A stretch of DNA of 64,000 bases from Zobellia uliginosa (GTDB taxonomy: Bacteria; Bacteroidota; Bacteroidia; Flavobacteriales; Flavobacteriaceae): NCBI RefSeq assembly GCF_900156625.1, contig NZ_FTOB01000001.1, positions 868,001-932,000 of the forward strand, read 5' to 3'. This document shows positions 1 to 64,000 of the stretch, in pieces. Numbering within the stretch: the stretch's first letter is position 1; the number at the start of each line of letters is the position of its first letter. A program made the position numbers and the translations under genes. The notes below the pieces were generated by a model. It was not told where the DNA came from, did no database searches, and was given only the letters and a program-made list of their open reading frames with translations.

Positions 1-330
1 ATAGCACGCGAGTCCCGCAGTTTTGTAGTTTCTGTTTCTTCGTTGATGAAAAGGGAAGATTTTCCTGAAACGACCCCGCATTTATCTGAAATATTAAAAA
101 AAGCACCCGAAGTGATGGCTAATGGCGGGTCGTGTATAGCGGGTCCTGATGGGGAATGGTTGGTTGAGCCTGTGATAGATAGGGAAGGCCTGTTGTATCA
201 CAACCTTGATTTTAACAGGGTTTACGAAGAACGCCAAAATTTTGATCCCGTAGGGCACTATTCAAGACCGGATGTAACGAAGCTTACCGTAAATCGGGAG
301 CGTCAATCTACCGTAGAGTTCAAAGATTAA
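1..330 (+). CDS. Nitrilase / carbon-nitrogen hydrolase, C-terminal part (5' end outside window)
   Basis: The reading frame is open from the first base and ends at TAA 328-330, so only the last 109 residues are present. The visible start, ARESRSFVVSVSSLM, and the following stretch GGSCIAGPDGEWLVEP and DFNRVYEERQNFDPVGHYSR match the C-terminal third of aliphatic and plant-type nitrilases, which hydrolyse nitriles to carboxylic acids with a Glu-Lys-Cys triad. The triad itself lies upstream of the window and cannot be checked. The protein is probably cytosolic. The next gene has its own -7 box immediately after this stop, so the two are probably transcribed separately. The exact substrate cannot be told. 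Confidence 0.85.
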   Translation: MARESRSFVVSVSSLMKREDFPETTPHLSEILKKAPEVMANGGSCIAGPDGEWLVEPVIDREGLLYHNLDFNRVYEERQNFDPVGHYSRPDVTKLTVNRERQSTVEFKD

Positions 331-333
331 AGC

Positions 334-341
334 TACCTTTG
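334..341 (+). promoter_or_regulatory. Bacteroidota -7 box TACCTTTG for the pseudouridine synthase gene
   Basis: TACCTTTG matches the Bacteroidota consensus TAnnTTTG exactly and ends 15 bases before the ATG at 356, so the mRNA leader would be only about 8 bases. I see no good TTG -33 element at the usual distance. Confidence 0.55.
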
Positions 342-355
342 CATAAATTATAGAT

Positions 356-1201
356 ATGGGCAGATCAGATTCCAACAATGATAAGAGAGCCTCAGGGAGG
401 CAAGGTGGTACTTTTCGAAAGAAGAGTTATGCTCGTGGCAATTCACCTTTAAAAAAGAATACGGAAGCACCTAAGGCGCCATCCGACCCCAACGTGATGC
501 GTTTGAACAAATATGTGGCCAATTCTGGCGTATGTTCACGTAGGGAAGCTGATATTTATATTTCCGCAGGCAGTGTGACGGTAAATGGAAAACCGGTAAC
601 CGAGATGGGGTATAAAGTGAAAATTACCGACGAAGTAAAATTCGATGGTCGCTTGTTGAACCCTATTAAAAAAGAGTACGTACTGCTGAATAAGCCGAAG
701 GACTTTACCACTGCCAGCAGAAACGAGCAGGGGAGACGTACGGCCCTAGGCCTGATTTCCAAAGCGACAAAAACAGAGCTCAAGCCTGTTGGTAAACTGA
801 GTAAAGATACGACAGGACTCCTGTTGTTTACCAATGACGGCGAATTGACCAAACGTCTGAACAGTCCTAAAAACGGACTGCGGAAGATTTTTCATATCGA
901 ATTGAACAAACCTTTGCGTAGTGCGGACATGAAGAAGATCCAAGATGGTCTTACCGTTGACGAGAAAGTGGTGAGGGTACAAGATATCAGTTTTGTAGAC
1001 AAGGCTCCTAAAACCCAAGTTGGGATGGAGATTTTCAGTACGCGAACGAATATCGTTCAACGTATTTTTGAGACCTTGGGTTATGATATCATAAAACTGG
1101 ACCGTGTGGTTTATGGAAGCCTTACCAAAAAAGATTTGCCTAGGGGACATTGGCGCTACCTGACCGAACAGGAGGTCGTGAATTTGGGTATGATCAAGTA
1201 A
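356..1201 (+). CDS. RsuA/RluB/RluE-family pseudouridine synthase with substituted catalytic Asp
   Basis: 281 residues. A basic, low-complexity N-terminal tail of about 45 residues precedes an S4 RNA-binding domain (about residues 48-95, from MRLNKYVANSGVCSRREAD) and then the RsuA-type synthase domain. The family makes pseudouridine in rRNA using the Asp of the motif GRLDxDTxGLLL. Here the motif reads GKLSKDTTGLLLFTNDG, so Ser149 (AGT, 800-802) sits at the catalytic Asp position. The next Asp (D151) corresponds to the second, non-catalytic Asp. The fold is clear, but activity is doubtful: the protein may be an RNA-binding paralogue. The start is the ATG just after the -7 box at 334. Confidence 0.85.
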   Translation: MGRSDSNNDKRASGRQGGTFRKKSYARGNSPLKKNTEAPKAPSDPNVMRLNKYVANSGVCSRREADIYISAGSVTVNGKPVTEMGYKVKITDEVKFDGRLLNPIKKEYVLLNKPKDFTTASRNEQGRRTALGLISKATKTELKPVGKLSKDTTGLLLFTNDGELTKRLNSPKNGLRKIFHIELNKPLRSADMKKIQDGLTVDEKVVRVQDISFVDKAPKTQVGMEIFSTRTNIVQRIFETLGYDIIKLDRVVYGSLTKKDLPRGHWRYLTEQEVVNLGMIK

Positions 1202-1326
1202 TCGATACTGGAAATAGATTGGATTCGATAACCATAAAGTAAGGTTAAGCTAACTTTTGAAAGTTACAAAAGCTACATCTTTGTGTCATAGTTTATTTGT
1301 ATGAGTAAACAGCAACAAGCCTTAAG

Positions 1327-1347
1327 ACCGATATTCGTATCGGTTTT
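1327..1347 (+). terminator. Rho-independent terminator candidate after the pseudouridine synthase gene
   Basis: A seven-pair stem ACCGATA/TATCGGT encloses a TTCG loop and is followed by TTT and then a T-rich run in the plus direction. It lies about 125 bases after the synthase stop. A weak promoter-like element at 1257-1283 sits just upstream, so it could also end a short separate transcript. Confidence 0.5.
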
Positions 1348-1395
1348 GTCTTTTCTAGAACTTTTTTAACCGAAAATCTAAATTTTACCGTTTTT

Positions 1396-3000
1396 CTAAT
1401 CCTTCTTTTCCTCAAACAACAACCAAGATTCCGGGTCTAGGATTACCTTGTCGGGTTTAGAATCCATTTTTATGGTATGCTTCTTTACGGCCGTATCGAT
1501 CTCTGTTGTGTAGGTCGTAATCTTACCGTCTTTTATGACTCCTATTTCCAAGGGAAACTTAAAAATATGATGTTTTTGGAGCTGCGCTATGTTGATTTGT
1601 AGCTTCCTCTTATTGTAACTCCACTCCCATTTGAGTTCTGGATGTCCTTTGGTGAAAAGCCATTGCTGAAAGAAGGTCTCTAGGTCTTCACCGGAAGCCT
1701 CCTCCATTATTTTCTGGAAGTCGCCCGATAAGGCGTTCGAGTTCTGAAAGGCCTTGTAGTAGGCCCGTATGCCTTTCCAAAAGGTTTCGTCGCCTAGCTT
1801 ATGGCGTAACATGTTCAAGACCCAACCACCTTTTTGATAGGTGTTGACGCTCAACACCTTCATCGGGTCGGTAATGCTAGGGTCTATAATGGGCGAGGGG
1901 TGCTTTAGGTAGTAGTCGATGATCTGCTTGCGGTCGAGCTCCAATTCCTCTTTTCGCTTCTCATTGCCGTATACACTTTCCTGATAGAGTATAGCGAAGT
2001 AGGTAGCAAAACCCTCGCTGAGCCACACGTGGTTCCAGTCCTTTTCACTGGCCGAATTGCCAAACCATTGGTGGGCGATTTCGTGGGCGATCAAGCCTTC
2101 CACTTCGTTTTTTCCGGTTACGGAATTTTCGAAATAGGCAATGGTGCCTGCGTTTTCCAAGCCGCCCCATTGGGTCTTGGCCTGCATATTCGCCAGTTTG
2201 GCGTAGGAATATGGACCAATGTTGTCGATAAAGTATTTTAATACTTTGGTGGCCACCCCGTAATCGGAAAAGCCCTCGAGTCGGTTTTCGGGGTATACCC
2301 AGGCCGAAACGGGAATATCGTAAACCTCGTCCAACAGTTTGCTCGCAAATTTGGTAACACCTATGGTCATTACCTTCATGGCTACCGGGGCCGGTTCTTT
2401 ATAGCTGGTGAGCTTTAGGCCCTTGCCTAGGTTACTTTCCTCTATTTTTTCGCCTGTGGCCACTACGTCGTAATGGGCGGGAGCGGTAATCCGAAACTCT
2501 ACCGATGCCTTGTCGTAAGGGTGGTCTACCGAAGGAAGCCAATGCCTTGCCAAGTTCGGCCAGTTATCGCCAAAGAAGGAGCGTTGTCCGAATTTGGTAG
2601 TGTCGATAACGAGTCCCCTTTCGGGAATGCCCTCGTAAACCACTTTATAGGTGCGGGTTTTTTCTTCGGATGGGGCTGGGACAATTTTTATTTTATTGCC
2701 CTCATAACTGTAGTTCGCAGGGCGGTCTCCTTCAAAAACACTGGAAACATCCATGCCGTAAGTTCCCGATTGGGCGATGAGGTCCAAGGCAAAGGGATTT
2801 ACCCCGTTTTTAAAGGCCACCGTAATTTCGGCCTCGCCCTTTATCTCGTTCGATTCATCCGAAAGTGTAAGGGCGAACACATAGTGCTGTACATCGGCGG
2901 ACGTATTCCTTTGATAGGTGTCTTGGGCGCTTATACTTGGCGCCATCACCATTACTAAAATCAAAAAAAAGAAATGAATGTACTGTGTATGCGTTCTCAT
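1396..3000 (-). CDS. M1-family zinc metallopeptidase (aminopeptidase N-like), exported
   Basis: 534 residues. A signal peptide ends near SISAQ (residue 26), followed by the M1 N-terminal beta domain, the substrate motif GGLENAG, and the zinc site HEIAHQWFG with H306, E307 and H310. The third ligand is E329 in WLSEGFATYF, at the canonical spacing. It is much shorter than the 850-900 residues of aminopeptidase N because the large C-terminal helical domain is missing. The family removes N-terminal residues from peptides; here that would happen in the periplasm. It starts 31 bases after the argH stop on the same strand, so it may be read through from the arginine operon, although no functional link is obvious. 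Confidence 0.92.
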   Translation of the reverse strand: MRTHTQYIHFFFLILVMVMAPSISAQDTYQRNTSADVQHYVFALTLSDESNEIKGEAEITVAFKNGVNPFALDLIAQSGTYGMDVSSVFEGDRPANYSYEGNKIKIVPAPSEEKTRTYKVVYEGIPERGLVIDTTKFGQRSFFGDNWPNLARHWLPSVDHPYDKASVEFRITAPAHYDVVATGEKIEESNLGKGLKLTSYKEPAPVAMKVMTIGVTKFASKLLDEVYDIPVSAWVYPENRLEGFSDYGVATKVLKYFIDNIGPYSYAKLANMQAKTQWGGLENAGTIAYFENSVTGKNEVEGLIAHEIAHQWFGNSASEKDWNHVWLSEGFATYFAILYQESVYGNEKRKEELELDRKQIIDYYLKHPSPIIDPSITDPMKVLSVNTYQKGGWVLNMLRHKLGDETFWKGIRAYYKAFQNSNALSGDFQKIMEEASGEDLETFFQQWLFTKGHPELKWEWSYNKRKLQINIAQLQKHHIFKFPLEIGVIKDGKITTYTTEIDTAVKKHTIKMDSKPDKVILDPESWLLFEEKKD

Positions 3001-3031
3001 GAAGCCTTATTTCTGTGATACCTTGTCCAAT

Positions 3032-4312
3032 TTAAGAAATCTTGTCCATCTTCCCTTTAATTTCCTTTAAACACAAATTCCCTAAACTACCTTCATGGGT
3101 ATGATGAATGTCGCGTTTTGGACTAAAGGTGCCTTCCTGGATTTCCATCCCCATTTTTTTGTAGGCGTCCCTAAAGGGCATGCCGCTCTGTACGAGTTCG
3201 TTCAGTGTATCAACACTAAAGAGGTAGTCGTATTTGGGGTCTTCCAATATGCCCTTGTTTACCTGCATTTCCTTAAGGCTAAAAGTCAATATTTCCAAAC
3301 AGGCCTTCATGTCTTGAATGGCCGGAACGATAATTTCCTTCACCAATTGTAGGTCGCGGTGGTAGCCACTGGGCAGGTTGTTGATCACCAGGGTCAACTG
3401 GTTCGGAATGCTCTGTAGCTTGTTGCACTTTCCTCGAACCAATTCAAAAACATCGGGGTTCTTTTTGTGGGGCATAATGCTGCTACCGGTCGTCAACTCG
3501 TCGGGGAAGGATACGAAGTTGAAATTTTGGCTCATGTATAGGCAGATGTCCATGGCTAGTTTGGATAAGGTCGCAGCTATGTTCGCCATACCAAATGCGG
3601 TAGCTTTTTCTACCTTGCCCCGGCCCATTTGGGCGGCGACAACGTTGTATTTCAAGGTTTCAAAGCCCATTTCTTGGGTCGTAAAACTACGGTCTATGGG
3701 GAAGGAACTTCCGTAACCCGCAGCGCTGCCAAGCGGATTCTGGTCGGCCACTTTATAGGCGGCATCGACAAAGTATAGGTCGTCTATCAAACTTTCGGCA
3801 TAGGCCGATAACCATAGGCCGAATGATGACGGCATGGCAATTTGCAGGTGCGTATAACCGGGCAACAAAACGTCTTTGTATTTTTCGGCCAGCTGCAACA
3901 ACAAATCGAAAAGCTCTTTTGTGCCCGATTTTATTTCCGAAAGCTCGTGTTTTAGGTAGAGGTGCATGGCCACCAAAACTTGGTCGTTTCTTGATCGTGC
4001 AGTGTGTATTTTTTTACCGGTATCGCCCAATTTTTCCGTGAGTACGTACTCGATCTTCGAGTGCATGTCCTCAAAGGAATCCTCGATTACAAACTCGCCC
4101 TTTTCAATGGTTTCGGCAATGGCATCCAATTCTTTGACCAAGTCCGAGGTTTCCTCATCGGTCAACAATCCTATTTTGCCCAGCATCTTGGCGTGGGCCT
4201 GCGAGGCGATTACGTCGTATTTTGCCAAGTGTAAATCGAGTTCACGGTCGTTTCCAACGGTGAAATGGTCTATTTTTTTATCGGTACTAAAGCCTTTGTC
4301 CCAGAGTTTCAT
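3032..4312 (-). CDS. argH: Argininosuccinate lyase
   Basis: 426 residues. It performs the last step of arginine synthesis, splitting argininosuccinate into arginine and fumarate in the cytosol. The fumarase/aspartase superfamily signature GSSIMPHKKNPD is at about residues 276-287 and carries the flexible-loop catalytic Ser. The motif TARSRNDQ near residue 105 and the HTHEGSLGNL tail are also visible. It is slightly shorter than the usual 450-460 residues. It is the last biosynthetic gene of the operon and is separated from argE by a broken four-helix-bundle gene, so its expression depends on read-through of that insert. The ATG at 4312 is unambiguous. Confidence 0.96.
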   Translation of the reverse strand: MKLWDKGFSTDKKIDHFTVGNDRELDLHLAKYDVIASQAHAKMLGKIGLLTDEETSDLVKELDAIAETIEKGEFVIEDSFEDMHSKIEYVLTEKLGDTGKKIHTARSRNDQVLVAMHLYLKHELSEIKSGTKELFDLLLQLAEKYKDVLLPGYTHLQIAMPSSFGLWLSAYAESLIDDLYFVDAAYKVADQNPLGSAAGYGSSFPIDRSFTTQEMGFETLKYNVVAAQMGRGKVEKATAFGMANIAATLSKLAMDICLYMSQNFNFVSFPDELTTGSSIMPHKKNPDVFELVRGKCNKLQSIPNQLTLVINNLPSGYHRDLQLVKEIIVPAIQDMKACLEILTFSLKEMQVNKGILEDPKYDYLFSVDTLNELVQSGMPFRDAYKKMGMEIQEGTFSPKRDIHHTHEGSLGNLCLKEIKGKMDKIS

Positions 4313-4335
4313 TTTTTAAGTTATAAGTTTTAAGG

Positions 4336-4349
4336 TTATAGTTAAAAGT
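4336..4349. repeat. Left arm of a 14-bp perfect inverted repeat around the four-helix-bundle gene
   Basis: TTATAGTTAAAAGT here is the exact reverse complement of ACTTTTAACTATAA at 4707-4720. The match continues imperfectly for about 10 more bases outward. This arm overlaps the ancestral stop codon of the four-helix-bundle gene. A third copy stands alone at 25204-25217. Confidence 0.7.
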
Positions 4350-4698
4350 CACTATACTTTTTGATTAGGGTAAATGTCATTCTTTGGATTTCATCGCATA
4401 AGCTAAAAGTATCTTCTAAATCTTCTTCAGATAGAAATCCGATTCTTTTGGATAATTCCAATTATGTTTTTAGTTCATTCATAGATCCGTTCGAGATTTC
4501 TAAAAAACTCCTAAATGCCTTTTTTGATTTTCTCCCCGTACCTTCCGCGATATTGCTCGGTATGGAAACGGCACATCTTCGAATTTGACTCGTAAAGCCA
4601 AATTTTTCCTCCGGAGGAAAAGAAGCCGTCAAGGTATAAACTTTTTCAACTAGGACCATCGATTTTTGCCAAACAATAAGCTCCTTGTAATTATACAT
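4342..4698 (-). pseudogene. Four-helix-bundle protein (23S rRNA IVS/S23 family) interrupted by an in-frame stop
   Basis: The frame from ATG 4698 encodes MYNYKELIVWQKSMVLVEKV and the family hallmark SIPSNIAEGTGR, then stops at TAA 4462-4464 after 78 residues. The same frame continues without shift as LELSKRIGFLSEEDLEDTFS to TAA 4342-4344. That gives 118 codons in all, the usual family length of about 118-120. The stop sits where relatives have Gln or a similar residue (ELETQL-like context), so one CAA-to-TAA change would explain it. Members bind nucleic acid or are found in 23S rRNA intervening sequences; their role is poorly known. It is inserted between argE and argH and flanked by a 14-bp inverted repeat. 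It could still give a truncated protein. Confidence 0.8.
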
Positions 4699-4706
4699 TT
4701 CTACTA

Positions 4707-4720
4707 ACTTTTAACTATAA
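4707..4720. repeat. Right arm of the 14-bp inverted repeat around the four-helix-bundle gene
   Basis: ACTTTTAACTATAA is an exact inverted copy of 4336-4349. It lies between the four-helix-bundle start and the argE stop. A direct copy followed by the same bases (ACT) is at 25204-25217. Confidence 0.7.
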
Positions 4721-4728
4721 ACTTAGTA

Positions 4729-5793
4729 CTACAAAAGAAATCCTTTTAATAATTTAATGTACAAATCTATACCGTCTTCAATTTCCTTTACATATATAAA
4801 TTCATCGGCAGAATGCGAACGGGTACTATCGCCAGGACCCAATTTCAACGATTGGCAGCTTAAGGCCGCTTGGTCGGAGAGTGTAGGCGAGCCGTAGGTC
4901 TTTCTTCCCAAGGCGATTCCCGACTGCACTAAAGGGTGGTTTATATCAATGGCCGAAGAGTTCAGTTTTAAAGAGCGCTCCTTTAGTTCGCAAGGTGCTT
5001 CCTTTTTTAAGATTTCGGCAATTTCACCATTCGTATATTTATCGTTTACCCTTACATCTATAACCAAGTCTACCTGTGCAGGAACTACATTGTGTTGGGA
5101 TCCTCCGTTAATTTGCGTGACCGTTAATTTTACCGGTCCGAGTGCGTCGGAAACCCTGTCGAACTTATAATTTTTAAACCACTCCAAAACTTCTATGGTG
5201 TTGTAAATGGAGTTGTTGTCGTTCGGATGTGCGGCATGCGAAGGTGTACCTTTGATGACTGCATCAAAAACGACCAATCCCTTTTCGGCTATGGCCAAAT
5301 CTAACAGCGTAGGTTCGCCCACTATGGCTACATCGATCTTGGGGAGGTGTGGTAAAAGTCCCCTAAGGCTATTGGGCCCTGAACTTTCTTCTTCCATAGA
5401 AGCTACCATCAAAATATTGTGGTTCAGGTTTTCTTCGGCGTAGTAGTGGGTAAAGGTAGCAATAAGGGAAACCAAGGCGCCACCTGCATCGTTACTGCCC
5501 AATCCATAGAGTTTGCCATCCTCGATATGCGGAAGGAAGGGGTCTCGCGTATAGGCCGAATTCGGTTTCACCGTATCGTGGTGCGAATTCAGAAGAAGCG
5601 TGGGCTTGTTTTTGTCAAAATGCTTGTTCACCGCAAACACGTTATTAAGGTGTCGTTTAAAGGGAATATTAAAAGCTTTGAACCAGTTTTCAATGGCGTC
5701 GGCGGTTTTGTCTTCCTCCGATGAAAACGACTGTATCGAAATCAGTTCCTTTAGTAATTCTATCGCTTTTTGCGTTAATGCTGCTTGTTCCAT
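4729..5793 (-). CDS. argE: M20-family deacylase, N-acetyl(succinyl)-citrulline/ornithine deacetylase type
   Basis: 354 residues. This is a cytosolic di-zinc amidohydrolase with the M20 motif order: LLLNSHHDTVKP (metal His and Asp), GSNDAGGAL (bridging Asp), ASMEEESSGPNS (catalytic and metal Glu pair), VGEPT, and the last metal His in TRSHSADEFI. Because the carbamoyltransferase of this operon acts on acylated ornithine, the likely substrate is N-acetyl- or N-succinyl-citrulline rather than acetylornithine; that is inference from context. It starts 2 bases after the argB stop, so the two are translationally close. Confidence 0.9.
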   Translation of the reverse strand: MEQAALTQKAIELLKELISIQSFSSEEDKTADAIENWFKAFNIPFKRHLNNVFAVNKHFDKNKPTLLLNSHHDTVKPNSAYTRDPFLPHIEDGKLYGLGSNDAGGALVSLIATFTHYYAEENLNHNILMVASMEEESSGPNSLRGLLPHLPKIDVAIVGEPTLLDLAIAEKGLVVFDAVIKGTPSHAAHPNDNNSIYNTIEVLEWFKNYKFDRVSDALGPVKLTVTQINGGSQHNVVPAQVDLVIDVRVNDKYTNGEIAEILKKEAPCELKERSLKLNSSAIDINHPLVQSGIALGRKTYGSPTLSDQAALSCQSLKLGPGDSTRSHSADEFIYVKEIEDGIDLYIKLLKGFLL

Positions 5794-5795
5794 TT

Positions 5796-6569
5796 TTATA
5801 GGGTGAGGGTCGTGAATAAAGTAGATTTAGGGTCGAGCATGCCGATATCGCCAATACGTACTTGGTGTACGTTTCGCTTTAGGGCGTGAAAGCAATTTTC
5901 CATTTTCGGAAGCATGCCGTCGGCGATAATCTTTTGCTCAAGTAGGCTCTGGTATGATTGGCTATCGATGTGTTTTACCACCGATGCGTCATCGTTTACA
6001 TCCATTAAAACCCCCTTTTTTTCAAAACAATAATACAGGGTGGTCTCGTAATTTTCGCTCATGCCAATGGCCAATTCAGAGGCAATGGTGTCTGCGTTGG
6101 TGTTCAATAATTGTCCCTTTCCATCATGTGTCATGGCACAGAAAACGGGAGTAAGGCCAGCTTCCAAGAGTGTGGATACCGTTGGGGCGCTTACGCCGTC
6201 AACATCTCCGGCAAAGCCGTAATCGATATCCTTTACGGGGCGTTTATGGGCCTGAATCGTATTGCCGTCGGCGCCACTGAGTCCAATCGCGTTACAATTG
6301 AGCGACTGCAATTCGGCCACGATGTTCTTGTTTACGAGTCCGCCATAGACCATGGTAATGAGTTCGAGGCTTTGGGCGTCGGTAATGCGGCGTCCGCCGA
6401 TGAGTTTCGATTCTATGCCCAGCCTTTTGCCCAGTTGGGTGGCGAGTTTTCCGCCGCCATGGACCAAGATTTTTGGGCCTTCCCATTCGGAAAACGCCTT
6501 AAGGAACTTAGAAAGTTCTTCTTTGTTTTCGATGACGTTACCGCCTATTTTTATGATGGATAACTTCAT
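5796..6569 (-). CDS. argB: Acetylglutamate kinase (or N-succinylglutamate kinase)
   Basis: 257 residues, normal for a short, arginine-insensitive ArgB. It phosphorylates the gamma-carboxyl of N-acylglutamate, the second step of the pathway. The N-terminus MKLSIIKIGGNVIEN carries the amino-acid-kinase Lys8-x-Gly-Gly loop. KILVHGGGKLATQLGKRLG and FCAMTHDGKGQLLNTNAD are the substrate and nucleotide motifs. It lacks the N-terminal helix typical of arginine-inhibited hexameric enzymes, which fits control at the transcript level instead. It lies 4 bases from the argF' stop and 2 bases from the argE start. Confidence 0.95.
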   Translation of the reverse strand: MKLSIIKIGGNVIENKEELSKFLKAFSEWEGPKILVHGGGKLATQLGKRLGIESKLIGGRRITDAQSLELITMVYGGLVNKNIVAELQSLNCNAIGLSGADGNTIQAHKRPVKDIDYGFAGDVDGVSAPTVSTLLEAGLTPVFCAMTHDGKGQLLNTNADTIASELAIGMSENYETTLYYCFEKKGVLMDVNDDASVVKHIDSQSYQSLLEQKIIADGMLPKMENCFHALKRNVHQVRIGDIGMLDPKSTLFTTLTL

Positions 6570-6573
6570 GGGC

Positions 6574-7509
6574 TTATTGTTCCAAGATTTTTTTCAGTAC
6601 GATCTGTGCGGCATAGGTTCGGTTATTGGCCTGTTCAATGACCAGTGATCGGTCGCCGTCTAAAACGGCATCGGCCACCACAACGTTTCTTCGTACCGGT
6701 AGACAGTGCATAAATTTGGCCTTACCCACTTTTTCAGGGGTCATCGTCCAATTTTTGTCTTGGTTCAGTATTTTTCCGTAGTCGGTATAACTGCTCCAGT
6801 TCTTTACATAGATGAAATCGGCTTCTTCACAGGCTTTTTTCTGATCGTATTCAATGGTCGCCCCTTTGGTGATTTCAGGATTGAGCTCATAGCCTTCGGG
6901 ATGGGTGATCACAAAGTCGGCGTCCTGTAAATGCATCATTTCTACGAATGAATTGGCTACGGCATGCGGTAGGGCCTTCGGATGCGGAGCCCATGAAAGC
7001 ACTACTTTAGGACGTGCCTTGGTATTCTGTTCGGCCAGGGTAATGGCATCGGCCAAGGCTTGTAAAGGATGGCCTACCGAACTTTCCATATTCACGATGG
7101 GTACGGAAGCGTATTTTTTAAAACCGTTCAATACCTTTTCGGCTTCGTCTTCCTCTTTGTTCTTTAAGCCGGCGAAGGCCCTAATGGCGATAATGTCACA
7201 ATACTGCGAAACCACTTGTGCGGCCTCTTTGATATGTTCCGAAGTACCTTGGTCCATGACGGTGCCATCGGCGTATTCCAGTGCCCATCCTTCGCTTCCA
7301 AAGTTCATGACAATAACTTCCAGGCCAAGGTTCATAGCGGCTTTTTGGGTGCTTAGGCGGGTGCGGAGACTGTTGTTGAAGAACAATAGCCCAATCGTTT
7401 TGTCGGAACCTAGGTTCTTGTGCTTTTTGGGGTCTTCTTTTAGGTCTCGGGCTTCTTCCACCCAATGGTCCAATGAATCTATGTCTTGTACGGAAAGGTA
7501 ATGTTTCAT
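6574..7509 (-). CDS. argF': N-acylornithine carbamoyltransferase (acetyl- or succinyl-ornithine)
   Basis: 311 residues. It carbamoylates an N-acylated ornithine to N-acylcitrulline. The carbamoyl-phosphate loop reads NSLRTRLSTQ instead of the STRTR type of true ornithine enzymes. The C-terminal HCLPVRRNVVV replaces HCLPA, both hallmarks of the acylornithine branch. Residue 90, reported to set acetyl (Glu) versus succinyl (Pro) preference in the Xanthomonas and Bacteroides enzymes, is Ser here (TSEHIKEA, codon 7240-7242). The acyl group is therefore uncertain. It lies between proB and argB. Confidence 0.93.
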   Translation of the reverse strand: MKHYLSVQDIDSLDHWVEEARDLKEDPKKHKNLGSDKTIGLLFFNNSLRTRLSTQKAAMNLGLEVIVMNFGSEGWALEYADGTVMDQGTSEHIKEAAQVVSQYCDIIAIRAFAGLKNKEEDEAEKVLNGFKKYASVPIVNMESSVGHPLQALADAITLAEQNTKARPKVVLSWAPHPKALPHAVANSFVEMMHLQDADFVITHPEGYELNPEITKGATIEYDQKKACEEADFIYVKNWSSYTDYGKILNQDKNWTMTPEKVGKAKFMHCLPVRRNVVVADAVLDGDRSLVIEQANNRTYAAQIVLKKILEQ

Positions 7510-7567
7510 CTGTGTTCTATTTCTCTGGCTGTTTTAATTTTTTCTATGGATTTCCTTTAGTGGCCTT

Positions 7568-8344
7568 CTAAAAAGTGGCGTCCTTGGTTTTGATCTTCGT
7601 ATGCTTTCCCGATCCCCCAAGGGCATCGCTTATAAAATTGTCCTTAAGGCCGTTGACAATCCAGGTTTCAATACCGGCATTTTGGGCAATGGTAGCGGCC
7701 TCTACTTTAGATTGCATACCGCCCGTGCCGTGTGACGACTTATGCGAGCTGATCTCTTGTTGCAGGCTATCGATGCCCAAAACTTCAAAAATCGTTTCAG
7801 GTTGCCCGTTTTCAATAGAGGTTTTGGTGTAGATACCGTTGGTATTGGTAGCGATCAACAAAAGGTCGGCCTTGAGCAATGCCGCGGTCAATGCGGCAAG
7901 CTTGTCGTTATCGCCAAATTGGATCTCATCGGCGGCTACCGTATCGTTTTCGTTAATAACGGGAATAAAATTGTTGCTGGCCAAGATATCTATGGTGTTC
8001 TTGATGTTGGCCTTTGATTTCGGATTCTCAAAATCGGAGTATGATAGAAGGCACTGGGCGGCAAATAGGCCGAGTTCCCTAAAACTCTCCTGAAACATAC
8101 GCATCAGGTGGGGCTGCCCAATGGCGGCCAAGGCTTGCTTTACGTTAATATCCTCTCCGTTGTGCTCCAACTTTACGAACTGTTTGGCGGCGGCAATGGC
8201 CCCTGAGCTTACGATGATGAATTCATAGTCGTTTTTGAGCGAAGCGATCTGCCTGCCTATATCCTCTATCTTTCCCCTAGAAATCTGATCGGTTTCCTTG
8301 GTTAGGGTGTTCGAGCCTATTTTTAATAAGATCCGTTTTTTCAT
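7568..8344 (-). CDS. proB: Glutamate 5-kinase, catalytic domain only
   Basis: 258 residues. It phosphorylates glutamate for proline synthesis. The amino-acid-kinase fold is complete (MKKRILLKIGSNTLT, IIVSSGAIAAAK, NENDTVAADEIQFGDND, GTGGMQSKVEAA), but the C-terminal PUA domain of the 367-residue E. coli enzyme is missing. Short ProB proteins of this type are known in other bacteria. It is followed by argF' after 58 bases and preceded by proA after 63 bases, so proline and arginine genes are interleaved in one transcript. Confidence 0.94.
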   Translation of the reverse strand: MKKRILLKIGSNTLTKETDQISRGKIEDIGRQIASLKNDYEFIIVSSGAIAAAKQFVKLEHNGEDINVKQALAAIGQPHLMRMFQESFRELGLFAAQCLLSYSDFENPKSKANIKNTIDILASNNFIPVINENDTVAADEIQFGDNDKLAALTAALLKADLLLIATNTNGIYTKTSIENGQPETIFEVLGIDSLQQEISSHKSSHGTGGMQSKVEAATIAQNAGIETWIVNGLKDNFISDALGGSGKHTKIKTKDATF

Positions 8345-8407
8345 CGGTGTTCTGTTTCATCGTTTATGCCGAGGCGCGAATGTCGGTCAAGCGCTCGGGG
8401 CGTATTC

Positions 8408-9607
8408 TTACTTTCGGGTTTGGCCGTCTCCTTTTACATACCATTTATTGGTGACCAAATGCTGAAGTCCGATTGGGCCTCGCTGGTGCAATTTGTCGGT
8501 GCTGATGGCCAGTTCGCCTCCTAGGCCAAATTGGCCTCCGTCGGTAAAACGGGTGGAGGCGTTATGGTAGACGGCGGCCGTATCTACATTGTTCATGAAA
8601 TATTCTGCCGTCTTGCTGTTGGCGGTGATAATGGATGCGGAGTGTCCTCCGCCATAAGTGTTTATTTTAGATATGGCATCTTCGATATCGGAGCTTTGTC
8701 CGATGGCGATCTTATAATCTAAAAACTCCTCGTACCAGATTTGTTCGTCGTCTATGGTCTTTGTGCCTTCCATACCTGAAATGGCCTCGTCGGCCAGAAT
8801 TTCGACATCGCTCTTTTGCAACTCTTGTATCAAGTGTTGGAGGAATTGCTGTTTTCGGGGCAAGTCGGAAGAAACAAGTACTTTGTCCAAGGCATTGCAG
8901 GCCGATATTTTCGTCGTCTTCGCATTGATGATGATGTCTATGGCCATCTCTAGGTCGGCCTCATGATCGATGTAGACGAAGTTGTTTCCGCGTCCACTTA
9001 CAATAACGGGACAGGTAGCGTGCTCTTTTACGAAGGCGATCAGCCTTTCGCCTCCCCGTGGTACGATAAGGTCTATTTTTTGGTCGGGCTTTTCGAGAAA
9101 AGCCTGCGTTTCGGTTCTGTTGAACTGCAAATAAGTCACCCAGTCCGTGTCGGCTTCATTGGCCTCTAGGGCCTTATGCCATAAATCGACTAGGAATAAA
9201 TTGCTGTTCAACGATTCCTTTCCTCCCTTTAATAGAATTTTGTTGCCCGATTTAAAGGCGATTCCGGCCGCTTCGATGGTAACATCGGGCCTTGATTCGT
9301 AAATGATAAGGATGGTTCCGAAGGGTGCCGTTTTGTTGCTTACCTGCATGCCGTTTTCGTGGGTGAAACTAAAGCGTTCAACACCCAAGGGGTCGTCTTG
9401 TGCCGCAAGTTGCTGTAGGCTCAAGATCATGCCGTCTATTTTTTCTTGGTCGACCTTAAGGCGGTCCCTCATGGCAAGGTCATCGCCCGAATAGCTGTCC
9501 AAATCTATTTTATTGGCCGCCAAGATGGCGGTCCTTTCTTGTTCGAGCAATTGGGCCATGTCGGAAAGTACGGCGTTGCGTTGTTTTATGTCCAATAATA
9601 AACTCAT
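8408..9607 (-). CDS. proA: Glutamate-5-semialdehyde dehydrogenase (gamma-glutamyl phosphate reductase)
   Basis: 399 residues, close to the usual 415. It reduces gamma-glutamyl phosphate with NADPH to glutamate semialdehyde, which cyclises to pyrroline-5-carboxylate. The aldehyde-dehydrogenase-like nucleophile is C237 in ISACNALDKVL. ILIIYESRPDVTIEAAGIAF and FGLGGELAISTDKLHQRGP are typical ProA motifs. Its start codon shares one base with the argD stop, so the two are probably coupled in translation. It acts together with ProB encoded just downstream. Confidence 0.96.
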   Translation of the reverse strand: MSLLLDIKQRNAVLSDMAQLLEQERTAILAANKIDLDSYSGDDLAMRDRLKVDQEKIDGMILSLQQLAAQDDPLGVERFSFTHENGMQVSNKTAPFGTILIIYESRPDVTIEAAGIAFKSGNKILLKGGKESLNSNLFLVDLWHKALEANEADTDWVTYLQFNRTETQAFLEKPDQKIDLIVPRGGERLIAFVKEHATCPVIVSGRGNNFVYIDHEADLEMAIDIIINAKTTKISACNALDKVLVSSDLPRKQQFLQHLIQELQKSDVEILADEAISGMEGTKTIDDEQIWYEEFLDYKIAIGQSSDIEDAISKINTYGGGHSASIITANSKTAEYFMNNVDTAAVYHNASTRFTDGGQFGLGGELAISTDKLHQRGPIGLQHLVTNKWYVKGDGQTRK

Positions 9608-10731
9608 TACAATTCTGCTTTTAAGGCGGTGAAAAAAGTGTCTAAATGGGCTTTGGTAATATTTAAGGCGGGAAGTACGCGCAACACATGTTTGTTTTTT
9701 GCTCCCCCTGTGAATAGTTTTTGGTTGTGGATCAAGTTTTTTCTTAGGCCGGCCACCTCAAAATCGAATTCAAGGCCTAGCATAAGGCCTTTTCCCTTTA
9801 CTTTTTTGATTTGTGGGATATCTGCGGCCAAGGCCTTGAAGTAGCCTTCCAGATGGGCGGCATTTTCAATGAGTTTTTCGTCTTCCAAGACTTCCAAAAC
9901 GGCCAATGTGGCCGCACAGGCCAAATGGTTCCCCCCAAAAGTGGTGCCTAACATTCCGTGGGAAGCCTTAATGTCTTCGTGAATCAAAATACCGCCTACG
10001 GGGAAGCCGTTCCCCATACCTTTGGCCACCGAAATAATATCGGGTTGAATGTCGTGGTATTGAAAAGCAAAGAATTTACCGCTTCGGCCGAAACCACATT
10101 GTACCTCGTCTGCGATCAGTACCGTTTTATGGGCCTTGCAAAGCGATGCCACCTCTTGGTAAAACTCGGTGCTAGGTTCGTCTAGACCGCCAACCCCTTG
10201 TATGGTCTCTATGATAACGGCGCAAACATCGCCCTTTTCAATTTCCGATTGAAAGGCCTGTAAGTCGTTAAAGGGGAGAAAGGTAACCTTCTGTTGTAAA
10301 TTGATCGGTGCGTTTATCTTGGGATTGTCCGTAGCGGCAACAGCCGCGGAAGTACGCCCGTGAAATCCGTTGGTGAAGGCAATGACCCTAGATTTTCCGG
10401 TGTGGAAAGAAGCTAGTTTTAAGGCATTTTCATTGGCTTCGGCCCCTGAATTGCACAAAAACAGATTGTAATTTTCACAATTGGAAAGCTGTCCGAGTTT
10501 TGTGGCCAATTCCTCCTGCAAGGGGTTTTTTACGGAATTGCTGTAAAACCCTATTTTGTTCAACTGCTCGGTGATGCGCTTTACGTAATGCGGGTGGGAG
10601 TGGCCAATAGAGATTACGGCGTGACCTCCGTAAAAATCTAAGTATTCCTTTCCCTTGTCATCGGTTACTACTATTCCCTTTGCCGAGACTGGGGTTACAT
10701 CGTATAATGGGTAAACGTCGAATAAATTCAT
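9607..10731 (-). CDS. argD: Acetylornithine (or succinylornithine) aminotransferase
   Basis: 374 residues. A class III PLP aminotransferase that converts N-acylglutamate semialdehyde to N-acylornithine. The PLP lysine is K237 in SVAKGMGNGFPVGG. ADEVQCGFGRSG carries the cofactor-binding Asp, and TFGGNHLACAA and NSGAEANENALKLA are family hallmarks. The length is slightly shorter than the 400-residue norm. The start is ATG 10731, and the stop overlaps the proA start by one base. Confidence 0.94.
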   Translation of the reverse strand: MNLFDVYPLYDVTPVSAKGIVVTDDKGKEYLDFYGGHAVISIGHSHPHYVKRITEQLNKIGFYSNSVKNPLQEELATKLGQLSNCENYNLFLCNSGAEANENALKLASFHTGKSRVIAFTNGFHGRTSAAVAATDNPKINAPINLQQKVTFLPFNDLQAFQSEIEKGDVCAVIIETIQGVGGLDEPSTEFYQEVASLCKAHKTVLIADEVQCGFGRSGKFFAFQYHDIQPDIISVAKGMGNGFPVGGILIHEDIKASHGMLGTTFGGNHLACAATLAVLEVLEDEKLIENAAHLEGYFKALAADIPQIKKVKGKGLMLGLEFDFEVAGLRKNLIHNQKLFTGGAKNKHVLRVLPALNITKAHLDTFFTALKAEL

Positions 10732-10785
10732 AACTTTTACTATGGTGTGATGCTTGAGCCCTACACCTAATTTTAGCGAGATGTC

Positions 10786-11586
10786 CTACAACTGATTCTC
10801 TTTGATTCTACTGATTTTTTCATAGGAAGCCACAATCCCTTGGATAAGGGAGGAGCTTAGCCCCTGGTGTTCCATTTCGTTCAAACCTTGAATGGTACAG
10901 CCCTTAGGGGTGGTTACCTTGTCGATTTCCGCTTCCGGGTGGCTGCCCGATTCAATTAACAAGCTGGCAGCACCGTTACAGGTGTGCATGGCCAATTCCT
11001 GAGCTTCCTTGGCGTCGAAACCCAGTTGGATGGCACCTTGGGTCGTGGCGCGTATCAAACGCATCCAAAAGGCAATTCCGCTTGCGCAAATAACCGTAGC
11101 GGCCTGCATTTGTGTTTCGGGTATTTCCATGGAATGCCCCATACGGTTGAAAATGGCCTTGGCCAAATCGATTTTCTTTTTGCCCTTTTCGTTACTGCAG
11201 ATACAGGTCATTGACTGCCCTACCGAAATAGCGGTGTTGGGCATGCTTCTGATAATCGTGTGGTCGCTACCCAGAATGCTTTCCATTTTTGCAATGCTGA
11301 AACCGGTAATGGTAGAGATCACCACATGGTTTTCGGTAAGCAGATCCTTGGTGCTTTCCAGGATATTTTCGAGCTGACTGGGCTGCACGGCCAAAATAAG
11401 GATGTCGGAATTCTTAACGGCTTCCCGGTTGTCTGAAGTGATGGTCACATTTCCATACTTTTCATACTCTTCTATCTCGGCAGTGTTTCTCTTCGTGAGA
11501 TACATGGTCGTGGCACCGTTGGAATTTAAAATTCCCTTTGCAATGGAAAGGCCTAAATTCCCGGCTCCTATGATGGCTATTTTCAT
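10786..11586 (-). CDS. proC: Pyrroline-5-carboxylate reductase
   Basis: 266 residues from the ATG at 11586. A GTG 24 bases further upstream would add METTKISK before the Rossmann strand and is less likely. The N-terminus MKIAIIGAGNLGLSIAKG is the dinucleotide-binding motif. The C-terminal VTTPKGCTIQGLNEMEHQG matches the ProC signature for the P5C site. It makes proline from pyrroline-5-carboxylate with NAD(P)H. With ProB and ProA it completes the whole proline pathway inside the arginine operon. Confidence 0.93.
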   Translation of the reverse strand: MKIAIIGAGNLGLSIAKGILNSNGATTMYLTKRNTAEIEEYEKYGNVTITSDNREAVKNSDILILAVQPSQLENILESTKDLLTENHVVISTITGFSIAKMESILGSDHTIIRSMPNTAISVGQSMTCICSNEKGKKKIDLAKAIFNRMGHSMEIPETQMQAATVICASGIAFWMRLIRATTQGAIQLGFDAKEAQELAMHTCNGAASLLIESGSHPEAEIDKVTTPKGCTIQGLNEMEHQGLSSSLIQGIVASYEKISRIKENQL

Positions 11587-11657
11587 TTTTGATATTTTGG
11601 TTGTTTCCACTTTATGGTTGACGTAAACTTTACGCCACGGAGCTTTTTTCTTCTGTT

Positions 11658-12632
11658 CTAAAATACGCCCGCCTTAAGGTTAAGGCCAATGCCTTCGCCC
11701 AATCCGAAAATCAGGTTCATGTTCTGTACCGCCTGGCCCGATGCTCCTTTCAATAGGTTGTCTATGGCCGAGGTGATAAGCAAGGTGTTTTCATGCTTGT
11801 GCAAGTGAACGTGGCACTGGTTGGTGTTTACGATCTGTTTTAAATGGATGGGCTCTTCGGCTACCTGTGTAAACAGTGCATCTGAGTAAAACCCTTTGTA
11901 CAGGTCGATGGCTTCTTCTAGGCTGCCGTCGAATTCGGTATAGGCCGTCGCTAAGATTCCCCTTGCGAAATTACCGCGGTTCGGAAGGAAAAACAGCTCG
12001 CCCGAATCGGCTTGCAAGAATTTTAAATTCTCGTTGATCTCGCCCAAATGTTGGTGGGTAAAGGGCTTATACCAGCTAACGTTGTTGTTCCTCCAGCTGA
12101 AATGCGATGTGGCCGACGGACTAACGCCCGCACCCGTACTACCGGTAACGGCATTGATATGTACCGTATGCCCCAGTTTGTTCGCTTTGGCCAAGGGAAG
12201 GAGCCCCAGTTGAATGGCCGTTGCAAAACAACCCGGATTGGCAATGTAGCTCGCCTTTTTTATCTCGTCCTTTCTAAGTTCTGGGAGTCCGTATACAAAT
12301 TTTTTACCTTCGAAAACGGCATCGGCCTGCAACCTGAAATCGTTGCTGAGGTCTATGATCTTTGTGTTTTTCGAGAACTCGTTTTCCTGTAGGAACTTAG
12401 AAGAATTGCCGTGGCCCAGACATAGGAATACGACGTCTACATCGGGATTGATGCTTCCGGTGAATTCCATTTCGGTCGTGCCCAACAGATCGGCATGGGC
12501 CGTTGTAATTTTCTTGCCCGCCCGGGTAGTGCTGAAAACAAAATCTATTTCGGCCTCGGGGTGGTGCAGTAGAATTCGTATCAATTCCCCACCTGTGTAA
12601 CCCGAACCACCTATAATACCTACTTTAATCAT
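11658..12632 (-). CDS. argC: N-acetyl-gamma-glutamyl-phosphate reductase
   Basis: 324 residues. It reduces N-acylglutamyl phosphate to the semialdehyde. GGSGYTGGELIRIL is the nucleotide loop, and YIANPGCFATAIQLGLLPL holds the catalytic Cys (about residue 134). The sequence around HQHLGEIN is the usual C-terminal substrate region. The ATG lies 8 bases inside the end of argG, so the two are coupled. Its length and motifs are normal for the family. Confidence 0.96.
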   Translation of the reverse strand: MIKVGIIGGSGYTGGELIRILLHHPEAEIDFVFSTTRAGKKITTAHADLLGTTEMEFTGSINPDVDVVFLCLGHGNSSKFLQENEFSKNTKIIDLSNDFRLQADAVFEGKKFVYGLPELRKDEIKKASYIANPGCFATAIQLGLLPLAKANKLGHTVHINAVTGSTGAGVSPSATSHFSWRNNNVSWYKPFTHQHLGEINENLKFLQADSGELFFLPNRGNFARGILATAYTEFDGSLEEAIDLYKGFYSDALFTQVAEEPIHLKQIVNTNQCHVHLHKHENTLLITSAIDNLLKGASGQAVQNMNLIFGLGEGIGLNLKAGVF

Positions 12633-13815
12633 TACTTGGGTTTACGTGGTTATATATTTTTCCGGCGTTGGACTGTATTTTGATAAAGCCCTTGGCCTCG
12701 TCGGCCGTCCAACCTTTGTTGATTTCGCCATAGCTTCCAAAGGAGGCGTTCATTAAATCGTGTTTCGACGAAATACCGTTCAATCGGAACTGGAAGGGGT
12801 ACAATCCTACGAAAACGTCGCCCGAAACCGTTTTTTGGGTGTCGGTCAAAAAGGCTTCGATATTTCTCATTACGGCATCTAGGTAATTGCCTTCGTGCAA
12901 TAGCATTCCGTAGAAGTTGCCCTGCTGTTCTTTTTGGAACTGTTGCCACTTGGTCAAGGTATGTTTTTCCAAAAGGTGGTGGGCCTTGATAATGATCAAG
13001 GAGGCGGGGGCTTCAAAACCGACCCGACCTTTGATCCCGATAATGGTGTCGCCCACATGGATGTCGCGTCCGATGGCGTATTTAGAGGCCAGGGCATCGA
13101 GTTTAATGATGTTGTTTACAGGAGTGTCTTCTTTGTCGTCTATGGCCACAAGCTCGCCCTTTTTGAAGGTGAGTTTCACTTCGGTCGGGTTCTTTTCCTG
13201 TAACTGGCTCGGGTAGGCCGAATCGGGCAATGGTTTTTCAGAGGTCAAGGTTTCTTCCCCTCCAACGGAAGTCCCCCAAAGTCCCCTGTTGATAGAGTAT
13301 TTTGCCTTTTCCCAAGAATATTCGACACCGTTTTGTTTTAGGTATTCGATTTCTTCCTCCCGTGCCAGTTTGTTGTCCCTGATCGGGGTGATGATTTCGA
13401 TTTCAGGGGCGATGATCTGAAAGATCATATCAAAACGGACTTGGTCGTTTCCTGCACCCGTACTACCATGGGCGATATATTCGGCGCCTATTGTTTTGGC
13501 GTAGTTTACAATTTCAATGGCCTGTACGATGCGTTCGGCACTTACCGAAAGCGGATAGGTATTGTTCTTAAGGACATTGCCAAAGATGAGGTATTTTACC
13601 ACCTTGTCGTAAAAGGTTTGAACGGCGTCTATGGAAGTATATGAGCTAGCGCCCAATTGTAGGGCCTTCTCTTCGATTTCGGCAATTTCCTCCTTAGAGA
13701 AACCTCCGGTATTTACGCTTACCGCGTGTACGTCAAAACCTTTTTCCTGTGATAGATATTTAGCGCAGTACGAAGTGTCTAATCCGCCGCTGTATGCTAA
13801 AACTAATTTTTTCAT
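12625..13815 (-). CDS. argG: Argininosuccinate synthase
   Basis: 396 residues. It joins citrulline and aspartate using ATP. The N-terminal PP-loop is LAYSGGLDTSYCAKYL, and IAHGSTGAGNDQVRFD is the citrulline/aspartate site. SINRGLWG, a signature stretch, is also present. It is the second gene of the operon, after the GNAT gene and a 54-base gap, and overlaps argC by 8 bases. Confidence 0.97.
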   Translation of the reverse strand: MKKLVLAYSGGLDTSYCAKYLSQEKGFDVHAVSVNTGGFSKEEIAEIEEKALQLGASSYTSIDAVQTFYDKVVKYLIFGNVLKNNTYPLSVSAERIVQAIEIVNYAKTIGAEYIAHGSTGAGNDQVRFDMIFQIIAPEIEIITPIRDNKLAREEEIEYLKQNGVEYSWEKAKYSINRGLWGTSVGGEETLTSEKPLPDSAYPSQLQEKNPTEVKLTFKKGELVAIDDKEDTPVNNIIKLDALASKYAIGRDIHVGDTIIGIKGRVGFEAPASLIIIKAHHLLEKHTLTKWQQFQKEQQGNFYGMLLHEGNYLDAVMRNIEAFLTDTQKTVSGDVFVGLYPFQFRLNGISSKHDLMNASFGSYGEINKGWTADEAKGFIKIQSNAGKIYNHVNPSND

Positions 13816-13869
13816 ATTAAAAGATGTATTGTCTGGGCCATGATCGTATGATTTGCTGGCCTATTATGA

Positions 13870-14490
13870 TTATTGGTTCGTTTTCTTTTTTAGAAAAAGC
13901 GATTCTTTAATGCTTTTGAGTCTTTTGAACGCTTTGCTGTTCACTTCCTTTTTGATCACTTTTTTTTCTTTTTCCCCATCGTAGAGCATGCCGGTACAGA
14001 GGCACATTTTGCGCTCGGTACGGGTAAGGATGTCAAAATTCTTGCAGGTCTGACAGCCTTTCCAGAATTCGGGATCATCGGTCAGTTCGGAAAATGTAAC
14101 CGGTTTGTATCCGAGTTCGTAATTCATTTTCATTACGGCCAGTCCCGTGGTTATGCCGAAAATTTTGGCATCGGGGAACTTTTCCCTCGAAAGTTCGAAG
14201 ATTCTTTTTTTGATTTTTTTGGCCAATCCTTGATTTCTATAATCGGGATGGACAATAAGGCCAGAGTTGGCTACGAATTTTTCGTGCCCCCATACTTCTA
14301 TATAGCAGAAGCCAGCAAACTTGTCTCCGTCTAAAGCGATAACGGCATTGCCGTTTTCCAAGCGTTTCTGAATATATTCCGGTGTACGCTTGGCTATGCC
14401 CGTGCCTCTTACCTTAGCGGATTCCGTAATGGTATCGCTAATGATCTGGGCGTATTTAACATGTGACTTGTTAGCAATAATTAATTTCAT
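13870..14490 (-). CDS. GNAT N-acetyltransferase with C-terminal Cys cluster, candidate N-acylglutamate synthase
   Basis: 206 residues from ATG 14490; a TTG two codons earlier is possible but unlikely. The GNAT fold is visible, with the acetyl-CoA loop in VHPDYRNQGLAKKIKKR (about residues 80-96). The C-terminal part has four cysteines in a C-x2-C-x13-C-x-C pattern (C146, C149, C163, C165), which may bind a metal. Being the first structural gene of a complete arginine operon that otherwise lacks argA or argJ, it most likely makes N-acetyl- or N-succinyl-glutamate. This is inferred from position and fold. It follows the Arg-rich leader peptide by about 90 bases. Confidence 0.75.
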   Translation of the reverse strand: MKLIIANKSHVKYAQIISDTITESAKVRGTGIAKRTPEYIQKRLENGNAVIALDGDKFAGFCYIEVWGHEKFVANSGLIVHPDYRNQGLAKKIKKRIFELSREKFPDAKIFGITTGLAVMKMNYELGYKPVTFSELTDDPEFWKGCQTCKNFDILTRTERKMCLCTGMLYDGEKEKKVIKKEVNSKAFKRLKSIKESLFLKKKTNQ

Positions 14491-14580
14491 TGCCAAAAGG
14501 ATTTAAACTGTAAAAAATAATGAATTGTTGGTTGTTGTGCGGAAATGGACTCACCTATTCCCATGAAATATGAAACACCC

Positions 14581-14661
14581 TTACGGGCGACGGCGACGAG
14601 AAAACGGGCGAACGGGAGCAAGGTTGCTCAAGGTATTTGATATGTGTCTTTGTCCTTTCAT
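14581..14661 (-). CDS. Arg/Pro-rich leader peptide of the arginine-proline operon (attenuator candidate)
   Basis: ATG 14661-14659 opens a 26-codon frame ending at TAA 14583-14581. The peptide has six Arg (R5, R18, R22-R25) and three Pro (P16, P19, P26), and its last six residues are SRRRRP. It starts about 8 bases beyond the expected transcription start of the -7 box at 14669-14676. It ends 90 bases before the first gene of an operon that makes exactly Arg and Pro. This is the layout of ribosome-stalling leader peptides such as those for his, leu or trp. I see no strong terminator between it and the GNAT gene, so the downstream mechanism is open. Confidence 0.75.
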   Translation of the reverse strand: MKGQRHISNTLSNLAPVRPFSRRRRP

Positions 14662-14668
14662 GGAAGGT

Positions 14669-14676
14669 CAAATGTA
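14669..14676 (-). promoter_or_regulatory. -7 box TACATTTG for the arginine-proline operon
   Basis: On the minus strand TACATTTG matches TAnnTTTG exactly. Transcription would start near 14662, just before the leader-peptide ATG at 14661, giving a transcript with almost no leader ahead of the peptide. No clear TTG is present at the -33 distance. Confidence 0.6.
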
Positions 14677-14708
14677 CAAGATTAGGTCGAAAGTATAACG
14701 TTTGCGGC

Positions 14709-16070
14709 TTATTTTTTACGAAAAAAAGGTATTTGCCTCTTTGAATTAAGAATTTCATAAATCAAAAACGCATATACGGAAATATATTCAACGGCAATTA
14801 GCCCTAGGTTTTCCTTGAAGTCCGCCTTAGCATACGCATAATAGCTGAGTACGACCGTTGCCGACCAAAGTAGGGCATATCTGTAGGGGCTAAAGACACC
14901 CAGTACCAATAAAAATATAATGTACCATGGGTGAACCGTAGCCGACATAAAATAGTATAGGGTGAGTACGGCAAGCATTGAAGTTATGAGCACGGCTATT
15001 TTTTGGTTGTCCCTGAAAAAAGTAAACAAGAGCACTGCTATAACGGTAATGATCGGTGTTATTTTTCCATAGGTTTTTATGAGTTCCCAAGGTTTGCCGT
15101 CAAATTGGATGGCCATCTGTTTGATCGCATTGTATAGTCCGGCGTTGAATTCGAAATTCGAAAACCAAAGGCCTACGGTCTTTGAATAATTTGCAATAAA
15201 ATCGGCGGAATAAAAAGGAAGGAACAGCAGCAAACAGCTCAGCCCGATCAAGGCATAGAACCCAGTACTTTTTTTAAAACCCAAGTGTTTTAGGAAGAAG
15301 GGTAGGAAGAGCAAGGGTACCAGTTTTACGCAGATGGACAGGGCGTAAGGAATGGCGGCCAAGCCCCATTTTTTTTCAGATAGCAGGTAAAGGGCCCAAA
15401 CGAAGAAGAAGAGCATGACGCCTTCAAAATGAAGGTTTCCCGTAAGTTCTATAATGACCAAGGGATTCAGGAAGTACCAAAAAATAAGATGGGGAGCACG
15501 GTTCAGCTTTTTCAAGAGCTTTCTTCCAAAATAAAAAATACCGATATCCGATAAGATGATCATAGTTTTCATGACGAGTACAGATCCCATGATACTCTTG
15601 CCGCCCAAGAGCGCCGCAATAGCAAAAAGCAACTGGTTCAATGGGGGGTAGTTGCTGAAGTGTTTGGCGCTCAGGTCGCCCATGCCGTCGTAAAGCAACT
15701 GGGCATTGGGTATGGCCAGGTCGCTTTGTAAGATAAGGTCGTTAGGTACCGCTAAATAGGGGTTGATAAAATTGCCGACCAAGTGCCCGTCCCAAATAAA
15801 ACGATAGTAATCTTGAGAGAGGTTGGGCTCTGCGGCCAAGAAGATCAGCCGAAAAAGAATACCCGTAATGATCAGAAATTTAAAGTTCCATTTTTCGAAC
15901 TGTATGAGTTTGTAACAGATAAAAAAGGAAGCGGCAAAGAGCGTCAATAGCTTAATGAAGTCCGTTCGCTCAAGTTGATAGGCAAAAGTGTAATATAAAA
16001 ATGCACTCAATAGGGCCAAGATAATGGGCACCTTGTGCAGTTTCAAATATGTAGTAGGCTGGTTGGGCAT
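14709..16070 (-). CDS. Multi-pass GT-C glycosyltransferase (polyprenyl-phosphate-sugar dependent mannosyltransferase type)
   Basis: 453 residues with about ten or more hydrophobic segments. The first loop has an acidic motif, NLSQDYYRFIWDGHLVGNFI, typical of GT-C enzymes that take a sugar from a lipid-phosphate donor outside the inner membrane. HFSNYPPLNQLLF and TVHPWYIIFLL are further conserved-looking loops. It lies 67 bases after the GT2 gene at 16138-17622 on the same strand. A dolichyl-phosphate-sugar synthase-like GT2 (17624-18319) in the same set could supply the donor. The acceptor glycan is unknown. Confidence 0.72.
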   Translation of the reverse strand: MPNQPTTYLKLHKVPIILALLSAFLYYTFAYQLERTDFIKLLTLFAASFFICYKLIQFEKWNFKFLIITGILFRLIFLAAEPNLSQDYYRFIWDGHLVGNFINPYLAVPNDLILQSDLAIPNAQLLYDGMGDLSAKHFSNYPPLNQLLFAIAALLGGKSIMGSVLVMKTMIILSDIGIFYFGRKLLKKLNRAPHLIFWYFLNPLVIIELTGNLHFEGVMLFFFVWALYLLSEKKWGLAAIPYALSICVKLVPLLFLPFFLKHLGFKKSTGFYALIGLSCLLLFLPFYSADFIANYSKTVGLWFSNFEFNAGLYNAIKQMAIQFDGKPWELIKTYGKITPIITVIAVLLFTFFRDNQKIAVLITSMLAVLTLYYFMSATVHPWYIIFLLVLGVFSPYRYALLWSATVVLSYYAYAKADFKENLGLIAVEYISVYAFLIYEILNSKRQIPFFRKK

Positions 16071-16137
16071 TTATCGGTGTGTTCTTGCAACCGAAAAAAT
16101 AAGAAAATTAAATGACTTGTGGATGTGAATTATTTCT

Positions 16138-17622
16138 TTAAGCCCGAGCCGTTAAAGATTTGGTGAAAACAAATCCAAAGCCCACAAAAAGCATAAAGTG
16201 AAACGGAAACAGTCCGAAGTCGTTCAAAGGAATGGCGCTATACATTCCGAATAGGAAGTAGACCATAAGAACGGCTTCAAGAATCATGTTCGGCGACAAT
16301 TTTTTGGTCAGGTACTTGTTCCCTTTCCAAGAGTCGGTAAGACTGTTCAAGTTGAATTTCGGTGTACGTACAAATTCACTACGCTTGCCCATATGCCCTT
16401 CAAGAACGGCAATGGAGTTGTGTAGTGAAAAGCCTAGGGCCACTGAAAAGAAGGTAAAGAACAGTTTTATATAATCTACAAAATTGTCAAAGCTGCTACC
16501 CTGTATGCTCTTATAGGTGAACCAATAGCAAACAAAGAGTATGATCGTGCTCAGAACAAAGAAGCTCAACATGGTAAAGACGATATCCAGTTGCGGGAAC
16601 ATGGCCTTGATGTACATGGCGGGAATACTCAATAGCGAGACCAAGAATACACAAAGGAACATTGAGCTGTTCAGCAAGTGCATGACCCCGTGAAATTTCG
16701 TCTTGAACGAAATGTTCTTGGCGGTAATAACGCTCCATACCGTTTTCCTGAAGTTTTCGGCCCCTCCCTTGTTCCAACGGAATTGTTGTGAACGGGCGGC
16801 GCTTATGACCACCGGCAGTTCTGCTGGGGTCTCAACGTCTTCAAGGTATTTGAATTTCCAGTTCTTTAGCTGGGCGCGGTAGCTAAGGTCAAGATCTTCG
16901 GTCAAGGTATCGCCTTCCCAGTTTCCGGCATCGAGAATACATTGCTTTCGCCATATACCGGCAGTACCGTTAAAGTTGATAAAGTGACCTTTTGCGTTTC
17001 TTCCGACCTGCTCAAGGGTAAAATGGGCATCCAAGGCGAAGGCTTGGATACGGGTCAATGTTGAATATTCGCGGTTGATATGTCCCCAACGGGTCTGTAC
17101 GACCCCTATTTCGGGATCTTTAAAGTAAATAACGGTTTTTTTCAGCCAGTCGGCGGAAGGCATAAAATCGGCATCGAAAATGGCAATGAACTCGCCTTTG
17201 GCGATTTTCAAGCCCTCTTTTAAGGCGCCGGCCTTAAAGCCTTGGCGATTTTCGCGCCGTATGTGCTGAATATCGAGACCGGTTTCCTGAAGGGCTTTTA
17301 CCCGTGCGGCCGTATCGATTACCGAGTCGTCGGTAGAGTCGTCAAGCACTTGGATCTCAAGCTTACTTTTGGGGTATTCTATTTTTGCAATGTTTTCCAA
17401 TAAGCGCTCCATAACGTATTCTTCGTTATAGACAGGCAGCTGAATGGTTACGTAAGGAATTTCTTTTGGATCTAGAAGATTGTACTTTGGTGCTATTTGG
17501 TTACGTCTTTTGTAGCTCAAGTAGTTCACCAAGAGGTTGAGTTGTGCTAAACTGTAAAAAAATATCAACAATAGCGCGATACTGTAGATTGCGATAATAA
17601 TGTAAGCGATCAATAAACCCAT
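16138..17622 (-). CDS. Membrane GT2 glycosyltransferase, cellulose-synthase-like (processive type)
   Basis: 494 residues. One N-terminal membrane helix, then a GT-A domain with all four family marks: VLDDSTDDS (Asp), IFDADFMPSADW (DxD), LTEDLDLSYR (base Asp) and SQQFRWNKG (QxxRW). At least four C-terminal membrane helices follow. It resembles bacterial beta-glycan synthases and glucosylceramide-type GT2 enzymes that transfer from a nucleotide sugar at the inner membrane. It sits 1 base from the upstream GT2 gene. The product polysaccharide cannot be named from sequence. Confidence 0.85.
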   Translation of the reverse strand: MGLLIAYIIIAIYSIALLLIFFYSLAQLNLLVNYLSYKRRNQIAPKYNLLDPKEIPYVTIQLPVYNEEYVMERLLENIAKIEYPKSKLEIQVLDDSTDDSVIDTAARVKALQETGLDIQHIRRENRQGFKAGALKEGLKIAKGEFIAIFDADFMPSADWLKKTVIYFKDPEIGVVQTRWGHINREYSTLTRIQAFALDAHFTLEQVGRNAKGHFINFNGTAGIWRKQCILDAGNWEGDTLTEDLDLSYRAQLKNWKFKYLEDVETPAELPVVISAARSQQFRWNKGGAENFRKTVWSVITAKNISFKTKFHGVMHLLNSSMFLCVFLVSLLSIPAMYIKAMFPQLDIVFTMLSFFVLSTIILFVCYWFTYKSIQGSSFDNFVDYIKLFFTFFSVALGFSLHNSIAVLEGHMGKRSEFVRTPKFNLNSLTDSWKGNKYLTKKLSPNMILEAVLMVYFLFGMYSAIPLNDFGLFPFHFMLFVGFGFVFTKSLTARA

Positions 17623-17623
17623 A

Positions 17624-18319
17624 TTATTTTATGCTATATTTAAAAATCCAACCTAATATTTTTATGCCCGCAAATATACTACCTTTTACGGTTCCCGATA
17701 CTTTTGACACACCAATTCTTTTTTTGTAACGTACTGGTACTTCGGTGTATGTCAATTTTTTTTTCAAAGCCTTCAATTGCATCTCTACCGTCCATCCGTA
17801 AGTTTTATCCTCCATGTTGAGTTTTAATAACTTATCATAGGCTATTGCTCTAAACGGACCAAGGTCGGTAAATGTTGCCCCAAAAAACAATTTCATTAAA
17901 AAAGTAGCCAACCAATTGCCAAAAATCTGCTGTGGCGTCATGCTTCCCTCTTCTCTAAGTCGCTTTACGCGGGCGCCAATTACAAAATCGAATTCTTTAT
18001 TGCGTATCGGAGCTACAAGTTTATCAAGTTCTTCAGGATAATCGGAATAGTCTCCGTCAACAAATACGATAATATCGGGTGCTTTGGATTGTTTAGCGAT
18101 ATAGTCCATTCCTTTCAAACAGGCGTACCCATATCCCATCTTGCTCTCAGTCAATACAGTAGCTCCGGCATCAGCGGCATTTTTCGCCGTATTATCGGTA
18201 GAATTGTTATTAACAACGATGATTTCAGAGACCGATTTCGGAATTTCTGCAATTACCGAAGCGATGGAGTCGGCCTCGTTAAAGGCGGGAATTATGACTT
18301 TAATGTCTGTTGTTGGCAT
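17624..18319 (-). CDS. GT2 glycosyltransferase, polyprenyl-phosphate sugar synthase-like (DPM1/DpgS type)
   Basis: 231 residues. The soluble GT-A fold begins KVIIPAFNEADSIASVIAEI, with the nucleotide-sugar Asp region VVNNNSTDNTA and the metal DxD motif FVDGDYSDYPEEL. GATFTDLGPFRAI and YGWTVEMQLKA are typical of dolichyl/undecaprenyl-phosphate glucosyl- or mannosyltransferases. It probably loads a sugar onto a lipid carrier for the GT-C enzyme encoded two genes downstream; that is inference. It starts 9 bases after the GH78-like gene. Confidence 0.82.
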   Translation of the reverse strand: MPTTDIKVIIPAFNEADSIASVIAEIPKSVSEIIVVNNNSTDNTAKNAADAGATVLTESKMGYGYACLKGMDYIAKQSKAPDIIVFVDGDYSDYPEELDKLVAPIRNKEFDFVIGARVKRLREEGSMTPQQIFGNWLATFLMKLFFGATFTDLGPFRAIAYDKLLKLNMEDKTYGWTVEMQLKALKKKLTYTEVPVRYKKRIGVSKVSGTVKGSIFAGIKILGWIFKYSIK

Positions 18320-18328
18320 TATTGAGAC

Positions 18329-20728
18329 TTATTTTAGAATGTAGGTATGTTGGCCTTGTTTTAAAGGGATTTGTTTTCCGTTCCAAACCAGTTTGCCCGA
18401 CATTTCCTTAGGAACTGTAATTTCTGCGGAAAGTTTCGATCTTGTTTTTTCTAGCTTGAAAAGGATGTTTCCTTTTGAGGTAGGAAGCAATCCTTCCATC
18501 TCTTCGAGAATGCCGAAAACGGGAGCTATCTCAATTTCCTGAAAATCGTTCTTTACCGATTTTATTCCCGCTAAATAATTAAAATAAAAATAGGCAGGGG
18601 AAGCACTCCATGGATGTACTTCAGAGCGTGTGGGCTTTTTATCGCTTTCAAAACGTTCAAGGGTAGTGGTCATATGGTTGTCGATCATATCTTGCCAGGG
18701 TCGTTGGGCAAGGTCGAAAAGCTCGGGTGCCCCGACTTTTTTTATGGCTTCAAATAAATAGTAGCGATAATAATAAGTGGCCTGCAACAGTTTGGGGTCG
18801 CTCAATATTTTTGACAACAGAGCCTTTTGTTCGCTTTCGGCAATGGCATCGGTGAGTGCGGCCATGATATTGGTGTGCTGGTCGTAAACGGTCTTGTCGG
18901 GCCGTTCGGCAAAAATATTTTTGTTCGGGTCAAAACAGAGTTTGTAGACCGAGTTTTTAATGGCTATCGCCCGGTCGAGGTAGGTGTCGGCCGTGTGTTT
19001 GTCCCCTATGGCGTTGAACAGGCGCGCGGCGTTTTGAAGTGCATGTACATAATGAAGGCTTACTACGGCGGAATTCTTACCATTGTTCTTGGTGGCCGTA
19101 CCGCCTCCGTTGTTGGGGCCGGTATACCAATCTACAAAATAGCGGTACTGGGTTTCGTTTACCAAATTCAGCTCGTTCATGTTCTTTTCAAAACCGGCCA
19201 AGGTGTGTACTATACCGTCTTTATAACTGTTGATAAAGTCGGTGTCCTTCGTAAGTTCGTAATAGTCATAGACCATATCTACCCAAACCAAGGAATAGGT
19301 GGGATAAATAAAGGTTGATCGCAGGGGATAGGCGCCCAAGATATTGCCGTCGGCATCTCGTGACCGATGGAACTGTTCAATGGCGTTCTTGGTATGTGCG
19401 AGGTTACCGCTCATAGCCTGCCAAAGAAGCGCGTGGATTTTGGTGTCGCCAACATATTGCATGGTCTCGTAATAGGCATCGCTCAAGAAATAATCTTGGG
19501 TACAGATGTCTACCGTTCTTTTACAGATGTCGAAGATGGCATTGTACGTTTCGTTGCTCGATGAAAACCGGGCTATGGAGGGGATGTGGGTCCGTGACCG
19601 GTAGTTGATAAAACTGTCGAGTACCAATTCTTGCCCCTTGGTTTCTATCTCAAATTCTACAAAGCGGAAGGTGCGCATCCAATTGGGGGTGAATTTTTGC
19701 CGTTCTTTTCCGTTCGATACAATATGGTCGTAATACCCTAGCAGCTCTTTTCCTTCTATAATATTTCGGTCTCCCTTGGTGTCTTTGGGTCCAAAAAGGT
19801 TTTCGGCGTATTTGATTTTGATATGGGCGTTTTTTCCTTTACTGAAAATAAGCTCGGGAAAACCATTGGTGACATACTTCCGGTCGATGAGAAAGCGTAT
19901 TTTTTTATGCTCGGGAACCACGGTTTTGCCTGAAACCGGAAATTCGGAAACGTCAATGTCGGTGCTTCTTACCGTATGTCCTATGCCTTCTTTTTCCCAA
20001 GTGAGCAAGGGTAGGTTTCTCGGTTCAAGCAAATAGGCCATGGATCCGCCCATACTGCTGGCCCCTTCAAAAAATTGGGTGTCAACCCATTCGGAATCAT
20101 CAAAATCGGCCTGTTCCCAGTCGGTAGGATAGTGGTTTTTGTCTACAAAATCAGTGGGGTTGTTCGCGTAAAAACCACCTACGATAGATTTAGGGCCGCC
20201 ACCTCTCCAATTTACTTCCAAGGCTCGGTACGAATCGTCTATGGAGCATTTCCATCCATCGTCTTTGCCCGAGGTGTTCAGTACTTTTGCATTTTCGGTC
20301 GCCCCGTTTACCATAAGTGAGGTAAAAATCGATTGCATGCCGTAAAATCTACGTTTACCATAATTGACCACCTTTATGGCGATCAGGTTTTTGCCGGTCT
20401 TGAGATAGGTCTTGAGGTCTATGGTTTCGTATTTCCAATGGCGTATATCGCTCAATTGGGGGCCATGCGTCACCAAATTGCCGTTTACGAACAAGAAGTA
20501 ATGGTTGTCCGCTGAAATATTTATAATGAATGCTTCCGAAGGGTCGTCTACCATCCATTCGTTTCGGAACAATATAGCCCGGTCTTCCCCACCCTGAATG
20601 TCGGGATGGCTCACCCAATTGGCCTTGATGGCCTGAGGTGGATATAGCACTTCCGGATAGTTAAGTTCGCTTTGCCCTAAGAGGAATAGTGGCGAGCAAA
20701 AAAGAAAGATGGAAAGATATAGGTTCAT
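18329..20728 (-). CDS. Exported GH78-like alpha-L-rhamnosidase family protein
   Basis: 799 residues. A signal peptide (MNLYLSIFLFCSPLFLLGQS) is followed by N-terminal beta domains with NISADNHYFLFVNGNLV and GKNLIAIKVVNYG, the jelly-roll type found in GH78. An (alpha/alpha)6 catalytic region lies at about residues 400-700 (SDAYYETMQYVGDTKI, HPWSASPAYFYFNYL). A small C-terminal beta domain ends it. GH78 enzymes remove alpha-L-rhamnose. The acidic residues in the YYE...GD stretch correspond to the usual acid region, but substrate cannot be assured. The ATG overlaps the upstream MORN gene by 4 bases, and GT genes follow directly. Confidence 0.75.
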   Translation of the reverse strand: MNLYLSIFLFCSPLFLLGQSELNYPEVLYPPQAIKANWVSHPDIQGGEDRAILFRNEWMVDDPSEAFIINISADNHYFLFVNGNLVTHGPQLSDIRHWKYETIDLKTYLKTGKNLIAIKVVNYGKRRFYGMQSIFTSLMVNGATENAKVLNTSGKDDGWKCSIDDSYRALEVNWRGGGPKSIVGGFYANNPTDFVDKNHYPTDWEQADFDDSEWVDTQFFEGASSMGGSMAYLLEPRNLPLLTWEKEGIGHTVRSTDIDVSEFPVSGKTVVPEHKKIRFLIDRKYVTNGFPELIFSKGKNAHIKIKYAENLFGPKDTKGDRNIIEGKELLGYYDHIVSNGKERQKFTPNWMRTFRFVEFEIETKGQELVLDSFINYRSRTHIPSIARFSSSNETYNAIFDICKRTVDICTQDYFLSDAYYETMQYVGDTKIHALLWQAMSGNLAHTKNAIEQFHRSRDADGNILGAYPLRSTFIYPTYSLVWVDMVYDYYELTKDTDFINSYKDGIVHTLAGFEKNMNELNLVNETQYRYFVDWYTGPNNGGGTATKNNGKNSAVVSLHYVHALQNAARLFNAIGDKHTADTYLDRAIAIKNSVYKLCFDPNKNIFAERPDKTVYDQHTNIMAALTDAIAESEQKALLSKILSDPKLLQATYYYRYYLFEAIKKVGAPELFDLAQRPWQDMIDNHMTTTLERFESDKKPTRSEVHPWSASPAYFYFNYLAGIKSVKNDFQEIEIAPVFGILEEMEGLLPTSKGNILFKLEKTRSKLSAEITVPKEMSGKLVWNGKQIPLKQGQHTYILK

Positions 20729-21207
20729 TTTAGGTCGGAGAGCTTGTTTTCGCGTCTAAAGCTACTAAAACTAAACCACTCGTTGATTTTTTTGCCATTT
20801 CTGTATTTTTCTGCGGAAGTTAGTTTTTCGTTGATATACTTAAGGCAATATCCGTTTTTTAGGCCGTTGCTCAGCTGACATTTATGGTTGACTTTGCCCT
20901 GGGCGTCGTAGAACAACCACCAGTCCCATTTCTTGCCATTTTTAAAATGTCCTTCTTGAACCGTTTTTCCGTTACGGTCAAAGAAGTGCCAGTAGCCGGT
21001 ACGTTGGTCGTTTTGATAGTGCCCCTGTTCGGCAATCCGTCCATTGTTGTGGTAAAACTTCCAATAATCGACTTTTTTTCCGTTTTGTAGCCAACCTTCG
21101 GCCTTTAAGGTCCCGTTCTGAAAATACGCTTTGTGGTATGTGCCGTCCTTATCGGGTGTAAGCCCCGACAGCACTAGAAGAGCCATGACAAAGAGTTTTA
21201 CGAACAT
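20725..21207 (-). CDS. Exported MORN-repeat (YwqK-like) protein
   Basis: 160 residues. A signal peptide of about 20 residues is followed by five tandem repeats of about 23 residues of the type YxNGxxxxxGxxxNGxKxxxWxFY, for example YHNNGRIAEQGHYQNDQRTG and FKNGKKWDWWLFYD. Such MORN-like repeats occur in many Bacteroidota exported proteins and are annotated as YwqK antitoxin-like by similarity only. There is no toxin partner here. It overlaps the GH78-like gene by 4 bases and heads the glycan gene set, so it is probably co-expressed. Confidence 0.75.
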   Translation of the reverse strand: MFVKLFVMALLVLSGLTPDKDGTYHKAYFQNGTLKAEGWLQNGKKVDYWKFYHNNGRIAEQGHYQNDQRTGYWHFFDRNGKTVQEGHFKNGKKWDWWLFYDAQGKVNHKCQLSNGLKNGYCLKYINEKLTSAEKYRNGKKINEWFSFSSFRRENKLSDLK

Positions 21208-21300
21208 TTTCTATAGTGTTGCTAATTGGTCGCTAAGGCAGGGTACTACTTACGCCTTAGGGCAATTTCATTTAAGGGCTTCTTGTTTTGAGCTAACGTA

Positions 21301-22881
21301 TTATTTTTTGTTGACCAGCTCCATTAAATCAACATCGTTGCCCAATAGTACTTCGGTTGGGTTGATACGTCCTTCTTCCGGGCCATTCTCCAATTTTAGC
21401 ACACCTCTTGGGCATACGGCGGAACATATGCCACAACCTACGCAGCTAGAGCGTACAATATTCTCTCCCTTTTGGGCATAGGCCCGTACGTCAATACCTT
21501 GTTCGCAATAGGTGGAACAATTTCCGCAAGAGATACACTGTCCGCCATTGGTCGTAATTCTAAAACGTGATTTAAAACGTTGTACGAAGCCAAGGTAGGC
21601 GGCCAAAGGACATCCGAACCTACACCATACGCGGTTACCGAAAATAGGGTAGAACCCGGTGCCGATAACCCCCGCAAAAATGGCTCCGATCAAAAGGCTA
21701 TAGGTATTTTGAACACTTTGGGTCTTTATGCCGAATATGGTGCTAGACTCCGTAAAGAAACTATATAGCGTCATACCGGTCATCACTATGGCAAAAAGCA
21801 AAACGCCGTGTATCAGCCAACGCTCTACCTTCCAAGAAAACAATGATTTGCTCGAATGCTGACGGTAAGGGTCACCTAAGGTTTCGGCCAATCCTCCACA
21901 GCCACAGACCCAAGAGCAGTACCATCTTTTTCCAAAGAAATACACCATTACGGGTACGATAACCAAAGTGAGAACAATGCCCCAAACAAGAATGAACAAG
22001 CCAATGCCTCCGCTATTGAGAAGTTCTTTTAAGTTCCACTGAAAAAAGAAATCGTAGTCTAGGGGAAAGGCATTCTTGAAGTCGTAATAGGGCATTTGTA
22101 AACGCACCATTATTTCAGGAATCAAGAAGGCAAAGACAATTTGAAAGAAGAGTACCGATGTGGTCCGAACCACTTGGTACATATTGTGTCGGTATTTGAT
22201 GTACATACGAACGGCCATTACCGTCATGACTACACAATACATAAAGCCGTATACAAACCAATGTCCCGCAGGGTTTCCACTTAGGCTTTCGCTTATGGGG
22301 TCTACAAGAAAGGTCCAGTTTACGGCAAATTCGGGCCTGAAATATAGAACTAGGTAAAACGAGACCAGAAATATAAAGACCATCCACGCGATCCAACCTC
22401 GGTTCGTGGCGCTCTCATGGTAGATGCCGTTGTTCTTGATTCCCTTTTTGCCCAATAAAATAACATTGGGCAGAATGAACATTAGTGCACCGATAATGCC
22501 CAGGCCAAAGGTAAAGAACCACATCAGGCCTTTGTTTTGGGCAATAAACCCGGTTCCGGATTTCTTGCCGACCAAGGCGGCCATATCATGACCGGAGGTA
22601 TAGATTACCTTATTGTATTCTTTGTTTTTTCTGTGCTGACTATTGGCCGCATCTATGGCCGAACTGACTACTGGCGATAGGCTTAACATGCCCTTGAAAT
22701 CTTTGCCGACTACATTTTCGTTTATAGATTGAATAAAACCATCACTCTTGATGTTCTTCTCCTTTACGATTTCGTCAAAGGTGCCCTGGTCTAACCTGAA
22801 CGTGCCCAATACAGGAATGGCTGTAAAAATGGCAAGTCCTATTAAGAAAATAATTAGACCTAAGTTTTTTATTGCTTTCAT
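21301..22881 (-). CDS. Membrane polyferredoxin, NosR/NapH/CcoG-like 4Fe-4S protein
   Basis: 526 residues with about six membrane segments. WYCSWVCGCGGLAETLGDPY and VWCRFGCPLAAYLG are the paired Cys motifs of the NapH/NosR membrane domain. CISCGNCSTYCEQG and CVGCGICSAVCPRG are two classic 4Fe-4S ferredoxin motifs near the C-terminus (about residues 445-500). The N-terminal 120 residues, between two hydrophobic segments, form an extracytoplasmic domain I do not recognise. The protein should pass electrons across or within the inner membrane. It is 13 bases after an FAD oxidoreductase gene, which is the natural electron partner. The final acceptor is not evident. Confidence 0.82.
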   Translation of the reverse strand: MKAIKNLGLIIFLIGLAIFTAIPVLGTFRLDQGTFDEIVKEKNIKSDGFIQSINENVVGKDFKGMLSLSPVVSSAIDAANSQHRKNKEYNKVIYTSGHDMAALVGKKSGTGFIAQNKGLMWFFTFGLGIIGALMFILPNVILLGKKGIKNNGIYHESATNRGWIAWMVFIFLVSFYLVLYFRPEFAVNWTFLVDPISESLSGNPAGHWFVYGFMYCVVMTVMAVRMYIKYRHNMYQVVRTTSVLFFQIVFAFLIPEIMVRLQMPYYDFKNAFPLDYDFFFQWNLKELLNSGGIGLFILVWGIVLTLVIVPVMVYFFGKRWYCSWVCGCGGLAETLGDPYRQHSSKSLFSWKVERWLIHGVLLFAIVMTGMTLYSFFTESSTIFGIKTQSVQNTYSLLIGAIFAGVIGTGFYPIFGNRVWCRFGCPLAAYLGFVQRFKSRFRITTNGGQCISCGNCSTYCEQGIDVRAYAQKGENIVRSSCVGCGICSAVCPRGVLKLENGPEEGRINPTEVLLGNDVDLMELVNKK

Positions 22882-22894
22882 TTTTTATTTTGGG

Positions 22895-24241
22895 TTAAGC
22901 TTTGCTGAAAATTCGTTTCCAGCTCTTTTTCTTTACGGATAGGCTGGTTTGCATTACCGAGTTGTATTTTGAGATGATCTGCTCTTCGTAATGTGAATAG
23001 AATTCTGGGTCGAAATTGGCGTCTTTTAGATATTGCATGACGTAATCGACGTTACGTTCTTCGGTGAGCCATCGGTCAAATATTTCGTGACGCATGCGAA
23101 TACCGAAGGTGTTGATGCCTAGAAATTTTTTGGAATCTTTATCGTAGGCTACGGTAATACAGATTTTTTCGGAAGGATGCCGCCAGTGAAAATGGCTTTC
23201 GTGTTCTTTTTTTGTTCTTTCGCTAAAGACCCACCCATAGGTTTGGTACTCGATGTCGAGAAACTTGGCGGAATTGAACCAATGGCCCGGGCTATATTTT
23301 CGGGGTTTACCGCAAATGGTCTGTGCCAATGCCTCGCCCATCATTCGTCCGGTATACCAAACCGCCTCTATGGGACGTCGGTTTCCTATGGGTTCGTGCT
23401 GTTCGGCACAATCGCCGATTGCGTAAATTCCCTTTATATTGGTTTCAAGAAAGCGGTCTACTTTCACGCCTCTTCCCAGTGCAATGCCCGAATCTTTCAG
23501 GAAATCGATATTGGGGGTTACACCCGCCGTCAAGCCTACCAGGTTGCAGGCAATGGTTTCTCCCTTGTCGGTAACTACGGCCTTGGCCCGACCGTTTTCA
23601 TCGGGCAGGATTTCAACAAGATTCGTGCCTAACTTAAGGTCGATATGGTGTTCTTTAATATGTTCATTGATCATCTGAGATTCACCCTTGGGTAAAACCC
23701 CGTTCCAGAAACTTTCCTCACGGACCAAAAAGGTTACCGGTATTTCCCGGCTTCTGAGCATTTCGGCCAATTCTATACCGATCAATCCCCCGCCGACGAT
23801 TACGGCACGATTGCAAGCATCTTTGTTTGGGGCATCGGCTTCGAGCTGATCAAGGTCTTGTTTGGAGTATAACCCTTGAACCCCCTTGAGATCTTGCCCT
23901 TTCCAACCGAACTTATTAGGTTTAGAACCCGTAGCAATTATCAACTTGTCAAAGTCCATGGTTTTCCCTTCGGTAAGAACCAAACGTTTGTTCTCGGGGT
24001 CGACTTGGGTGACGTAGTCTTTTACCAATTCGATTCGGTTTTTTTTCCAGAACCAGTTCTCGTAGGGCTGGGTGTGTTCGAACTTCATATGGCCCATATA
24101 TACATACATTAAGGCCGTTCGCGAAAAGAAGTAATCGGTCTCTGCCGAAATGATGGTAATTTTCTTGTCCGAGAGTTTACGAATGTGCCTTGCGGCCGTT
24201 ACGCCCGAAATTCCGTTGCCAATAATGACGATATGCTCCAT
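22895..24241 (-). CDS. FAD-dependent pyridine nucleotide-disulphide oxidoreductase
   Basis: 448 residues. Two Rossmann motifs are visible: IVIIGNGISGVTAARHIRKL at the N-terminus for FAD and AVIVGGGLIGIELAEML at about residue 148 for NAD(P)H. The FAD C-terminal motif is GIYAIGDCAEQ. The protein resembles rubredoxin/nitrite-reductase-type reductases and has an extra C-terminal domain of about 120 residues (HFHWRHPSEKICITVAYD). It is co-transcribed with the downstream polyferredoxin (13-base gap), suggesting NAD(P)H oxidation coupled to a membrane iron-sulfur chain. The exact reaction is unknown. Confidence 0.85.
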   Translation of the reverse strand: MEHIVIIGNGISGVTAARHIRKLSDKKITIISAETDYFFSRTALMYVYMGHMKFEHTQPYENWFWKKNRIELVKDYVTQVDPENKRLVLTEGKTMDFDKLIIATGSKPNKFGWKGQDLKGVQGLYSKQDLDQLEADAPNKDACNRAVIVGGGLIGIELAEMLRSREIPVTFLVREESFWNGVLPKGESQMINEHIKEHHIDLKLGTNLVEILPDENGRAKAVVTDKGETIACNLVGLTAGVTPNIDFLKDSGIALGRGVKVDRFLETNIKGIYAIGDCAEQHEPIGNRRPIEAVWYTGRMMGEALAQTICGKPRKYSPGHWFNSAKFLDIEYQTYGWVFSERTKKEHESHFHWRHPSEKICITVAYDKDSKKFLGINTFGIRMRHEIFDRWLTEERNVDYVMQYLKDANFDPEFYSHYEEQIISKYNSVMQTSLSVKKKSWKRIFSKA

Positions 24242-24474
24242 ATTATTCTGATAATTGTGTGTTCTGTCGTTTTTAAAGATAACTACTTAACCTACCTTTC
24301 TAATTTAGAACCATTTTAAATTTTTATTTTTCTGTAAGGTTCAGAGGTGAAAAACGAACATGTAATGCCTTGATTTCTAAAATTTTGAACAATATGTAAA
24401 AAAAGGTTCTTTTTTGTATGGATGTTGAAATTGTCTCGACGAAGCCTCAAGTATAACAACGAAACTATCAAATC

Positions 24475-25194
24475 ATGAAGTATTCAATTTTGGCCTTAGC
24501 ATTTTCTTTGGCCACCATATCGGGGGCTTTCGGACAGAGCACTACTGATTTTTTTACAAAGGCGGATGCCTTTTTTAAGGCCAATGTTTCAAATGGTCGG
24601 GTTCATTATCGGGCGATAAAGGAAAATCCATCGGACTTGAACGAACTACTCGAAGAGGCTAAGCACATAACCGTGTCGGAAACCAATGCCAACGAATACC
24701 AAGCGTTTTATATTAATGGTTACAACTTGCTTGTGATCAAGGGGGTCATAGATAATTATCCGTTGAGGTCGCCTTTGGATGTGGGCGGATTTTTCGATGG
24801 GAAGAAATACGAAATAGGGGGTAAAAAGACTACCCTTAATGATATTGAGAACAAATTGTTACGTGCAAAATTCCCTGAAGAGGCACGCTTTCATTTTGTC
24901 TTGGTATGCGGTGGTCTGGGATGTCCTCCGATTATCGCTGAAGCCTATCTGCCCACAACTTTGGATGCGCAGCTTGATAAGCAGACCCGCTTGGCACTGA
25001 ATGACCTGCAGTTCATTCAATTGAATAAGAACAAAGTAAGGGTTTCCCAGATTTTTGAATGGTACAAGGGCGATTTTACACAAAACGGCCAAGGCTTGAT
25101 AGACTTTATAAACAAGTATAAAACTGAACCGCTTCCTGAAAAAACGAAGGTTTCCTATTATCCATACGATTGGACATTGAACGAAGTCAAATAA
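24475..25194 (+). CDS. Exported DUF547-domain protein
   Basis: 239 residues. A signal peptide (cut near SGAFGQS) is followed by one DUF547 domain with FYINGYNLLVIKGVIDNYP, the Cys pair motif VCGGLGCPP (about residues 144-152) and IFEWYKGDFT. DUF547 proteins have no established function. A paralogue with the same order of motifs is encoded at 36551-37321, within the arsenosugar-like gene set. It is divergent from the FAD oxidoreductase and probably co-transcribed with the predicted barrel protein downstream (33-base gap). Confidence 0.85.
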   Translation: MKYSILALAFSLATISGAFGQSTTDFFTKADAFFKANVSNGRVHYRAIKENPSDLNELLEEAKHITVSETNANEYQAFYINGYNLLVIKGVIDNYPLRSPLDVGGFFDGKKYEIGGKKTTLNDIENKLLRAKFPEEARFHFVLVCGGLGCPPIIAEAYLPTTLDAQLDKQTRLALNDLQFIQLNKNKVRVSQIFEWYKGDFTQNGQGLIDFINKYKTEPLPEKTKVSYYPYDWTLNEVK

Positions 25195-25203
25195 GTTCCA
25201 CCA

Positions 25204-25217
25204 ACTTTTAACTATAA
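25204..25217. repeat. Isolated copy of the ACTTTTAACTATAA repeat
   Basis: Exact copy of the 14-bp arm at 4707-4720, here between two plus-strand genes with no four-helix-bundle gene next to it. It extends to ACTTTTAACTATAAACT in both places. Confidence 0.6.
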
Positions 25218-25227
25218 ACTATATTTT

Positions 25228-26115
25228 ATGAAATCAATACAAAGAAATCTTGTTCTATCCGCCCTGCTTTTGACTACGGGTATAGCCTTTTCCCAAAACG
25301 ATAAGGACCAAGACGAAAGCGCGCAAAGCAATATTCAACAATATACGCCCTCAAAACTAATAGGCAAGGGGCAGATAGACCTCAAGTGGTTCAATAACCT
25401 CTACACCCAAACAGAAAGTACTTTTACCGATGGTAAAGAACCACGGCAGACGTTTTTTACTTCTACCTTGGAAGCTTACACCGGAGTGGGACAGAACAAA
25501 CGCTGGAACGTAGGGGCCATTTTCGAATTTCGTTCGAACGTTATAGGCGACCGCTCGGCCCTAGATGTGTTTTCTTTTGACGGTGACCGTGATACGGCCC
25601 GTTCAGGACTTACCTCTATAGCGCCATCGGTCAAATTTGTGCCCTTTAGGTCGATCAGTAACTTTTCGATTCAAAGTTCCTTCTTTATTCCCTTGGTAGA
25701 CAATGAAACCGAAAATGGGGTTTTTCTGGATCAGAAAGGGTATGTGTGGCAGAACCGTTTTTTCTACGATTATACCTTTCCAGGAAACAAATGGCAATTG
25801 TTCAGTGAACTGAATTCGGAACTGAGTTTCGGCGATAAGGAAGAAAGTTTTGCCAATAATAGCCTGAACTTGACCCCTGGGGTTTTTCTGAGTTATTTTC
25901 CCAGTTCAAAATTTACCGTCTTGGCCTTGGCCCAACATTCGCAACGCATCGATTTGGGCAATGACTTTTCGCAAGACTTTACGGCTTTGGGTGGAGGTGC
26001 CAAGTATCAATTGACCCAAGCCCTAAACCTAGAGGCGCTATATACCAACTTTGTACGTGGTAGCAACACAGGGCTCGGACAAACCTTTAATTTGGGCTTA
26101 AGGGCTATTTTTTAA
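25228..26115 (+). CDS. Exported predicted outer-membrane beta-barrel protein, unknown function
   Basis: 295 residues. A signal peptide ends near AFSQN. The mature part is rich in alternating aromatic/polar strands (KRWNVGAIFEFRSNVIG, YVWQNRFFYDYTFPG, ALNLEALYTNFVRG) and closes with LGQTFNLGLRAIF, a strand ending in aromatic Phe as outer-membrane barrels do. I do not recognise a named family. It follows the DUF547 gene, with a 14-bp repeat in the gap, and may be its surface partner. Confidence 0.6.
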   Translation: MKSIQRNLVLSALLLTTGIAFSQNDKDQDESAQSNIQQYTPSKLIGKGQIDLKWFNNLYTQTESTFTDGKEPRQTFFTSTLEAYTGVGQNKRWNVGAIFEFRSNVIGDRSALDVFSFDGDRDTARSGLTSIAPSVKFVPFRSISNFSIQSSFFIPLVDNETENGVFLDQKGYVWQNRFFYDYTFPGNKWQLFSELNSELSFGDKEESFANNSLNLTPGVFLSYFPSSKFTVLALAQHSQRIDLGNDFSQDFTALGGGAKYQLTQALNLEALYTNFVRGSNTGLGQTFNLGLRAIF

Positions 26116-26161
26116 AAGCTGATCATAAATACCGTATTTTAGGAGTCTTATTCAGTGATAC

Positions 26162-27163
26162 ATGCGTATAGTAAGACTCCTTTTTTTATGTTTTCTCCAG
26201 TTTTCGTGTACGAGCCAAGTCCCCGAAAAAATAAACGGGGTAAGTTTCGTGGCTTCTAGAAGTGAAGCTTTGCAAACCCACCTTGAAGAGGTAAAACAGG
26301 TGTATGCCAACCATGCCGCCGTAATGCCCTTTGGTTTTATCAGGGATGTCAATTCGCCCGAAATAATCTTCAATACCGATAGACAGTGGTTTGGCGAGAC
26401 CAAGAAAGGGGCCATGCAGTATATCGGACTCTTGCATCAAAATGGTATAAAGACCATGGTAAAGCCGCAAATATGGATATGGCGTGGTGAATTTACCGGA
26501 ACCCTGCACATGAATTCCGAAGCGCACTGGCAAGAACTCGAAGCTTCTTACGAAAAATTTATAATGACCTACGCCGAAATGGCGCAAGAAACAGGCACGG
26601 AAATATTCTGTATCGGTACCGAACTTGAAAAATTTGTAACGAATAGGCCCGAATACTGGCATAAACTGATTGCAAAAATCAGAACGGTCTATAAGGGAAA
26701 ACTGACGTATGCGGCCAATTGGGATGAGTATCCGAGGGTGCCTTTTTGGAAAGATTTGGATTATATAGGAATAGATGCGTATTTTCCGCTGTCGGATGAG
26801 AAGACCCCTTCGGTCAAGCAGTTGCGTGAGGGCTGGCAACGTTGGAAACCTGATATGGCAGCCTTGGCCGAAAAAACCGGAAGACCTGTACTCTTTACCG
26901 AATTTGGGTATAGAAGTATGGATTATACGGCAAAGAAGCCGTGGCTGGTGGATCGTAACCAAGAAAACGTGAACCTAAAGGCGCAAGTAAATGCCAAACA
27001 GGCACTTTTTGATGAGTTTTGGGGGGAAGACTGGTTCGCGGGCGGTTATGTCTGGAAATGGTTTATCGACCATGATAAAGCAGGTGGGGAAAACGATAAT
27101 CGATTTACACCACAGAACAAACCGGCACAAGAGGTGATTAAAAAAGTCTATAAAAAGTATTGA
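26162..27163 (+). CDS. GH113-like TIM-barrel glycoside hydrolase, lipoprotein
   Basis: 333 residues. The signal sequence ends in FLQFSC (Cys16), an acceptable lipobox. The barrel begins NGVSFVASRSEALQTHLEEV, and the expected catalytic pair of the GH113 (beta-mannanase) family is seen: the acid/base Glu in FCIGTELEKF and the nucleophile Glu in VLFTEFGYRS. GYVWKWFIDHD is the typical last strand. It probably hydrolyses a mannan-type or related beta-glycan at the cell surface; substrate is inferred from family only. The next gene starts 1 base after its stop, so the two are an operon. Confidence 0.75.
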   Translation: MRIVRLLFLCFLQFSCTSQVPEKINGVSFVASRSEALQTHLEEVKQVYANHAAVMPFGFIRDVNSPEIIFNTDRQWFGETKKGAMQYIGLLHQNGIKTMVKPQIWIWRGEFTGTLHMNSEAHWQELEASYEKFIMTYAEMAQETGTEIFCIGTELEKFVTNRPEYWHKLIAKIRTVYKGKLTYAANWDEYPRVPFWKDLDYIGIDAYFPLSDEKTPSVKQLREGWQRWKPDMAALAEKTGRPVLFTEFGYRSMDYTAKKPWLVDRNQENVNLKAQVNAKQALFDEFWGEDWFAGGYVWKWFIDHDKAGGENDNRFTPQNKPAQEVIKKVYKKY

Positions 27164-27164
27164 T

Positions 27165-27884
27165 ATGCGTTCCCTTGTTCTTTTTACTCTTTTGGCCTTG
27201 ATTGTCGGATGCTCTTCCGATCTTGAAAATCAAGACGTAACCCTTAGCGATGCCCTGAAGCAAGACGCTCCCGTACTCGATAATGTAATCGCATGCGCCG
27301 CAAGTAATGAGAACGATCATATGGTAAGCGTTTTTTTCTACCCGAGGGACGGGGCGGGCAACGTACGCTATTATGAAACCGAAAACATAAAGGTTCCAAA
27401 AGATGACTTTGAACAGTATTACCGCATAGACAACCCTGTGTTCGACGTCTTTAACGGATATCTCAAAAAGTTCGAAGTAGTGGTGACCGAGGAAAAATGG
27501 GTCATTGTTTCCTTTGAAGAAGGGGGGAAGATCCATTTGTCAAACCCCATCCGGCTAAAACATCATACAAAGCCTACGGAATATACCGAACAGAGTATTG
27601 TTGTTGATTCGACGGATACTGGCTCGCCCCTTTTTAATTGGACCGATGGGAAATATACGGATTCAAGGATTTACTTTGGAGTCGTTTCCGATAGCGATGA
27701 TAATTTTATTTCAGGAACCTATACCTATGAGCGTCGGTTTCAATATTACGACCTTGAAAACGTAGTATTGAACATTACTAAAGGTACCCCTCCGACATTG
27801 AAAGCCGATAATACCTATAGTTTTACTTTGATGGCAGTAAGTGAAGATAATTGGGTGAACCTTTTTTCTGAAATAGAATTCTAA
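27165..27884 (+). CDS. Lipoprotein of unknown function
   Basis: 239 residues. The N-terminus ends in ALIVGCSSD (Cys16), a good lipobox. The rest is predicted beta-rich, without a family I recognise. VIACAASNENDHMVSVFFYP and the fibronectin-like ending SFTLMAVSEDNWVNLFSEI are notable. It begins 1 base after the GH113-like gene and is probably its co-expressed surface partner. That position suggests a glycan-binding or accessory role, but nothing in the sequence proves it. Confidence 0.7.
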   Translation: MRSLVLFTLLALIVGCSSDLENQDVTLSDALKQDAPVLDNVIACAASNENDHMVSVFFYPRDGAGNVRYYETENIKVPKDDFEQYYRIDNPVFDVFNGYLKKFEVVVTEEKWVIVSFEEGGKIHLSNPIRLKHHTKPTEYTEQSIVVDSTDTGSPLFNWTDGKYTDSRIYFGVVSDSDDNFISGTYTYERRFQYYDLENVVLNITKGTPPTLKADNTYSFTLMAVSEDNWVNLFSEIEF

Positions 27885-27965
27885 AAAAATAAACCGCCCC
27901 CTATCGCCTACTGTGATAATTTTATGAAGAATACAATTTACATTTATGGCGTTACACACTAGGGC

Positions 27966-29231
27966 ATGGTTTTAAGAATACTCGTTTTTCTTCTTGTTAT
28001 CCTTTTAGGGTGGCCTTCTAGGGCGCAAGAAGGAAGGGTGCTCGAGGTCTATATCAAGGGAACTAAGCGGACTAAGGTCTCTTTTTTGAAAAAATTGGTA
28101 GGGCTTCAACCGGGTATGCCTTTAGATTCTGTGCTGTTGAAAGAAGATGTGGCGCGGCTTCAAAGGCTTCCGTCTATTTCACATGCGTATTATCAAGTGA
28201 CCGTATCTCGGAACAATGGGTATGAGGTGTCTTACAACGTAGAGGAAAATTTCACTTTAATTCCCTATGCCAATCTCTTTTCCTCTTCTAACGATGCCTT
28301 TGCATTTAGGGTGGGACTTCAGGAGTTTAATTTTTTGGGAAGGGGGATTACCATAGGAGGCTTCTACCAGTATGATACTTTTAATTCTTTTGGTGTGGGA
28401 CTGAGGGCCCCTCATCTATTTAGTAAAACTACAGGATTATCGGTCAGTTATAACAATTTTACTACCCAAGAGCCCGTGTTTTTTGAAAATACCACGGCCG
28501 ATTATCGGTACAATAACACAGGTTTTGAGCTTATGGGATTGCATGAGTTCAGTTTTAACCATCGGATAGAGCTGGGTGGAAGTCTTTTTTCTGAAGATTA
28601 CACCTATCTGTCGGGGGCGACGAGTACGAGCGTGCCACAGGCCTTAAAAGTAGATAAGCATCTTATGAAGTTTATCTACAATTACGAGAACATCGTCTAT
28701 TATTTCTATTATTTAGAGGGGTTTAAAAGTACCCTTAACTTTCAATATGTGGGCAGTAGCAATAGCAAGCTGCCCGAATTTTTGATCGGTTTCAACGATT
28801 TTGTTTACTACAAGCGGGTAGGGAAAAAAGGCAATTGGGCAAATCGGTTGCGACTGGGGCTGGCCAGTAACGTAAATAGTCCCTTTGCACCATTTACGGT
28901 CGATAATAACCTCAATATTCGTGGGGTGGGCAATACCATTGACCGCGGTACGGGGGCCATCGTTTTTAATACCGAATACCGGCATACGCTGATCGATGAA
29001 AATTGGTTCGTACTACAGGGCAATTTTTTTGTCGATGGGGGGTCTTGGCGTAACCCTGGCGGTAGTTTTAGCGATTTTTCAGACGACCGAAACATTCGTA
29101 TCTACCCTGGGATAGGACTTCGATTGATGCACAAGCGCATCTTTAATGCTATTTTCAGGATCGATTATGGCTACGGCATTACAAAAGATGCTTCGAGGGG
29201 ATTAGTATTCGGAATCGGGCAGTACTTTTGA
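27966..29231 (+). CDS. Short Omp85/BamA-superfamily outer-membrane protein with one POTRA domain
   Basis: 421 residues. A signal peptide (cut near WPSRAQ) is followed by a single POTRA-like domain (about residues 23-100: VLEVYIKGTKRTKVSFLKKL, RLQRLPSISHAYYQVTV) and a barrel. It contains the Omp85 features LGRGITIGGFYQYDTF and IYPGIGLRLMHKRIFNAIFR, and ends GLVFGIGQYF with the C-terminal aromatic. It is much smaller than BamA (five POTRAs) and is like the short TamA/FhaC-type members of Bacteroidota. It may insert or secrete a specific partner. Its TGA directly abuts the stop of the convergent deformylase gene. Confidence 0.78.
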   Translation: MVLRILVFLLVILLGWPSRAQEGRVLEVYIKGTKRTKVSFLKKLVGLQPGMPLDSVLLKEDVARLQRLPSISHAYYQVTVSRNNGYEVSYNVEENFTLIPYANLFSSSNDAFAFRVGLQEFNFLGRGITIGGFYQYDTFNSFGVGLRAPHLFSKTTGLSVSYNNFTTQEPVFFENTTADYRYNNTGFELMGLHEFSFNHRIELGGSLFSEDYTYLSGATSTSVPQALKVDKHLMKFIYNYENIVYYFYYLEGFKSTLNFQYVGSSNSKLPEFLIGFNDFVYYKRVGKKGNWANRLRLGLASNVNSPFAPFTVDNNLNIRGVGNTIDRGTGAIVFNTEYRHTLIDENWFVLQGNFFVDGGSWRNPGGSFSDFSDDRNIRIYPGIGLRLMHKRIFNAIFRIDYGYGITKDASRGLVFGIGQYF

Positions 29232-29762
29232 TCAAACATTCCAATAGGTGTCGTACTCTTCTTGAAAGGTAAGGGTTTCCATAGAAGGCATACGGTCGAC
29301 CAATAGTACTCCGTTGAGGTGGTCGAGTTCATGTTGGGCCACTATGGCCGAAAAATCGTCAAGAACCATCTCGAACCTATTTCCTTTTATATCGTATCCG
29401 CTGAGTTTTACGGTTTTGTAGCGTTTTAACCGGCCGCGTATTCCAGGTATGGAAAGGCAGCCTTCCCAACTATCTATCATTTCATCCGATAGGGTTTCGA
29501 TCGTAGGGTTGATCACTACCGATAAAGGAAAGGACTTTTTGTCGGGGTAGCGCTCGTTCTTTTTCGCTTCCATAGTAAACACCCGTTTAAGGACGCCCAC
29601 CTGCGGAGCTGCTATACCCACGCCCGATTCATTGCGCATGGTAGTGATGAGGTCATCTACAAAGCCTTGGAAATCATCGGACTTTATTTCATCGATGTCT
29701 ACCGCTTCGGATACTTTCCGCAATAGGGGGTTGCCCATTTTAATTACCTCAAGAACTGCCAT
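29232..29762 (-). CDS. def: Peptide deformylase
   Basis: 176 residues. It removes the formyl group from new proteins. All three motifs are present: GVGIAAPQVG (Ile for the usual Leu), EGCLSIPG (metal Cys) and QHELDHLNGVLLVDR (HExxH). Type I, bacterial, of normal length. It reads toward the Omp85-like gene with no intergenic base. The upstream gap to the DUF6503-like gene holds two small inverted repeats (29802-29815 and 29839-29863) that could form hairpins. Confidence 0.97.
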   Translation of the reverse strand: MAVLEVIKMGNPLLRKVSEAVDIDEIKSDDFQGFVDDLITTMRNESGVGIAAPQVGVLKRVFTMEAKKNERYPDKKSFPLSVVINPTIETLSDEMIDSWEGCLSIPGIRGRLKRYKTVKLSGYDIKGNRFEMVLDDFSAIVAQHELDHLNGVLLVDRMPSMETLTFQEEYDTYWNV

Positions 29763-29865
29763 GTTTTATTTTTTTTACTCTATAATCGAGATTAAATGTT
29801 CCGAGGTTGGCCTCGAAATCAAGGTGTACTCCTTTTAATACCTCACCGGCTTGCCCCGAGGTAAT

Positions 29866-30672
29866 TTACTGGGCTAAATTTACAACCTTCTCCGTTTCTA
29901 TTTTCGATAGCTCTTCTAGTGCTCCCTTTTCGTAGAGCTCGGGCAGTTGTTTTAAGGGAGTGCCTATTGGGGCCTTGTAGTTGATATAGTCTTGAAATAC
30001 GATTCCGTCTACATTTCTTCGGTTATAGGCGCTTCTAAAGCGTACTCCCCCGTTATTGGTGCTGTATTTATAGGCCAAATAGTCTACGGTCTTTGTTTTT
30101 GGGTTGATCCAATACATAAAGACGTCATCATGGTCGGTGCCGCCCCCATTTTGATCAAAGGTGATTTTTACGGCCTTGTAATCTCCGCCCTTGACTTTTG
30201 TTCGCCCTATTAGGGTTTTATTTACGGCCTTGTCTTTTAGTTTGTGGGGCAGGGTTGCAAAATAGATGACCGAGTTTAAGGCTTCGGTGTGTTTTATGAC
30301 GTCTTTTTCCGATAGTGTTATAGGCTTGCCGTTTACCTTACGGACGAACTTTCCGTTGTCAAGAACATCTAAGGTGTCTTGTCCGTTTTTTCCAAATGTA
30401 ACCGAGTAGGTATATGCTTTTCCCTTGTTGTGAAAAGTGTATTCTTTTCCCCTGAAGGTAAACCCGTAGAAGGCCGTGTCATAAGCTTGGCCTCCATGGG
30501 CATCAATGGCTTCGTTGACCAAAGCATCGGCCTTGTTTATTTCCCTAAGGGTGCCACGGTCTACCGGTTGTATGGTTCTAGCTTTTGTTTCTTCTTTTTT
30601 TTTAACCTCCTGCTTACAGGACGATAGGCCTATCAAAAGGCTCAGACTTAAAAAATAGAGGGAATTCTTCAT
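29866..30672 (-). CDS. Lipoprotein, probably DUF6503 family
   Basis: 268 residues. A lipobox ends in LIGLSSCKQ (Cys19), followed by a Lys/Glu-rich linker and a beta-rich domain (YGFTFRGKEYTFHNKGKAY, FMYWINPKTKTVDYLAYKY). The pattern fits the DUF6503 lipoproteins common in Flavobacteriaceae, which resemble LolA/outer-membrane lipoprotein-sorting folds. The function is not known. It follows the VOC gene by 8 bases on the same strand, so the two share a transcript from the promoter at 31334. Confidence 0.72.
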   Translation of the reverse strand: MKNSLYFLSLSLLIGLSSCKQEVKKKEETKARTIQPVDRGTLREINKADALVNEAIDAHGGQAYDTAFYGFTFRGKEYTFHNKGKAYTYSVTFGKNGQDTLDVLDNGKFVRKVNGKPITLSEKDVIKHTEALNSVIYFATLPHKLKDKAVNKTLIGRTKVKGGDYKAVKITFDQNGGGTDHDDVFMYWINPKTKTVDYLAYKYSTNNGGVRFRSAYNRRNVDGIVFQDYINYKAPIGTPLKQLPELYEKGALEELSKIETEKVVNLAQ

Positions 30673-30680
30673 ATTCGAAA

Positions 30681-31328
30681 TTAAATTTCAACAATGCCCT
30701 TAGGGCTTTGTATGATTGCTTTTAGGCTTGTGTTTTTATCAAGTTCTATTCGGAACCGTACACCCAATTCCGTAAATATATTTACTAATAGGTCGGGATT
30801 TGGATGTGTACCATACAGTTCAATTAACTTACACCCCATATTTGGTAAAGCCTCATGAGGGTGTGTTTCCGTTTGGCTCCAGTCTACCATAAAGGGAGCA
30901 AGTTCTACTTCGGGTGTGGACAAAGGTAATATGAGTTGCCATTTTAATAGGGTTCCTTCTGTCGTATGGCGGCTTCCTGCGCTAATATTTCCCATTTTCG
31001 CCTTGTATTGGCCCAAAATATCGGCATCTTTTTTAAGTTGTTCCGACTTTAGTGCCCAACGGGTAATTTGGTCCTTTGTAAGCATATCTACGCCCATCCA
31101 CCTTGGTGGCGCTATGTTTTGATTGCTTTCGTCAGCGGCCAAAAGTTCAAGATAACTGCCCTTATCTAGGTTGATCAGTGCGTTTTTAGTGCCTTGCGTG
31201 GAGTGATGGCCCCCAAAGATGGCCCTTACGCCCAATTTCTTTTCCAAGGCAATAACGGCCGAGTCTAAATCACGTACCGTATAGACGATATGGTCTAATA
31301 ATCTATGCTCAAAAGTTTTAGGCTTCAT
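30681..31328 (-). CDS. VOC (glyoxalase-like) family protein
   Basis: 215 residues. The N-terminal [23 protein letters not shown] and [25 protein letters not shown] match the glyoxalase-like VOC fold with a His (LDHIV) and a Glu (LELLA) as possible metal ligands. The C-terminal half ([10 protein letters not shown]) completes the second module. The reaction is unknown. A perfect -7 box lies 6 bases upstream of the ATG, so its mRNA is predicted to be leaderless or nearly so. Confidence 0.8.
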
Positions 31329-31333
31329 ACATT

Positions 31334-31341
31334 CAAAGATA
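31334..31341 (-). promoter_or_regulatory. -7 box TATCTTTG of the VOC/DUF6503-like operon
   Basis: Perfect TAnnTTTG on the minus strand, ending 5 bases before the VOC ATG at 31328. The start point would fall on or next to the ATG, predicting a leaderless mRNA. No TTG is seen at the -33 distance. Confidence 0.5.
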
Positions 31342-31409
31342 TTTCAAAAGAGGACAGTTGGGGCATATGTTTCCGAAAATTACCATGGATTCTCCGTAAT
31401 GTGCCGTTC

Positions 31410-31435
31410 TTGACCAAAGAACCTAAATACTTTTG
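31410..31435 (+). promoter_or_regulatory. Promoter TTG-15-TACTTTTG for the SDR operon
   Basis: A perfect -7 box TACTTTTG at 31428-31435 with TTG at 31410-31412. The 15-base spacing is at the short end. It is 28 bases before the ATG chosen for the SDR gene and supports that start over the longer frame from 31305. Confidence 0.5.
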
Positions 31436-31463
31436 TTCCAAAGAAAAATCTAAAAATAATACT

Positions 31464-32210
31464 ATGAAAAGAGCATTAATAATTGGAGGTAGTAGCGGAA
31501 TTGGGAAAGCAACGGCACAAAAACTGTTAAGTGATGGCGTTGAGGTACACGTTGTTGGAACAAACCAAGAAAAACTAGCGGCTTTTAAAGAAGAAGCTAC
31601 GGGGGATTTAACGACCCATAAAGTAGATATTACCAATGCAACCGAACTGGACGGTTTGAATGCGGAAATCAGCGGTTGGGATAATTTAGATTACCTGGTG
31701 AACGCTTCGGGTATTTTTGGACCAAAACCATTTTTGGATCACACTGTGGCAGACTACGATTCATATATGGATTTGAACAGAGGGTTCTATTTCATTACAC
31801 AGAATGTAGCTAGAAAGATGGCGGCTACAGGTGGTGGGTCTATTGTAAATGTAGGCTCTATGTGGGCTAAGCAGGCAGTGAAAGCTACGCCTTCAACGGC
31901 ATACTCTATGCAGAAAGCAGGTTTACATTCCTTAACGCAACATTTGGCCATGGAGTTGGCAGATTCTAAAATCCGAGTGAATGCCGTGTCTCCAGCAGTG
32001 GTCCAAACTCCTGTTTATGACAGTGTTTTTGGAGGGAAGGAAGAAGCGCACGAAGCTTTGCAGGGTTTCCACGGTTTTCATCCAATTGGGCGATACGGAA
32101 AACCGGAAGATGTGGCCAATACCATCTCTTTTTTACTTTCTGATAAGGCTTCGTGGGTAACGGGTGCTATTTGGGATACGGATGGTGGTGTAATGTCTGG
32201 AAGAAACTAA
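31464..32210 (+). CDS. Short-chain dehydrogenase/reductase
   Basis: 248 residues from the ATG at 31464. The frame is open from 31305, but that segment contains the promoter. The motifs are TGxxxGxG-type [17 protein letters not shown] at the N-terminus, NASG (NNAG equivalent) at about residue 82, the Ser of IVNVGSMWA and the catalytic pair in [11 protein letters not shown] (YxxxK). It ends with the typical [13 protein letters not shown]. An NAD(P)H oxidoreductase for an unknown alcohol/ketone. First gene of the SDR/AhpD-like/amine oxidase operon. Confidence 0.9.
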
Positions 32211-32307
32211 GTTTGTTAACCATTGATGGATGATGGAAACGGTTTGTTGTCTCAAAGGAAACATACGAATTGCTTCACCCTCTTCTATTTTTAAAATACG
32301 TAAAGTT

Positions 32308-32610
32308 ATGTACGACATGAAGAATCTAGGGAAGTTAAAAGCTCTAGGGGAAGGATCGGAAAAGGCAATGAAAGCATTTTGGGCCTTTGATCAAGCTGCT
32401 CTAGCAGAAGGTGCCATACCAAAAAAGTATAAGGAATTAATGGCAATTGCCGTAGCTTTGACAACACAATGCCCATATTGTCTTGAAATACACAAAGATG
32501 CGGCAATAGCCGCAGGTGCAACACAAGAAGAGTTGGCAGAAGTTACTATGGTTTCTGCGGCATTAAGAGCAGGTGCGGCAGTGGTGCACGGAACCCATTT
32601 AATGAAGTAA
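32308..32610 (+). CDS. Carboxymuconolactone decarboxylase / AhpD-like protein
   Basis: 100 residues from ATG 32308; the frame is open from 32230 but the family start fits MYDMKNLGKLKALGEGSEKA. The redox motif TQCPYCLEIHKDAA has the CxxC and the downstream His of AhpD-like proteins, with the supporting Glu in KKYKELMAIA. Such proteins are small peroxidase-type or thiol-disulphide enzymes that form trimers or hexamers. It sits between the SDR and an amine oxidase in one operon. Confidence 0.85.
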   Translation: MYDMKNLGKLKALGEGSEKAMKAFWAFDQAALAEGAIPKKYKELMAIAVALTTQCPYCLEIHKDAAIAAGATQEELAEVTMVSAALRAGAAVVHGTHLMK

Positions 32611-32612
32611 GT

Positions 32613-33656
32613 TTGAAAGAGAATTTTTCTAAATATATCATAATAGGGGCGGGGCTCTCAGGTCTAACATCGGCTTATAAATTGTTCGGTCAGGGCGTAA
32701 GTAATTTTACAGTGTTAGAATCGCGAGATCGTATTGGGGGCCGCATTGTAACCCAAGACGGGATTGATTTTGGCGCTACTTGGTTCCAGACACATCACGA
32801 AGCGGTAATTGAGCTTTTAAATGAGCTGGGTATAGAAAAGTACCACCAATATAATAAAGGGAAGAGCGTATTGGTCTATAGCACCATGGCACCCGAACAT
32901 TATTTTGAGAATGACCCGAACACCCCATCTGCCTATCGTATTAAGGGAAATTCGCAGGCTTTGATTCATGCATTGGCTAAACCTGTGTTAGACAAAATAC
33001 AGACCAATACTAATGTTTTAAGCATTTCAGAAACAGAAGAAGGAGTACGGGTAGAAACGGATAGAGGTTTATTTTATGGAGAGAAGGTTATTGTTACCAT
33101 TCCGCCTAAAATAGCTACCCGTATTTCCTTTTCTCCTGAATTGCCTGTTGAGGTCGGAGTTGTTATGGATAAGACCCATACCTGGATGAGCAATGCCATA
33201 AAAGTGGGGTTGACATTTAAAGAGCCGTTTTGGCGAAACAAGAATTTTTCAGGGATGCTTATTGGTCAAGTGGGGGCCGTTACGGAATTGTACGATCATA
33301 ATGATGCGGAGAATTCTCATTTTGCCCTAATGGGCTTTGTAAATGAAGGGCTAAGAGATACTTCCGAAGCAAATAGAAAACAACGGATTCTTGACTACTT
33401 ATCTAAATATCTAGGGCCCGAAGTTTTGGAGTACCTGACGTATGAGGAAAAAGATTGGTCTAAAGATAAACATACTTCTTGCGAGACTATAAAGTCTATT
33501 TACATGAGTCCTTCTTACGGAAATCCGGTTTTTGATAAAAGCTATTTGAACGGAAAACTTAGGTTTTCAGGTGCGGAGACTTCTCTTGTTCACGGTGGGT
33601 ATATGGACGGTGCCATTATCAGTGGAATCAATGCGGCACAAAAAATTATGGGATAG
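32613..33656 (+). CDS. Flavin-containing amine oxidase family protein (TTG start)
   Basis: 347 residues, starting with TTG two bases after the previous stop. The FAD loop IIIGAGLSGLTSAYKL begins at residue 9 and the next in-frame ATG is far inside, so TTG is the only good start. FTVLESRDRIGGRIVTQDG is the FAD ribose motif. The C-terminal GAETSLVHGGYMDGAIISG matches the last FAD-binding segment of amine oxidases. It is shorter than the usual 430-500 residues because the middle substrate domain is reduced. The substrate is unknown. Confidence 0.85.
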   Translation: MKENFSKYIIIGAGLSGLTSAYKLFGQGVSNFTVLESRDRIGGRIVTQDGIDFGATWFQTHHEAVIELLNELGIEKYHQYNKGKSVLVYSTMAPEHYFENDPNTPSAYRIKGNSQALIHALAKPVLDKIQTNTNVLSISETEEGVRVETDRGLFYGEKVIVTIPPKIATRISFSPELPVEVGVVMDKTHTWMSNAIKVGLTFKEPFWRNKNFSGMLIGQVGAVTELYDHNDAENSHFALMGFVNEGLRDTSEANRKQRILDYLSKYLGPEVLEYLTYEEKDWSKDKHTSCETIKSIYMSPSYGNPVFDKSYLNGKLRFSGAETSLVHGGYMDGAIISGINAAQKIMG

Positions 33657-33716
33657 TCGTTAGTGTTCTGTTTCTTTTGCGACGAAGTATTCGTAAACCT
33701 GTACCAACCCCGATCA

Positions 33717-34598
33717 ATGCAACGTTCGAAAACAAAAATTGAACAGTACCATCTGCATAAAATGCATCCGCGTAAGCTTCAGTTTGAGTTGTACGATTTG
33801 AATAGCTATAGGAAAAAAAGTGGCGATTTGGCTGCTATACCCCATTCCCATAGCTATTATCAAATTATCTGGTTTTTTAATGAAGGAGGCACCCATGTGG
33901 TAGATTTTAAGCGGTACGCCATTAAAAAGGATACCCTGATGTTCATTACAAAAGATCAGGTGCACGCTTTTGATGAAAATGAGAACGTTCAGGGTTGGCT
34001 CATACATTTTAACGAAAGTTTTTTTAAGCATACAGATGTAGATATGTTTCTTAAATTCAACATATTCCATATGTCAGAGAAGCCTTGCTATACTATTCAG
34101 GGCGATACCGTAACCCTAGCTTCAACCTATATTTCTCTCATTAAAACCGAATTGCAAGAGCGAAGTCGTTTTGGTTATGAAGACAGTATTCGTTTTTTGC
34201 TGAAGGCTTTTTTGATACAGTTGGAACGTTTTCATCAAGAGGACCCGCAAAGTCCCATACAGCTTAACAGTCTTTATGAACGGCAGTTTTTTGAGTTTAA
34301 GGAATTGGTGGAGGCCAATTTTAAGGAGGGACTTTCAGTGGGGGGCTATGCCGATACTATGAATATTTCCACCAAAACCTTGTCCACACTTACAAATGCT
34401 GTTGTGGGCAGGTCGCCATCGCAACTTATTGCCGAGCGTACCATGTTGGAAGCCAAACGTCTAGTGCGGTTTACGAGTCTGCAAATCAATGAAATCGCGT
34501 TCCGTTTAGGTTTTGAAGATGCTTCCTATTTTGTAAAATACTTTAAAAGACATTTAGGGCAATCGCCCAAAAGCTATCGACAAAGTCAATTGGTATAA
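33717..34598 (+). CDS. AraC-family transcriptional regulator
   Basis: 293 residues from ATG 33717; a GTG start at 33663 would add 18 poorly conserved residues. The N-terminal cupin-like sensor holds HSHSYYQIIWFFNEGG and KKDTLMFITKDQVHAFDENE. The C-terminal double helix-turn-helix is clear, ending in INEIAFRLGFEDASYFVKYF and KRHLGQSPKSYRQSQ. It lies 60 bases after the amine oxidase gene on the same strand and most likely controls the SDR operon or its inducer response; that link is inference. Confidence 0.9.
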   Translation: MQRSKTKIEQYHLHKMHPRKLQFELYDLNSYRKKSGDLAAIPHSHSYYQIIWFFNEGGTHVVDFKRYAIKKDTLMFITKDQVHAFDENENVQGWLIHFNESFFKHTDVDMFLKFNIFHMSEKPCYTIQGDTVTLASTYISLIKTELQERSRFGYEDSIRFLLKAFLIQLERFHQEDPQSPIQLNSLYERQFFEFKELVEANFKEGLSVGGYADTMNISTKTLSTLTNAVVGRSPSQLIAERTMLEAKRLVRFTSLQINEIAFRLGFEDASYFVKYFKRHLGQSPKSYRQSQLV

Positions 34599-34658
34599 AG
34601 AAAAAGAGGGGGTATAGACCCACTGTTGAAGAAATCGTTAACTAAATTGTTCAAGGTC

Positions 34659-34690
34659 TTGCTGTTTTGTTCTTTGGTTCTTTAATTTTG
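34659..34690 (+). promoter_or_regulatory. Promoter TTG-21-TAATTTTG for the amidase gene
   Basis: Perfect -7 box TAATTTTG at 34683-34690 with TTG at 34659-34661, 21 bases apart, within the range known for Bacteroidota. Transcription would start near 34697, giving a leader of about 93 bases. Confidence 0.55.
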
Positions 34691-34789
34691 TAGCGGATTC
34701 CCATAATTTTAGGCATTATTTTTGATTTTCAAGGAAAGAACGGTTTTGCGTTGAAATTTATGAATGTCGATTTTTATACAGATCATTGA

Positions 34790-35863
34790 ATGGATTATAG
34801 TTTTTCTTATCGCTTAAAGATGGCAGGTTTCCTCATCGCTGCCATCGGTTATACAATATCGTCTTTTTCCCAAGATACGGTGCAGACCGTTGTTGCGGAA
34901 AAGGGAGATGGCATACTCTCCTTACTGAGAAAGCAAGGTGTAAACCCTTATGAGCACTACGACGATTTTGTTTCCATGAATATTGAAAACCTGCGTGATA
35001 GTATTCATTTGTATGCGGGAAGGACCTATCGGATACCTGTGGCGGATCTTGATACGGTGAAGGTGGTCGATTCGATCCAAAGGAAAACCAAGGAAATCAA
35101 GAAAATCGAAGGCAAGCGATATGCCATTTTTGGAAAAGACCATGAAATGGTACTACCGAATAGTGAAAAGCTCAAAGGCGCGGTCTATTATCTGGTTTCG
35201 GGGCACGGTGGTCCTGATCCGGGGGCGATGGCCACTTATGGGGGCAAATCTATTGCCGAAGATGAATATGCGTATGATATAACATTGCGTTTGGCCAAAG
35301 AATTATTGTCGCACGGGGCTACGGTCTATATCATCATCAGGGATGAGAACGATGGGATCAGGGATGAACGTATACTCGAAATCGACCATGACGAAGTAGC
35401 TTATCCGAACAAGACTATTCCGCTCAACCAAGTGGCGCGGTTAAGACAACGGGTAGATATTGTAAACAAACTTTACAAAAAAAACAGGGGTAAGTATCAA
35501 CGCCTTATAGTGACCCACATAGATAGTCGTAGCGTGGGGCAGAACATCGATGTGTTTTTCTATCATCATGAAAAGAGCAAAAATGGTAAAAAATTGGCCG
35601 AAAGCATACATAAGACCTTTCAAAAAAAATACAAAAAATACCAACCGAACCGGACGTATTCAGGGACTTTTGAAGATAGAACCTCCTTATATCTCGTAAA
35701 AAAGACCCACCCGGCCATGACCTTTATAGAAGTGGGGAATATCAGGAACAAGAAAGACCAAAGGCGTATTCTTGAGCCCGACAACCGACAGGCATTGGCC
35801 AAGTGGATAAGCGAGGGTATCTTGCTCGACCATAAGTTGGGCGAAATCGGGCCTATTCGTTAA
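34790..35863 (+). CDS. N-acetylmuramoyl-L-alanine amidase (amidase_3), exported
   Basis: 357 residues. An N-terminal hydrophobic signal (about residues 10-28) is followed by a linker of about 100 residues and the zinc amidase domain. The expected ligands are visible: His in YYLVSGHGGPDPGA, Glu in AEDEYAYDI, His in LIVTHIDSR and the catalytic Glu in FIEVGNIRNKKD. The enzyme cuts the bond between MurNAc and the stem peptide. The third motif VTHID replaces the usual SIHAN, a divergence shared by some Bacteroidota amidases. Its stop overlaps the convergent GT2 gene by 4 bases. Confidence 0.85.
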   Translation: MDYSFSYRLKMAGFLIAAIGYTISSFSQDTVQTVVAEKGDGILSLLRKQGVNPYEHYDDFVSMNIENLRDSIHLYAGRTYRIPVADLDTVKVVDSIQRKTKEIKKIEGKRYAIFGKDHEMVLPNSEKLKGAVYYLVSGHGGPDPGAMATYGGKSIAEDEYAYDITLRLAKELLSHGATVYIIIRDENDGIRDERILEIDHDEVAYPNKTIPLNQVARLRQRVDIVNKLYKKNRGKYQRLIVTHIDSRSVGQNIDVFFYHHEKSKNGKKLAESIHKTFQKKYKKYQPNRTYSGTFEDRTSLYLVKKTHPAMTFIEVGNIRNKKDQRRILEPDNRQALAKWISEGILLDHKLGEIGPIR

Positions 35864-36564
35864 ACTGAGATTTTGCGTTTGTAGTAATCGTATAACTGCT
35901 CGGGACCTGCGCCCAAATAATTTTTTAGGTGCATGATGCCGAAATGGTACTGTAGTTTTATCATTCCCCTTTCTTCATACCTTCTGGCCGAAGTCTTTAC
36001 ATGTCTAGGCAAGACCTTAAAAAACGTGCTTTTGTAAAGTCGGCCGATAAACTCATTGTCTTCGTAAACTACGTAGGCCTCGTTAAAGCCACCGGTGTTT
36101 TCAAATAGCGCTTTTGTGATGAATAAGGATTGGTCACCGCCACGGCACAATTGATGGTTCAAGCGTGTAAACCAAGCGAAAAATCGCAAAAAGGCACTGT
36201 TACTGTCGAATTTCATTTGGAAGCACCCTGTCTTAAAACCCTCTTCTACGGCCTTGATGATAGATAGGTCAAAGTGTTTGGGAGGAAGGGTGTCCGCATG
36301 TAGAAAATAGAGAATGTCGCCTTTTGCGTGTTTTGCCCCAAGGTTCATCTGTCTTGCACGTCCTTTGGGGGAAAGGACGGTCTTGGCGCCGTTCTTTTCC
36401 GCAATAGGGGCGGTGTTGTCTGAACTTCCGCCGTCTATGACCAAGATCTCCTCAATGTTTTCGGGTGAGCTGTTAGCGGTCAGGTACTGAAGTACCTTGG
36501 CAATGCACTCGGCTTCGTTCAAGACCGGAATTACGATACTGATGCGAAGTTTATTTTTTTTCAT
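35860..36564 (-). CDS. GT2 glycosyltransferase, TIGR04283-like (arsenosugar/rSAM-selenodomain associated)
   Basis: 234 residues. A compact GT-A fold begins RISIVIPVLNEAECIAKVLQYL; LVIDGGSSDNTAPIAEKNGA and YFLHADTLPPKHFD carry the nucleotide-sugar and metal residues. The short single-domain form with RGGDQSLFITKALFENTGGF matches the TIGR04283 subgroup, which co-occurs with a TIGR04282 transferase and a radical SAM protein in arsenosugar loci. A TIGR04282-like gene is three genes upstream here. Its ATG overlaps the DUF547 gene by 14 bases, indicating one transcript. Confidence 0.8.
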   Translation of the reverse strand: MKKNKLRISIVIPVLNEAECIAKVLQYLTANSSPENIEEILVIDGGSSDNTAPIAEKNGAKTVLSPKGRARQMNLGAKHAKGDILYFLHADTLPPKHFDLSIIKAVEEGFKTGCFQMKFDSNSAFLRFFAWFTRLNHQLCRGGDQSLFITKALFENTGGFNEAYVVYEDNEFIGRLYKSTFFKVLPRHVKTSARRYEERGMIKLQYHFGIMHLKNYLGAGPEQLYDYYKRKISV

Positions 36565-37321
36565 TTAGGCTCCAATCATAAGTAAGGTATTCAATATCGG
36601 CCTTAGCGTCAATGTCTATCTTGCTATAGGGCCTTATGTATTCTATGAGGTTGCCGTGGGTGGTAAAATCGCTTTTATACCATTTGAAGATATTGGAAAG
36701 CTGTAATTTTTCTTTTGAAATGATATTTCTGGTGGGGTCGTTCACAAAATCTTCGGATGCTTTTTGCAGCTGACGCTCGAGTTGTGATGCCGTATAGGCC
36801 TCGTTGAGCAATTTTGGGCATGAAAATGAGGCGCAATTGATAGCGAAATGAATACGGGGTTCGTCCATTTTGCGAAGTATCTTGTGTTCAATGTCTCCTA
36901 GGGAGTATGTTTTTTTACCGATTTTCACCCAATCGTTGCTCCAAGGTCTTTTAATGTCCTTGATGCTCTTGGTGGGGTAATGGTTCAATATTAATTGAAC
37001 GGTAGCCGCGTTGTATAGGTTGATGTAATAGGCTAGGCCTTCCTCTTTGGTCCAATTGTCAGACGGGGCATTATTGGCTAAATGGTCAAGATATGCCGTT
37101 AACGATTGCTGTTCGTTTTTGAAGTTCTTGTAATCGACGTTGCCGCTGAGGTCTACATATTTTTTGAGCAAGGCGTTCCAGGCTGAATGGTCTAAACTGT
37201 TGCTTTGAACCTTACTCTCAAATTGATGCTTGGGCATTTCCTTTCTTCCGAAAAAAGAACAAAGGCCTGCCAGTGAAAAAAGTGAAAAAACAGCCGTTTT
37301 TGCCATTAGTTTAAATTGCAT
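36551..37321 (-). CDS. Exported DUF547-domain protein (second copy)
   Basis: 256 residues. A signal peptide (MQFKLMAKTAVFSLFSLAGL) is followed by one DUF547 domain: YYINLYNAATVQLILNHYP, the Cys pair INCASFSCPKLL (C175 and C180 region) and IFKWYKSDFT. It ends YLTYDWSLNEKK, nearly the same as the other copy at 24475. DUF547 genes are commonly seen beside the TIGR04282/04283 transferases. The function is unknown; the conserved Cys pair suggests metal or redox chemistry in the periplasm. It overlaps the GT2 gene by 14 bases and is 89 bases downstream of the phosphorylase. Confidence 0.85.
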   Translation of the reverse strand: MQFKLMAKTAVFSLFSLAGLCSFFGRKEMPKHQFESKVQSNSLDHSAWNALLKKYVDLSGNVDYKNFKNEQQSLTAYLDHLANNAPSDNWTKEEGLAYYINLYNAATVQLILNHYPTKSIKDIKRPWSNDWVKIGKKTYSLGDIEHKILRKMDEPRIHFAINCASFSCPKLLNEAYTASQLERQLQKASEDFVNDPTRNIISKEKLQLSNIFKWYKSDFTTHGNLIEYIRPYSKIDIDAKADIEYLTYDWSLNEKK

Positions 37322-37410
37322 AGAACAAAAGATTTCCTAATAAGTAGCGCCTTTTGGTCAAAACTTACACATTGCTCCCTGTCATTTTTTAGGAAAAAGA
37401 AAGCCTAGGT

Positions 37411-38226
37411 CTATAAAGTCTTGATCAGTTCTTTAAAGAGTTTGACCATTTTTGGTTCCGCCACTTCCGCCGTTTTTATGATCCGATCGATATCTACGGG
37501 CTTCAGGTTTTCCGGGTTGCATTCGTCGGTAATAACCGAGACTGCGACTATGGGAAGCTTCAAGTGGTTCGCAACGATAACTTCCGGTACGGTACTCATT
37601 CCTACGGCATCGGCACCGATAATTTTAAGCATGCGGTATTCCGCTTTGGTCTCTAGTTGAGGTCCCACCACGGAAGCGTAAACGCCTTGGTGAAGGGTGA
37701 TGTTTTCTTTGTCCGCAATTTTCAGCAAGCTTTCGCGCATGGGTACATCATAGGGTTCTGACATGTCGACGAAACGTTCGCCGAACTGGGCAACGCTTTT
37801 GAAGGCCAAAGGCGAGCCACCCTGAAGATTGATATGGTCTTCAATGAGCATTAAATCGCCCTCCTTGTAGTTTAGGTTGATCGCACCGGCCGCATTCGAG
37901 ATAAAGAGCTTTGTTATTCCCAATTGGTGCATGACCCGAATAGGGTAGGTGATGTCTAGAAAATCATAGCCTTCGTACAAATGAAAACGTCCTTTCATGA
38001 TTACCGCTTTTTTGCCCTCGAGCGTGCCGTATATAAGTTTTCCCGAATGGAATTCTACCGTGGCAAGGGGAAAAAAGGGAATATGGTTGTAGTGTGCCTC
38101 AATGGGGTTTTCTATTTGGTCGGCCAATTTGCCCAGACCTGTGCCGAGTACGATACCGATTTCGGGTTGGTCAAATCCTTTACTTTGTAAATAGGCGACG
38201 GATTCGTCTAATTGTTTTCGCATCAT
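37411..38226 (-). CDS. Purine nucleoside phosphorylase
   Basis: 271 residues. Phosphate-dependent cleavage of purine nucleosides. The trimeric PNP motifs are in order: GIVLGTGLGKLADQIENPI, MKGRFHLYEG, ISNAAGAINLNYKEGDLMLI and VGMSTVPEVIVANHL. It fits the PNP/MTAP family of 270-290 residues. It overlaps the TIGR04282-like gene by 4 bases (ATGA). In arsenosugar loci a PNP of this type may remove adenine from dimethylarsinoyl-adenosine; in other settings it is a general salvage enzyme. The context favours the first, but not conclusively. Confidence 0.92.
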   Translation of the reverse strand: MMRKQLDESVAYLQSKGFDQPEIGIVLGTGLGKLADQIENPIEAHYNHIPFFPLATVEFHSGKLIYGTLEGKKAVIMKGRFHLYEGYDFLDITYPIRVMHQLGITKLFISNAAGAINLNYKEGDLMLIEDHINLQGGSPLAFKSVAQFGERFVDMSEPYDVPMRESLLKIADKENITLHQGVYASVVGPQLETKAEYRMLKIIGADAVGMSTVPEVIVANHLKLPIVAVSVITDECNPENLKPVDIDRIIKTAEVAEPKMVKLFKELIKTL

Positions 38227-38900
38227 GATGTTAAATGTTTTAAATAAGGGTGAAACGCATCGATATGTTGTATGTCTTCGTAAACATCAACATCGTTTCG
38301 CTCGTCTAAAATATGATGTTTTTCGTTCTTAAGGTTTTTCAGCGTATCGGCCAAGACACTTTCTTGGCCCCAAGCTTTGTTGGAGAACAGTTCGGGTTTA
38401 AAACGGTTCATGCCTAAGAGATAATAGCCTCCATCTTGTGCCGGCCCAATAACGAAATCGTTTTTTTTCAATTCGGTAAAAGCCTGTTGCAGGTCATTTT
38501 GGTCGAGGTCGTACATATCGCTTCCTATTACGATAATGCGCTCGAAACCCGAAGCGAATCCCTCTTGAAAAGCGTGGGCCATACGCGCACCCAAATCAGG
38601 GCCTTGCTGTAATTTTTTATCGAATATGATCGGACTCCAAATATCATCGGTCCAAATTTCCTCTGAATACCAGACCTGCTTGGCCGTATTCAGGTTTTCG
38701 GTGATTTTTACGGTGTGGCTGAGCAAAAGCTTGTAAATGTCCAAGGCCGCTTGGTCGCCAATGGTAGCGGCTAAACGGGTCTTGCATTGGCCCAATTGGG
38801 GGTTTCGTGTAAAAATGAGCAACAGCTCTTTGGAGGCTACATTGGTGTAATTGACCGTTGCGTCCTCTTTTTGTTTTTTGTTAGGGGTTATAAAACTCAA
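38223..38900 (-). CDS. TIGR04282-like (DUF2064) glycosyltransferase, arsenosugar/rSAM-selenodomain associated
   Basis: 225 residues from a TTG at 38900; an in-frame stop lies four codons upstream, and the next ATG is deep inside. LLIFTRNPQLGQCKTRLAATIG is the nucleotide motif, and VIGSDMYDLDQNDLQ and IGPAQDGGYYLLGMN are the family marks of DUF2064, a nucleotide-sugar transferase fold. In the arsenosugar pathway it pairs with TIGR04283. PNP and DUF547 are in the same run. No radical SAM or methyltransferase gene is present in the window. Confidence 0.82.
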   Translation of the reverse strand: MSFITPNKKQKEDATVNYTNVASKELLLIFTRNPQLGQCKTRLAATIGDQAALDIYKLLLSHTVKITENLNTAKQVWYSEEIWTDDIWSPIIFDKKLQQGPDLGARMAHAFQEGFASGFERIIVIGSDMYDLDQNDLQQAFTELKKNDFVIGPAQDGGYYLLGMNRFKPELFSNKAWGQESVLADTLKNLKNEKHHILDERNDVDVYEDIQHIDAFHPYLKHLTS

Positions 38901-38959
38901 ATAGCTATAGTTTTAAGGTTCTAGGTTTGGTGAAAAAGTCATGGGGAAAGGTTGCTGTG

Positions 38960-39457
38960 TTACGGTCCGTATACTTTCTGGCCGTTTTTTAGCAATTTGC
39001 CCCACTGCTTGTTAAAGGCGTGTACTTGTTCGGTTTCGTTACCTGATGAATCGAAGACGGGGTTTCCACGATTTTTCCATTCGAATATACCTCCATAAAG
39101 GTTTTTGACCTTGGTGTAACCCGCCTGTTGTAACTTTTCCCCAATATCTTCGGAGCGTACGCCTATGGAACAGTAAACGACTATTTCGCTGTTTTTATTT
39201 TTAATTTTTTGAACGATGGAATCGAGTTCAAACGTATCGTAGCCGACCCATATGGCGTTTTTTAGATGGCTGACCTCGTATTCCGATTTCTCGCGGGCAT
39301 CGAGCAGCACTGCGTTCGACGCGTTTTTAAGGGAATCGGCATGAATGTAGTCTACCGATGCTTCGTTCAGCTTTTTTAAGGTCTTGTCAATTTTGCTTTG
39401 CGCGAACGAAATCGAAGTAAGCCAAAGAAATAAAAAGACGTTCAAGGTAGTTTTCAT
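38960..39457 (-). CDS. Exported rhodanese-domain protein
   Basis: 165 residues. A signal peptide (MKTTLNVFLFLWLTSISFAQ) is followed by one rhodanese domain: VLLDAREKSEYEVSHLKNAI and the active loop VVYCSIGVRSEDIGEKL with its catalytic Cys. Rhodaneses transfer sulfane sulfur. Similar genes are seen near arsenosugar-type loci. A perfect -7 box is 26 bases upstream of its ATG, so it probably heads the TIGR04282/PNP/DUF547/GT2 transcript. Confidence 0.88.
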   Translation of the reverse strand: MKTTLNVFLFLWLTSISFAQSKIDKTLKKLNEASVDYIHADSLKNASNAVLLDAREKSEYEVSHLKNAIWVGYDTFELDSIVQKIKNKNSEIVVYCSIGVRSEDIGEKLQQAGYTKVKNLYGGIFEWKNRGNPVFDSSGNETEQVHAFNKQWGKLLKNGQKVYGP

Positions 39458-39482
39458 GGGTATGTTGCAAATGGTGCAATTA

Positions 39483-39490
39483 CAAATATA
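39483..39490 (-). promoter_or_regulatory. -7 box TATATTTG for the rhodanese and downstream genes
   Basis: Perfect TAnnTTTG on the minus strand, 25 bases before the rhodanese ATG at 39457; no clear -33 TTG. It suggests the arsenosugar-like set has its own transcript, apart from the ADP-ribosylglycohydrolase upstream. Confidence 0.5.
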
Positions 39491-39523
39491 CTATTTAAAT
39501 AGCCCTGTTTTGTTAAGTAAAAA

Positions 39524-40828
39524 CTAAGGCTTGATTGAATTAGGATACTTTTTTTCGGTAATCTCACGGGCAAGTGCTTTGAGGTCGATTCCCATATTTT
39601 CTTGGTTGACCTTAAGGGCTTGGGTACGGAGCGATACCGGTAGTCGAGAGTAGCCGTCCTTGGCGCCTAGTATCATTCCGGCCACGGCGGCCACGGTGTC
39701 GTTGTCTCGCCCGTAGTTTACTATAAACTGTAAAGTCTTTTCAAAATCGCCTTCCGCATACTGAAGGGCCGTAATCAATATCTGATAGATTTCCCCCGAG
39801 TGAAAGGGTGTGGCCTTTTTGTGCTTCTCCAAGAAGGCATAGGCCATTTCTTGGCGCATCCATTCTTTCTGGTTTCCTTGGAATCCTAAGGGAATCTTAT
39901 AGAGCGAGCTGTCTTTTGTCGTTAAGGAGTCGGGTAAGGAGCCTTGTTTTATTTGCAATATCGTTTTGACCGAAGCATCCGCCATTTGATAGGCAATACG
40001 CCCAACCAATCTGCTGTCTTGATAGCCCAATGGGTCGACAAAGGTGGTGGTATTGATGATGGAATCGATGTCTTGGGTGCGAAGGGCCATATGGGTCATG
40101 GCCGAAACCAAGGCCGAAATGTCTTTGGCATAGCCCAGATCGAACAAGCTGTGCTCGTAAGCGAGCTCATAGGCCTCTTCAGGCGTTTCGGTTATCAGTC
40201 CGAACATTGGGGTGTACAATTGTCCCGCGCATGACATTTCTCCCCCATAAAAGCGGTTCATGGCTTTTAGGTAAGCCTCGGGGCTTTCTTGATAGGCCAT
40301 AGAGACCCGTGCCCATTCTTTGATCCAGTCGATTTTTTCGATTTGGGTATCTAGAAAATCCGTGTCGGGAACCTTTTTTCCATCGCTTATGCTTCGGGTT
40401 AAGGTAGAATAATAGGAGCTTATAAAATCGGCGAAACGGTCAGCGGTCAGGTTTCCCTCATTTTTTGAAAGGTATTTGACCATGGTGTACTTCCATCGGG
40501 TATCATCGGTGGTCGCACCTGCGATAAGGTTGTGGCCCCATGTGCCTTCGGGCGACTGTTGCCGTACCGCCGGGGTCAAGCTGCTTATGTAGCCGTATTT
40601 GAGCTGAATGTCTTTTCGGTGCCACATTTCGGTAGAAGCTCCCATGGCGTCACCTATGGCGGAACCTACCAGTGCACCTAAAACCTTATCGTAATAAATG
40701 GATTCCGAAAGTTCCAATGTATCGGAGGTGTAAGCGTTTTTCGTGGGTGCCGGTAGATCTACGGGGGAAGTCGTCTCTTTGCAGGCTAGAGAGAGAAAAA
40801 CCAAAAAACAAGTGAAAAGGCGTTTCAT
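39524..40828 (-). CDS. ADP-ribosylglycohydrolase family lipoprotein
   Basis: 434 residues. The N-terminus MKRLFTCFLVFLSLACKE has a lipobox with Cys16, so the protein should be anchored outside the cytoplasm. The DraG/ARH fold is clear: GALVGSAIGDAMGASTEMW, AGATTDDTRWKYTMVKYL (metal Thr-Asp-Asp) and NYGRDNDTVAAVAGMILGA (second metal site). DraG-type enzymes remove ADP-ribose from Arg or other groups inside the cell, so an exported version is unusual. It may act on an extracellular nucleotide sugar or glycoside. Its ATG overlaps the upstream kinase gene by 4 bases. Confidence 0.88.
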   Translation of the reverse strand: MKRLFTCFLVFLSLACKETTSPVDLPAPTKNAYTSDTLELSESIYYDKVLGALVGSAIGDAMGASTEMWHRKDIQLKYGYISSLTPAVRQQSPEGTWGHNLIAGATTDDTRWKYTMVKYLSKNEGNLTADRFADFISSYYSTLTRSISDGKKVPDTDFLDTQIEKIDWIKEWARVSMAYQESPEAYLKAMNRFYGGEMSCAGQLYTPMFGLITETPEEAYELAYEHSLFDLGYAKDISALVSAMTHMALRTQDIDSIINTTTFVDPLGYQDSRLVGRIAYQMADASVKTILQIKQGSLPDSLTTKDSSLYKIPLGFQGNQKEWMRQEMAYAFLEKHKKATPFHSGEIYQILITALQYAEGDFEKTLQFIVNYGRDNDTVAAVAGMILGAKDGYSRLPVSLRTQALKVNQENMGIDLKALAREITEKKYPNSIKP

Positions 40829-41799
40829 GGGTTTAAGATGAGTTTTCGTGCCTTTTTTAAGAGTTTGCCCTTTTCTTTTAGGGAGCGGTCCAAGGGAAGT
40901 TGGGCAAGTCCGATCAACCGGCGCATAATTTCTATACCTGCTACTTGTGACATTAGTTCAAGGTTGGCTTCGCCCTGATAGGCCGCGTGAATACGCTTTA
41001 TATATCCTTTTTTGCCCGTGGCGATAATAATATGGGCCGCCATGACGCCCAAATCGAATTCGGGAAAGCCTATAAAGCCGAACTCAGGGTCGATAATGTA
41101 AAGGTTTTCGGCTTCGGTCATCCAACTTCCAGGGTAGTAGTCGCCATGTAAGAGGGTGTTTCCCGGGGCTAAATATTTCTTGCCTATTTTTTTGACCACC
41201 TTCCTTATTTTTTTGTCTTGTTTGTAGGGTAGGGAAAGTTCTTGGAGTCCGGGCTGTATATTGTCGAGTTGAAAACCGTTGTCTTCCATAAAGGGAAGTA
41301 CAAAAATATGTTGGTGGTTCAACTGGCGCATTTCTAGGTTCTCTGGAAAGTCGCTTGAAACTTTTTTTCTGTGGATCAGGCTCAGAATAAAAATGAGAAG
41401 ATTTAGCTGCTTGTTTGAAATTTCTCTTTGTTGATAGATGAGGGTCATGTCTTCACAATGGCCCAAATCTTCCAGGAGCAAGAGGTTTTCTTCAACGTCA
41501 AAGCCTAAAATAGTGGGAATGTGGGCGTGAACCGCATTGTCTCGAACCGCTTGATAAAAGTTTTTTTCTACCGCGATCCGGTTTAAGGGGGCCTTTATTT
41601 CTTGGTATTTTTCAACGTAGGGCCTAGACTGTTTTAAGATGAAGGAACGCTGGTCGGTAATAACGCGAATGACCACGTTCATGTTACCGTCGCCCGGTTT
41701 TTCTATGGATGCGATTTTTTCTCCGGAACGCAACCATTCTTTAGATTGTAGGTAATTTTGAAGCTCCTCTAGTGACGTATTGGTATCTATAATGGTCAA
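40825..41799 (-). CDS. Phosphotransferase (aminoglycoside/choline/methylthioribose kinase fold)
   Basis: 324 residues from a TTG at 41799. The frame runs further upstream into tRNA-Phe and a terminator, so starts beyond 41817 are excluded. The kinase motifs are ILKQSRPYVEKYQE (ATP Lys), LLLLEDLGHCEDM (hinge), NTLLHGDYYPGSWM (catalytic HGDxxxxN-like, with Trp for the usual Asn) and LYIIDPEFGFIGFPEFDLG (metal DxEF). It resembles methylthioribose kinase and related small-molecule kinases. It is translationally coupled to the ADP-ribosylglycohydrolase. The substrate is unknown, but a ribose derivative is plausible. Confidence 0.75.
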   Translation of the reverse strand: MTIIDTNTSLEELQNYLQSKEWLRSGEKIASIEKPGDGNMNVVIRVITDQRSFILKQSRPYVEKYQEIKAPLNRIAVEKNFYQAVRDNAVHAHIPTILGFDVEENLLLLEDLGHCEDMTLIYQQREISNKQLNLLIFILSLIHRKKVSSDFPENLEMRQLNHQHIFVLPFMEDNGFQLDNIQPGLQELSLPYKQDKKIRKVVKKIGKKYLAPGNTLLHGDYYPGSWMTEAENLYIIDPEFGFIGFPEFDLGVMAAHIIIATGKKGYIKRIHAAYQGEANLELMSQVAGIEIMRRLIGLAQLPLDRSLKEKGKLLKKARKLILNP

Positions 41800-41832
41800 A
41801 ACAGTAGTTTTTTGCAAGATAGGTCCAAAAAC

Positions 41833-41864
41833 AAAAAAATCCTTACAGATTGTAAGGATTTTTT
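41833..41864. terminator. Rho-independent terminator after tRNA-Phe
   Basis: AAAATCCTTACA and its exact complement TGTAAGGATTTT flank a GAT loop and have runs of A and T on both sides, so the hairpin works in both directions. On the minus strand it directly follows tRNA-Phe, separating it from the kinase gene. Confidence 0.85.
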
Positions 41865-41865
41865 G

Positions 41866-41938
41866 TGGTGCCTCCAGGAATCGAACCAGGGACACATGGA
41901 TTTTCAGTCCATTGCTCTACCAACTGAGCTAAGGCACC
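41866..41938 (-). tRNA. tRNA-Phe (anticodon GAA)
   Basis: 73 bases on the minus strand: acceptor GGTGCCT pairs with AGGCACC, followed by A73. The D arm AGCTCAGTTGGTAGAGC, anticodon loop CTGAAAA (GAA) and T arm with GGTTCGATTCC are all present. The 3' CCA is not fully encoded (ACA follows). A promoter is just upstream and a strong terminator directly downstream. Confidence 0.97.
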
Positions 41939-41956
41939 ATACCCGTTTGCGGGGTG

Positions 41957-41986
41957 CAAATATAATTTCAAATTTGCGATATGCAA
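41957..41986 (-). promoter_or_regulatory. Promoter TTG-19-TATATTTG for tRNA-Phe
   Basis: On the minus strand TATATTTG at 41964-41957 and TTG at 41986-41984, spaced by 19 bases, match the Bacteroidota promoter exactly. It ends 18 bases before the mature tRNA. Confidence 0.7.
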
Positions 41987-42008
41987 ACAAATTTCGAAAA
42001 AAAGATGT

Positions 42009-42035
42009 TTGTTAGACTGCATTTTTTGATCTTTG
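42009..42035 (+). promoter_or_regulatory. Weak promoter candidate for coaX
   Basis: TTG at 42009-42011 and GATCTTTG at 42028-42035 (one mismatch to TAnnTTTG), spaced by 16 bases. It ends 5 bases before the coaX ATG, predicting a leaderless mRNA. Confidence 0.3.
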
Positions 42036-42040
42036 TATCT

Positions 42041-42769
42041 ATGAACCTAGTAATCGATGCCGGTAATACTTGTGTGAAACTCGCCGTGTTCGAGGGAGAT
42101 ACCCTCGTTTTTAGGCAGAATTCCGAGGTGAGTAATGTAGCCAGGGAAATAAAGGCAATTTGTGACCATTATCCGAGAATTAAGCATGGAATAATAGCTT
42201 CGGTGGGAAATTTAGACCGAAAAGTGATGGCCGTCTTGACGGTTTTCTGCGAGGTTCACGAATTGACGCCCATGAGTAAGTTGCCTTTTAAGAACTCTTA
42301 TGCTACGCCTCAGACCTTGGGGGTAGACCGTATTGGTTTGGCCACGGCGGCATTTTACCGCTACCCGAAAAAAAATGTATTGGTCATTGATGCGGGAACC
42401 TGCGTTACCTACGATATGGTCAATGACTATGGCGAGTATCTGGGCGGGGCCATTTCACCGGGACTGCATATGCGATATAAGGCCTTGCACGACCAAACTT
42501 CAAAATTACCCTTGTTACAACCCAAAGAATTTTTAGATTATATCGGAAATTCTACGGAAACCAGTATCCATAGTGGTGTGGTGAACGGTATTTGTCAAGA
42601 AATTGACGGTGTAATCGACCAATATGGATCCCGTTTTGCAGATTTAACAGTTATTTTAACAGGCGGTGATGCGCTATTTTTGTCTAAACGGTTAAAAAAT
42701 ACCATATTTGCGGACTCCAAATTTCTCCTTGTAGGATTAAATTATCTGTTGGAATACAACAAACGCTAA
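42041..42769 (+). CDS. coaX: Type III pantothenate kinase
   Basis: 242 residues from ATG 42041; an open frame upstream to 41981 overlaps promoter sequence. It makes phosphopantothenate, the first step of CoA synthesis. The ASKHA-fold motifs are MNLVIDAGNTCVKLAVFEGD (phosphate 1), TLGVDRIGLATAAFYRYP (pantothenate), LVIDAGTCVTYDMV (phosphate 2) and AISPGLHMR. Its stop overlaps the next ATG by one base (TAATG), so the outer-membrane protein downstream is coupled to it. Confidence 0.95.
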   Translation: MNLVIDAGNTCVKLAVFEGDTLVFRQNSEVSNVAREIKAICDHYPRIKHGIIASVGNLDRKVMAVLTVFCEVHELTPMSKLPFKNSYATPQTLGVDRIGLATAAFYRYPKKNVLVIDAGTCVTYDMVNDYGEYLGGAISPGLHMRYKALHDQTSKLPLLQPKEFLDYIGNSTETSIHSGVVNGICQEIDGVIDQYGSRFADLTVILTGGDALFLSKRLKNTIFADSKFLLVGLNYLLEYNKR

Positions 42770-44055
42770 TGATCAAAAAAATAGGTTTTGCCATAATTTG
42801 CCTTTTAGTAACAGGCACATACGCTCAAGATGGTTCGGTTTCCCCATATTCATATTTTGGTTTAGGAGAGTTAAGAAGCGGTTCCACCGTAGAAAACCAA
42901 ATGATGGGAGGGATAGCTATGTATGCCGATAGTATACATGTCAACCTTCAAAATCCCGCCGCCTATAGCCAGTTGGGCGTACAGATGCGGGAAGATTTTG
43001 GTATAACGACCTATACTGCGGGTATCTCGTATAAGCAAACGCGATTGAAGAGCTTTACCGAAGAGCAGAGTAGTGCTGTGTCTAATTTAGACTACTTGGC
43101 ATTGGGGCTCAGTTTGAAAAAAGGTCTTGGCCTTGGCTTCGGTATTCGGCCCTATTCTTCGGTCGGATATAATTTTCAAGACCAAATCGGTACCGAAGGG
43201 TCCCGTGAGATCAATCAGTATTCCGGTGATGGTGGCCTCAACAAGGTATACGTTTCTTTGGGCTACGAGTTTGCGAAAAACTTTAGCGCCGGGGTTACGG
43301 TAAACTATAACTTTGGTAGAATCGAAACCTTAAAGGTCCAAAGTACCGAAAACGTTCTCCTTGGTTCAAAAGACGAAAGGGTTTCGAAAATCGGTGGGAT
43401 AGATCTTAACTACGCCTTGAGCTATACGCCGGCGATAGGTGAGAATCATAGGTTGCATACCTCCATTCGTGTCAACACCCAGGCGAATCTTTCATCTAGA
43501 AATACGCAAAGAATCGGTTCTTTTATCGGTTCGCCCGATCTGGAACGCTTTGTAAACGATGTTGATTTATATGCACAGGGCTTAAAGGAAACAGAAGTAA
43601 CCATTCCTACAATCACCACCTTGGGTGTGGGTTATGGAAAAGATATGCAATGGTTTTTAGGGGTTGAATACAGTTTTCAAAAGCTTGGGGATTTCTCCAA
43701 CGAGTTCTTGGAATTGGATAATTTAATCTATAAGGATGCGAGTACACTGGCCTTGGGCGGTTTTTATACCCCTGAACGAAATTCTTTTGGGAGTTACCTT
43801 AAGAGAGTGACCTATAGGGCTGGGGTGCGCCTTGAAAAGACCGGAATGTACGTTAATGATAAAGATATAAATAACTTTGGCATAACTTTTGGACTAGGCT
43901 TACCACTAGGAAACAATCTCTCAAATTTGAATCTTGGTTTCGAGCTTGGTAAAAAAGGAACCACCTCGGCCGATTTAATTGAAGAGAGCTATTTTAAAGT
44001 TAATGTAGGATTGTCTCTTAGCGATCAGTGGTTTCAAAAAAGAAAGATTTATTAA
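42769..44055 (+). CDS. Outer-membrane beta-barrel protein of unknown function, coaX-linked
   Basis: 428 residues. A signal peptide (cut at TGTYAQ) is followed by SVSPYSYFGLGELRSGSTVE and MGGIAMYADSIHVNLQNPAA, which resemble the start of FadL/PorV-like Bacteroidota barrels. Many alternating strands follow, such as FSAGVTVNYNFGRI and GLGFGIRPYSSVGYNF. The C-terminal strand LGLSLSDQWFQKRKIY is aromatic-rich. The coaX coupling (TAATG) and the lptC/ppiD neighbourhood suggest an envelope role, but function is unknown. Confidence 0.75.
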   Translation: MIKKIGFAIICLLVTGTYAQDGSVSPYSYFGLGELRSGSTVENQMMGGIAMYADSIHVNLQNPAAYSQLGVQMREDFGITTYTAGISYKQTRLKSFTEEQSSAVSNLDYLALGLSLKKGLGLGFGIRPYSSVGYNFQDQIGTEGSREINQYSGDGGLNKVYVSLGYEFAKNFSAGVTVNYNFGRIETLKVQSTENVLLGSKDERVSKIGGIDLNYALSYTPAIGENHRLHTSIRVNTQANLSSRNTQRIGSFIGSPDLERFVNDVDLYAQGLKETEVTIPTITTLGVGYGKDMQWFLGVEYSFQKLGDFSNEFLELDNLIYKDASTLALGGFYTPERNSFGSYLKRVTYRAGVRLEKTGMYVNDKDINNFGITFGLGLPLGNNLSNLNLGFELGKKGTTSADLIEESYFKVNVGLSLSDQWFQKRKIY

Positions 44056-44298
44056 ACGTTGTGGAATATTGAATATTTGCTAGAATTTACCTTGGTAGAT
44101 AACGAATTTTTCATTTAACGTAAAAATAAGCTGTTGTGCAGGAGATTTCTAATTTTTACCGTAGATGTCTTGGTAAAAAATTAGTACATTACCCCTCCAA
44201 AAAAAATGGAACACTAAATAAGCCATAACAATTCTGGGCACTAACCGAAATTTTGATTGGCAATTTGTAATTTCAAAAAAACAAGTAAAAATTAAAAA

Positions 44299-45672
44299 AT
44301 GAAAACAAAACTTTACTTCACGGCGATTATGCTTTTAGGGTTTATGGGAGTAAGTAATGCCCAAGCTCAAAATCAAGAATGTATGACCAACTTATCTATA
44401 TATGTTGAGCATGCAAAAGTGAAAAATTATGAGGCGGCATATACACCTTGGAAAATGGTTTATGATAACTGTCCCGATATCAATAGGGCTAACTTTATCT
44501 ATGGCGAAAAAATATTGGCCGACAAAATAGAAAAATCTTCTGGAGCCGAAAAAGACGGCTATGTGAAAGATATGTTGGCTTTGTATGATAATAGCGCCAA
44601 GTATTTTCCTAAAAAATATTCGCCGGCAACAGTTGCTATAGACAAGGCTTTGTTTTTGTATGATAATAAAATGGCTTCCGATAGCGAATTGTATGATATG
44701 TTAGGTGGAGCTTTCGAAAACGATACCAAAAACTTCAAGAACCCTAAGGCTCTTTATCTTTACTTTTCAAGTTTGGTAGACTTGCATAAGGCGGGAAAGA
44801 AAGATTTGCAAGAGGTTTTTGACGTATACGATAACGTAAACGACAAAATTGAGGAAGAGAATAAAAAGCTTACCGATGTAATCACCAAGTTGCTTCCTAA
44901 AGATTCTACTGGAACCATTACATCAAAGGAAAAAAGAACTTTGAAGATTGCTACGACCAACTCTACTTCTTACGGTAAGATTGCCGGTAGTGTAGATTCT
45001 AAGCTTGGAGCCTTGGCCGATTGTGATAACCTTATTCCTTTGTACGAAAAGAGTTTCGAAGAGAAGAAGGGTGATGTAAACTGGGTAAAGAGAGCTGTGG
45101 GTAGAATGTTCAACAAAGAATGTACTGACGATCCATTGTTCCAGAAATTGTTCGAAGCGCAGTTGGCCTTAGATCCTTCGGCAAGTGCCTATGTTTACGG
45201 TGGTACCTTGAAAATGAAGAATGGCGATTCAAAAGGGGCCTTGGCCGATTTTGATAAGGCAATGAGCTTGGAGACCGACAATTATAAAAAATCAAATATT
45301 GCTTATAAGGTTGCGGTTATCAACAAAAGAAAAGGTAGTAAGTCTACCGCTAGAAAATATGCCCAAATGGCCATTAACGCCAATAAAGCGAATGGTAAGG
45401 CGTATTTGTTGATTGCCAACCTATATGCTTCTAGTGCCAATGATTGCGGTAGTAGTGCTTTTGAAAAGCGTGCTATTTACTGGAAAGCGGCCGATATGGC
45501 CCGTCAGGCCGGTCGAGTGGATCCGGCTATTAGCTCTAGTGCCAATCAGGCGGCTAAAAGCTATGCTGCCAAGGCGCCTTCAAAAACAGACATATTCAAC
45601 TCGGGTATGGCAGGTAAGACCGTTAGCTTCAACTGTTGGGTTGGAGGTAGTGTAAAAGTACCGAACTTATAG
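44299..45672 (+). CDS. Exported tetratricopeptide-repeat protein
   Basis: 457 residues. A signal peptide (cut at SNAQAQ) is followed by helical repeats: NYEAAYTPWKMVYDNCPD, KDMLALYDNSAKYFPKKY, and C-terminal TPR units such as MKNGDSKGALADFDKAMSLE and KSTARKYAQMAINANKANGK. It is a periplasmic or outer-membrane scaffold protein of unknown partner. It has its own 243-base upstream region. A perfect terminator hairpin begins 31 bases after its stop but lies inside lptC, so its mRNA may be separated from the downstream genes. Confidence 0.85.
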   Translation: MKTKLYFTAIMLLGFMGVSNAQAQNQECMTNLSIYVEHAKVKNYEAAYTPWKMVYDNCPDINRANFIYGEKILADKIEKSSGAEKDGYVKDMLALYDNSAKYFPKKYSPATVAIDKALFLYDNKMASDSELYDMLGGAFENDTKNFKNPKALYLYFSSLVDLHKAGKKDLQEVFDVYDNVNDKIEEENKKLTDVITKLLPKDSTGTITSKEKRTLKIATTNSTSYGKIAGSVDSKLGALADCDNLIPLYEKSFEEKKGDVNWVKRAVGRMFNKECTDDPLFQKLFEAQLALDPSASAYVYGGTLKMKNGDSKGALADFDKAMSLETDNYKKSNIAYKVAVINKRKGSKSTARKYAQMAINANKANGKAYLLIANLYASSANDCGSSAFEKRAIYWKAADMARQAGRVDPAISSSANQAAKSYAAKAPSKTDIFNSGMAGKTVSFNCWVGGSVKVPNL

Positions 45673-45676
45673 AGAG

Positions 45677-46285
45677 ATGATTTCATCTTACGGATATAAT
45701 CTTAAAAGTATTGCCATGGTTTGTGCCATGGCAATACTTTTTTTTTCTTGTCAGGACAACTATAAAAGGTCTGGGGAGGAAAAAGTGCCTTTGGTATACC
45801 CCATGGGTATAGCCGAGAATTTTACGGCTACCTATACCGAGGCAAGGGAGATGTTAGAGAGTGAAGACTCTACTTCTACTAGGGTGATAGCGGTATTGAC
45901 CAGTCCGTTAAACGAAGATTACAACAATCTTAAGTTTCCCCACCGTATTTTTCCAAAGGGTTTGTTGGTCGATTATTACAATGAAGAAGGGCTAAAAAGT
46001 ATTATTAAGGCCGATTACGGTATTATTTATTCTGCTACAAATGTGATAGATTTACAGGGAAATGTGGTTATAGAAAGCCATGATGGTAAAAAACTTGAGA
46101 CCCCTCAGTTGTATTGGGATCAAAATGACAACTGGATTTTTACACAAGAAAAGTTTAAGTTTACCAATCCGGAAGACGGTACTATTATGGATGGTGAAGG
46201 CATGGATTTTAATCGAGATCTAAGTTTTTTTATTGCCCATAAGACCTATGGTTTAATGACTATTAAAGAAGAGTCTGATGATTAA
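45677..46285 (+). CDS. lptC: LPS export periplasmic protein LptC, lipoprotein-like
   Basis: 202 residues. The N-terminus is a signal/anchor segment ending in AILFFSCQDN (Cys25, lipobox-like), followed by the OstA/LptC-type beta-jelly roll: ESEDSTSTRVIAVLTSP, YNEEGLKSIIKADYGIIYSA and TNVIDLQGNVVIESHDGKKL. It bridges LPS from the inner-membrane LptBFG to LptA. The first 23 codons contain a perfect 16-bp terminator hairpin with a T-run (45704-45746). It starts 5 bases after the TPR gene stop and overlaps the next small gene by 8 bases. Confidence 0.85.
   Translation: MISSYGYNLKSIAMVCAMAILFFSCQDNYKRSGEEKVPLVYPMGIAENFTATYTEAREMLESEDSTSTRVIAVLTSPLNEDYNNLKFPHRIFPKGLLVDYYNEEGLKSIIKADYGIIYSATNVIDLQGNVVIESHDGKKLETPQLYWDQNDNWIFTQEKFKFTNPEDGTIMDGEGMDFNRDLSFFIAHKTYGLMTIKEESDD
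45704..45746 (+). terminator. Perfect terminator-type hairpin inside the lptC signal-peptide codons
   Basis: AAAAGTATTGCCATGG (45704-45719) is exactly complementary to CCATGGCAATACTTTT (45726-45741) across a 6-base loop and runs into nine T's. This is one of the strongest intrinsic terminators in the window, yet it codes for KSIAMVCAMAILFF of LptC. It probably reduces transcription from the TPR gene into lptC. Confidence 0.75.
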
Positions 46286-46481
46286 AATTTTAAAGTATAC
46301 TGAATATTTGTACTTGGCGGTAGCCTTCTTTTCGCTTTATAGAATATTTACGGATTGGAATACTAACCGTGAAGGTACCTACCTTTTTATCTTTTTTGCC
46401 TTAGTTTCTATTGGTATGTTTTTGTTCAGAAGAAACTATCGGAAGAAATTTGAACAGCGCAAGCAAGATAACCAACAGTAA
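46278..46481 (+). CDS. Small two-helix membrane protein
   Basis: 67 residues, with two hydrophobic segments (YLYLAVAFFSLYRIF and TYLFIFFALVSIGMFLFRR) and a basic C-terminal tail of about 15 residues that should face the cytoplasm. It overlaps lptC by 8 bases and is followed 2 bases later by the TTG-start CNNM gene, so it is in the same translation-coupled run. The function is unknown. Confidence 0.8.
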   Translation: MIKILKYTEYLYLAVAFFSLYRIFTDWNTNREGTYLFIFFALVSIGMFLFRRNYRKKFEQRKQDNQQ

Positions 46482-46483
46482 TT

Positions 46484-47773
46484 TTGGAGGCTTCCATTTT
46501 TATTATCGTTTTATCGCTGATATTTTCGGCCTTCTTTTCGGGCATGGAAATTGCATTTATTTCCGCCAACAAAATTCATATTGAAATAGAAAAAAAGCAA
46601 GAGGGCTTTTTGGCTAAGGTGCTCACGCGTTTGACCAAAAAACCATCGAAGTTTATTGCTACCATGCTTATCGGCAATAATATCGCCTTGGTCATATACG
46701 GCCTTTTCATGGGTGACTTGCTTATGCTTTGGTTTAAGGGTATGGTGCCTTCGGGCAGTGAGGTCCTCAGTCTCTTGTTGGGCGATTTTAGTTTGGTTAC
46801 CCAAACGGTAATATCTACCTTGATCATTCTTTTTACCGCGGAGTTTCTTCCTAAGGTGCTCTTTCAGATCTATGCCAATAAGTTGTTGAAATTTTTGGCT
46901 ATACCGGCCTATTTCTTTTATGTGGTATTCTCGGTAATCTCCGAATTTGTCATTTGGATTTCCGATGCCATACTCAAGGCTTTCTTCAAGACCGATGGCG
47001 ATGAGGTCCAATTGGCCTTTAGTAAAATTGAACTCGGTGATTATATTACCGAACAGATGGAAACCGTTGAGGAAGAAGATGAAGTGGACTCAGAGATTCA
47101 AATCTTTCAGAACGCCCTTGAGTTTGCCGCTGTCAAGGCACGTGAGGTTATGGTGCCGAGAACCGAGATAATGGCCGTAGAGCTTCATGAGACCCCTAAG
47201 AACCTTGCTAAGCTCTTCACCGATACCGGATATTCGAAAATCTTGGTCTATAAAGATACCATCGATAATATCATCGGCTACGTGCACTCTTATGAACTCT
47301 TTAAAAAACCGAAGACCGTAAAGAGCATTTTGCTACCGGTGGAGTTTGTGCCCGAAACCATGCTTATACAAGATATTTTGAACGTTTTGACCAAAAAGCG
47401 CAAAAGTATAGCTGTCGTTTTAGATGAATACGGAGGTACCTCGGGTATTGTGACCGTTGAAGATATTGTTGAGGAACTTTTTGGGGAAATAGAAGACGAA
47501 CACGATACTACCGACCTAATTGAGGAGCAACTCGAGGATGGGAGTTATAAATTTTCGGCCCGGCTTGAGGTCGATTATATTAACGAGGTGTATCGGTTGG
47601 AACTTCCAAAAAGTGAAGAGTATGAGACACTTGGCGGTTTGATCGTCAATGAGACCGGGGAAATACCCGAAAAAGATTCTGAAATACGGGTCGAAAATTT
47701 TTTATTTCAAATAATTGAGGTTTCAAATACTAAAATCGATTTGGTATCCATGCAAATCGTTGAAAAAGAATAG
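46484..47773 (+). CDS. CNNM/CorC-type membrane protein with CBS domains (hemolysin C family)
   Basis: 429 residues starting from TTG 46484, two bases after the previous stop; the first in-frame ATG would remove the first membrane helix. Order: DUF21 transmembrane domain (about residues 1-190, SAFFSGMEIAFISANKIHIE), two CBS domains (about 205-330, AREVMVPRTEIMAVEL, LDEYGGTSGIVTVEDIVEEL) and a CorC/HlyC C-terminal domain. The family is linked to Mg/Co transport and, as GldE, to gliding in flavobacteria. This gene is not in the usual gldE neighbourhood. Confidence 0.88.
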   Translation: MEASIFIIVLSLIFSAFFSGMEIAFISANKIHIEIEKKQEGFLAKVLTRLTKKPSKFIATMLIGNNIALVIYGLFMGDLLMLWFKGMVPSGSEVLSLLLGDFSLVTQTVISTLIILFTAEFLPKVLFQIYANKLLKFLAIPAYFFYVVFSVISEFVIWISDAILKAFFKTDGDEVQLAFSKIELGDYITEQMETVEEEDEVDSEIQIFQNALEFAAVKAREVMVPRTEIMAVELHETPKNLAKLFTDTGYSKILVYKDTIDNIIGYVHSYELFKKPKTVKSILLPVEFVPETMLIQDILNVLTKKRKSIAVVLDEYGGTSGIVTVEDIVEELFGEIEDEHDTTDLIEEQLEDGSYKFSARLEVDYINEVYRLELPKSEEYETLGGLIVNETGEIPEKDSEIRVENFLFQIIEVSNTKIDLVSMQIVEKE

Positions 47774-47842
47774 TTTTTCAATTCTTTTATAATTTGATGG
47801 AAAATGGTAATTTCGCAAACTGATTTAAAAAAATCCTAATTA

Positions 47843-49960
47843 ATGGCAATTTTAGAAAACATACGAAAACGGACAACTGTTCTAATACTGATTATTGGCT
47901 TGGCCCTTTTCGCATTTGTAATTTCCGGGGTGTTTACCAATGGAGGTGTTAGCGGGGGAAAAGTAGGCTCTAGTATAGCTGAAATCAATGGAGAGGAAAT
48001 TTCAATCGACGCATTTCGTCAAAAAGTGGATGTCGCTTCCCGAAGGTCGGCGAACCCTTCTACCATGCAAACAGTGAACCAAGTTTACGAACAAGAGGTT
48101 CGCAATGCCATTTTAGGGCAACAGTTCGAAGAGTTGGGGGTTGATATCGAACAAGATCAAATCTTGAACTATATCGGTACCATTCCTTCTTACTCGCAGA
48201 GCCCTCAATTTCAAAACGAGAGCGGTGTGTTCGACCAGAACAAGTTCAGGAACTTTATCGCGGAGCTTAAAGTGAACAATCCCGAACAGTACAATTTGTG
48301 GTTGCAAGATGAGCAGGCCATCATTCAGAGTGCCAAACAGCAAACGTATTTTAACCTTATCAGGGCAGGAATAGGGGCAACCTTGAAAGAAGGGGAGTTC
48401 GATTATAAGTTGGCCAACGATAAGATGGATATCAAATATGTCCGCATTCCGTTTACTAGCATTGCCGATAGTACCATCGCGGTGTCAAAAAGTGAAATCC
48501 AATCGTACATTAACGAACATAAGAAAGATTTTAGGCAAGAGCCCGCTAGGGATATTCAGTTTGTCTATTTTCAGGAAAAGCCTTCTGTCGAAGATGAGAA
48601 TGCCGTAAAGGGGGAAATAGCCAAGTTGATCGAAGATGCCGTAGAATACAATGCGCAGACCGATAAGACCGATACTATTGCCGGTTTTAGGACTACCAAG
48701 GATATAGCGGAGTTCTTAGACCGTAACTCGGATATCAAATTCGATACGATCTATAAATCGAAAAGGGAATTGCCCGCCAAATTTGCCGACACCTTAATGA
48801 GCTTGAAGGTAGGGGAGCTTTATGGTCCTTACAGGGATGGCGATTACTTCAAGGTTTCCAGAATGGTTGGAAGAAAAATAAATGGTACGGTAAAGGCCAG
48901 CCATATTCTTATTACATATGAAGGAGCGGATCGTGCCAATCCTGATATTACCCGTACCAAAGAGGAGGCCGAGACCGAGGCCAAGCGTTTGCTTGCGGAA
49001 GCCCGAAAGAAAGATGCCAAATTTGTTGAGTTGGCCCGCGATAACTCCGATGGTCCTTCAGCGCCTAACGGAGGAGATCTTGGATATTTCCAAGAGGGAA
49101 GAATGGTACCTGAGTTTAATGATTTCGCCTTTCAGAACAGCGTAGGAACCATTGGTATGGTAGAAACCAGCTTTGGTTTTCACGTGATAAAAATCGACGA
49201 TAAACAAGATATTGTTCAAATAGCGACATTGGCCCGTGAAATCGAGCCATCCGAAGAAACAACTAGCAAATTGTTTACCGATGCCACCAAATTTGAAATG
49301 AATTCAATAGAGTCCGATAAGGCTTTTGGTGATTTGGCAAAGGAAAACAAATACGTTGTTCGCCCAGTGAACAAGGTCAAGGCTACCGATGAAAACTTGC
49401 CGGGCCTTGGTGAGCAAAGAAGTATCGTACAATGGGCCTTTAATGAAGAAACCCAAATTGGTGATATCAAACGTTTTGATTTGGTAGGTGGATACGCCGT
49501 GGTGCAATTGACCAAAACATACGACGAAGGCTTGATGTCGGTAGAGGATGCATCGGCAATTGTACTGCCTAAAATCAGAAAAGAAAGAAAAGCCGAGCAA
49601 ATTATCGCCGCTAATAAAGGCAAGTCTATCGATGATTTGGCCAAGGATAACAATGTGAGCGTTTCGACGGCTACCGCTTTGACCGTAAAGTCACCGACTA
49701 TTCCCGGAGCAGGTTCGGAACCGGCCGTTGTAGGTACTGCCTTTGCGATGAAAGAAGGTGCTACTTCAGGTTTGATTGAAGGCAATACCGGGGTTTATAT
49801 GTTGACCGTGACCAAAAGGACCGAAGCGCCTAAATTGGATAACTATAGTACATATGCGAATGCTGTAAAGTCTTCTCGTGAAGCTAGGGTAAGCACAGCG
49901 GTTTATCAAGCCTTGAAAGATGCCGCCGAAGTTGAGGATAACCGAGCGGTTTTCTATTAA
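47843..49960 (+). CDS. ppiD: PpiD/SurA-like periplasmic peptidyl-prolyl isomerase
   Basis: 705 residues. An N-terminal membrane anchor (about residues 12-30) is followed by a SurA_N-like chaperone domain, then a PpiC parvulin domain at about residues 350-455 (VKASHILITYEGADRANPD, GGDLGYFQEGRMVPEFNDFAF, TSFGFHVIKI) and a long C-terminal chaperone segment. It helps outer-membrane proteins fold after Sec export. It is the last gene of the coaX-to-ppiD plus-strand run, has its own 69-base upstream gap, and is followed by a strong terminator. Confidence 0.92.
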   Translation: MAILENIRKRTTVLILIIGLALFAFVISGVFTNGGVSGGKVGSSIAEINGEEISIDAFRQKVDVASRRSANPSTMQTVNQVYEQEVRNAILGQQFEELGVDIEQDQILNYIGTIPSYSQSPQFQNESGVFDQNKFRNFIAELKVNNPEQYNLWLQDEQAIIQSAKQQTYFNLIRAGIGATLKEGEFDYKLANDKMDIKYVRIPFTSIADSTIAVSKSEIQSYINEHKKDFRQEPARDIQFVYFQEKPSVEDENAVKGEIAKLIEDAVEYNAQTDKTDTIAGFRTTKDIAEFLDRNSDIKFDTIYKSKRELPAKFADTLMSLKVGELYGPYRDGDYFKVSRMVGRKINGTVKASHILITYEGADRANPDITRTKEEAETEAKRLLAEARKKDAKFVELARDNSDGPSAPNGGDLGYFQEGRMVPEFNDFAFQNSVGTIGMVETSFGFHVIKIDDKQDIVQIATLAREIEPSEETTSKLFTDATKFEMNSIESDKAFGDLAKENKYVVRPVNKVKATDENLPGLGEQRSIVQWAFNEETQIGDIKRFDLVGGYAVVQLTKTYDEGLMSVEDASAIVLPKIRKERKAEQIIAANKGKSIDDLAKDNNVSVSTATALTVKSPTIPGAGSEPAVVGTAFAMKEGATSGLIEGNTGVYMLTVTKRTEAPKLDNYSTYANAVKSSREARVSTAVYQALKDAAEVEDNRAVFY

Positions 49961-49982
49961 GAAAATACACTTATCGATATAT

Positions 49983-50014
49983 AAAAAAGGCCTTTCTCAA
50001 GAAAGGCCTTTTTT
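49983..50014. terminator. Bidirectional terminator between ppiD and the GHMP kinase gene
   Basis: AAAAAAGGCCTTTC, loop TCAA, GAAAGGCCTTTTTT: a perfect 14-bp stem with T-runs on both strands, in the 58-base gap between two convergent genes. Confidence 0.95.
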
Positions 50015-50018
50015 ATTA

Positions 50019-50933
50019 TTACAAAACCATTTGGGTGTAATTCAAGGTCGTAGGATATCCTTTTTTCTTGAAGTATTCGGGGGTGCTTTGGTTTCCAGAT
50101 ACCAGAACAAAGTCACCGCCCCATGCCCCTAAGCTTTTTATGGTTCCCGGATAGTCTTGAAAAAGTTGTTGCTTGATAGTTGGTGTCTGGAGTGTTCGCG
50201 ATAATAAGGCTTCATGGCGCTCTAGAAGGGTTTTAAAAGTGGGTAGGTCTTCGCACTTCAATATTTCTTGGGTAAGCCGGGTCACGCTCTCGGTCAGCCT
50301 AAGTTTGTCGAATTCCATCTTTCGATATTGGGAGATCCCTTCGCGACTGTTCTGTTTTTTATCCAAATGCACGAAAAAAAGGCGGTCTAGGAATTTCGGG
50401 TTGAATTCAACGGGCTTCACTCTAGGTTTTTTTTCTTTTACTTGGTAGAGGATCGGACTGTTGTTTTGGGCGCAGGCAATGTCATATCCACTTCCTGAAA
50501 AAGCATTCCACAATAATTGAAAGGCATCCACTTTGGCCCATTGGGCTATGTTGTTGATTAGGGTAGACGAAGAACCGAGTCCCCAATCCCTTGGGAAATC
50601 CAGTCGGGTCTCTACTTCAATTCCTTGGCTTTCTGAAAGAAAATCGGGGTTCAGTTGATTTGCTTCCTGCAAAAGTCGGATCAATACCTCGTCTACCGAT
50701 TCGCCCGATGGTCTGTTTTTAGGGTTCAGTACTTTGTCGATGTCCAAGGTGGTCTTGAACCAAGTGTCTCCCTTTTCATCAAGACTCTGCCATGAAAGTT
50801 CACGCGTGGTGTTCGGACTAATTTTTAGGCTCTGTCCGAATTTTGTGGGTACGGCCAGTCCGCATGCACCGTCAAGTATGGCATATTCGCCGGTTAGAAG
50901 CAGTTTTCCGTTACTGTAGAACTCTTTTGTCAT
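50019..50933 (-). CDS. GYDIA-type GHMP kinase (mevalonate pathway)
   Basis: 304 residues. The GHMP fold begins GKLLLTGEYAILDGACGLAV. RDWGLGSSSTLINNIAQWAK is the ATP loop, and FSGSGYDIACAQNNSPILY contains the GYDIA motif that names this Bacteroidota family. Its gene overlaps the HMG-CoA reductase stop by 4 bases, so it most likely phosphorylates mevalonate or a later intermediate. Which step it performs cannot be decided from sequence. Confidence 0.9.
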   Translation of the reverse strand: MTKEFYSNGKLLLTGEYAILDGACGLAVPTKFGQSLKISPNTTRELSWQSLDEKGDTWFKTTLDIDKVLNPKNRPSGESVDEVLIRLLQEANQLNPDFLSESQGIEVETRLDFPRDWGLGSSSTLINNIAQWAKVDAFQLLWNAFSGSGYDIACAQNNSPILYQVKEKKPRVKPVEFNPKFLDRLFFVHLDKKQNSREGISQYRKMEFDKLRLTESVTRLTQEILKCEDLPTFKTLLERHEALLSRTLQTPTIKQQLFQDYPGTIKSLGAWGGDFVLVSGNQSTPEYFKKKGYPTTLNYTQMVL

Positions 50934-52252
50934 TTGGTGTTCCTCAGCTTTTCAAAGGCCTCTACTACTGCATTGTGTGTGGCCGAGTGTTTTTTAAAAT
51001 GGTGGGTCAAGGTTTTCTTTTCATCTTCCGTGGCCCCGAGCTGGTTCAAGATGTTCAATAGGTGCATTTTCATATGGCCTTCTTGAATACCGGTGGTGAC
51101 CAAAGAGCGTACTGCCGCAAAATTTTGCGCTAGGCCCGCAACGGCAACGATCTGCATCAACTCTTGGGCCGATGGTTTTCCTAATATTTCCATGGCCAAT
51201 TTTACCAATGGGTGAAGACTTGTGAGTCCGCCAATGGTGCCGAGTGCCAGGGGCAGCTCGATCCAAAATTTGAAGGTTCCGTTTTCTATGGCGGCATGGG
51301 TGAGGCTTGTGTATGACCCGTCTTTTGAGGCATAGGCGTGTATGCCCGCTTCAACCGCCCTAAAATCGTTGCCTGTAGCAAGAACAACGGCATCTATACC
51401 ATTCATGATACCCTTGTTGTGGGTAACGGCCCTATGGGGCTCTACCTTGGCTATATTGACGGCCTGTACCATTTTTTCGGCGAATTGCCGTGACGATTCG
51501 CTGTTTCCGCCTTTCAATTCTTCCACTGGGCAGCTTACTTCCGCGCGTACCAAACAATCGGGGACATAGTTCGATAAGATGCTCATTACAATTTCTATGG
51601 CCTTTTCTTCCTCCGAAAAAAGAGGGTAGGATCGGGCTTCGGCCTTAAAGGTCTTGGCAAACTGCTCGAGGCAAGAATTGATGAAGTTGGCCCCCATGGC
51701 ATCGAGGGTCTCAAAGGTGCAGTGCAGCTGGTAATAGTGGTCGAGGGCATCGGTTTTGTCGCGTAGCTCGATCTTGTTGATGCCGCCGCCCCTTTTTTCC
51801 ATGTTCTTGGTAATGGCCGAAGCATCGGAAAGAAGCTTGGGGTGTGCCTGTTCAAAGAACGCGGTAAGCCGCTCTTTGTCGCCGTGGTACATAAAGTGTA
51901 CCTGTCCAATTTTCTCCGTTCCTAGAACCTGGGTTTTAAATCCGCCCTTGTCGAGCCAGAATTTGGCCGCCTTGCTAGCTGCCGCTACGACGGAGCTTTC
52001 TTCTATGGCCATTGGAATGGCGTAAAGCTTGTTGTTGATCAGGAAATTGGGGGCGATACCTAGGGGAAGGTAGTAGTTGGTAATGGTGTTTTCTATAAAT
52101 TCGTCGTGCAACTGCTGAACGTCCTCGGCTACATTCCAGTACCGTTTAAGCAGTGCCTTTGCCGCTTCCGGGTCTGATGTGTAATGGGTCGTTAGCCAAT
52201 CTATTTTTTGCTCTTTCGTCAGTTTTGAGAATCCCTCAATGGGCTGGGTCAT
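50930..52252 (-). CDS. mvaA: Hydroxymethylglutaryl-CoA reductase, class II
   Basis: 440 residues, close to the 430 of Pseudomonas and Streptomyces-type class II enzymes. It reduces HMG-CoA to mevalonate (or the reverse). The catalytic Glu in MAIEESSVVAAASKAAKFW, the substrate motif TLDAMGANFINS, the Asp in LATGNDFRAVEAGIHAYA and the flap His in TTGIQEGHMKMHL are all present. It is coupled to the GYDIA GHMP kinase, so it is biosynthetic here, feeding isoprenoid synthesis. The start is ATG 52252. Confidence 0.95.
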   Translation of the reverse strand: MTQPIEGFSKLTKEQKIDWLTTHYTSDPEAAKALLKRYWNVAEDVQQLHDEFIENTITNYYLPLGIAPNFLINNKLYAIPMAIEESSVVAAASKAAKFWLDKGGFKTQVLGTEKIGQVHFMYHGDKERLTAFFEQAHPKLLSDASAITKNMEKRGGGINKIELRDKTDALDHYYQLHCTFETLDAMGANFINSCLEQFAKTFKAEARSYPLFSEEEKAIEIVMSILSNYVPDCLVRAEVSCPVEELKGGNSESSRQFAEKMVQAVNIAKVEPHRAVTHNKGIMNGIDAVVLATGNDFRAVEAGIHAYASKDGSYTSLTHAAIENGTFKFWIELPLALGTIGGLTSLHPLVKLAMEILGKPSAQELMQIVAVAGLAQNFAAVRSLVTTGIQEGHMKMHLLNILNQLGATEDEKKTLTHHFKKHSATHNAVVEAFEKLRNTK

Positions 52253-52405
52253 AGCTTTTGGTTTCGGTCGGTAAAGATAATGATAATGGTTTATACCTGA
52301 GATTGAGATAAAGCACGATAAAACAAGGGATTTTTATGATTTAAAGTTTAAATCTTTGTAAAATTATCACTAAACTTGGGCGATTTAATCTTTTTATAAC
52401 ATTCT

Positions 52406-54586
52406 ATGCGAAAATTAGTTTTAAGCTTCTCTTTTGTCTTCGCCTTTTTGGCGTTTTCATATGCTCAAGAGAAACAAGTTATTACAGTAGAGGCAGTATA
52501 TGGTGGGGAATTTTCTATTGAAAGGCTTGATGTCCTTAGGTCGATGAAAAATGGGAAACAATACACCATTTTAAACAGAGGGGCGAATGGGGCTACCACC
52601 ATTGATAAATTTGATTATGCCAGTCAGAAAAAGGTCGAGACCATCGTCAGTTCGGCCGATTTGTCGGGAATAGATGGTTTTAGCTCGTACCAGTTTAGTG
52701 ATGATGAATCACAGGTGCTCTTGGCTACGGAATTAGAGTCTATTTTTAGACGCTCTACCCTTGGTATTTTTTATGTATATGACCTAAAGTCGAAAAAGTT
52801 GACCAAGGTTTCAGATACCAAGATACAAGAGCCTAAGCTATCACCTGACGGAACAAAAGTGGCCTATGTGAGCAAGAACAACCTGTATTTGTTCGATTTA
52901 CTTTCGGGAAATACAAAGCAACTTACAACGGATGGGGAGAAGAACAAGATTATTAACGGGGTTACCGATTGGGTCTATGAAGAGGAATTTGCCTTTGTCC
53001 GAGCTTTTGATTGGAATACCGATGGAAGTAAAATAGCCTTCTTGCGTTTCGATGAAAGCGAGGTACCCGAGTTTTCCATGGATGTTTTTGGAGCCGACCT
53101 GTACCCAAGTCAAGAAACGTTCAAATACCCTAAGGCCGGTGAGGCCAATGCCAAGGTGAGTTTGCATTTGTACGATGTGAAGTCCGGAAGCACGGCAGCG
53201 GTAGATTTAAACGACCCCTATTACATTCCGCGTATCAAGTGGATGAACAACCCGAACTATCTTAGTGTCCAGACCCTGAACCGTCATCAGAACGACTTGA
53301 AGCTTTATTCGGTAAACGCAAAGAACAATACGGCTTTGGTCTTGCTTGAAGAAAAAGACAAGGCCTATGTTGATATCACCGACAACTTAACTTTTTTGGC
53401 AGACGATAGCTTTATATGGACCAGTGAGAAAGACGGATATAACCATATTTACCTTCATGATCAAGATGGGCGTCTAGTTAATCAGATAACCAAAGGCCCA
53501 TGGGAGGTCACCCGATACTATGGGTATGACCAGAAGGAAGACAAGGTGTATTATCAATCTACCGAGAACGGCTCTATCAATAGAGGCGTATACAGTATTG
53601 AAAGTAATGGAAAGAAGAAAAAGGCCTTGGCCGTCGAAGCAGGTACGAACTCGGCTGATTTCAGTGCTGATTTTACCTATTTTATCCATACCTATTCCAA
53701 TGCCAAAACCCCACCTGTATATACCTTGCGAAAAGCACTTAGCGGTAAGGAGGTAAAGGAAATAAAAAACAATGAGGCCTTAATGGCCAAATTGAAGGCT
53801 TACGAACTTAGTGAGAAAGAGTTTTCCACCATAACCATCAATGGTAACGAGTTGAATATGTATATGGTGAAACCAAAAGATTTCGATCCTTCTAAAAAAT
53901 ACCCTTTATTGATGTACCAGTACAGTGGCCCCGGATCGCAGAGCGTTTCCAACAGTTGGTTGGATGCCCGTGATCTATGGCACCAACAATTGGCTTCCCA
54001 AGGTTATGTAGTGGCTTGTGTAGATGGCAGGGGAACAGGCTTTAAGGGTGCCGACTTTAAAAAATCGACCTACCTAAACTTGGTAAAGTATGAAACGGAA
54101 GACCAAATCGCAGCCGCAAGGGAGCTGAGTAAATTGCCTTACATAGATGAAAACAGAACCGGAATTTGGGGCTGGAGCTTTGGCGGGCATATGGCTACCA
54201 ATTGTATTCTAAAAGGAAACGATGTCTTTGAAACGGCCATTGCCGTAGCACCCGTTACTACTTGGCGTTTTTATGATACCATTTATACGGAGCGCTTTTT
54301 GCGTACGCCCGCGGAAAATCCGGCAGGTTACGATGAAAACTCCCCGCTGAACTATCCTGAAATGTTAAAAGGTGATTTTTTATTGGTTCACGGATCGGGT
54401 GACGATAACGTACATGTGCAGAATTCAATGCGTATGATAGAAGCACTGGTACAGGCCAACAAACAGTTTGATTGGGCCATTTATCCCGATAAAAACCACG
54501 GGATTTACGGAGGGAACACCCGAGTACATCTTTTTAATAAAATGACGAACTTTTTGGGCGAGCACCTTTTGCAGCCCAAAAAATAA
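52406..54586 (+). CDS. Dipeptidyl peptidase IV (S9B), exported
   Basis: 726 residues. A signal peptide ends near AFSYAQ. The eight-bladed propeller has the DPP4 double-Glu motif in DWVYEEEFAFVRAFDWN, and the C-terminal alpha/beta hydrolase holds S591 in IWGWSFGGHM, D666 in GSGDDNVH and H698 in PDKNHGIYGG, at the canonical spacing. It removes X-Pro or X-Ala dipeptides from the N-terminus of peptides in the periplasm. The POT peptide transporter gene 128 bases downstream could import the products, making a natural pair. Confidence 0.95.
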   Translation: MRKLVLSFSFVFAFLAFSYAQEKQVITVEAVYGGEFSIERLDVLRSMKNGKQYTILNRGANGATTIDKFDYASQKKVETIVSSADLSGIDGFSSYQFSDDESQVLLATELESIFRRSTLGIFYVYDLKSKKLTKVSDTKIQEPKLSPDGTKVAYVSKNNLYLFDLLSGNTKQLTTDGEKNKIINGVTDWVYEEEFAFVRAFDWNTDGSKIAFLRFDESEVPEFSMDVFGADLYPSQETFKYPKAGEANAKVSLHLYDVKSGSTAAVDLNDPYYIPRIKWMNNPNYLSVQTLNRHQNDLKLYSVNAKNNTALVLLEEKDKAYVDITDNLTFLADDSFIWTSEKDGYNHIYLHDQDGRLVNQITKGPWEVTRYYGYDQKEDKVYYQSTENGSINRGVYSIESNGKKKKALAVEAGTNSADFSADFTYFIHTYSNAKTPPVYTLRKALSGKEVKEIKNNEALMAKLKAYELSEKEFSTITINGNELNMYMVKPKDFDPSKKYPLLMYQYSGPGSQSVSNSWLDARDLWHQQLASQGYVVACVDGRGTGFKGADFKKSTYLNLVKYETEDQIAAARELSKLPYIDENRTGIWGWSFGGHMATNCILKGNDVFETAIAVAPVTTWRFYDTIYTERFLRTPAENPAGYDENSPLNYPEMLKGDFLLVHGSGDDNVHVQNSMRMIEALVQANKQFDWAIYPDKNHGIYGGNTRVHLFNKMTNFLGEHLLQPKK

Positions 54587-54714
54587 ACGACCAAAGCAAC
54601 AAAGATTAGTAAAGGAAGTTCTTGCGATAAGAAGGAGGACCCGATAAAAAAGGCTATTTTAATCGGCTTTTAAGCTAATCTCGATAGAAATCAATTTAAC
54701 AAATAACAAATTTT

Positions 54715-56085
54715 ATGGCATTAGTAGAAAAGGCACCGCATGAAAAAGAGCTGTTCGGGCATCCGGTAGGTTTATACATCCTGTTTTTCACTGAAATGTG
54801 GGAACGGTTTTCATATTATGGAATGCGGGCTATTTTGGTTTTGTATCTGGTCACAAAGACCTCCGAGGTCAATCCTGGTTTGGGTTGGACCAACAATGAG
54901 GCGTTGGCGCTTTTCGGTTGGTACACTATGTTGGTTTATGTGGCCTCTATACCGGGCGGAATTATTGCAGATAGGATCCTTGGGCAAAAGAAGTCGGTAA
55001 TTCTAGGGGCGATTCTTCTTGTTATTGGCCATAGTATTTTGGCTATTGAGGAAATGTGGGCGTTTTACACAGGTCTGGGATTCATTATTTCGGGTGTTGG
55101 TATGCTAAAGCCTAATATTTCCACTATGGTAGGAGGTTTGTACAAAAAAGATGATATAAGAAGGGATAAGGGATTTACCATTTTTTATATCGGCATCAAT
55201 ATCGGGGCATTTCTTTCTAGTTTAATAGTTGGGTACGTAGGTGAGGTTTATGGCTGGCACTACGGTTTTGGACTGGCGGGAATTTGTATGTTCTTTGGCC
55301 TGGTTCAATTTGTTCTTGGTCAAAAATACCTCTACGGTGTAGGTGACTATTTAGGAAAATCGAAAAATGTAGAGGATCGGGAATCATTGAAAAGACCCTT
55401 GACGAAAATTGAAAAGGATAGGGTTGTTGTCTTGATCATATCTTTCTTGATGGTAATCGTATTTTTTGGAGCCTTCGAACAGGCAGGGGGCTTAATGAAT
55501 CTGTATGCCAAGGATTACACGGATAGAATGCTGTTCGGATGGGAAGTTCCGGCTTCATGGTTTCAGGCGGCTAATTCATTTTTTATTATTACCCTCGGAA
55601 CGGCAGTTGCCGGCTATTGGGCTAAACGAAAGTTGAAGGGCAAACATGCATCCTCACTGTTTAAAATGTTAATGGGGCTTATTATCATGGGTACGGGATT
55701 TTTGTTCATGACAGCGGCAACGGCACAGTATCAAAGTACGGGATCATCAGCTATGTACTGGTTGGTTTTGGCGTATTTGTTTCATACCGTTGGCGAATTG
55801 AGCCTGTCGCCCGTATCGCTTTCATTCGTGACCAAATTGGCTCCGGCGAAATATGCTTCATTAATGATGGGGCTATACTTTGCTACTACAGGCCTAGGAA
55901 ATAAATTGGCAGGTATTCTAGGAGAGTCCGCATCGCAATTTGGAGAATATAAGGTGTTTACGGGTATTGCTATTTTCTGTATTCTATTCGGTGCTTTGGT
56001 ATGGTTGTTTTTGAGCAAACTAAAAGCTTTGACACATGGGGCGGAAGATAACGAAAGGAAAATGACAAGTGCCGATGCTTCATAA
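54715..56085 (+). CDS. Proton-dependent oligopeptide transporter (POT/PTR2 family)
   Basis: 456 residues with about 12-14 membrane segments. The family signature FTEMWERFSYYGMRAILVLY (ExxERFxYYG) is in the first helix, and FTIFYIGINIGAFLSS is the PTR2 signature. GGIIADRILGQKKSVILGA is the MFS loop 2-3 motif. It imports di- and tripeptides with protons. It lies downstream of the dipeptidyl peptidase gene and ends in a strong terminator that overlaps the convergent comEC gene. Confidence 0.93.
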   Translation: MALVEKAPHEKELFGHPVGLYILFFTEMWERFSYYGMRAILVLYLVTKTSEVNPGLGWTNNEALALFGWYTMLVYVASIPGGIIADRILGQKKSVILGAILLVIGHSILAIEEMWAFYTGLGFIISGVGMLKPNISTMVGGLYKKDDIRRDKGFTIFYIGINIGAFLSSLIVGYVGEVYGWHYGFGLAGICMFFGLVQFVLGQKYLYGVGDYLGKSKNVEDRESLKRPLTKIEKDRVVVLIISFLMVIVFFGAFEQAGGLMNLYAKDYTDRMLFGWEVPASWFQAANSFFIITLGTAVAGYWAKRKLKGKHASSLFKMLMGLIIMGTGFLFMTAATAQYQSTGSSAMYWLVLAYLFHTVGELSLSPVSLSFVTKLAPAKYASLMMGLYFATTGLGNKLAGILGESASQFGEYKVFTGIAIFCILFGALVWLFLSKLKALTHGAEDNERKMTSADAS

Positions 56086-56106
56086 GAAATTGAGACGCGG
56101 ATCATA

Positions 56107-58125
56107 TCAATAGAAATAATAAGCTCCCTTTTCGCCAGTAGCGTGAAAAGGGAGTTTTCTTTTTAGGCAGGTCTGCTTCCACCGGTCTATATAGCTTTTG
56201 TAATTGCTGCCATCCGCAATAATACACTGTGGTTCTAATTTGGCGATGACCCTTTCAAGGTTGAGTTTGGGCGATTGGGTAAGGATAAGATAATCGACTT
56301 GCCTATTGTCTTCGGGATAGACGGCAAGACTGTCTATGACCAAAAGCTTTTTATCCTTCCATACATAACTGTTCTTAAGGTTGGGGTAGGAGATGTCGGA
56401 AATTCGCTCAGCAAGGCTGTAATCGCGGATAATGCTGCCTAGGCGGGCGGTGTCCGAGCTTATGGCCCGTAGTTCTTTTCCCGTTTGGAGAAAGAAGGCG
56501 GTGTTCTTGGTTTGATGGACTAGAAGTAGAACATTTTTTTCTGAAGCGTGGTAATGGCAATATAGCAGCCACAACTGAAATGCTATGACCGTCATGGCAA
56601 GGGCGAGCACCTTTTTGAAATTTGGCCGGACGATCAGTAAGGCGAGGCACAAAAGTCCGGCATAGGCCAGTACCATTTGAACCCCGTCGAATGGGATGTT
56701 CTTGAAAACAAAGGTCTCTTGTTGTGCTACCCAGGCAATGATGGAGTTCATATATCCGATTAGGGTGTCGTAAGCGCTGATCAGGAGGTCAGGATAGATG
56801 TCTGCCAGGGCCAATAGAATGATCAAGATACCGATTCCCAATAGGGCACCCAGTGCTGGAACGATCAGCAGGTTGCTTATGAAGAACAAAGCCGGAAATT
56901 GATGGAAATAGAATAGGCCTATCGGGAGAACGCCCAACTGTGCGGCTATACTTACCGATAGTAGCTCCCAAGCCTTGCGAACGACCAAGTTTTTGGGCAG
57001 CCACAACTTTTGTAGCCGTGGATAGAACCAAACGATGGCCAGCACTGCCGTATAGCTCATTTGAAAACCTACCTGAAAGAGCAGGTTCGGGTCAATGGCC
57101 AACAGAATGAAGAACATGGATAGGGCCAAAATGTTGAACGTATTGTTCGGTCGGTTGAGATACATGCTATAGGCCAAGAACGAAAACATGGTCACCGCCC
57201 TTACGACCGAGGCCGATAGGCCCGAAAGAAAGGCAAAGCCCCATAGTAAAATTACGGTCAAGGCCAGTTTTATACCTTTTCCCTTAGGAAGCCGCTCAAG
57301 GGGGCGTAAAAGAAACTGTAGCAATAGCAACAAAATACCGATGTGTAGTCCCGAGACTGCTAGAATATGAACGGCGCCCGCGTTTTTGTAATCTGTATAG
57401 GTTTCTTCGGAAATATCGTTGCGTTGCCCAAGGAGCAAGGCTTGGATAATGCTTAGTTCGTCTTTGCCAAAACGGGCTTTCCGTAATTGGGAGATGATGT
57501 GGTTACGCGTCTTTGCGGCCAGACCGTATAGGCTTGAAGAGGCATTTTCAAGAGGGATAAATGTCTTGGGCGTCATCTGTATTTGATGGGATATGCCCAG
57601 ACCGTTTAGGTATGCTTTGTAATTGAACTGATGCGGATTCAAAGCCTCTCTCGTTTTTGCAATGCTTCCGTACCATAGCAATTCGTCATCGACTTGAAAT
57701 TTTTGAAGGGTGGAATCAGGGATAAGGTTGAGCAGTATCTTACCTCTGGCCCTTTGTTGGTCAAACCCTCGAATTTCGCCAATATATCTATCGGAAAAGG
57801 ACGTGGGCTTCAACACCCTCGAAATCTTGATGTGCCAAGTGTGATTTCCCTTAAAATCGTGGTTGAGATAGTGGTTTGCCTGGTTTTCAGGGCGAGCCAG
57901 CGACGTGGCGAAAACACCGATGGAAAGTGTGGTCAAGACAGCTAGGTAGCCAAATAGATGCGATTCGTTCCATTTATCATTAAAACGTAGTATGCCTAAA
58001 GCTACGAGCAGGCCAAGGCAAGTTGTCATAGGGTAAGGAACGGGAAGTTGAAGATAATTGCCCACTATAATACCCAAAATTAAAACCAGTGTCAGTTTAA
58101 TGGGTATGAAGCGAAGCAACTTCAT
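56107..58125 (-). CDS. comEC: ComEC/Rec2-family DNA-uptake channel protein lacking a metal-binding beta-lactamase domain
   Basis: 672 residues. The N-terminal DUF4131 part (about residues 1-200) is followed by the membrane competence domain: IIQALLLGQRNDISEETYTD and NAGAVHILAVSGLHIGILL with about ten helices. The C-terminal 130 residues have a beta-rich shape like the beta-lactamase part of ComEC, but the HxHxDH metal motif is absent. It forms the channel that carries single-stranded DNA into the cytosol. The last 50 bases hold the terminator of the convergent POT gene. It is 10 bases after the NlpC/P60 stop, in one transcript. Confidence 0.9.
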   Translation of the reverse strand: MKLLRFIPIKLTLVLILGIIVGNYLQLPVPYPMTTCLGLLVALGILRFNDKWNESHLFGYLAVLTTLSIGVFATSLARPENQANHYLNHDFKGNHTWHIKISRVLKPTSFSDRYIGEIRGFDQQRARGKILLNLIPDSTLQKFQVDDELLWYGSIAKTREALNPHQFNYKAYLNGLGISHQIQMTPKTFIPLENASSSLYGLAAKTRNHIISQLRKARFGKDELSIIQALLLGQRNDISEETYTDYKNAGAVHILAVSGLHIGILLLLLQFLLRPLERLPKGKGIKLALTVILLWGFAFLSGLSASVVRAVTMFSFLAYSMYLNRPNNTFNILALSMFFILLAIDPNLLFQVGFQMSYTAVLAIVWFYPRLQKLWLPKNLVVRKAWELLSVSIAAQLGVLPIGLFYFHQFPALFFISNLLIVPALGALLGIGILIILLALADIYPDLLISAYDTLIGYMNSIIAWVAQQETFVFKNIPFDGVQMVLAYAGLLCLALLIVRPNFKKVLALAMTVIAFQLWLLYCHYHASEKNVLLLVHQTKNTAFFLQTGKELRAISSDTARLGSIIRDYSLAERISDISYPNLKNSYVWKDKKLLVIDSLAVYPEDNRQVDYLILTQSPKLNLERVIAKLEPQCIIADGSNYKSYIDRWKQTCLKRKLPFHATGEKGAYYFY
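56124..56164 (+). terminator. Terminator of the POT transporter gene, inside the comEC 3' end
   Basis: CTCCCTTTTC and GAAAAGGGAG pair perfectly around an 11-base loop and are followed by TTTTCTTTTT. It lies 39 bases after the POT stop and codes on the other strand for the last ComEC residues (EKGAYYFY). Confidence 0.85.
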
Positions 58126-58135
58126 TGTTTAGCGA

Positions 58136-58690
58136 CTATAGAATTCGATTGGCTTTTATGAATGCGCTGCTCCAATAACCTTCCCTCAGGGAGGAAACGA
58201 TTACGCCTCTAGAAGTCGAGGCATGTACAAATTTGATGTCGTTGTTCTTTACGGAAACCACCATGCCCACATGGTTAATACGCTTGCTCCGCTTGCTGGT
58301 CTTAAAAAAGAGGAGGTCTCCCTTCTCAATATCGCCCTTACGTATGGTCTTGCCTTCTTCGGCCATGTGGTATGAGGTACGGGGCAATTTTATGTCGTTT
58401 TCGCCAAAGGCCACGTAAAGCAAGCCAGAGCAGTCCATTCCTTTTTTTGTGGTACCGCCATATTTATACCGGACACCTGAAAATTTAAGGGCCGTGTCGA
58501 TAATGTCATCGGCTTTCGAGCGCTTGGATGCAGCTGTTTTTTTAACGCGCCTAGGTTCTCTTTTAGGGGCGTCAGTGTCTTTGGCCGCTACGGTTATTTT
58601 GCGCGGCTCCCTCTGGGCGGCTTTCTTTTTTGAGCTGCCACAACTGGCAAGCAAACAGACGAACAGAATGTAGAAAATTTTACGAAGCAT
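58136..58690 (-). CDS. NlpC/P60 (C40) cell-wall peptidase, lipoprotein
   Basis: 184 residues from ATG 58690, which gives a good lipobox (CLLASCGSS, Cys17); an upstream ATG at 58744 would put 18 polar residues before it. A basic linker (KKKAAQREPRK, KKTAASKRSK) precedes the domain. The catalytic triad is Cys in KGMDCSGLLYVAF, His in NHVGMVVSV and His in FVHASTSRG. It cuts peptidoglycan stem peptides, like E. coli Spr/MepS. It lies 46 bases after the lpxB stop and 10 bases before comEC. Confidence 0.9.
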   Translation of the reverse strand: MLRKIFYILFVCLLASCGSSKKKAAQREPRKITVAAKDTDAPKREPRRVKKTAASKRSKADDIIDTALKFSGVRYKYGGTTKKGMDCSGLLYVAFGENDIKLPRTSYHMAEEGKTIRKGDIEKGDLLFFKTSKRSKRINHVGMVVSVKNNDIKFVHASTSRGVIVSSLREGYWSSAFIKANRIL

Positions 58691-58736
58691 GAACACAAAT
58701 CCTTTTCTTGATAGGGTACCAAGGGTATACCCAAAT

Positions 58737-59849
58737 TTAAACATTTTCTATTATACGGCTAGCGGCATTCTCACTAGCCCCTTTACCGCCCAGTTTTTTT
58801 TCAAGCGCATCATAAGCTTGAATTTGTGCCGTACGGGCCGGCCCTTTAAGTATTTTATTCAGTTCGGTTTGGATATTCTTGGTGGTCAGGTCGTTCTGGA
58901 TCAGCTCCTTTACGACTTCTTTGTCCATGATCAGGTTTACTAGCGAAATGTATTCAAGGGTAATGATACGTTTGGCAATCTGATAGGAGAGCCAGTTGGC
59001 CCGATAGCAAACCACTTGGGGGACTTTGAAAATCGCGGTTTCCAATGTGGCGGTTCCGCTGGTGACCAAGGCGGCATGGGCTATGCTCAAAAGGTCGTAG
59101 GTTTTATTGGCAACAAAACTTACGTTCGGGTTTTTGAGAAAAGGCTGGTAGAAATCGTGGTCGAGACTGGGTGCCCCGGCAATTACGAATTGATAGTCGG
59201 AAAAATCTTTGATGACCGATAACATTAAGGTCAGCATCTTTTGAACCTCTTGTTTCCGGCTTCCGGGCAGTAGGGCGATAATCTGTTTGTTGGGATCTAA
59301 ATTGTTTTCCTTTCGGAAATTTTGCTCGTTAACGGGATTCCGATCGCTAATGGCATCTATAAGCGGATGACCCACAAAGTTCACCGGATAGCCGTGTTTC
59401 TTTTCGTAGAAATCTTTTTCAAACGGAAGAATAACGTGCATGGCATCGATATCCCGTTTTATGTCTTTGATGCGTCCTTCCCTAGAGGCCCAGATTTGAG
59501 GGGAAATGTAGTAATTGGTCTTGTAGCCCAATGCTTTCGCCCATTTGGCTATACGAAGGTTAAAACCCGAATAGTCGATAAAGACAATGACGTCGGGCTG
59601 AAATTTCTGGATGTCGGCCTTACAGAATTTAATGGCTTTTGCAATGGTACCTAAGTTCATCAGCACCTCTAAAAACCCCATAAAGGCCATTTCCTTGTAA
59701 TGTCGTACCAAAGTGCCTCCGGCTTGTTGCATAAGGTCGCCTCCCCAAAATCGGATGTCCGCGTTCGGGTCTTTGGCCTTAAGGGCCTTCATCAGATTGG
59801 AACCGTGAAGATCGCCCGATGCCTCGCCTGCAATTATATAGTACTTCAT
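58737..59849 (-). CDS. lpxB: Lipid-A-disaccharide synthase
   Basis: 370 residues, standard for LpxB (GT19). It joins UDP-diacylglucosamine and lipid X to the lipid A disaccharide. MKYYIIAGEASGDLHGSNLM is the diagnostic N-terminus. ALLPGSRKQEVQKMLTLML and LVTSGTATLETAIFKVPQVV are the nucleotide-sugar and base regions. It confirms a Gram-negative outer membrane with lipid A. Confidence 0.97.
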   Translation of the reverse strand: MKYYIIAGEASGDLHGSNLMKALKAKDPNADIRFWGGDLMQQAGGTLVRHYKEMAFMGFLEVLMNLGTIAKAIKFCKADIQKFQPDVIVFIDYSGFNLRIAKWAKALGYKTNYYISPQIWASREGRIKDIKRDIDAMHVILPFEKDFYEKKHGYPVNFVGHPLIDAISDRNPVNEQNFRKENNLDPNKQIIALLPGSRKQEVQKMLTLMLSVIKDFSDYQFVIAGAPSLDHDFYQPFLKNPNVSFVANKTYDLLSIAHAALVTSGTATLETAIFKVPQVVCYRANWLSYQIAKRIITLEYISLVNLIMDKEVVKELIQNDLTTKNIQTELNKILKGPARTAQIQAYDALEKKLGGKGASENAASRIIENV

Positions 59850-59881
59850 TACAAATTGAATACAGTTAATACCTGTCCTGT

Positions 59882-59929
59882 AAAAGAGAGAACTCGGTTA
59901 AGGTAAAATTCGTATACCCTTGCCCGAGT
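59882..59929 (-). terminator. Terminator candidate between the small membrane protein and lpxB
   Basis: On the minus strand ACTCGG pairs with CCGAGT, with an inner stem AAGG(G)TA/TACCTT, followed by TCTCTCTTTT. The T-run is interrupted, so the terminator is probably leaky or partial. Confidence 0.45.
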
Positions 59930-59941
59930 AATTTTTATGGT

Positions 59942-60226
59942 TTAAAAAACTTTATAGTAAAGAATGGCCAGTGCCGTTAGGATCGTGGCGATAAGAACAC
60001 CTTTGGCCCTATTGTCACGCCTAATGCGAAGAAAACCAAAAAAAGCGATAAGGTTCAAAATAGCGCCCAAGGCCAAAAGGCTGCCAATGTGGCCTTGTTG
60101 TATTGCTGCCTCAAAAGTTTCGGCTATACCGAAATCTGAAAACAGTAGAATGTAGAGCAAGGTGCCGATGGTATTAGCTATAATTCCTACCAAAAAACCA
60201 ATGGCAAGTTCTTTTTTAACGTTCAT
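59942..60226 (-). CDS. Small membrane protein, unknown function
   Basis: 94 residues with three hydrophobic segments (about residues 7-29, 46-66 and 77-93) and only a short RIRRDNRAKG loop between the last two. No family recognised. It has its own perfect -7 box (60261-60268) and a terminator-like structure after it, so it is probably a separate transcript between surE and lpxB. Conserved small proteins like this are common in Flavobacteriaceae envelope gene runs. Confidence 0.75.
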   Translation of the reverse strand: MNVKKELAIGFLVGIIANTIGTLLYILLFSDFGIAETFEAAIQQGHIGSLLALGAILNLIAFFGFLRIRRDNRAKGVLIATILTALAILYYKVF

Positions 60227-60260
60227 GCTTTTTTAGTTTAGTCGATTCTTTTCGGTGGTG

Positions 60261-60268
60261 CAAAGGTA
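60261..60268 (-). promoter_or_regulatory. -7 box TACCTTTG for the small membrane protein gene
   Basis: Perfect TAnnTTTG on the minus strand, 34 bases before the ATG at 60226; no clear -33 element. Confidence 0.5.
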
Positions 60269-60290
60269 TACTTCTTTAGCGTTCTTTTGG

Positions 60291-61070
60291 TTATTGGTCA
60301 AAATGCCAGCCGTTCAGTTGCTGGATGACATGGTGGGCCGTAAGGTCGAACTGGGTAGGCACTACCGACACATAGTTGTGGGCCAAGGCCCATTCGTCGG
60401 TATCTTCCCCTTTGTCGAGCAATTCAAATTCACCGGTTAGCCAGTAGTAATCCTTGCCTCCGGGACTTTTGCGTTTATCGAATTTTTCCTTCCAGTTTGC
60501 ACGGGCCTGCCGGCAGATTTTTACCCCCTTGATATCCTCCTTTTTCGCTTTCGGTATGTTTACGTTTAAAACCACACCTTTAGGAATGCCATTGGCCAAA
60601 GATTCACTCACGATTTTTTTGATGATATCGCCGGCAGGTTCAAAGTCGGCGTGCCATGAATAGTCGCAGAGCGAAAAACCTATGGCGGGAATACCTTCGA
60701 TTCCGGCCTCTATGGCAGCACTCATGGTTCCTGAGTAGATTACGTTTATAGATGAGTTGGATCCGTGGTTTATGCCACTGACACAGATGTCGGGTTTGCG
60801 GTCGAGCAATTCTTGAAGTGCCATTTTTACACAATCCGCAGGGGTGCCGCTACAGCTGTATTCTTCTCGGGCGCCATGCTCCTTGTCGACCACGATTTTT
60901 GCTGAAAATAGGGTGTTGTCTATGGTTATGGCGTGTCCTTGGCCCGATTGGGGCCCGTCGGGAGCTACCACCACTACGTCGCCCAACTCTTTCATATAAC
61001 GAATTAGGGCCCGTATTCCCGGAGCGGTAATGCCGTCGTCGTTCGTTACTAAAATCAAAGGTTTTTTCAT
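60291..61070 (-). CDS. surE: 5'/3'-nucleotidase SurE
   Basis: 259 residues from ATG 61070. A longer form starting at 61091 would overlap the -7 box at 61089-61096, so it is rejected. The metal site is in PLILVTNDDGITAPGIRALI (Asp pair), with the Ser and Asn of SCSGTPADCV and VSGINHGSN. It dephosphorylates nucleoside monophosphates and is a stationary-phase survival protein in other bacteria. It heads the run surE/small protein/lpxB/NlpC/comEC, although separate promoters are seen. Confidence 0.95.
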   Translation of the reverse strand: MKKPLILVTNDDGITAPGIRALIRYMKELGDVVVVAPDGPQSGQGHAITIDNTLFSAKIVVDKEHGAREEYSCSGTPADCVKMALQELLDRKPDICVSGINHGSNSSINVIYSGTMSAAIEAGIEGIPAIGFSLCDYSWHADFEPAGDIIKKIVSESLANGIPKGVVLNVNIPKAKKEDIKGVKICRQARANWKEKFDKRKSPGGKDYYWLTGEFELLDKGEDTDEWALAHNYVSVVPTQFDLTAHHVIQQLNGWHFDQ

Positions 61071-61088
61071 GCGGAATACTTTATAGCG

Positions 61089-61096
61089 CAAAAATA
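61089..61096 (-). promoter_or_regulatory. -7 box TATTTTTG for surE
   Basis: Perfect TAnnTTTG on the minus strand. Transcription would start near 61082, 12 bases before the ATG at 61070, and this supports that start. No clear -33 TTG. Confidence 0.5.
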
Positions 61097-61268
61097 CGTT
61101 TTACAGAACATATCGGCCTAAGTTCGTTTAACAAAAAATTAGTGCCTTTGCTCAAAGGGTGGCATGGTTTTTTCAGTATCTTAGGGAATTCATTACTTTT
61201 AAGTGTGAAAAGTACAATCTTCACCCTTTACCAGGGTTGGTTATTAAAAATAAAACGAAAATAAATAT

Positions 61269-63392
61269 ATGAAAAGGAATCTTGCCTATTCACTTTTGGT
61301 AATGCTCATATCCGTTGCCTCATGTAGCTTTACCAATAAGTCTTTTGAGAATGATGATAAAGACAAATTGCTTTTAGACCTTATTACCTATGTCTTGGAA
61401 AAAGGACACTACGAACCTAAGAATATCGATGACGATTTTTCGGTCAGTGTATTTGAAGATTTTATAGATGTTCTTGACCCTACCAAAAGATATTTTTTGG
61501 AGGAAGATATCAAGGAGTTTGAGCAATACAAATTTCAACTTGACGACCAGATCAAGAGTACCGATATCTCTTTTTTCAATTTGGTCTATGCAAGGTTAAG
61601 GCAGCGTATGACCGAGGCGGAAACCTTGTACAAGGAAGTATTGGAGAAACCTTTTGACTATTCAAAAAAAGAGAGCATCAATATCGATTACGAGAAGATG
61701 GCCTTTGCCAGTTCAAAAAAGGAACTAAGGGAGCGTTGGAGGCAACAACTAAAGTACGCCACCTTGGGAACCTATGATTCTAAGATGAAACTGGTAGGCG
61801 AAAAGCCGGAAGAAGGCGGAAAGCCAATGACACAAAAGGAAGCTGAAAAGTCCGCCAGGGAATCTACCAAGAAAACCTTGGACGAGTTTTTTGATTTTGT
61901 CAACGACCTGCAACGTAAAGATTGGTTCGTACAATACATCAATACCATTGTTGACGAGTTCGATCCACATACCTACTATTTCGCTCCCGATGAAAAGGAT
62001 AAGTTCGATACCAGTATGTCGGGTAAGTTTGAAGGTATAGGCGCACGATTGCAAAAAAAGCCCGAAGGGGCCAAGATTGTCGATATTATCTCTGGAGGAC
62101 CAGTATGGCGTGATGCGCGTTTGGAAGTCGGAGATCAAATCTTAAAAGTGGGCCAAGAAGGTGAAGAGCCTATCAATATTGTGGGTATGCGTCTTGACGA
62201 TGCCATTAAATTGATCAAGGGGCCTAAAGGTACCGTGGTTGAATTGACAGTGCGTAAAATAGACGGTTCATTGGAAACCGTACAACTTACCAGGGATGTG
62301 GTAGAGCTTGAAGAGTCTTTTGCCAAGTCGGCGAATATCATCAAGGACGACCGTAAGTACGGAATCATCGATTTACCCAAGTTCTATGTAGATTTTGACG
62401 ATTATACCGAGAGAAACGCGGCTACCGATGTGGCCAAGGAAGTTGAGCGCTTGAAACAAGAAGGGGCCGAAGGACTGATTCTTGATTTGAGGGACAATGG
62501 TGGTGGATCTCTGAAGACCGTAGTTGAAATGGCCGGACTCTTTATTAAAGACGGTCCGATCGTTCAGGTAAGGTCTTCGGGCAAGGGCAAGGATGTGTAT
62601 GATGATAAAGACGAACGTATTCAATGGGATGGACCTTTGGTTATCTTGGTGAACGAACTTTCGGCTTCAGCCTCTGAAATTTTGGCCGCTGCCATGCAAG
62701 ATTATAAAAGGGCCATTGTTATAGGAAGCAAGCAGACCTTTGGTAAAGGTACCGTTCAGAACGTGATTCCGCTTGATAACATCGTACGCAGTAACGAGCA
62801 TGGCGATTTAGGGGCCATAAAAATCACGACACAAAAATTCTACCGTATCAACGGAGGCTCTACCCAGCTCGAAGGGGTAAAGAGTGACGTGGTGGTTCCG
62901 GACAAATACAGCTATATCGATCTAGGGGAAAGGGATCAGGCGAATCCACTGAAATGGGATAAGATCTCGCCGGCCGATTATAAGCCATGGGATGGTTATA
63001 TCGATTACGAGAAGACCATTGCCAATAGCACTAAAAGAATGGCCAACAACCCACAGATCAAGTTGATCGAAGAAAATGCAAAATGGTTGAAGCTGGAAAG
63101 TGACGAAACCGAGATTTCCTTGAACTACGATACGTACAGAGAAGAAGAAAAGGAACACAAGAAAAGGTCCGATTACTTTAAGGCGATAAGCGAATACGAT
63201 TCTAAATTGACTTTCGAGTCATTGAAGTATGAAGAGCAATTGTTTACAAAAGATTCGGTCTTGCGTGAAAAGCGTGACAGATGGCACAAGGCCTTGGCCA
63301 AAGATGTGTATGTTGAGGAAGCCGTGAATGTTTTGGAGGACTTACAAAAAAATAATATAGAGCAGAGTAAATTGGCCGCTGTAAAAGGATAA
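61269..63392 (+). CDS. prc: Carboxy-terminal processing (tail-specific) protease, S41A, lipoprotein
   Basis: 707 residues. The lipobox is SVASCSF (Cys19). Order: N-terminal helical domain (about 30-240), PDZ domain (about 250-340, GIGARLQKKPEGAKIVDIIS, IKGPKGTVVELTV) and S41 protease domain. The catalytic dyad is S467 in NELSASASEI and K493 in QTFGKGTVQNV. A DUF3340-type C-terminal helical domain completes the Prc/Tsp layout. It degrades or trims periplasmic proteins from the C-terminus. It has a 178-base upstream region of its own and a strong terminator. Confidence 0.95.
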   Translation: MKRNLAYSLLVMLISVASCSFTNKSFENDDKDKLLLDLITYVLEKGHYEPKNIDDDFSVSVFEDFIDVLDPTKRYFLEEDIKEFEQYKFQLDDQIKSTDISFFNLVYARLRQRMTEAETLYKEVLEKPFDYSKKESINIDYEKMAFASSKKELRERWRQQLKYATLGTYDSKMKLVGEKPEEGGKPMTQKEAEKSARESTKKTLDEFFDFVNDLQRKDWFVQYINTIVDEFDPHTYYFAPDEKDKFDTSMSGKFEGIGARLQKKPEGAKIVDIISGGPVWRDARLEVGDQILKVGQEGEEPINIVGMRLDDAIKLIKGPKGTVVELTVRKIDGSLETVQLTRDVVELEESFAKSANIIKDDRKYGIIDLPKFYVDFDDYTERNAATDVAKEVERLKQEGAEGLILDLRDNGGGSLKTVVEMAGLFIKDGPIVQVRSSGKGKDVYDDKDERIQWDGPLVILVNELSASASEILAAAMQDYKRAIVIGSKQTFGKGTVQNVIPLDNIVRSNEHGDLGAIKITTQKFYRINGGSTQLEGVKSDVVVPDKYSYIDLGERDQANPLKWDKISPADYKPWDGYIDYEKTIANSTKRMANNPQIKLIEENAKWLKLESDETEISLNYDTYREEEKEHKKRSDYFKAISEYDSKLTFESLKYEEQLFTKDSVLREKRDRWHKALAKDVYVEEAVNVLEDLQKNNIEQSKLAAVKG

Positions 63393-63413
63393 TAAGAAGA
63401 GTAGTTTATATTG

Positions 63414-63449
63414 AAAAAGCCCTGATGTACTAACATCAGGGCTTTTTTT
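63414..63449. terminator. Bidirectional terminator after prc
   Basis: AAAAAGCCCTGATGT and ACATCAGGGCTTTTT form a perfect 15-bp stem with loop ACTA, followed by TT. It serves prc on the plus strand and can also serve the convergent alginate lyase gene. Confidence 0.95.
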
Positions 63450-63498
63450 GTTAAAGCATGGGCCGCCCATCGTAAAAAAAGAGAGGGGGTAAAGCTTC

Positions 63499-64000
63499 TT
63501 AGTTGTGGGTTACGCTTAGGTTTTTGATACGAACTAAACCGTATGATCCCGTATAACTTGCGCCTTTAACGGATTGCAAGTAGTTACCGACTTTAAAATA
63601 GTTTTCAGATAGATCGTCAACTTCCATTTTCTTTCTGAATACGCTAGAGCCGTTCATAAAGAGCTCTACATAAGCTCCGGAATATACCAGTTTACAATTG
63701 TAAGTGGTGTCAAGACTGTAGCCGCTGAAGGTTTGGCTGCCTCCTTGTTCTTCGGTAACATAGCCGCTAATCTTTAGTTTTACCGATCCCGATGATTGGT
63801 TTTCTTCACCAATGAACTGAACCCTTACTACATCATCGACTTCAACACCGTCTGAATTTTTACTGGGACCATGTATTTGACCAAAGCAGAGTACCCCGCC
63901 ATCGCCGTCGGTATCTTGTGGGAGTTGGTTGACCTGTACGGTCCATTCCATGGTGTGGGTGCCGCTATCGCCGGTCCAACTTGCCAAGTTGCCGTTGTCC
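63499..64000 (-). CDS. PL7-family alginate lyase, C-terminal part (5' end outside window)
   Basis: The frame is open to the window edge; the TTG at 63987 is internal, so only the last 166 residues are seen, ending at the stop codon 63499-63501. The jelly-roll motifs of PL7 are present: VLCFGQIHGPSKNS (QIH, catalytic His) and ENYFKVGNYLQSV (YFKxGxYxQ, catalytic Tyr). The first conserved Arg-rich motif lies outside. The enzyme cleaves alginate, a brown-algal polysaccharide, by beta-elimination, probably outside the cell. Subfamily and endo/exo mode cannot be fixed from this part. Confidence 0.88.
   Translation of the reverse strand, partial: DNGNLASWTGDSGTHTMEWTVQVNQLPQDTDGDGGVLCFGQIHGPSKNSDGVEVDDVVRVQFIGEENQSSGSVKLKISGYVTEEQGGSQTFSGYSLDTTYNCKLVYSGAYVELFMNGSSVFRKKMEVDDLSENYFKVGNYLQSVKGASYTGSYGLVRIKNLSVTHN

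Follow-up and report, generated by a model that had tools for sequence, protein, structure and literature searches.

A putative attenuator of arginine biosynthesis, widespread in the Flavobacteriaceae, with an RNA hairpin pair absent from Rfam

Introduction

How is arginine biosynthesis controlled in bacteria that lack the ArgR repressor? The question is raised by an operon of Zobellia uliginosa (family Flavobacteriaceae) that lies on the minus strand of the window, the whole stretch of 64,000 nucleotides analysed here. A preliminary description of this DNA had named ArgR-type repression as the usual model for arginine genes. That model does not fit here, since ArgR (PF01316) was found in none of the 60 genomes searched, Z. 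uliginosa included, and control of the operon by ArgR was rejected on this ground. Control searches for ArgR were positive in 9 of 14 genomes, 8 of them over the cut-off. No answer to how arginine is controlled in the ArgR-less bacteria of this group was found in the open-access literature.

Attenuation by a leader peptide is a well known form of control in amino acid biosynthesis. The His, Leu and Thr leader attenuators contain clustered cognate codons before a stop codon and alternative RNA folds, and they end in a terminator that has a free stem and a U-tract. Strong clues to leader-peptide attenuation upstream of amino-acid biosynthesis operons have been reported in Flavobacterium psychrophilum, and the parts of that report available to us do not name arginine (PMC9723704).

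Here, we describe a leader that appears to be a variant of such attenuators, judged by comparison of sequences, and that is widespread in the family. It combines a nearly leaderless peptide rich in Arg codons with a conserved pair of RNA hairpins and is a single-copy, widespread and testable candidate for ArgR-less control of arginine. No description of it was found in the open-access literature on leader peptides, attenuation, arginine and this group of bacteria. If the proposal is true, arginine joins the amino acids whose biosynthetic operons are under leader-peptide control, and proline genes are drawn under arginine control merely by being members of the operon. It also raises the question of what reads the near-fixed AGGUGNGUCC hairpin.

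The arginine operon of Z. uliginosa

The first gene of the operon (13870..14490, minus strand) encodes a GNAT-family protein (Pfam PF00583 and PF13508), presumably an arginine-pathway acyltransferase, whose three best named matches are from Zobellia species (92-96%). It is followed on the same strand by argG, argC, proC, argD, proA, proB, argF', argB, a gene in the argE position and argH (3032..13815), identified from their ORFs, NCBIfam and Pfam. The gene names of the preliminary description (argG, C, D, F', B, E, H for arginine and proC, A, B for proline) hold by NCBIfam and Pfam. The product of argF' is an N-acetylornithine-type carbamoyltransferase and that of the argE position is an M20 peptidase. 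Like the orthologue of the first gene, argG, C, D, F', B, E and H were present in all 20 operons examined; proC was present in 18, proA in 4 and proB in 5. In three loci from small genomes of family f16 (L284, L285 and L286), the GNAT and ArgG matches share one frame of 620, 592 and 584 amino acids, respectively, which indicates a GNAT-ArgG fusion protein.

The leader ORF, its promoter and its hairpins

Just ahead of the operon lies an ORF that is currently unannotated. It runs on the minus strand from an ATG at 14661 to the end of a TAA at 14581 (14581..14661) and its 26 codons, which read MKGQRHISNTLSNLAPVRPFSRRRRP and then stop, include six Arg and three Pro codons, exactly as first described. 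Four consecutive Arg codons, CGT CGC CGT CGC (14587..14598, minus strand), form the presumed stall site, as suggested by the sequence and by the frequency of Arg at each codon among relatives. A second small ORF, with its ATG at 14564, was rejected as its frame, inspected by eye, is not kept in locus L002.

The perfect -7 promoter box claimed upstream of the leader, TACATTTG, is indeed present (14669..14676, minus strand). The ORF was said to follow it at once; the ORF is there, but a gap of 7 nt separates the box from the ATG. According to the accessible part of the F. psychrophilum report, a TAnnTTTG box occupies positions -12 to -5 in that bacterium (PMC9723704). By analogy with this box position, transcription is predicted to start near 14664, which would leave a 5' UTR of about 3 nt. 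Counted with a loose box (TANNTT[TA][GA]) and an allowed spacing of 4-10 nt, 117 of 174 loci have an ATG 5-9 nt past a box of the -7 type, and promoter and start were assigned in these 117. With the box at -12 to -5, transcription in the 117 loci would begin 1-5 nt ahead of the leader start codon.

The leader RNA contains three hairpins, all on the minus strand. Hairpin H1 (14616..14629), GAGCA...TGCTC, lies inside the ORF. Hairpin H2 (14576..14589), CGCCC-GUAA-GGGUG, carries the leader stop codon in its loop and is followed by a U-rich linker. Hairpin H3 (14541..14562), GGGAAU-A-GG-UGAGU-CC-AUUUCC, has the apex AGGUGNGUCC.

Conservation and translation of the leader ORF

Loci for comparison were gathered by searching with the first-gene protein, which gave 80 loci in named genomes and others in relatives and in the order, and from hits of an RNA model. 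A total of 228 loci were examined, 226 of which contain the first gene, and 192 were left after removal of identical leaders. These 192 distinct loci are not a neutral sample, as they were fetched partly by the first-gene protein and partly by the RNA model. Arg-Pro-stop is found 60-155 nt before the first gene in 172 of them, compared with a mean of 3.4 and a maximum of 7 in 50 base shuffles. It was found in no locus on the other strand and in none of 191 loci in an interval 195-290 nt upstream. Among leaders fetched through the first gene alone, 99 of 103 distinct ones have the H2 core.

The remaining 20 of the 192 loci comprise six with Arg-Pro and a lost stop, two with Arg-Thr and 12 without a recognised element (L107-L110, L159, L162-L166, L168 and L169). 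In the six stop-lost loci (L101, L106, L134, L136, L139 and L236), the peptide is extended by a few codons (e.g., RRPLG... or VRPFG...) and both H2 and the H3 apex are retained; this loss of the stop counts against an attenuator. The two Arg-Thr loci are L093, where the stop is lost too, and L213.

Codon statistics were obtained from 174 loci selected by a pattern that required the H3 apex and a CGNCC core, which fixes both the apex and Arg-Pro in advance. The 18 loci outside this set are the 12 without the element and L093, L104, L167, L213, L216 and L235, which have other forms. A stop directly follows Arg-Pro in 168 of the 174 loci (TAA in 147, TAG in 20 and TGA in 1). When loci are weighted by similarity, Arg makes up 25.4% of the last 12 codons before the final Arg-Pro in frame vs 4.1% and 5.4% in the other two frames, and stops make up 0.0% vs 5.1% and 2.7%. 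In the 12 codons further upstream, in-frame Arg falls to only 1.9% (weighted). Pro is at 13.1% in frame vs 12.3% in one of the other frames. Arg is found at codon -3 in 91% and at codon -4 in 59% of weighted loci (Arg at codon -2 belongs to the pattern that selected the loci), and the Arg codons are spread over -3 to -12 at positions that drift between loci. CGC or CGT accounts for 91% (weighted) of the Arg codons at -3 to -12, compared with 85 of 210 Arg codons in 18 genes of the window. This bias fits sensing of one tRNA-Arg species, and the C-rich RNA may contribute to it.

Translation of the ORF is also supported by the way in which it changes. In 36 disjoint pairs of loci, 104 of 290 changed codons were synonymous (0.359), compared with 0.236 +/- 0.022 in a position-shuffled null, the highest of 200 shuffles being 0.310. 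The excess lies mainly towards the end (of the changed codons, 68 of 232 are synonymous from codon 2 to codon -8 and 36 of 58 in the next five codons), which counts against an attenuator. On a tree of the first-gene protein, codon -3, which is outside H2, requires 27 changes between Arg synonyms vs 8 changes of amino acid, and the stop codon requires 12 changes among stops vs 6 between a kept and a lost stop. Beyond the Arg cluster and the end, the leader sequence drifts strongly. By this comparison, the leader ORF looks real and translated. The view that an Arg run and a Pro codon at the stop are hard to get by chance is borne out by the 172 loci, by the confinement of Arg clustering to one frame and by the synonymous excess. 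Comparison of upstream regions, which had been suggested as a check, gave clustered Arg codons among drifting neighbours, and most of the distinct loci have the Arg-Pro-stop end.

Conservation of the RNA hairpins

Hairpin H1 recurs with differing letters in several of 17 folded loci, and the mean fold z of its region is -1.44 +/- 0.12 over 111 non-redundant loci. The form of H2 in the family is CGCCC-GUAA-GGGU[G/A], with the last Arg and Pro codons as its 5' arm, and a typical H3 is GGAAAU-A-GG-UGNGU-CC-AUUUCC. Among 100 loci for which the H2 core was the sole criterion of choice, seven positions of the H3 apex are invariant; in loci not in this set (L216 and L235), the apex may begin with C. 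The distance from H2 to the apex is 30-36 nt, and 32-33 nt in 140 of the 174 loci.

Covariation was examined in 41 of the 100 loci, hand-picked for diversity. Across them, 94.5% of cells pair. Double-sided changes occur at six pairs, all in H3, and amount to 27 cells vs 8.5 +/- 2.0 in shuffled alignments, none of 500 shuffles reaching 27. H2 is nearly invariant in this set, and its outermost pair is absent in 12 of 39 loci. Elsewhere H2 has been rebuilt: as CGCAC/GUGCG in L093 and L213, where the Pro codon becomes Thr, and as AGGCC/GGUCU (L272 and L274) or AGACC/GGUCU (L273) in genus g49, probably Flavobacterium. In these three g49 loci the ORF ends ...NRRRFRP-stop, and its last Arg codon is AGG or AGA. 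The letters, the codon family and even the Pro residue vary in the rebuilt hairpins; the pairing of H2 and the Arg codon are what is kept. Much of H2 is altered in L093, L213 and g49, and part of the apex is altered in g49 as well.

A search of Rfam gave no match over the leader, neither at the gathering score nor at E<=10. The H2/H3 element is thus absent from Rfam. A possible complementarity of the near-fixed apex to the 3' tail of 16S rRNA was dropped as a lead because it follows largely from the GG..CC symmetry and is broken in the g49 variants. The apex pattern AGGTGNGTCC has 27 copies in the genome, the leader's own included, vs 5 for the reversed pattern. These copies were not accepted as further elements: the 12 that were inspected by eye sit in stop-free frames of 234-736 codons and have no H3 stem.

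Distribution of the element

Genomes were searched with a covariance model of H2-H3 (R1); the filters used for searches of more than 40 genomes lose weak matches. The genome of Z. uliginosa has a single strong match of 74.1 bits, the next scoring 15.5. The model matched 216 of 349 genomes of the family (155 of 237 genera), 22 of 296 in an even draw from the order, and 6 of 345 from the class, all six within the same family. In the order, 21 of the 22 matches have the first gene and argG as neighbours; the exception, L140 (23.5 bits), has no operon gene on its locus and is taken as chance. The second hit of genome G705 (L289, 27.4 bits), with no H3 apex in 401 bases and no operon gene, is likewise taken as chance. 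The hits fetched at E<=0.01 numbered 91, and 88 of them are on a locus with an orthologue of the first gene, the others being L140, L289 and L211. In one genome (G776, L211), the leader, H2 and H3 are kept and a different protein, possibly another acetyltransferase, replaces the first gene, with argG next.

Some of the distribution counts against an attenuator. The filtered search gave no match in 133 of the 349 family genomes, and in 8 of the 9 g49 loci that were read, the first gene is present but the element is missing. Outside the family, L107-L110 have the first gene, and the element was not found there.

Arginine or proline as the signal

As a conserved leader with clustered Arg codons heads the operon, charged tRNA-Arg is likely its signal, and sensing of Arg is well supported by comparison. 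This agrees with the preliminary description, in which charged tRNA-Arg was to set expression of the whole operon. Its further suggestion of tRNA-Pro as a second signal is not supported: few operons contain proA or proB, Pro in frame barely exceeds Pro in one other frame, and the leader ends in Arg-Thr in L093 and L213. The Arg-Pro end is present in L259 and L265, where no pro gene was found (in L253, the leader end was not read), and the CC of the Pro codon forms part of H2. Proline synthesis had also been thought to share arginine control. This would hold in Z. uliginosa, where proC, proA and proB are in the operon; among the 20 operons examined, proA is present in 4, proB in 5 and proC in 18. 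The proline genes look like passengers in the operon of this genome.

Proposed mechanism

We consider it likely that the arginine operon is controlled by ribosome-mediated attenuation in its 5' leader. Transcription would begin just ahead of the ATG of a short ORF that ends in a CGC/CGT Arg cluster and Arg-Pro-stop. When charged tRNA-Arg is scarce, the ribosome would stall in the Arg cluster, its leading edge would cover the 5' arm of H2, and with H2 blocked, expression of the genes from the acyltransferase and argG to argH would continue. When Arg is plentiful, the ribosome would proceed to the stop codon, which lies in the loop of H2, and then depart. H2 would refold beside H3, and the H2-H3 unit would shut expression, most likely by halting or destabilising the transcript ahead of the first gene. 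The proline genes of this genome would follow along as passengers.

The ORF and its translation signature, the clustering of Arg, H2, H3, their spacing, the link to the operon and the promoter geometry (117 of 174 loci) are supported by comparison of genomes. Stalling, its direction and the step at which output is set (an intrinsic terminator, Rho-dependent termination or RNA decay) are what we infer. Sensing of ribosome position at the Arg codons is the best-supported mechanistic step.

Several observations bear on the output step. H2 overlaps the last codons and the stop, and no fold that competes with it was found. With five base pairs and a broken U-rich tail, it scores as a weak terminator, which counts against an attenuator, and a ribosome positioned at the stop would mask it. 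U-rich sequence follows H3 in only 64 of the 174 loci, a group that excludes the Zobellia type, and this too counts against an attenuator. Over the 174 loci, a conserved intrinsic terminator that ends in a good U-tract was found at neither H2 nor H3. Seven duplex tests among the ORF, H2, the linker, H3 and downstream sequence found no conserved antiterminator pairing beyond that of shuffles (mean z -0.10 to +0.42); a signal came only from inside the ORF (z -0.73) and from the region of H1 (z -1.44). Finally, the near-fixed apex of H3 exceeds what a plain terminator needs, which is a further point against. A less probable extension is that H2-H3 is more than a plain attenuator hairpin and acts as a dedicated receptor, whose ligand would be arginine, a protein or the terminating ribosome and which would be read jointly with the leader peptide. 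In such a composite arginine sensor, charging of the tRNA would decide whether H2 forms, the near-fixed apex of H3 would be a second input, and the whole would replace ArgR in one family.

Alternative explanations

Other readings of the leader shift the sensor from the codons to the RNA or to the peptide. H2/H3 might itself be the sensor, either as an aptamer that binds arginine or some related metabolite or as a protein-binding site, with the ORF merely keeping ribosomes near. The seven invariant apex positions, the nearly fixed H2-H3 spacing and the persistence of H2 and apex in the six stop-lost loci speak for this reading. It leaves the in-frame clustering of Arg and the synonymous drift outside H2 unexplained, and the alteration of much of H2 in L093, L213 and g49, with part of the apex in g49, speaks against it; we regard it as unlikely. 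The nascent chain might instead be the sensor. TnaC, SpeFL and the fungal arginine attenuator peptide stall ribosomes through the nascent chain in a ligand-dependent manner, and TnaC ends in Arg-Pro-stop. By analogy, once free arginine or ornithine has bound, ...RRRRP in the exit tunnel would stall the ribosome at Pro-stop, a reading that fits the prevalence of Arg-Pro-stop, its likeness to the end of TnaC and the 12 changes among stops that outnumber the 6 losses. The pairing of H2 also dictates Arg-Pro, though, and where H2 is re-paired the Pro gives way to Thr; because the final Pro can be Thr, we rate arrest less likely and give it a low probability. The upstream Arg codons moreover drift in position, as is typical of codon sensing, six Arg-Pro loci have lost the stop, and the conserved part of the peptide is its Arg-rich end only.

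The ORF might also have no part in sensing. If it encoded a small functional protein with no role in controlling the operon, this would account for the signature of purifying selection. Its sequence drifts strongly apart from the Arg cluster and the end, it goes with a single operon, and a structured RNA overlaps it, which makes this reading very improbable. That the ORF arose by chance in a C-rich stretch is hardly credible: H2 pairing partly forces the Arg-Pro end, yet the synonymous excess, the in-frame Arg codons, the changes on the tree and the count of Arg-Pro-stop all contradict it.

Relation to known leaders

Compared with the His, Leu and Thr attenuators, the arginine leader is alike in its cognate codons clustered ahead of the stop. 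It is unlike them in that its stop lies in the loop of a conserved hairpin and that a second hairpin with a near-fixed apex is present.

Arg codons in leader ORFs are known from two other systems, and by the available parts of their reports neither speF nor rbf is an arginine-synthesis operon (PMC6386406; PMC13009471). In the speF leader of Salmonella, consecutive Arg codons of orf34 (SpeFL) sense arginine (PMC6386406). Unlike the arginine leader, it controls ornithine decarboxylase, has two Arg codons in the middle of the ORF, and acts, as shown there by experiment, through Rho and RNase G (PMC6386406). In Staphylococcus aureus, the Arg codons of the leader ORF rbfL sense restriction of arginine (PMC13009471). 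As far as that report was available, these are the rare AGA and AGG, the ribosome-binding site of a biofilm regulator is blocked, and shortage represses rather than induces (PMC13009471).

A further likeness in form is Bacteroid-trp (RF01692), the trp leader of Bacteroidetes, which also has a short ORF, a cluster of regulating codons and a start a few nt past a -7 box. It differs in its Trp codons, in an ordinary hairpin with a T-run and in having no H2/H3 pair with a fixed apex. RF01692 gave no match over the arginine leader; its hit over the cut-off lies elsewhere in the Z. uliginosa genome (G000:C22:221228-221343, L182; 64.5 bits). This trp leader reads MNRNNVNTWWWNNS, with three consecutive Trp codons, starts 5 nt past a TATATTTG box and continues into a hairpin and T-run. 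Its geometry is similar to that of the arginine leader, for which it is an in-genome comparison.
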